10,363 nt of DNA. Origin: Candidatus Melainabacteria bacterium. GTDB taxonomy: Bacteria; Actinomycetota; Actinomycetes; Mycobacteriales; Pseudonocardiaceae. The stretch spans positions 1-10,363 of the forward strand of contig CAJCJE010000810.1 of assembly GCA_903970565.1 (NCBI GenBank), written 5' to 3'. Within the stretch, counting starts at the first letter, position 1. The number at the start of each line of letters is the position of its first letter. The notes beneath the pieces were generated by a model that was not told where the DNA came from, made no database searches, and saw nothing but the letters and a program-made list of their open reading frames with translations. Below, piece by piece: positions 1 to 10,363 of the stretch. Position numbers and translations under genes: made by a program.

Positions 1-920
1 AGTTCGAGGTCGTCGTCGGAGACGGTGTGCACCCCCGGCGTCAGCGGGAATCCGGTGCGCAGGATGCCCGGCGCGGCCTCGACACCCGCCTTGACCTCGG
101 CGAGCTGCGCCTGCGGCACCGTCACGTTCATCTCCGACAGCAGGATCTCGCCGGTCGCGGAGTTCTCCACCCGGTCGAGCAGTTCGCGCAGAATCCGGAA
201 CGAGCTGGGCACCACGCCGCTGGCGATCCCGGAGTGCTGGCCGCCTTCGAGGACCTTCGCGGTCACGTGCGCCTGGGCCAGGCCGCGCAGCGAGGTGGTC
301 AGCCAGATCCGGTCGTAGTCGTTGGCGCCGGAGTCCAGGCACACCACCAGCGACACCGCGCCCAGCCGGGGCCGCAGGTGCTCCAGGTAGGCGGGCAGGT
401 CGGGGCTGCCGGACTCCTCGCCGGTCTCCAGCAGCACCACGCACCGGGCGTGCGCGCCGCCACCGGCACGGACCGCCTCGATCGCGGTCAGCGCCGCATA
501 GGGCGCGTAGCCGTCATCGGCCGCGCCGCGTCCGTAGAGTCTGCCCTCGCGCACCACCGGGGTCCACGGCCCGAGGCCCTCGGCCCAGCCGCCGACCGGG
601 GGCTGCTTGTCCAGGTGGCCGTAGAGCAGCGCGGTCCCGCTGCTCGCGTCCGCCGCGCTGGCGGCGATGTCGATCAGCAGCACCGGCGAGGCGTTCTCCA
701 GCCGGAGGACTTCAACCGTGGTGTCCGGCAGGCCCTGGCCCAGCACCCAGGTCCGGACGTGCTCGATGACCCGGTCAAGGTGCCCGCTGGCCGCCCAGTC
801 CGGGTCGAAGCCCTCGGACACCGCGGGAATCGCGACGAGATCGGACAAGCTGGACAGCACGGGGCCGTCCCAGGCGTCGCGGACGGTCTTGCGCACGGTG
901 GCGGCATCGAGGGAACCCAT
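1..920 (-). CDS. M20-family metallopeptidase (dipeptidase/carboxypeptidase type), C-terminus cut by window edge
   Basis: This is a zinc-dependent M20 peptidase of the PepV/CNDP-like branch, which hydrolyses dipeptides or removes C-terminal residues, probably in the cytoplasm because the N-terminus (MGSLDAATVRKTV) shows no signal peptide. The first 306 residues are visible and the family is usually about 440-460 long, so the rest lies beyond base 1. The metal-site motifs are present in order: YGHLDKQP with His102 and Asp104, GRGAADDGY with the bridging Asp135, and the ETGEESGS segment with Glu168 (general base) and Glu169 (metal ligand). VVCLDSG around Asp196 is the likely next ligand. The last metal histidine would be off-window. 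The ATG at 920 is chosen because the M20 N-terminal helix starts there; its ribosome binding site is weak. The gene is divergent from the 2-oxoacid dehydrogenase operon, with 404 bp between them. The family is secure. The exact substrate is not determined, and an amidohydrolase or deacylase role is possible. Confidence 0.9.
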   Translation of the reverse strand, partial: MGSLDAATVRKTVRDAWDGPVLSSLSDLVAIPAVSEGFDPDWAASGHLDRVIEHVRTWVLGQGLPDTTVEVLRLENASPVLLIDIAASAADASSGTALLYGHLDKQPPVGGWAEGLGPWTPVVREGRLYGRGAADDGYAPYAALTAIEAVRAGGGAHARCVVLLETGEESGSPDLPAYLEHLRPRLGAVSLVVCLDSGANDYDRIWLTTSLRGLAQAHVTAKVLEGGQHSGIASGVVPSSFRILRELLDRVENSATGEILLSEMNVTVPQAQLAEVKAGVEAAPGILRTGFPLTPGVHTVSDDDLE

Positions 921-1026
921 GCCCCGATCCTGCCATCGGTGCCGGATGGTCGGGCGAGGACGGGAGGAAACTCGGCACGGCAGCACCCCGTCGACCGAGA
1001 ATATGACGAAGGTCACTTGGGCTGGG

Positions 1027-1049
1027 CCGAACGGGTGTCGCCCGTTCGG
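1027..1049. promoter_or_regulatory. Perfect 9-bp inverted repeat with 5-nt loop
   Basis: CCGAACGGG at 1027-1035 and CCCGTTCGG at 1041-1049 are exact reverse complements around TGTCG. No T-run follows on either strand and both flanking genes are transcribed away from it, so a terminator is unlikely. It may be an operator or an RNA hairpin in the leader of the M20 peptidase transcript. The dyad is directly visible; its role is inferred. Confidence 0.45.
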
Positions 1050-1116
1050 GTAGCCGTCGGACCAGCCAGGACGGGTCGCCAGTAGGCCGACCGACCATTG
1101 GCCTTCCAACCATTTT

Positions 1117-1128
1117 CGCTGATCAGCG
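1117..1128. promoter_or_regulatory. 12-bp perfect palindrome next to a T7 run
   Basis: CGCTGATCAGCG is fully self-complementary and is followed four bases later by TTTTTTT (1133-1139), which is rare in such a GC-rich genome. A second GATCAG copy lies at 1146-1151. As RNA the hairpin would have only a 4-bp stem, so a DNA operator beside a flexible AT tract is more plausible than a terminator. The function is unknown. Confidence 0.3.
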
Positions 1129-1201
1129 CCTGTTTTTTTGTAACCGATCAGGGGTCGGGACTCACCGGAATCCGGCCGCTCGTGTCAGGATGGGGAGGTG
1201 A

Positions 1202-1219
1202 ACCGTCAGTGTTGACGGT
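1202..1219. promoter_or_regulatory. 18-bp palindrome, possible operator of the 2-oxoacid dehydrogenase operon
   Basis: ACCGTCA at 1202-1208 and TGACGGT at 1213-1219 are exact inverted repeats with the spacer GTGT. The right arm overlaps a TTGACG hexamer (1212-1217) that could serve as a -35 box, about 110 bp upstream of the E1 alpha start. This position suits a repressor or activator site. No regulator gene sits beside the operon in this window, so the binding protein is unknown. Confidence 0.4.
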
Positions 1220-1311
1220 CACCGTGCGCTCCCAAACCCGGGCAACGGCGGTGGCTTTCAGCATGGTCGAAGCCGCAACGCCACAAGCGTCGTGTTCGAC
1301 CTCGTCCGAGT

Positions 1312-1318
1312 AGGAGAG
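1312..1318 (+). promoter_or_regulatory. Ribosome binding site that sets the E1 alpha start
   Basis: AGGAGAG ends six bases before the ATG at 1325. It lies inside the frame if translation began at the upstream ATG 1292, which argues that 1325 is the true start. Confidence 0.8.
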
Positions 1319-1324
1319 ACGCGC

Positions 1325-2539
1325 ATGTCGTCCCCAGAGCGCTGGACCGCGGCCCGGCCGGACAGCCCCGCTGCCACGGCCGCCACGCCCACGGCAGAAC
1401 AGGTGATAGCCGGTTTGCGAGCGACCAGCGAAGGCGGTGCCGACCTGGTGCAGTTGCTCACCCCGGAGGGTGAGCGGGTGACGCACCCGGACTTCGACAT
1501 CGACATCGAGCCCGCGCAACTGCGTGCGCTGTACCGGGACATGGTCCTGGTGCGCAGGGTGGACCGGGAGTCCAACGCCCTGCAACGAAAGGGCGAGCTG
1601 GCCCTCTGGGTTCCGCTGCTGGGTCAGGAGGCCGCCCAGGTGGGCGCCGGCCGCGCCATGCGGCCTCAGGACATGGCCTTCCCCAGTTACCGCGAGCACG
1701 GGGTGGCCTGGTGCCGGGGCATCGACCCGACCGACCTGCTCGGCATCTTCCGTGGCACCGACCACGGCAGCTGGGACCCGATCGAGAAGCGCTTCGGCCT
1801 CTACACCATCGTGATCGGCAACCAGGTGCTCAACGCCGCCGGCTACGCGATGGGCCAGCGCTTCGACGGCAAGGTCGGCAACTCCGACGCCGAGGGGAAC
1901 CCGGCCGCCGACGACGAGGCCACCATGTGCTTCTTCGGCGACGGCGCCACCAGCCAGGGCGACGTGCACGAGGGCTTCGTCTGGGCCGCCGTCTACGACG
2001 CGCCGCTGGTCTTCTTCTGCCAGAACAACCAGTGGGCGATCTCCGAGCCAACCGAACGCCAGAGCAGGCTGCCGCTCTACCAGCGCGCCCGTGGCTACGG
2101 CTTCCCCGGTGTCCGGGTGGACGGCAACGACGTGCTCGCCTGCCTCGCGGTCTCCCGGTGGGCGCTGAAGGAGTGCCGGCGCGGCAACGGACCGGTCCTC
2201 ATCGAGGCGTTCACCTACCGGATGGACGCGCACACCACCACCGACGACCCGACCCGCTACCGCCTCTCCGACGAGGTCGAGGAGTGGAAGCTCAAGGACC
2301 CGATCGAGCGCGTCCGCGCCTACCTCGCCCGCAACGGCCTGGCCGACGCCGCGTTCTTCGAACAGATCCAGGAGGAGTCCGACCAGTTGGCGGTGCGGTT
2401 GCGCGAATTCTGCGTCAACATCCCCGACCCGCCCCCGGACCGCATCTTCGCCAACGTCTACGCCGAGGCCAACCCGGTGCTGGAGCGTCAGCGCGAGGAC
2501 ATGCTCGGCTACCTCGCCGGCTTCGGCGGTGAGCACTGA
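1325..2539 (+). CDS. bkdA: 2-oxoacid dehydrogenase complex E1 alpha subunit (branched-chain BkdA type, or pyruvate PdhA)
   Basis: With E1 beta this subunit forms the thiamine-diphosphate enzyme that decarboxylates a 2-oxoacid and transfers the acyl group to the lipoyl arm of E2. The 404-residue product has the ThDP-binding motif GDG (205-207) ending in NN (234-235), with the GDGATSQGDVHEGF stretch typical of E1 alpha. Earlier comes PSYREHGVAWCRG, and later YRMDAHTTTDDPTRYR, the serine/threonine-rich loop region seen near the active site of this family. The ATG at 1325 is chosen over the in-frame ATG at 1292 because AGGAGAG (1312-1318) lies six bases before it. Its stop TGA overlaps the next start by one base (TGATG), so the two subunits are translationally coupled. 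An N-terminal tail of about 60 residues precedes the core. Substrate: the E1 beta sequence and the Actinobacteria-type arrangement favour branched-chain 2-oxoacids (compare Rv2497c), but pyruvate cannot be excluded. Confidence 0.92.
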   Translation: MSSPERWTAARPDSPAATAATPTAEQVIAGLRATSEGGADLVQLLTPEGERVTHPDFDIDIEPAQLRALYRDMVLVRRVDRESNALQRKGELALWVPLLGQEAAQVGAGRAMRPQDMAFPSYREHGVAWCRGIDPTDLLGIFRGTDHGSWDPIEKRFGLYTIVIGNQVLNAAGYAMGQRFDGKVGNSDAEGNPAADDEATMCFFGDGATSQGDVHEGFVWAAVYDAPLVFFCQNNQWAISEPTERQSRLPLYQRARGYGFPGVRVDGNDVLACLAVSRWALKECRRGNGPVLIEAFTYRMDAHTTTDDPTRYRLSDEVEEWKLKDPIERVRAYLARNGLADAAFFEQIQEESDQLAVRLREFCVNIPDPPPDRIFANVYAEANPVLERQREDMLGYLAGFGGEH

Positions 2540-3549
2540 TGGCCGCGCCCACCCTCGACTCCTCGGCGAAACCGCAGCAGATCACTATGGCCAAGGCCAT
2601 CAACGCCGGTCTGCGCGCGGCGATGGACGCCGATCCCAAGGTGCTCGTCATGGGTGAGGACGTCGGCAAGCTCGGCGGCGTCTTCCGGATCACCGACGGC
2701 CTCCAGAAGGACTTCGGCGAGCATCGCGTACTGGACACCCCGCTGGCCGAGTCCGGCATCATCGGCACCGCCATCGGCCTGGCCATTCGCGGCTATCGGC
2801 CGGTCTGCGAGATCCAGTTCGACGGCTTCATCTTCCCCGCGTTCGACCAGATCGTCAGCCAGCTGGCCAAGCTGCACTACCGCAGCCAGGGCAAGCTGAA
2901 GATGCCGATCGTGGTCCGGGTGCCCTTCGGCGGCGGCATCGGCTCGGTCGAGCATCACTCCGAATCGCCGGAGTCCTACTTCGCGCACACCGCCGGCCTG
3001 CGGGTGGTCTCCTGCTCCAACCCGGTCGACGCCTACTGGATGATCCAGCAGGCCATCGACTCCGACGACCCGGTGCTCTTCTTCGAACCGAAGCGGCAGT
3101 ACTACTCCAGCAAGGCCGAACTGGACACCTCGATCACCCCGCAGCCGCTGCACACCTCCCGCGTGCTGCGTTCCGGCGCGCACGCCACCCTCGCCTCCTA
3201 CGGTCCCTCGGTGAAGGTGTGCCTGGACTCGGCGGCGGCCGCGGCGCAGGACGGTATCGACCTGGAGGTCATCGACCTGCGCAGCCTCTCCCCGCTGGAC
3301 CTCGACCCGGTGTACGCCTCCGTGCGCCGCACCGGTCACCTGGTACTGGTCAGCGAATCCCCCGGCGAGGCATCGCTGAACTCGGAGATCGTCAGCCGGG
3401 TCAGCCAGGAGTGCTTCTACTCCCTTCAGGCGCCGGTGTTGCGCGTCAACGGTTTCGACACCCCGTATCCACCATCGAAGCTGGAAGAGGACTTCCTGCC
3501 CGATCTGGACCGGGTGTTGCACACCGTCGACCGCTCGCTGGCCTGGTAG
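2539..3549 (+). CDS. bkdB: 2-oxoacid dehydrogenase complex E1 beta subunit (branched-chain BkdB type)
   Basis: This is the second half of the heterotetrameric E1 component. Its 336 residues carry the transketolase pyrimidine-binding domain (about 15-190) and the C-terminal transketolase domain (about 205-325). VLVMGEDVGKLGG opens the core. DTPLAESG places Glu71 where the E1 beta glutamate activates the thiamine aminopyrimidine. FGGGIGSVEHHSES followed by SYFAHTAGLRVV marks the conserved central segment. FFEPKRQYY closes the first domain, and the EHHSES form of the central motif resembles branched-chain E1 beta subunits more than classical PdhB. The start ATG shares its A with the TGA of E1 alpha, and a weak GGTGAG (2528-2533) inside the upstream gene precedes it, as expected for coupled translation. 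The E2 gene follows after 11 bp. The subunit assignment is secure; substrate preference is inferred from sequence resemblance only. Confidence 0.93.
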   Translation: MAAPTLDSSAKPQQITMAKAINAGLRAAMDADPKVLVMGEDVGKLGGVFRITDGLQKDFGEHRVLDTPLAESGIIGTAIGLAIRGYRPVCEIQFDGFIFPAFDQIVSQLAKLHYRSQGKLKMPIVVRVPFGGGIGSVEHHSESPESYFAHTAGLRVVSCSNPVDAYWMIQQAIDSDDPVLFFEPKRQYYSSKAELDTSITPQPLHTSRVLRSGAHATLASYGPSVKVCLDSAAAAAQDGIDLEVIDLRSLSPLDLDPVYASVRRTGHLVLVSESPGEASLNSEIVSRVSQECFYSLQAPVLRVNGFDTPYPPSKLEEDFLPDLDRVLHTVDRSLAW

Positions 3550-3560
3550 GGGGATTCCCG

Positions 3561-4976
3561 ATGCCTCAGTTCAAGAAATTCCTGCTGCCCGACACCGCCG
3601 AGGGGCTCACCGAGGCGGAAATCCTGTCCTGGCACGTGAAACCGGGCCAGGACGTCGAGGTCAACACGATCCTGGTGGAGATCGAAACCGCCAAGGCCGC
3701 CGTCGAACTGCCCAGTCCGTTCGAGGGCCGGGTCACCGAACTGCTTGTCGAGGTCGGCCAGACCGTCGACGTCGGTGCCCCGATCATCGTCATCGACGTC
3801 GACCCGAACGGTGCCCCCGCCCCGGCGGCGGACCCTGCAACGTCCACTTCGAACTCCTCGGATGCCGCGAACGGCGCGGTGCCCAACCTGGTCGGCTACG
3901 GCCCCAAGGGTGCCCCGGCCCAACGCCGCCGCCCCCGCACGGCCGCCGCCCCGGCTCCGGTCACGGCCGCCCCCGCTCCGGTGGCTGCTGCTCCCGTTGC
4001 CGCGCCCGCTCCCGTTGCCGCGCCGGCACCGGTGCTCGCGCCCGCGCCGGTTGCCCTGGCTCCGGCCGGCACCACCGGTCTGGTCCCGCTCACCAAGCCG
4101 CCGATCCGCAAGCTCGCCCGCGAACTCGGCGTCGACCTCGCCGCGCTCACCGGTTCCGGCCCGGCCGGCGTGATCACCAGGGACGACGTGCAACGCGCCG
4201 CCGAAGCCGCCCCCACTCCCGGCCTCGGCCTCGCCGAGCCGGCAGCACCGGTACCGGCCCCGGCCTACGACCCGGCGACGCGGGAACGGCGGGTGCCGAT
4301 TCGCGGCGTGCGCAAGGCAACCGCCGCCGCGATGGTGGCCAGCGCCTTCACCGCGCCGCACGTCACCGAGTTCCTCACCATCGACGTCACGCCGATGATG
4401 GAGTTCCGGGCCAAACTCAAGGTGACCCCGGCCTTCCGGGACGTCAAGCTCACCCCGCTGGTGTTCGCCGCCAAGGCCGTCTGCCTTGCCGTGCAACGCA
4501 CTCCGGACGTGAACGCGACCTGGGACGAGGCGGCCGGCGAGATCGTCTACAAGTCCTACGTGCACCTCGGCATCGCCGCGGCCACCCCGCGCGGCCTGGT
4601 CGTACCCAAGATCCGCGACGCCGGGCAACTGTCCCTGCACGACCTCGCCGCCGCGATGGACTCCCTGGCCACCACGGCGCGGGAGGGCCGGACCACCCCG
4701 GCCGACATGGTCAACGGCACCATCACCATCAGCAATGTCGGCGTGTTCGGCGTGGACACCGGTACCCCGATCATCAATCCCGGCGAGTCCGCGATTCTCG
4801 CCTTCGGCGCGATCCGGGACATGCCCTGGGTGGTGGAGGGCCAGATCGTGCCGCGCAAGGTCTGCCAGCTCTCGCTGAGCTTCGACCACCGGGTGGTCGA
4901 CGGCCAACAGGGTTCACGGTTCCTGGCCGACGTCGGTGCCCTCCTGGCCGACCCGGCCACCGCGATCACCTACTGA
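3561..4976 (+). CDS. bkdC: Dihydrolipoamide acyltransferase, E2 core of the 2-oxoacid dehydrogenase complex
   Basis: E2 accepts the acyl group from E1 on a swinging lipoyl arm and passes it to CoA. The 471-residue product has one lipoyl domain (about 1-80) with the lipoylated Lys45 in EIETAKAAVELPSPFEG. An Ala-Pro-Val hinge with an RRRPR basic patch follows (about 85-172), then a peripheral-subunit-binding domain (about 176-215, with IRKLARELGVD and GSGPAGVITRDDV). The catalytic domain (about 245-471) ends in the FDHRVVDG motif, giving His443 and Asp447 of HxxxDG. The ATG at 3561 is preceded by AGGGGGA (3548-3554) at six bases, which overlaps the E1 beta stop; longer upstream frames run through E1 beta and are rejected. 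No E3 (lipoamide dehydrogenase) gene is present, so E3 must be supplied from elsewhere. One lipoyl domain per chain is as in mycobacterial BkdC. The hinge holds a short 18-bp tandem duplication (see repeat). Confidence 0.93.
   Translation: MPQFKKFLLPDTAEGLTEAEILSWHVKPGQDVEVNTILVEIETAKAAVELPSPFEGRVTELLVEVGQTVDVGAPIIVIDVDPNGAPAPAADPATSTSNSSDAANGAVPNLVGYGPKGAPAQRRRPRTAAAPAPVTAAPAPVAAAPVAAPAPVAAPAPVLAPAPVALAPAGTTGLVPLTKPPIRKLARELGVDLAALTGSGPAGVITRDDVQRAAEAAPTPGLGLAEPAAPVPAPAYDPATRERRVPIRGVRKATAAAMVASAFTAPHVTEFLTIDVTPMMEFRAKLKVTPAFRDVKLTPLVFAAKAVCLAVQRTPDVNATWDEAAGEIVYKSYVHLGIAAATPRGLVVPKIRDAGQLSLHDLAAAMDSLATTAREGRTTPADMVNGTITISNVGVFGVDTGTPIINPGESAILAFGAIRDMPWVVEGQIVPRKVCQLSLSFDHRVVDGQQGSRFLADVGALLADPATAITY
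3990..4024 (+). repeat. 18-bp-period tandem repeat in the E2 hinge
   Basis: GCTCCCGTTGCCGCGCC occurs at 3990-4006 and again at 4008-4024, identical over 17 bases with a period of 18, that is six codons (Ala/Pro/Val). It lies in the flexible Ala-Pro linker between the lipoyl and E1/E3-binding domains, where length changes are tolerated. It looks like a recent slippage duplication. Confidence 0.75.
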
Positions 4977-4986
4977 CCCACCAACG

Positions 4987-5020
4987 CGGCGAGACCCGGG
5001 CTGCGGTCCGGGTCTCGCCG
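4987..5020. terminator. Strong hairpin terminator between convergent operons
   Basis: CGGCGAGACCCGG (4987-4999) and CCGGGTCTCGCCG (5008-5020) form a perfect 13-bp stem with an 8-nt loop. The hairpin begins 11 bp after the E2 stop and ends 4 bp before the stop of the convergent SCP2 gene. It has no T-run, as is common for actinomycete terminators, and by symmetry it can serve both strands. Confidence 0.85.
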
Positions 5021-5023
5021 ACG

Positions 5024-5566
5024 TTATCGGCTGCGCGGCTTCGGGATGTCGAACATGCCGCTGAGCTTGATGGCGTAGCGGATGTCGCCCTTGAACTTCA
5101 ACCGGCGCGCGGCGACCAGCCGGGGGAAGCCGACGCAGCCGGCGACCAGGTGCAGGAAGTCCGCGATGGACAGCGTCAGGGTGACCTTCGGGTCGCGGTC
5201 GATGTCGGTGCCGCTGACGCAGTCGCCGCCCTCGAAAACGGTCTGGAACCGCTGGTAGTCGATGTCGGCGCCGCAGGCGATCCGCCAGCGCACCACGCCG
5301 TTGCCGCTGGCCAGCCGGTCCGCGCGCAGATGCTGCGACATTCGGCGGAACACCTCGGTGAGCACCATTTCCCGCGCCTTCGGCGAACTGGCGACCTCGG
5401 CGATCTGCTCGTCGGAGGCGCGCGCGATCAACGTGACCAGGGTGATGGTGTCCACCCCGTCCAACGCGATCCCGGTGTCCGCCCTGGCCAGCAGATCCAG
5501 GGTCTCGATGAGCTGGGCAAGGCCACGCGGTCCCATTTTCCGCGGGTCGAGGGCCCGCGCGATCAT
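5024..5566 (-). CDS. SCP2 sterol-binding-domain protein, shorter paralogue
   Basis: This protein has the SCP2 (sterol carrier protein 2) lipid-binding fold, expected to hold fatty acyl or sterol-like ligands in a hydrophobic pocket. The 180 residues from the ATG at 5566 comprise a helical N-terminal part containing FRRMSQHLRADR (about 75-86) and a C-terminal SCP2 domain from about WRIACGADID to the end. It is clearly a paralogue of the gene just upstream: DPRK, FRRMS-HLRADR, DP-VT-T, and K-KGD near the C-terminus recur in order. It lacks the roughly 60-residue N-terminal extension of its neighbour. Five codons before the ATG (ACC ATC GAC ATC GAG) also align with the neighbour (DLDID), but no ATG, GTG or TTG lies in that stretch. 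The start is therefore uncertain: 5566 is the first conventional one, although GAGGAGG at 5598-5592 is too far from it. The gene lies 54 bp after, and in the same frame as, the upstream gene. Ligand and partner are unknown. Confidence 0.8.
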   Translation of the reverse strand: MIARALDPRKMGPRGLAQLIETLDLLARADTGIALDGVDTITLVTLIARASDEQIAEVASSPKAREMVLTEVFRRMSQHLRADRLASGNGVVRWRIACGADIDYQRFQTVFEGGDCVSGTDIDRDPKVTLTLSIADFLHLVAGCVGFPRLVAARRLKFKGDIRYAIKLSGMFDIPKPRSR

Positions 5567-5620
5567 CTCGATGTCGATGGTTGGTCCCCCGCCTCCTCGC
5601 AGCGCTGCGCGAAGGTCAGC

Positions 5621-6352
5621 CTACGAGGCCTTCGGCAGATCGAAAAGGCTGGTGAGGCCGGCGGCGAAGGCCAGATCGCCCTTGATTTTCATTTTGCCGG
5701 TCATGAACAGCACCGGGCCGGAGGCGTTGTTGGTGATCAGTTTCAGGAATTCCGCCGGCTGGATCGTGATCGTCACCCGAGGATCTCGGGTCGGCTCGGT
5801 GTTGACCGTGCAGGTGCCGTTGTCGATGACCGTCTCGTACCGGTCGTAGCCGCCGCTGCCGCTCCCCCCGGCCAGCCGCCAGTGCACCACGGCCCTGGTC
5901 GAGGCGGCGCGGTCGGCGCGAAGGTGCTCGCTCATCCGCCGGAAGACCTCGCCGAGGATGCGGGCCCGCAGTTCCGGCCGCACCATGATGCCCTCAACCT
6001 GCGAACTCGATGCCCTGGCGATGATCCTGGCGAAGGTCGGGGCGCGCATCCGGCTCAGGCTGAGGTCCGCGCCGCCCTCGGCCAGCCGGTTGAGCACCGA
6101 CAGCAGCCGGATGAACTGGTCCTTACCGAGCTTGCGCGGATCGATCGCCGCGCCGATCACGTCGATGTCGAGGTCCGGCACGGTGTCGTGAGCCGGATCG
6201 ATCCCCTCCAGAAGCTCGGCGAGCTGGGCCGGCTTCAGCTGGCCGATGGTCTCGGCGGTCAACGGCAGGTCCACCGGCTTCGGTCGTCGCGAACTCCCCC
6301 GTGGGCCGGTATTCGCCCCCGCGACCCCGGCGTCCGTCCCTGAACCTGCCAT
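5621..6352 (-). CDS. SCP2 sterol-binding-domain protein, longer paralogue
   Basis: This 243-residue protein has a low-complexity, Gly/Ser/Pro-rich N-terminus (1-30) and a short helical segment with AETIGQLKPAQLAELLEGID (about 33-52). A helical region follows that ends in FRRMSEHLRADR, then the SCP2 domain with DPRVTITIQPAEFLKLI and the family's VLFMTGKMKIKGDLAFA signature near the C-terminus. SCP2 domains bind fatty acyl chains or sterols, so a role in delivering lipid substrates to the nearby acyl-chain enzymes is a reasonable inference. There is no signal peptide or membrane segment, so it is probably cytoplasmic. GGAGGGG (6366-6360) lies seven bases before the ATG at 6352. It is the first gene of a two-gene transcript running from the operator region shared with tetR. 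The family is secure, the ligand unknown. Confidence 0.85.
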   Translation of the reverse strand: MAGSGTDAGVAGANTGPRGSSRRPKPVDLPLTAETIGQLKPAQLAELLEGIDPAHDTVPDLDIDVIGAAIDPRKLGKDQFIRLLSVLNRLAEGGADLSLSRMRAPTFARIIARASSSQVEGIMVRPELRARILGEVFRRMSEHLRADRAASTRAVVHWRLAGGSGSGGYDRYETVIDNGTCTVNTEPTRDPRVTITIQPAEFLKLITNNASGPVLFMTGKMKIKGDLAFAAGLTSLFDLPKAS

Positions 6353-6372
6353 CGTCCTACCCCTCCGACTTA

Positions 6373-6404
6373 CCTACTCTGGAGTAAGGCTACGTGCCAG
6401 TAGG
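6373..6404. promoter_or_regulatory. Composite tandem operator, copy 1 (SCP2/tetR divergent region)
   Basis: Two 16-bp pseudo-palindromes lie side by side: CCTACTCTGGAGTAAG (6373-6388) and GCTACGTGCCAGTAGG (6389-6404). Each has two six-base half-sites around four variable bases. The outer arms also form an exact inverted repeat, TACCTACT (6371-6378) with AGTAGGTA (6399-6406). The same architecture recurs upstream of fabG4 at 9509-9540, with 21 of 24 half-site positions identical but only 1 of 8 spacer positions. It overlaps the predicted -10 box of the SCP2 gene and the upstream promoter region of tetR. It is most likely the binding site of the adjacent TetR protein, as two cooperating dimers; that identity is inferred. 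Confidence 0.75.
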
Positions 6405-6415
6405 TACAGCGGCAA
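6387..6415 (-). promoter_or_regulatory. Predicted promoter of the SCP2 gene pair
   Basis: On the minus strand TTGCCG (6415-6410) and TAGCCT (6392-6387) are separated by 17 bp, a plausible -35/-10 pair for an actinomycete. The -10 box sits across the junction of the two operator halves, so a bound repressor would block it. The expected leader is about 30 nt. Confidence 0.5.
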
Positions 6416-6431
6416 GCCGAACCGCTAGGCT
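6403..6431 (+). promoter_or_regulatory. Possible promoter of the tetR gene
   Basis: TAGGCT at 6426-6431 is a good actinomycete -10 box, 27 bp before the ATG. The -35 candidate GGTACA (6403-6408, 17-bp spacing) is weak and touches the right end of the operator, consistent with autoregulation. Confidence 0.4.
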
Positions 6432-6458
6432 GACCGGAGTCCAGGCGAAGGGGTGATC

Positions 6459-7196
6459 ATGGCATCGCCGACATCACTGCCGTCCTCGCCGCCTGCTGGA
6501 TCGGCGGCCGGCGCGAACATCGAGCCGTCGGACAAACCGGGCCGGGCGAAGCGGCTGCCGAGGGAAGTGCGGGAGCGGCAGATCCTGGACGCCGCGGTCA
6601 CCGTGTTCTCCCAGCACGGCTATCACGGTGCCTCGATGGACGAGGTTTCCGAGGTCGCCGGCATCTCCAAGCCGATGATCTACGCCTATCTCGGCTCCAA
6701 GGAGGACCTGTTCTCCGCGTGCATCCACCGCGAGGCCACCTGCCTGCTGGAGGCGATCGTCGCCGGCATCCACCCAGGACAGCCCGCCGACGTGCAGCTC
6801 TGGCACGGGCTGCGGTCGTTCTTCGGCTTCGTCGGCGAGCACCGGGAGAGTTGGCGGGTGCTGCACCGGCAGTCGCTGGCCCAGGGTGGACCCTTCACCG
6901 AGGAACTGATGTCCATGCGGCAGCGGGCCATCACCCTGGTCGCGGCCGTGCTGGTGCGGACCGGCAACGACGAGGGCGTCGGCCATGCCGCGTCCCGCTC
7001 CGGCGAAGCCCTGGCCGCCGCGCTGGTCGGCGCGGGTGAGTCACTGGCCGACTGGTGGCTGGACCATCCGCAGGAGAGCGCCGACCTGATCGCGGTGCGG
7101 CTGATGAACCTGGTCTGGATGGGCTTCGGTGACCTGGTCGAGGACCGCGTCTGGAAACCACCGGCCGAGCCGGCCGAGCCGGCTGCTCAGCCCTGA
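6459..7196 (+). CDS. TetR-family transcriptional regulator
   Basis: This is a 245-residue DNA-binding repressor. A disordered, Pro/Ser/Ala-rich tail (1-30) precedes a typical TetR N-terminal domain: ILDAAVTVFSQHGYHGASM (about 42-60), then the helix-turn-helix MDEVSEVAGISKPMIYAYL and the conserved GSKEDLF (79-85). The C-terminal helical domain (about 95-235) would bind an inducer, in TetR proteins of lipid genes often an acyl-CoA; here the ligand is unknown. The start is ATG 6459 with AAGGGG (6448-6453) at five bases, rather than the GTG at 6453, which overlaps that site. The C-terminus is a PAEPAEPAA tail encoded by a CCGGCCGAG repeat. The gene is divergent from the SCP2 pair, and convergent with the hydratase gene with 12 bp between stops. 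The tandem palindromes upstream, repeated before fabG4, make it the probable regulator of both divergent units. M. tuberculosis also has a TetR gene (Rv0238) near its htdX-fabG4-fadA2 cluster. Confidence 0.92.
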   Translation: MASPTSLPSSPPAGSAAGANIEPSDKPGRAKRLPREVRERQILDAAVTVFSQHGYHGASMDEVSEVAGISKPMIYAYLGSKEDLFSACIHREATCLLEAIVAGIHPGQPADVQLWHGLRSFFGFVGEHRESWRVLHRQSLAQGGPFTEELMSMRQRAITLVAAVLVRTGNDEGVGHAASRSGEALAAALVGAGESLADWWLDHPQESADLIAVRLMNLVWMGFGDLVEDRVWKPPAEPAEPAAQP

Positions 7197-7217
7197 CCGG
7201 CCCGCGCCTCAGCCGGC
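7178..7217. terminator. Weak possible terminator between convergent tetR and hydratase genes
   Basis: GCCGGCTG (7178-7185) and CAGCCGGC (7210-7217) are exact inverted repeats with a 24-nt loop spanning both stop codons. With only 12 bp between the genes, any terminator must overlap the coding ends. The long loop and the GC-rich background make this a tentative call. Confidence 0.25.
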
Positions 7218-8117
7218 GCTGATCGTGCCCTCGACATGGGGGACCTCCGTCTTGCCGGCGCCGCGCGACGCACCGCGCAGCGCGAACCGGAAACCGGACC
7301 CGGCCGACTCGCTGTAGAGGGAGACCGTGGCCGGCAACAGGATCGGCCGCTTGAACCGCACGTCGATCGTGTAGGCCGGGGGTAGCCGTCCCTCGAAGAA
7401 GGCAAGACACCGCGCCGTGGACCACATGCCGTGCGCGATCGCCCGCTTGAACCCGAACAGCCGCGCGGTCAACGGATACAGGTGGATCGGGTTGTGGTCC
7501 CCGGAGACCTCGGCATACCGCCGTCCGGTGTCCCCGCCCAACCGCCACCGCGCCGCCGGCGCGCCACCGAGCGTGTCGGCGCTCCCGGCCCCGCGTTCGG
7601 CCGCGGCCCCGCGTTCGGACGGACCGGAGGAGCCGCCGCGCCGCAGGTAGGTACTCACATCGGTCCAGACCACCTCGCCGTCGGCGAGCGCCTGGCTGAC
7701 CATGTCGAACTGGGTGCCCCGCTCGTGCGGGCGCAGACCCTCGGCGTGTATCCGCAACACCAGCCGCTCCTCGGCGCCGATCGGCCGGGTCTGGCTGATC
7801 CGGTTCGCCAGATGCACCAGCCCGATCATCGGGAACGGGAAGGCCGGATCGGTCATCAGCTTGGCCTGCAACGGAAAAGCCAGGATATGCGGGAAGGTGC
7901 TCGGCAGCTGGTCGGTCAACCGGAACCCGCAGACCTGGTCGTAGGCGGCCAGCTGCTCCCGGTCGATCCGCACCCCGGTCTGTACGTAGCGCGTGTCCGG
8001 CAGTTCGTGCCCGGACCGGCCGAACCCCGGCAGCGCCCCGAGCGCGGCCCGGCCGAACAGACCGGTCAGATTCGGCGTCGAGTCGAGTTCGACGATCGAG
8101 CCAGGTTTAGTGGTCAC
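7209..8117 (-). CDS. htdX: MaoC-like (R)-specific enoyl hydratase / 3-hydroxyacyl dehydratase, HtdX-like
   Basis: This enzyme reversibly hydrates trans-2-enoyl thioesters to (R)-3-hydroxyacyl thioesters. The 302-residue product is a double-hotdog protein. The N-terminal half (about 1-155) is a degenerate hotdog domain. The C-terminal half carries the hydratase-2 motif YAEVSGDHNPIHLYPLTA, with catalytic Asp207 and His212, followed by FGFKRAIAHGMWS. A Gly/Ser/Ala-rich linker (about 160-190) joins them and contains a six-residue repeat. The GTG at 8117 is chosen because GAGGAG (8129-8124) lies six bases before it; the GTG at 8135, inside fabG4, has no such site. The Shine-Dalgarno sequence overlaps the fabG4 stop TGA (8130-8128), so the two are translationally coupled. 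Order and pairing match Rv0241c-Rv0242c of M. tuberculosis, whose products are HtdX and FabG4. Whether the substrate is CoA- or ACP-bound cannot be read from the sequence. Confidence 0.9.
   Translation of the reverse strand: MTTKPGSIVELDSTPNLTGLFGRAALGALPGFGRSGHELPDTRYVQTGVRIDREQLAAYDQVCGFRLTDQLPSTFPHILAFPLQAKLMTDPAFPFPMIGLVHLANRISQTRPIGAEERLVLRIHAEGLRPHERGTQFDMVSQALADGEVVWTDVSTYLRRGGSSGPSERGAAAERGAGSADTLGGAPAARWRLGGDTGRRYAEVSGDHNPIHLYPLTARLFGFKRAIAHGMWSTARCLAFFEGRLPPAYTIDVRFKRPILLPATVSLYSESAGSGFRFALRGASRGAGKTEVPHVEGTISAG
7586..7618 (-). repeat. 18-bp tandem duplication in the hydratase linker
   Basis: CGGCCCCGCGTTCGG occurs at 7586-7600 and again at 7604-7618, identical over 15 bases with a period of 18, that is six codons. 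On the coding strand it gives the repeated ERGAAA/ERGAGS in the linker between the two hotdog halves. The length is a multiple of three, so the frame is kept. Confidence 0.75.
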
Positions 8118-8123
8118 GGCAGT

Positions 8124-8129
8124 CTCCTC
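8124..8129 (-). promoter_or_regulatory. Ribosome binding site that sets the hydratase start
   Basis: GAGGAG on the minus strand overlaps two bases of the fabG4 stop codon and lies six bases before GTG 8117. It supports that start and indicates coupling of the two genes. Confidence 0.8.
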
Positions 8130-9477
8130 AGGCACCGAGCAGGCTCTGCCCGCAGACTCGGACGATGTTGCCGTTCACCCCGGCGGAGGCCGGACTGGCA
8201 TACCAGGCAATGGTTTCCGCGACGTCGACCGGCAGACCGCCCTGCGACATGCTGTTCATCCGCCGTCCGGCCTCCCGGATGAACAGCGGCACCGCGGCCG
8301 TCATCTGGGTCTCGATGAAGCCGGGCGCGACCGCGTTGATCGTGCCGGAGCGCTCGGCCAGTTTCGGCGCGTAGGCGTTGACCATGCCGATCACCCCCGC
8401 CTTGGACGTCCCGTAGTTGGTCTGCCCGACATTGCCGGCGATCCCGGCGATCGAGGACACCCCGATGATCCGGCCGTTGGCGCGCAACGTCTTCTCGGCC
8501 AGCAGCGCGTCGTTGATCCGCAGTTGGCTGGCGAGGTTGACCGACAGCACCGAGTCCCACCGGGCCGCGTCCATCTTGGCCAGTGTCTTGTCCCTGGTGA
8601 TGCCCGCGTTGTGCACCACGATGTCGAGACCGTCGTGCCGGGTGCCGAAGTACTCGACCAGCTTGCCGGGCGCCTGCGCGCTGGTGATGTCCAGTTGCAG
8701 CGCGGCACCGTGCACCTCGTTGGCGATCGCGGACAGGTCCGCGCCCTGGCCGGGCACGTCGAGGCAGACCACGTGCGCGCCGTCGCGGCGCAGCACCCGC
8801 GCGATGGCCGCGCCGATCCCTCGGGAGGCCCCGGTCACCAGCGCGACCTTGCCGGCCAGCGGATGCTCCCAGTCCTGGGGCGTCACCAACTCGCCCGTCG
8901 GCACGCCGATCCGCACCACCTGGGCGTCCACGTAGGCCGACTTCGCCGAGGCGAGGAAGCGCAGCGTCGAGGAGATCGCCCCCTCCGCGCCGGGAGCCAC
9001 GTAGACCAGTTGCGCGGTCGCGCCGCGTTTGAGTTCCTTGCCCACCGAGCGGGTGAATCCCTCCAGCGCCCGCTGGGCGATCCGCTCCGCCGCGTCCGTG
9101 ATCCCCTCCGGCGGCGTGCCGAACACCAGCACCCGGCCGCCGGCCCGCACCCGGCGGATCACGGGGTGGAAGAAGGCGTGCAGTTCACGCAGGTGATCGG
9201 GCCCGGTGATCCCGGTCGCGTCGAAGACCAGCGCGCCGTAGCGCTCGCCGTCCTCCCCGACCGACTTCGCCAGCTCCGCGTCGGCCTCGGTCAGCGTCTG
9301 GGTGATCGACTCACCCAGCCGGCCACCGGGAGCGCCGCCGAGCAGGGCCGCTCCGGTCAGCAACGACTGGCCGGGTTCGTAGCGGCGTAGTGCGATGGGA
9401 TCGGGCAGGCCCAGCCGGCTCACCACCAGCCTGCCGACGGCCGAGGTCGCGAACTGCTGGTACCGATCCGAAGTCAT
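8128..9477 (-). CDS. fabG4: High-molecular-weight 3-oxoacyl thioester reductase, FabG4 type
   Basis: This short-chain dehydrogenase reduces 3-oxoacyl thioesters to (R)-3-hydroxyacyl forms. At 449 residues it is about 200 longer than ordinary FabG. The N-terminal part (about 1-205) is the flavodoxin-like domain of the high-molecular-weight FabG family, with no cofactor motif visible. The C-terminal SDR domain has TGASRGIG (215-222) for the dinucleotide, CLDVPG at the end of the second strand, NAGITRD, and the catalytic Ser342, Tyr355 and Lys359 in SSIAGIAGNVGQTNYGTSK. An acidic residue after the second strand favours NADH, as known for M. tuberculosis FabG4. The ATG at 9477 has only a weak AGGG upstream. 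The gene leads a two-gene unit with the hydratase, divergent from the thiolase. The product of this reductase is the substrate of the hydratase in the dehydrating direction, so the two act in successive steps. Confidence 0.93.
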   Translation of the reverse strand: MTSDRYQQFATSAVGRLVVSRLGLPDPIALRRYEPGQSLLTGAALLGGAPGGRLGESITQTLTEADAELAKSVGEDGERYGALVFDATGITGPDHLRELHAFFHPVIRRVRAGGRVLVFGTPPEGITDAAERIAQRALEGFTRSVGKELKRGATAQLVYVAPGAEGAISSTLRFLASAKSAYVDAQVVRIGVPTGELVTPQDWEHPLAGKVALVTGASRGIGAAIARVLRRDGAHVVCLDVPGQGADLSAIANEVHGAALQLDITSAQAPGKLVEYFGTRHDGLDIVVHNAGITRDKTLAKMDAARWDSVLSVNLASQLRINDALLAEKTLRANGRIIGVSSIAGIAGNVGQTNYGTSKAGVIGMVNAYAPKLAERSGTINAVAPGFIETQMTAAVPLFIREAGRRMNSMSQGGLPVDVAETIAWYASPASAGVNGNIVRVCGQSLLGA

Positions 9478-9486
9478 GGTGACCGC

Positions 9487-9500
9487 CCTGTCTCGACAGG
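9487..9500. promoter_or_regulatory. 14-bp inverted repeat in the fabG4 leader
   Basis: CCTGTC (9487-9492) and GACAGG (9495-9500) are exact inverted repeats two bases apart, ending ten bases before the fabG4 ATG. It may be an extra operator or, in the mRNA, part of a structure near the weak ribosome binding site. It has no counterpart in the SCP2 leader. Confidence 0.35.
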
Positions 9501-9508
9501 CCCACGAG

Positions 9509-9540
9509 CCTACTGGCTAGTAAGCCTACTCGTGGGTAGG
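9509..9540. promoter_or_regulatory. Composite tandem operator, copy 2 (fabG4/thiolase divergent region)
   Basis: CCTACTGGCTAGTAAG (9509-9524) and CCTACTCGTGGGTAGG (9525-9540) are two adjacent 16-bp pseudo-palindromes built exactly like those at 6373-6404. The element lies in the same orientation relative to the minus-strand gene and with the same offset to its -10 box (14-19 bases from the left end in both copies). An additional 8-bp inverted repeat, CCCACGAG (9501-9508) with CTCGTGGG (9529-9536), overlaps it. It is probably a site of the TetR protein encoded 2.3 kb away, which is an inference. Confidence 0.75.
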
Positions 9541-9550
9541 TTATTGTGAA
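9523..9550 (-). promoter_or_regulatory. Predicted promoter of the fabG4-hydratase unit
   Basis: On the minus strand TTCACA (9550-9545, five of six bases of the -35 consensus) and TAGGCT (9528-9523) are 16 bp apart. The -10 box covers the operator junction, as at the SCP2 promoter. For the divergent thiolase, TATCAT at 9551-9556 matches five of six -10 bases, but I see no clear -35 box for it. Confidence 0.5.
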
Positions 9551-9594
9551 TATCATAAAGCACAGTCGGTGTGCATATCGGTGGGAGGACACGG

Positions 9595-10363
9595 ATGGCC
9601 TCGAACGCCCCAGGTCTGCGACGGGTCGCCGTACTCGGCGGGAACCGCATTCCCTTCGCCCGGTCCAACGGCCCCTATGCCACCGCCTCCAACCAGGACA
9701 TGTTCACCGCCGCGCTGGACGGCCTGGTCAGCCGGTTCGGCCTCCAGGGCGAGCGGCTCGGTGAGGTCACCGGCGGCGCGGTGCTCAAGCACAGCAGCGA
9801 CTTCAACCTGATCCGCGAATGCGTCCTGGGCAGCCAGCTCTCCGCCGACACCCCCGGCCTGGACGTGCAGCAGGCCTGCGGCACCGGCCTCGCCGCGATC
9901 ATCGGCACCGCGAACAAGATCGCGCTCGGCCAGATCGAGGCCGGCATCGCCGGCGGCGTCGACACCGCCAGCGACGCGCCGATCGGCGTCAACGAGGACC
10001 TGCGGGAGATCCTGCTGCGGCTCAACCGCACCAAGGACGTCGCGGGCCGGCTGCGCCTGCTCGCCAGGTTGCGCCCCGGCCAATTGGTGCCGAACATCCC
10101 GCGCAACGCCGAACCGCGCACCGGCCTGTCCATGGGCGACCATGCCGCGATCACCGCGAAGAAATGGGGCATCGGCCGCGAGGAGCAGGACGAACTTGCC
10201 GCTGCCAGCCATCAGAAGCTCGCCGCCGCCTACCAGCGCGGCTTCTTCGACGACCTGATCACCCCGTTCCAGGGCCTCTCGCGCGACCAGAACCTCCGGC
10301 CGGACTCCAACGCCGAGAAGCTCGCCAGGCTCAAGCCGGCCTTTGGCGGCCAGGACGGCACGA
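9595..10363 (+). CDS. fadA2: Acetyl-CoA acyltransferase (thiolase), FadA2/FadI-like, C-terminus cut by window edge
   Basis: Thiolases cleave 3-oxoacyl-CoA with CoA to give acetyl-CoA and a shortened acyl-CoA, the last step of beta-oxidation, or run the reverse condensation. The visible 256 residues cover the N-terminal thiolase domain of a protein expected to be about 430 long. RIPFARSNGPYA opens the fold, and VQQACGTGLAAI holds the nucleophilic Cys95. AGIAGGVDTASDAPIGV is the typical segment after it, and LSMGDHAAITAKKWGI followed by the DELAAASHQKL helix resembles the FadI branch. The His and second Cys of the active site lie beyond the window. GGAGGA (9584-9589) is five bases before the ATG at 9595. 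It is divergent from fabG4 across the shared operator, the arrangement of Rv0242c/Rv0243 in M. tuberculosis. No disruption is visible. Confidence 0.92.
   Translation, partial: MASNAPGLRRVAVLGGNRIPFARSNGPYATASNQDMFTAALDGLVSRFGLQGERLGEVTGGAVLKHSSDFNLIRECVLGSQLSADTPGLDVQQACGTGLAAIIGTANKIALGQIEAGIAGGVDTASDAPIGVNEDLREILLRLNRTKDVAGRLRLLARLRPGQLVPNIPRNAEPRTGLSMGDHAAITAKKWGIGREEQDELAAASHQKLAAAYQRGFFDDLITPFQGLSRDQNLRPDSNAEKLARLKPAFGGQDGT

What the first reader, a model, noticed from the sequence alone, without database searches (positions are those of the whole stretch)
6373..9540. A 32-bp tandem operator shared by two divergent promoter regions defines a local TetR regulon
Seen: two adjacent 16-bp units, CCTACT-N4-AGTAAG then SCTACK-N4-RGTAGG, occur at 6373-6404 and 9509-9540. 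Half-site bases match at 21 of 24 positions, spacer bases at only 1 of 8, which is the pattern of a protein-binding site rather than of duplicated DNA. The minus-strand -10 boxes of SCP2 and fabG4 fall at the same offset in each copy. Known: TetR dimers bind such palindromes, and some (QacR) bind as pairs of dimers. Inferred: the TetR protein at 6459-7196 represses itself, the SCP2 genes, fabG4-htdX and the thiolase. A caveat is that part of the conserved centre is also the -10 box.
Basis: partly seen in the sequence, partly recalled or inferred. Interest (0 to 1): 0.72.

Follow-up and report, generated by a model that had tools for sequence, protein, structure and literature searches.

The report
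TetR repressor's paired fatty-acid operators
Two paired palindromes in front of lipid genes are almost certainly docking sites for the repressor encoded between them, which appears to control a complete fatty-acid breakdown cycle in many actinobacteria.

Summary
The 32-bp pairs are real. In the window's own draft genome the two-unit pattern (up to 3 mismatches) occurs only at these two places; the backward control never matches. In 80 loci of named relatives, 244 units (10 or more of 12 bases) lie in 845 kb: 127 before tetR, 113 before fabG4, 4 elsewhere; Markov controls give 2-6. Half-sites are conserved, spacers much less.

The regulon is not local. An unlinked operon of two acyl-CoA dehydrogenases carries units in 18 of 18 orthologues found, a degenerate pair in the own genome included. 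With htdX, fabG4 and fadA2 this makes a full beta-oxidation cycle. Where fabG4/fadA2 lies 27-62 kb from tetR, the pair is still there. In another family 30 of 30 fabG4 genes carry a unit. Units before fabG4 co-occur with this TetR (16/2/0/13).

One 16-bp palindrome is the unit; pairs in 16-bp register are one form of it. I read the TetR as an autoregulated, lipid-responsive repressor. Binding, sign and ligand are inferred. No description was found in ten literature searches.

The parts
6373..6388 (+). operator unit A1, CCTACT-CTGG-AGTAAG, in the SCP2/tetR divergent promoter region
   Evidence: one or two cores in the orthologous region of 77 of 80 loci
6389..6404 (+). operator unit A2, GCTACG-TGCC-AGTAGG, adjacent to A1 in 16-bp register
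   Evidence: two cores in 71 of 80 loci, spacing 16 bp (60) or 15 bp (11)
9509..9524 (+). operator unit B1, CCTACT-GGCT-AGTAAG, in the fabG4/fadA2 divergent promoter region, 31 bp from the fabG4 ATG
   Evidence: unit present in 66 of 67 testable loci, and in the 67th on closer look
9525..9540 (+). operator unit B2, CCTACT-CGTG-GGTAGG, adjacent to B1, 54 bp from the fadA2 ATG
   Evidence: 48 of 65 loci have two cores, all 16 bp apart
6459..7196 (+). TetR-family regulator (TetR_N + TetR_C_46), the proposed repressor; S70, K71, P72, M73, Y75, Y77 invariant in 44 homologues
5621..6352 (-). SCP2-type lipid carrier protein, proposed target; operator ends 20 bp before its ATG
5024..5566 (-). second SCP2-type protein, downstream on the same strand, probably co-transcribed
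   Evidence: position
7209..8117 (-). htdX: MaoC-type hydratase/dehydratase, proposed target (with fabG4)
8128..9477 (-). fabG4: high-molecular-weight 3-oxoacyl reductase / 3-hydroxyacyl dehydrogenase, proposed target
   Evidence: NF006110, 676 bits, cut-off 410
9595..10362 (+). fadA2-type thiolase (cut by the window end), proposed target

Best explanation
The two 32-bp elements are operators of the TetR-family protein encoded at 6459-7196. The binding unit is the 16-bp palindrome CYTACT-N4-AGTARG (one TetR dimer each). Here two units stand in 16-bp register, so that two dimers probably bind side by side. They overlap the promoters of both divergent gene pairs and shut off tetR itself, the SCP2 genes, fabG4-htdX and the fadA2 thiolase. 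The same protein also controls an unlinked operon of two acyl-CoA dehydrogenases. Together the targets are all four steps of a beta-oxidation cycle (dehydrogenase, MaoC-type hydratase, FabG4 dehydrogenase, thiolase) plus lipid carriers. The likely signal is a fatty acyl-CoA that releases the protein. Shown here: the operators, their conservation, their placement, and their co-occurrence with the TetR. Inferred: binding by this TetR, repression rather than activation, two dimers per pair, and the ligand.
For: Own genome: only two places at up to 3 mismatches, control 0. 80 named loci (best 80 of 126): 240 of 244 units are at the tetR or fabG4 promoter, against 2-6 units in all in the five control replicates. 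Spacings are 15-16 bp at tetR and 16 bp at fabG4. Order-wide two-unit pattern at up to 1 mismatch: 29 of 397 genomes, all in the same family (29 of 79; 0 of 318 outside), control 0. Unlinked acyl-CoA dehydrogenase operon: 18 of 30 genomes have an orthologue and 18 of 18 carry one or two units upstream, own genome included; 18 of 18 have a second acyl-CoA dehydrogenase directly downstream. In three genomes fabG4/fadA2 lies 27-62 kb from tetR and both places keep units. fabG4 searches blind to the motif: unit with TetR orthologue 16, unit without 2, no unit with TetR 0, neither 13 (from; the 13 rechecked over the fetched flanks). A second family: 30 of 30 fabG4 promoters carry a unit, 29 of them with all 12 bases; TetR homologue within 12 kb in 18 of 20 examined, and 11 of those 18 have a unit at the tetR start. 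Position: 20 and 31 bp before the left genes' ATG, 54 bp before both right genes' ATG, where bound protein would be expected to block transcription.
Against: No binding or expression data exist. FasR, a distant relative, is an activator, so the sign is not proven. Three TetR loci have no core upstream of tetR (L082, L089, L095), nor does G012. G070 and G184 have units at fabG4 with no TetR orthologue found, and no TetR was seen within the stretch fetched in 2 of 20 genomes of the second family; 7 of the 18 linked TetR genes there have no unit scoring 10 or more at their start. In the own genome the acyl-CoA dehydrogenase pair is degenerate (TTTACC-N4-AGTAGG, TATACT-N4-GGTAGA), and it is not found by the two-unit search. 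The own-genome one-unit search gives fewer hits than its control (33 against 57). The DarR operator shares the core TACT-N4-AGTA, so the core alone does not identify the protein. In one search, G005 and G163 are counted as having the TetR although only a fragment and a frame-broken copy were found, G005's unit is weak (9 of 12), and G357's TetR match runs through two stop codons; the genomes were hand-picked and are related, so the printed P-value overstates the evidence.
Confidence: 0.86

Rival explanations
1. The units are operators of a different regulator with the same TACT-N4-AGTA core (a DarR-like or paralogous TetR), and the linked TetR is a bystander.
For: DarR operators read ATACT-N4-AGTAT (PMC10636190, passages). 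A pair also stands between an OYE/FadH-type reductase and a paralogous TetR (31% identity) in G009 (L179). G070 and G184 have units without a TetR orthologue found.
Against: Cores stand at the tetR promoter itself in 77 of 80 loci. Of 15 genomes with fabG4 but no TetR orthologue found, 13 have no unit before fabG4, while 16 of 16 with it have one. The bases flanking the core are C-C or C-T, not A as in DarR.
Confidence: 0.08
2. Same protein and sites, but it activates its targets, as FasR activates fas-acpS.
For: The closest named model is FasR (NF053731, 95.8 bits against a cut-off of 330). PMC7382501 (passages) describes FasR as an activator that acyl-CoAs of C16 and longer take off DNA.
Against: Units lie within 20-54 bp of start codons on both sides, where they should overlap the promoter core, and at the tetR promoter itself; the same paper says the vast majority of TetR-type regulators are repressors (passage).
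Confidence: 0.1
3. The two 32-bp elements are duplicated DNA or chance palindromes, or are kept only as -10 elements.
For: A TAGNCT hexamer is created at the junction of the two units on the minus strand in both copies.
Against: Spacers differ while half-sites stay; enrichment far above control; single units, which lack the junction, are also conserved.
Confidence: 0.01

Closest known systems
FasR of mycobacteria (NF053731; PDB 6O6N, 6O6O, 6O6P)
   Same: TetR fold with similarity over residues 26-222; FasR is a lipid regulator that senses long-chain acyl-CoA (PMC7382501, passages); serine-lysine-proline at the start of the recognition helix in both
   Different: Model score 95.8 bits, cut-off 330; FasR activates fas-acpS through three inverted repeats; here the targets are beta-oxidation-type genes
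TetR-like protein of PDB 3F1B (Rhodococcus, recalled)
   Same: Best solved relative, E 8e-43 over residues 28-224; same ISKPM-Y-Y motif
   Different: No function or operator is given in the hit tables
DarR of Mycobacterium smegmatis
   Same: Operator core TACT-N4-AGTA; a lysine of the recognition helix reads a TxC motif; two dimers per operator (PMC10636190, passages)
   Different: DarR dimers share one 20-bp site; here separate 16-bp palindromes stand in tandem. Flanking bases differ. DarR binds c-di-AMP and cAMP
QacR-type paired dimers
   Same: More than one dimer on one operator
   Different: QacR binds as a tetramer on one 28-bp palindrome (PMC4482099, passage); here units do not overlap, and single units occur
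TetR-type fatty-acid degradation regulators (Bacillus FadR, PsrA; functions recalled)
   Same: TetR control of beta-oxidation genes
   Different: Weak model scores only (NF053878 40.1 of 200; PsrA model NF053516 19.4 of 300)

Membership tests
TetR family | TetR_N helix-turn-helix domain over the Pfam cut-off | tested here: met
   PF00440 57.6 bits, cut-off 24; PF21943 80.4 bits, cut-off 27
TetR family | All-helical fold with N-terminal DNA-binding domain | tested here: met
   AlphaFold2 model with nine helices and no strands, mean pLDDT 81; comparison with solved folds could not be run
TetR family | Palindromic operator at its own divergent promoter | tested here: met
   cores upstream of tetR in 77 of 80 loci; binding itself not tested
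FasR (equivalog NF053731) | Score over the curated cut-off of 330 bits | tested here: not met
   95.8 bits
FasR (equivalog NF053731) | Controls fas-acpS | not tested
   fas-acpS promoters were not examined
DarR | Operator ATACT-N4-AGTAT | tested here: not met
   consensus is C[C/T]TACT-N4-AGTA[A/G]G
DarR | Binds c-di-AMP | not testable with these tools
   needs a binding assay
QacR-type cooperative pair | Two dimers on one shared palindrome | tested here: not met
   unit centres 15-16 bp apart, units adjacent; single units common
Acyl-CoA-responsive lipid regulator | Acyl-CoA releases it from DNA | not testable with these tools
   inferred from targets and FasR relatedness

The most novel reading that the evidence does not exclude
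This TetR is an uncharacterised master repressor of an (R)-3-hydroxyacyl beta-oxidation route across Mycobacteriales. It reads an operator code in which one, two or three 16-bp palindromes stand in 16-bp register, the copy number setting how tightly each step is held. Its mycobacterial counterpart (the regulator beside fabG4, Rv0238 by recalled gene order) would be the missing regulator of fabG4-htdX and fadA2.
Probability: 0.4. Interest if true: 0.65.

Novelty: new member of a known kind. Interest (0 to 1): 0.52.

Why it matters
It gives a regulator for which no study was found a defined DNA target and a coherent regulon: all four steps of a beta-oxidation cycle plus lipid carriers. The operator is conserved well beyond this family. 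FabG4 and HtdX are studied as drug targets in mycobacteria, yet the FabG4 review searched here (PMC6008564) contains no occurrence of 'regulator' or 'operon'. Rv0238 is one of only five TetR regulators kept in all mycobacteria analysed when M. leprae is included (PMC4482099, passage), and that paper's motif table does not list it. If the link to Rv0238 (gene order, recalled) holds, its role becomes testable in harmless relatives.

Tried and rejected
Own-genome one-unit hits (33 places, against 57 for the backward control) are at chance as a group. Six of them were looked at: four lie outside the listed open frames, and one of these, before a DUF4442 gene, is kept as a candidate. The pyruvate/branched-chain dehydrogenase genes (1325-4976) were considered as targets: no unit lies before them. 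FasR equivalence was rejected by score. Rv0158 was considered as a regulator of fabG4/htdX: the eLife paper reports lower fabG4 and htdX in its knockout, but its motif is YGGCGGBGMCGGCGG (PMC10501769, passages), which differs. MadR was considered and its paper searched for a motif; no letters were given in the passages seen. L046 looked like the one fabG4 locus without a unit, but its pair at 15-46 lies 15 bp before the fabG4 ATG, outside my search margin. G316 looked like an exception, but its unit lies about 203 bp upstream of fabG4, just outside the margin; the 13 loci counted as 'no unit' were therefore rescanned over their whole fetched stretch, with no core nearer than 1.3 kb upstream. 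Structure comparison with the PDB could not be run.

Literature: ten searches of the open PMC library listed no paper that I could identify as describing this TetR or operator; subscription journals are mostly absent from it. What I saw of each paper: passages only for PMC8872791, PMC5541348, PMC10636190, PMC10501769, PMC7851686, PMC7382501, PMC12687858, PMC4482099 and PMC6008564; for all others the search listing only. Names recalled, from no call: the gene order Rv0238-Rv0244c, the identity of the second family as Mycobacteriaceae, the source of 3F1B, and the workings of QacR, PsrA and FadR beyond the passages cited.
Full report
Observation. The two 32-bp elements lie exactly where stated and have the stated sequences. 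Half-sites agree at 21 of 24 positions and spacers at 1 of 8. The window belongs to a draft genome of 4.86 Mb in 1020 contigs, 75% complete. A search of it with the two-unit pattern at up to 3 mismatches returned only these two places, and the backward control returned none. A one-unit search at up to 2 mismatches is not informative: 33 places against 57 in the control.

Who the neighbours are. The genes are a TetR regulator (PF00440 57.6 bits, PF21943 80.4 bits), two SCP2-type proteins, a MaoC-type hydratase (htdX), a high-molecular-weight FabG (fabG4; NF006110 676 bits, cut-off 410) and a fadA2-type thiolase. The TetR is not the FasR equivalog (95.8 bits, cut-off 330). Its best solved relative is 3F1B (E 8e-43), then 6O6P (E 6e-21), which is FasR. 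In an alignment of 44 homologues S70, K71, P72, M73, Y75 and Y77 are invariant. An AlphaFold2 model has nine helices and mean pLDDT 81.

Conservation in named relatives. The best 80 of 126 relatives of the TetR were fetched with up to 5 kb on each side. Scoring every position against CCTACT-N4-AGTAGG gave 244 places with at least 10 of 12 matches in 845 kb: 127 in the tetR/SCP2 region, 113 before fabG4, and 4 elsewhere, of which two are the fabG4 pair of L046. Five Markov-shuffled replicates gave 5, 2, 5, 5 and 6. By that score the tetR region is positive in 76 of 80 loci and the fabG4 region in 66 of 67 testable loci (67 with L046). With the looser core TAC-N6-GTA the tetR region has two cores in 71, one in 6 and none in 3 loci (L082, L089, L095), with spacing 16 bp (60) or 15 bp (11). 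The fabG4 region has two in 48 and one in 17 of 65, all pairs at 16 bp. Many of these loci are close relatives (22 of the 80 records are titled Lentzea), so the counts are not independent. A set hand-picked for spread gives half-site/spacer/flank identities of 0.90/0.41/0.40 (20 loci) and 0.93/0.54/0.33 (17 loci).

Wider scans. Across 397 genomes of the order, the pattern at up to 1 mismatch hit 29, all among the 79 of the same family and none of the 318 outside it; control 0. At up to 3 mismatches it hit 33 of 51 selected genomes (the own and 50 of the family); control 0. In G099, G033 and G015 a pair between fabG4 and fadA2 lies 27, 47 and 62 kb from tetR, which has its own pair. The operator thus stays with its genes when they are apart, which argues for control in trans.

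A third, unlinked target. Four extra two-unit hits (G046, G001, G018, G011) precede acyl-CoA dehydrogenase genes of 441-452 aa. A search for that protein, blind to the motif, found an orthologue in 18 of 30 genomes. All 18, the own genome included, have one or two cores just upstream: eight with two cores (six at 16 bp, one at 24, one at 26) and ten with one. The own copy is degenerate (L212:1247-1278, 56 bp before the ATG at 1335). All 18 have a second acyl-CoA dehydrogenase directly downstream (the other 17 are 74-82% identical to the own one). Dehydrogenase, hydratase, 3-hydroxyacyl dehydrogenase and thiolase make a whole beta-oxidation cycle. FabG4 of M. tuberculosis is NADH-specific, binds a CoA substrate, and its reductase direction is about four times faster than the dehydrogenase direction (PMC6008564, passages), so the cycle could also run toward elongation.

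Outside the family. A motif-blind fabG4 search in 30 genomes of other families found it in 14. Units stand before fabG4 in L251-L255 and L261, and in G316 at about 203 bp. These seven genomes have a TetR homologue within about 7 kb of fabG4 (positions; for G316 and G303); the match in G357 runs through two stop codons. The other seven have no core within 1.3 kb upstream of fabG4 and no linked TetR at E 1e-30; G333 has only an unlinked 35% homologue. In L265-L268 the tetR gene has two units, or three in L265, in 16-bp register. In one further family (30 genomes of 7 genera, two of them already in the former set), fabG4 was found in 30 of 30, and every one has a unit within about 205 bp upstream, 29 with all 12 half-site bases and one with 11. 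Only two other places scoring 10 or more occur in 130 kb. Four of the 30 show a second, weaker core exactly 16 bp away. Of 20 of these genomes read further, 18 have a TetR homologue within 12 kb of fabG4 on the same relative strand, and 11 of the 18 have a unit at its start.

Does the operator follow the regulator? Combining: unit and TetR orthologue 16, unit without 2 (G070, G184), no unit with TetR 0, neither 13. The table was filled by hand. G005 (fragment of the TetR, weak unit of 9 of 12) and G163 (frame-broken copy) are counted as having both; counting their TetR as absent gives 14/4/0/13. The genomes were chosen partly for lacking the TetR and are related, so I take this as strong but not exact evidence.

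Mechanism. Units lie 20 bp (SCP2), 31 bp (fabG4) and 54 bp (tetR and fadA2) from start codons, where a bound protein should block transcription. Single units are common, so one 16-bp palindrome is the likely site of one dimer. Centre spacing of 15-16 bp places two dimers side by side, about one and a half turns apart. This differs from the DarR arrangement, in which two dimers share one 20-bp site (PMC10636190, passages). DarR's lysine and glycine contact a TxC motif; the invariant K71-P72 here and the TAC in the half-sites are consistent with the same contact, which is an inference. The signal is probably an acyl-CoA, by analogy with FasR (PMC7382501, passages).

Verdict. It is a new member of a known kind: a TetR lipid regulator with an unusual but not unprecedented multi-dimer operator. 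I found no paper on it in ten searches of the open library; subscription journals are mostly missing there.

Noticed in passing
L012:1501-1516 (G000:C243:5137-5152): A near-match unit (CCTACTCACGAGTAAC) stands 48 bp before an open frame with a DUF4442 domain (PF14539, 157 bits) in the own genome: candidate further target.
   Followed up: partly
L179:2713-2744 (G009:C11): A unit pair stands between an OYE/FadH-type reductase and a paralogous TetR (31% identity), suggesting that paralogues share the operator type.
   Followed up: partly
L265, upstream of its TetR (G300): Three units in uninterrupted 16-bp register before a distant TetR homologue.
   Followed up: no
L181:3190-3221 (G012): A unit pair downstream of an S1/helix-hairpin-helix protein and about 1 kb before an acyl-CoA dehydrogenase frame; this genome's TetR has no core upstream.
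   Followed up: partly
G163:C84:163838-164474: The TetR orthologue is found as three separate pieces on the contig that also holds a fabG4 keeping its unit; sequencing error or a recent pseudogene.
   Followed up: no
window 1325-4976: A pyruvate/branched-chain dehydrogenase E1-alpha, E1-beta, E2 set adjoins the regulon in this and many related loci but has no operator unit in the window.
   Followed up: partly
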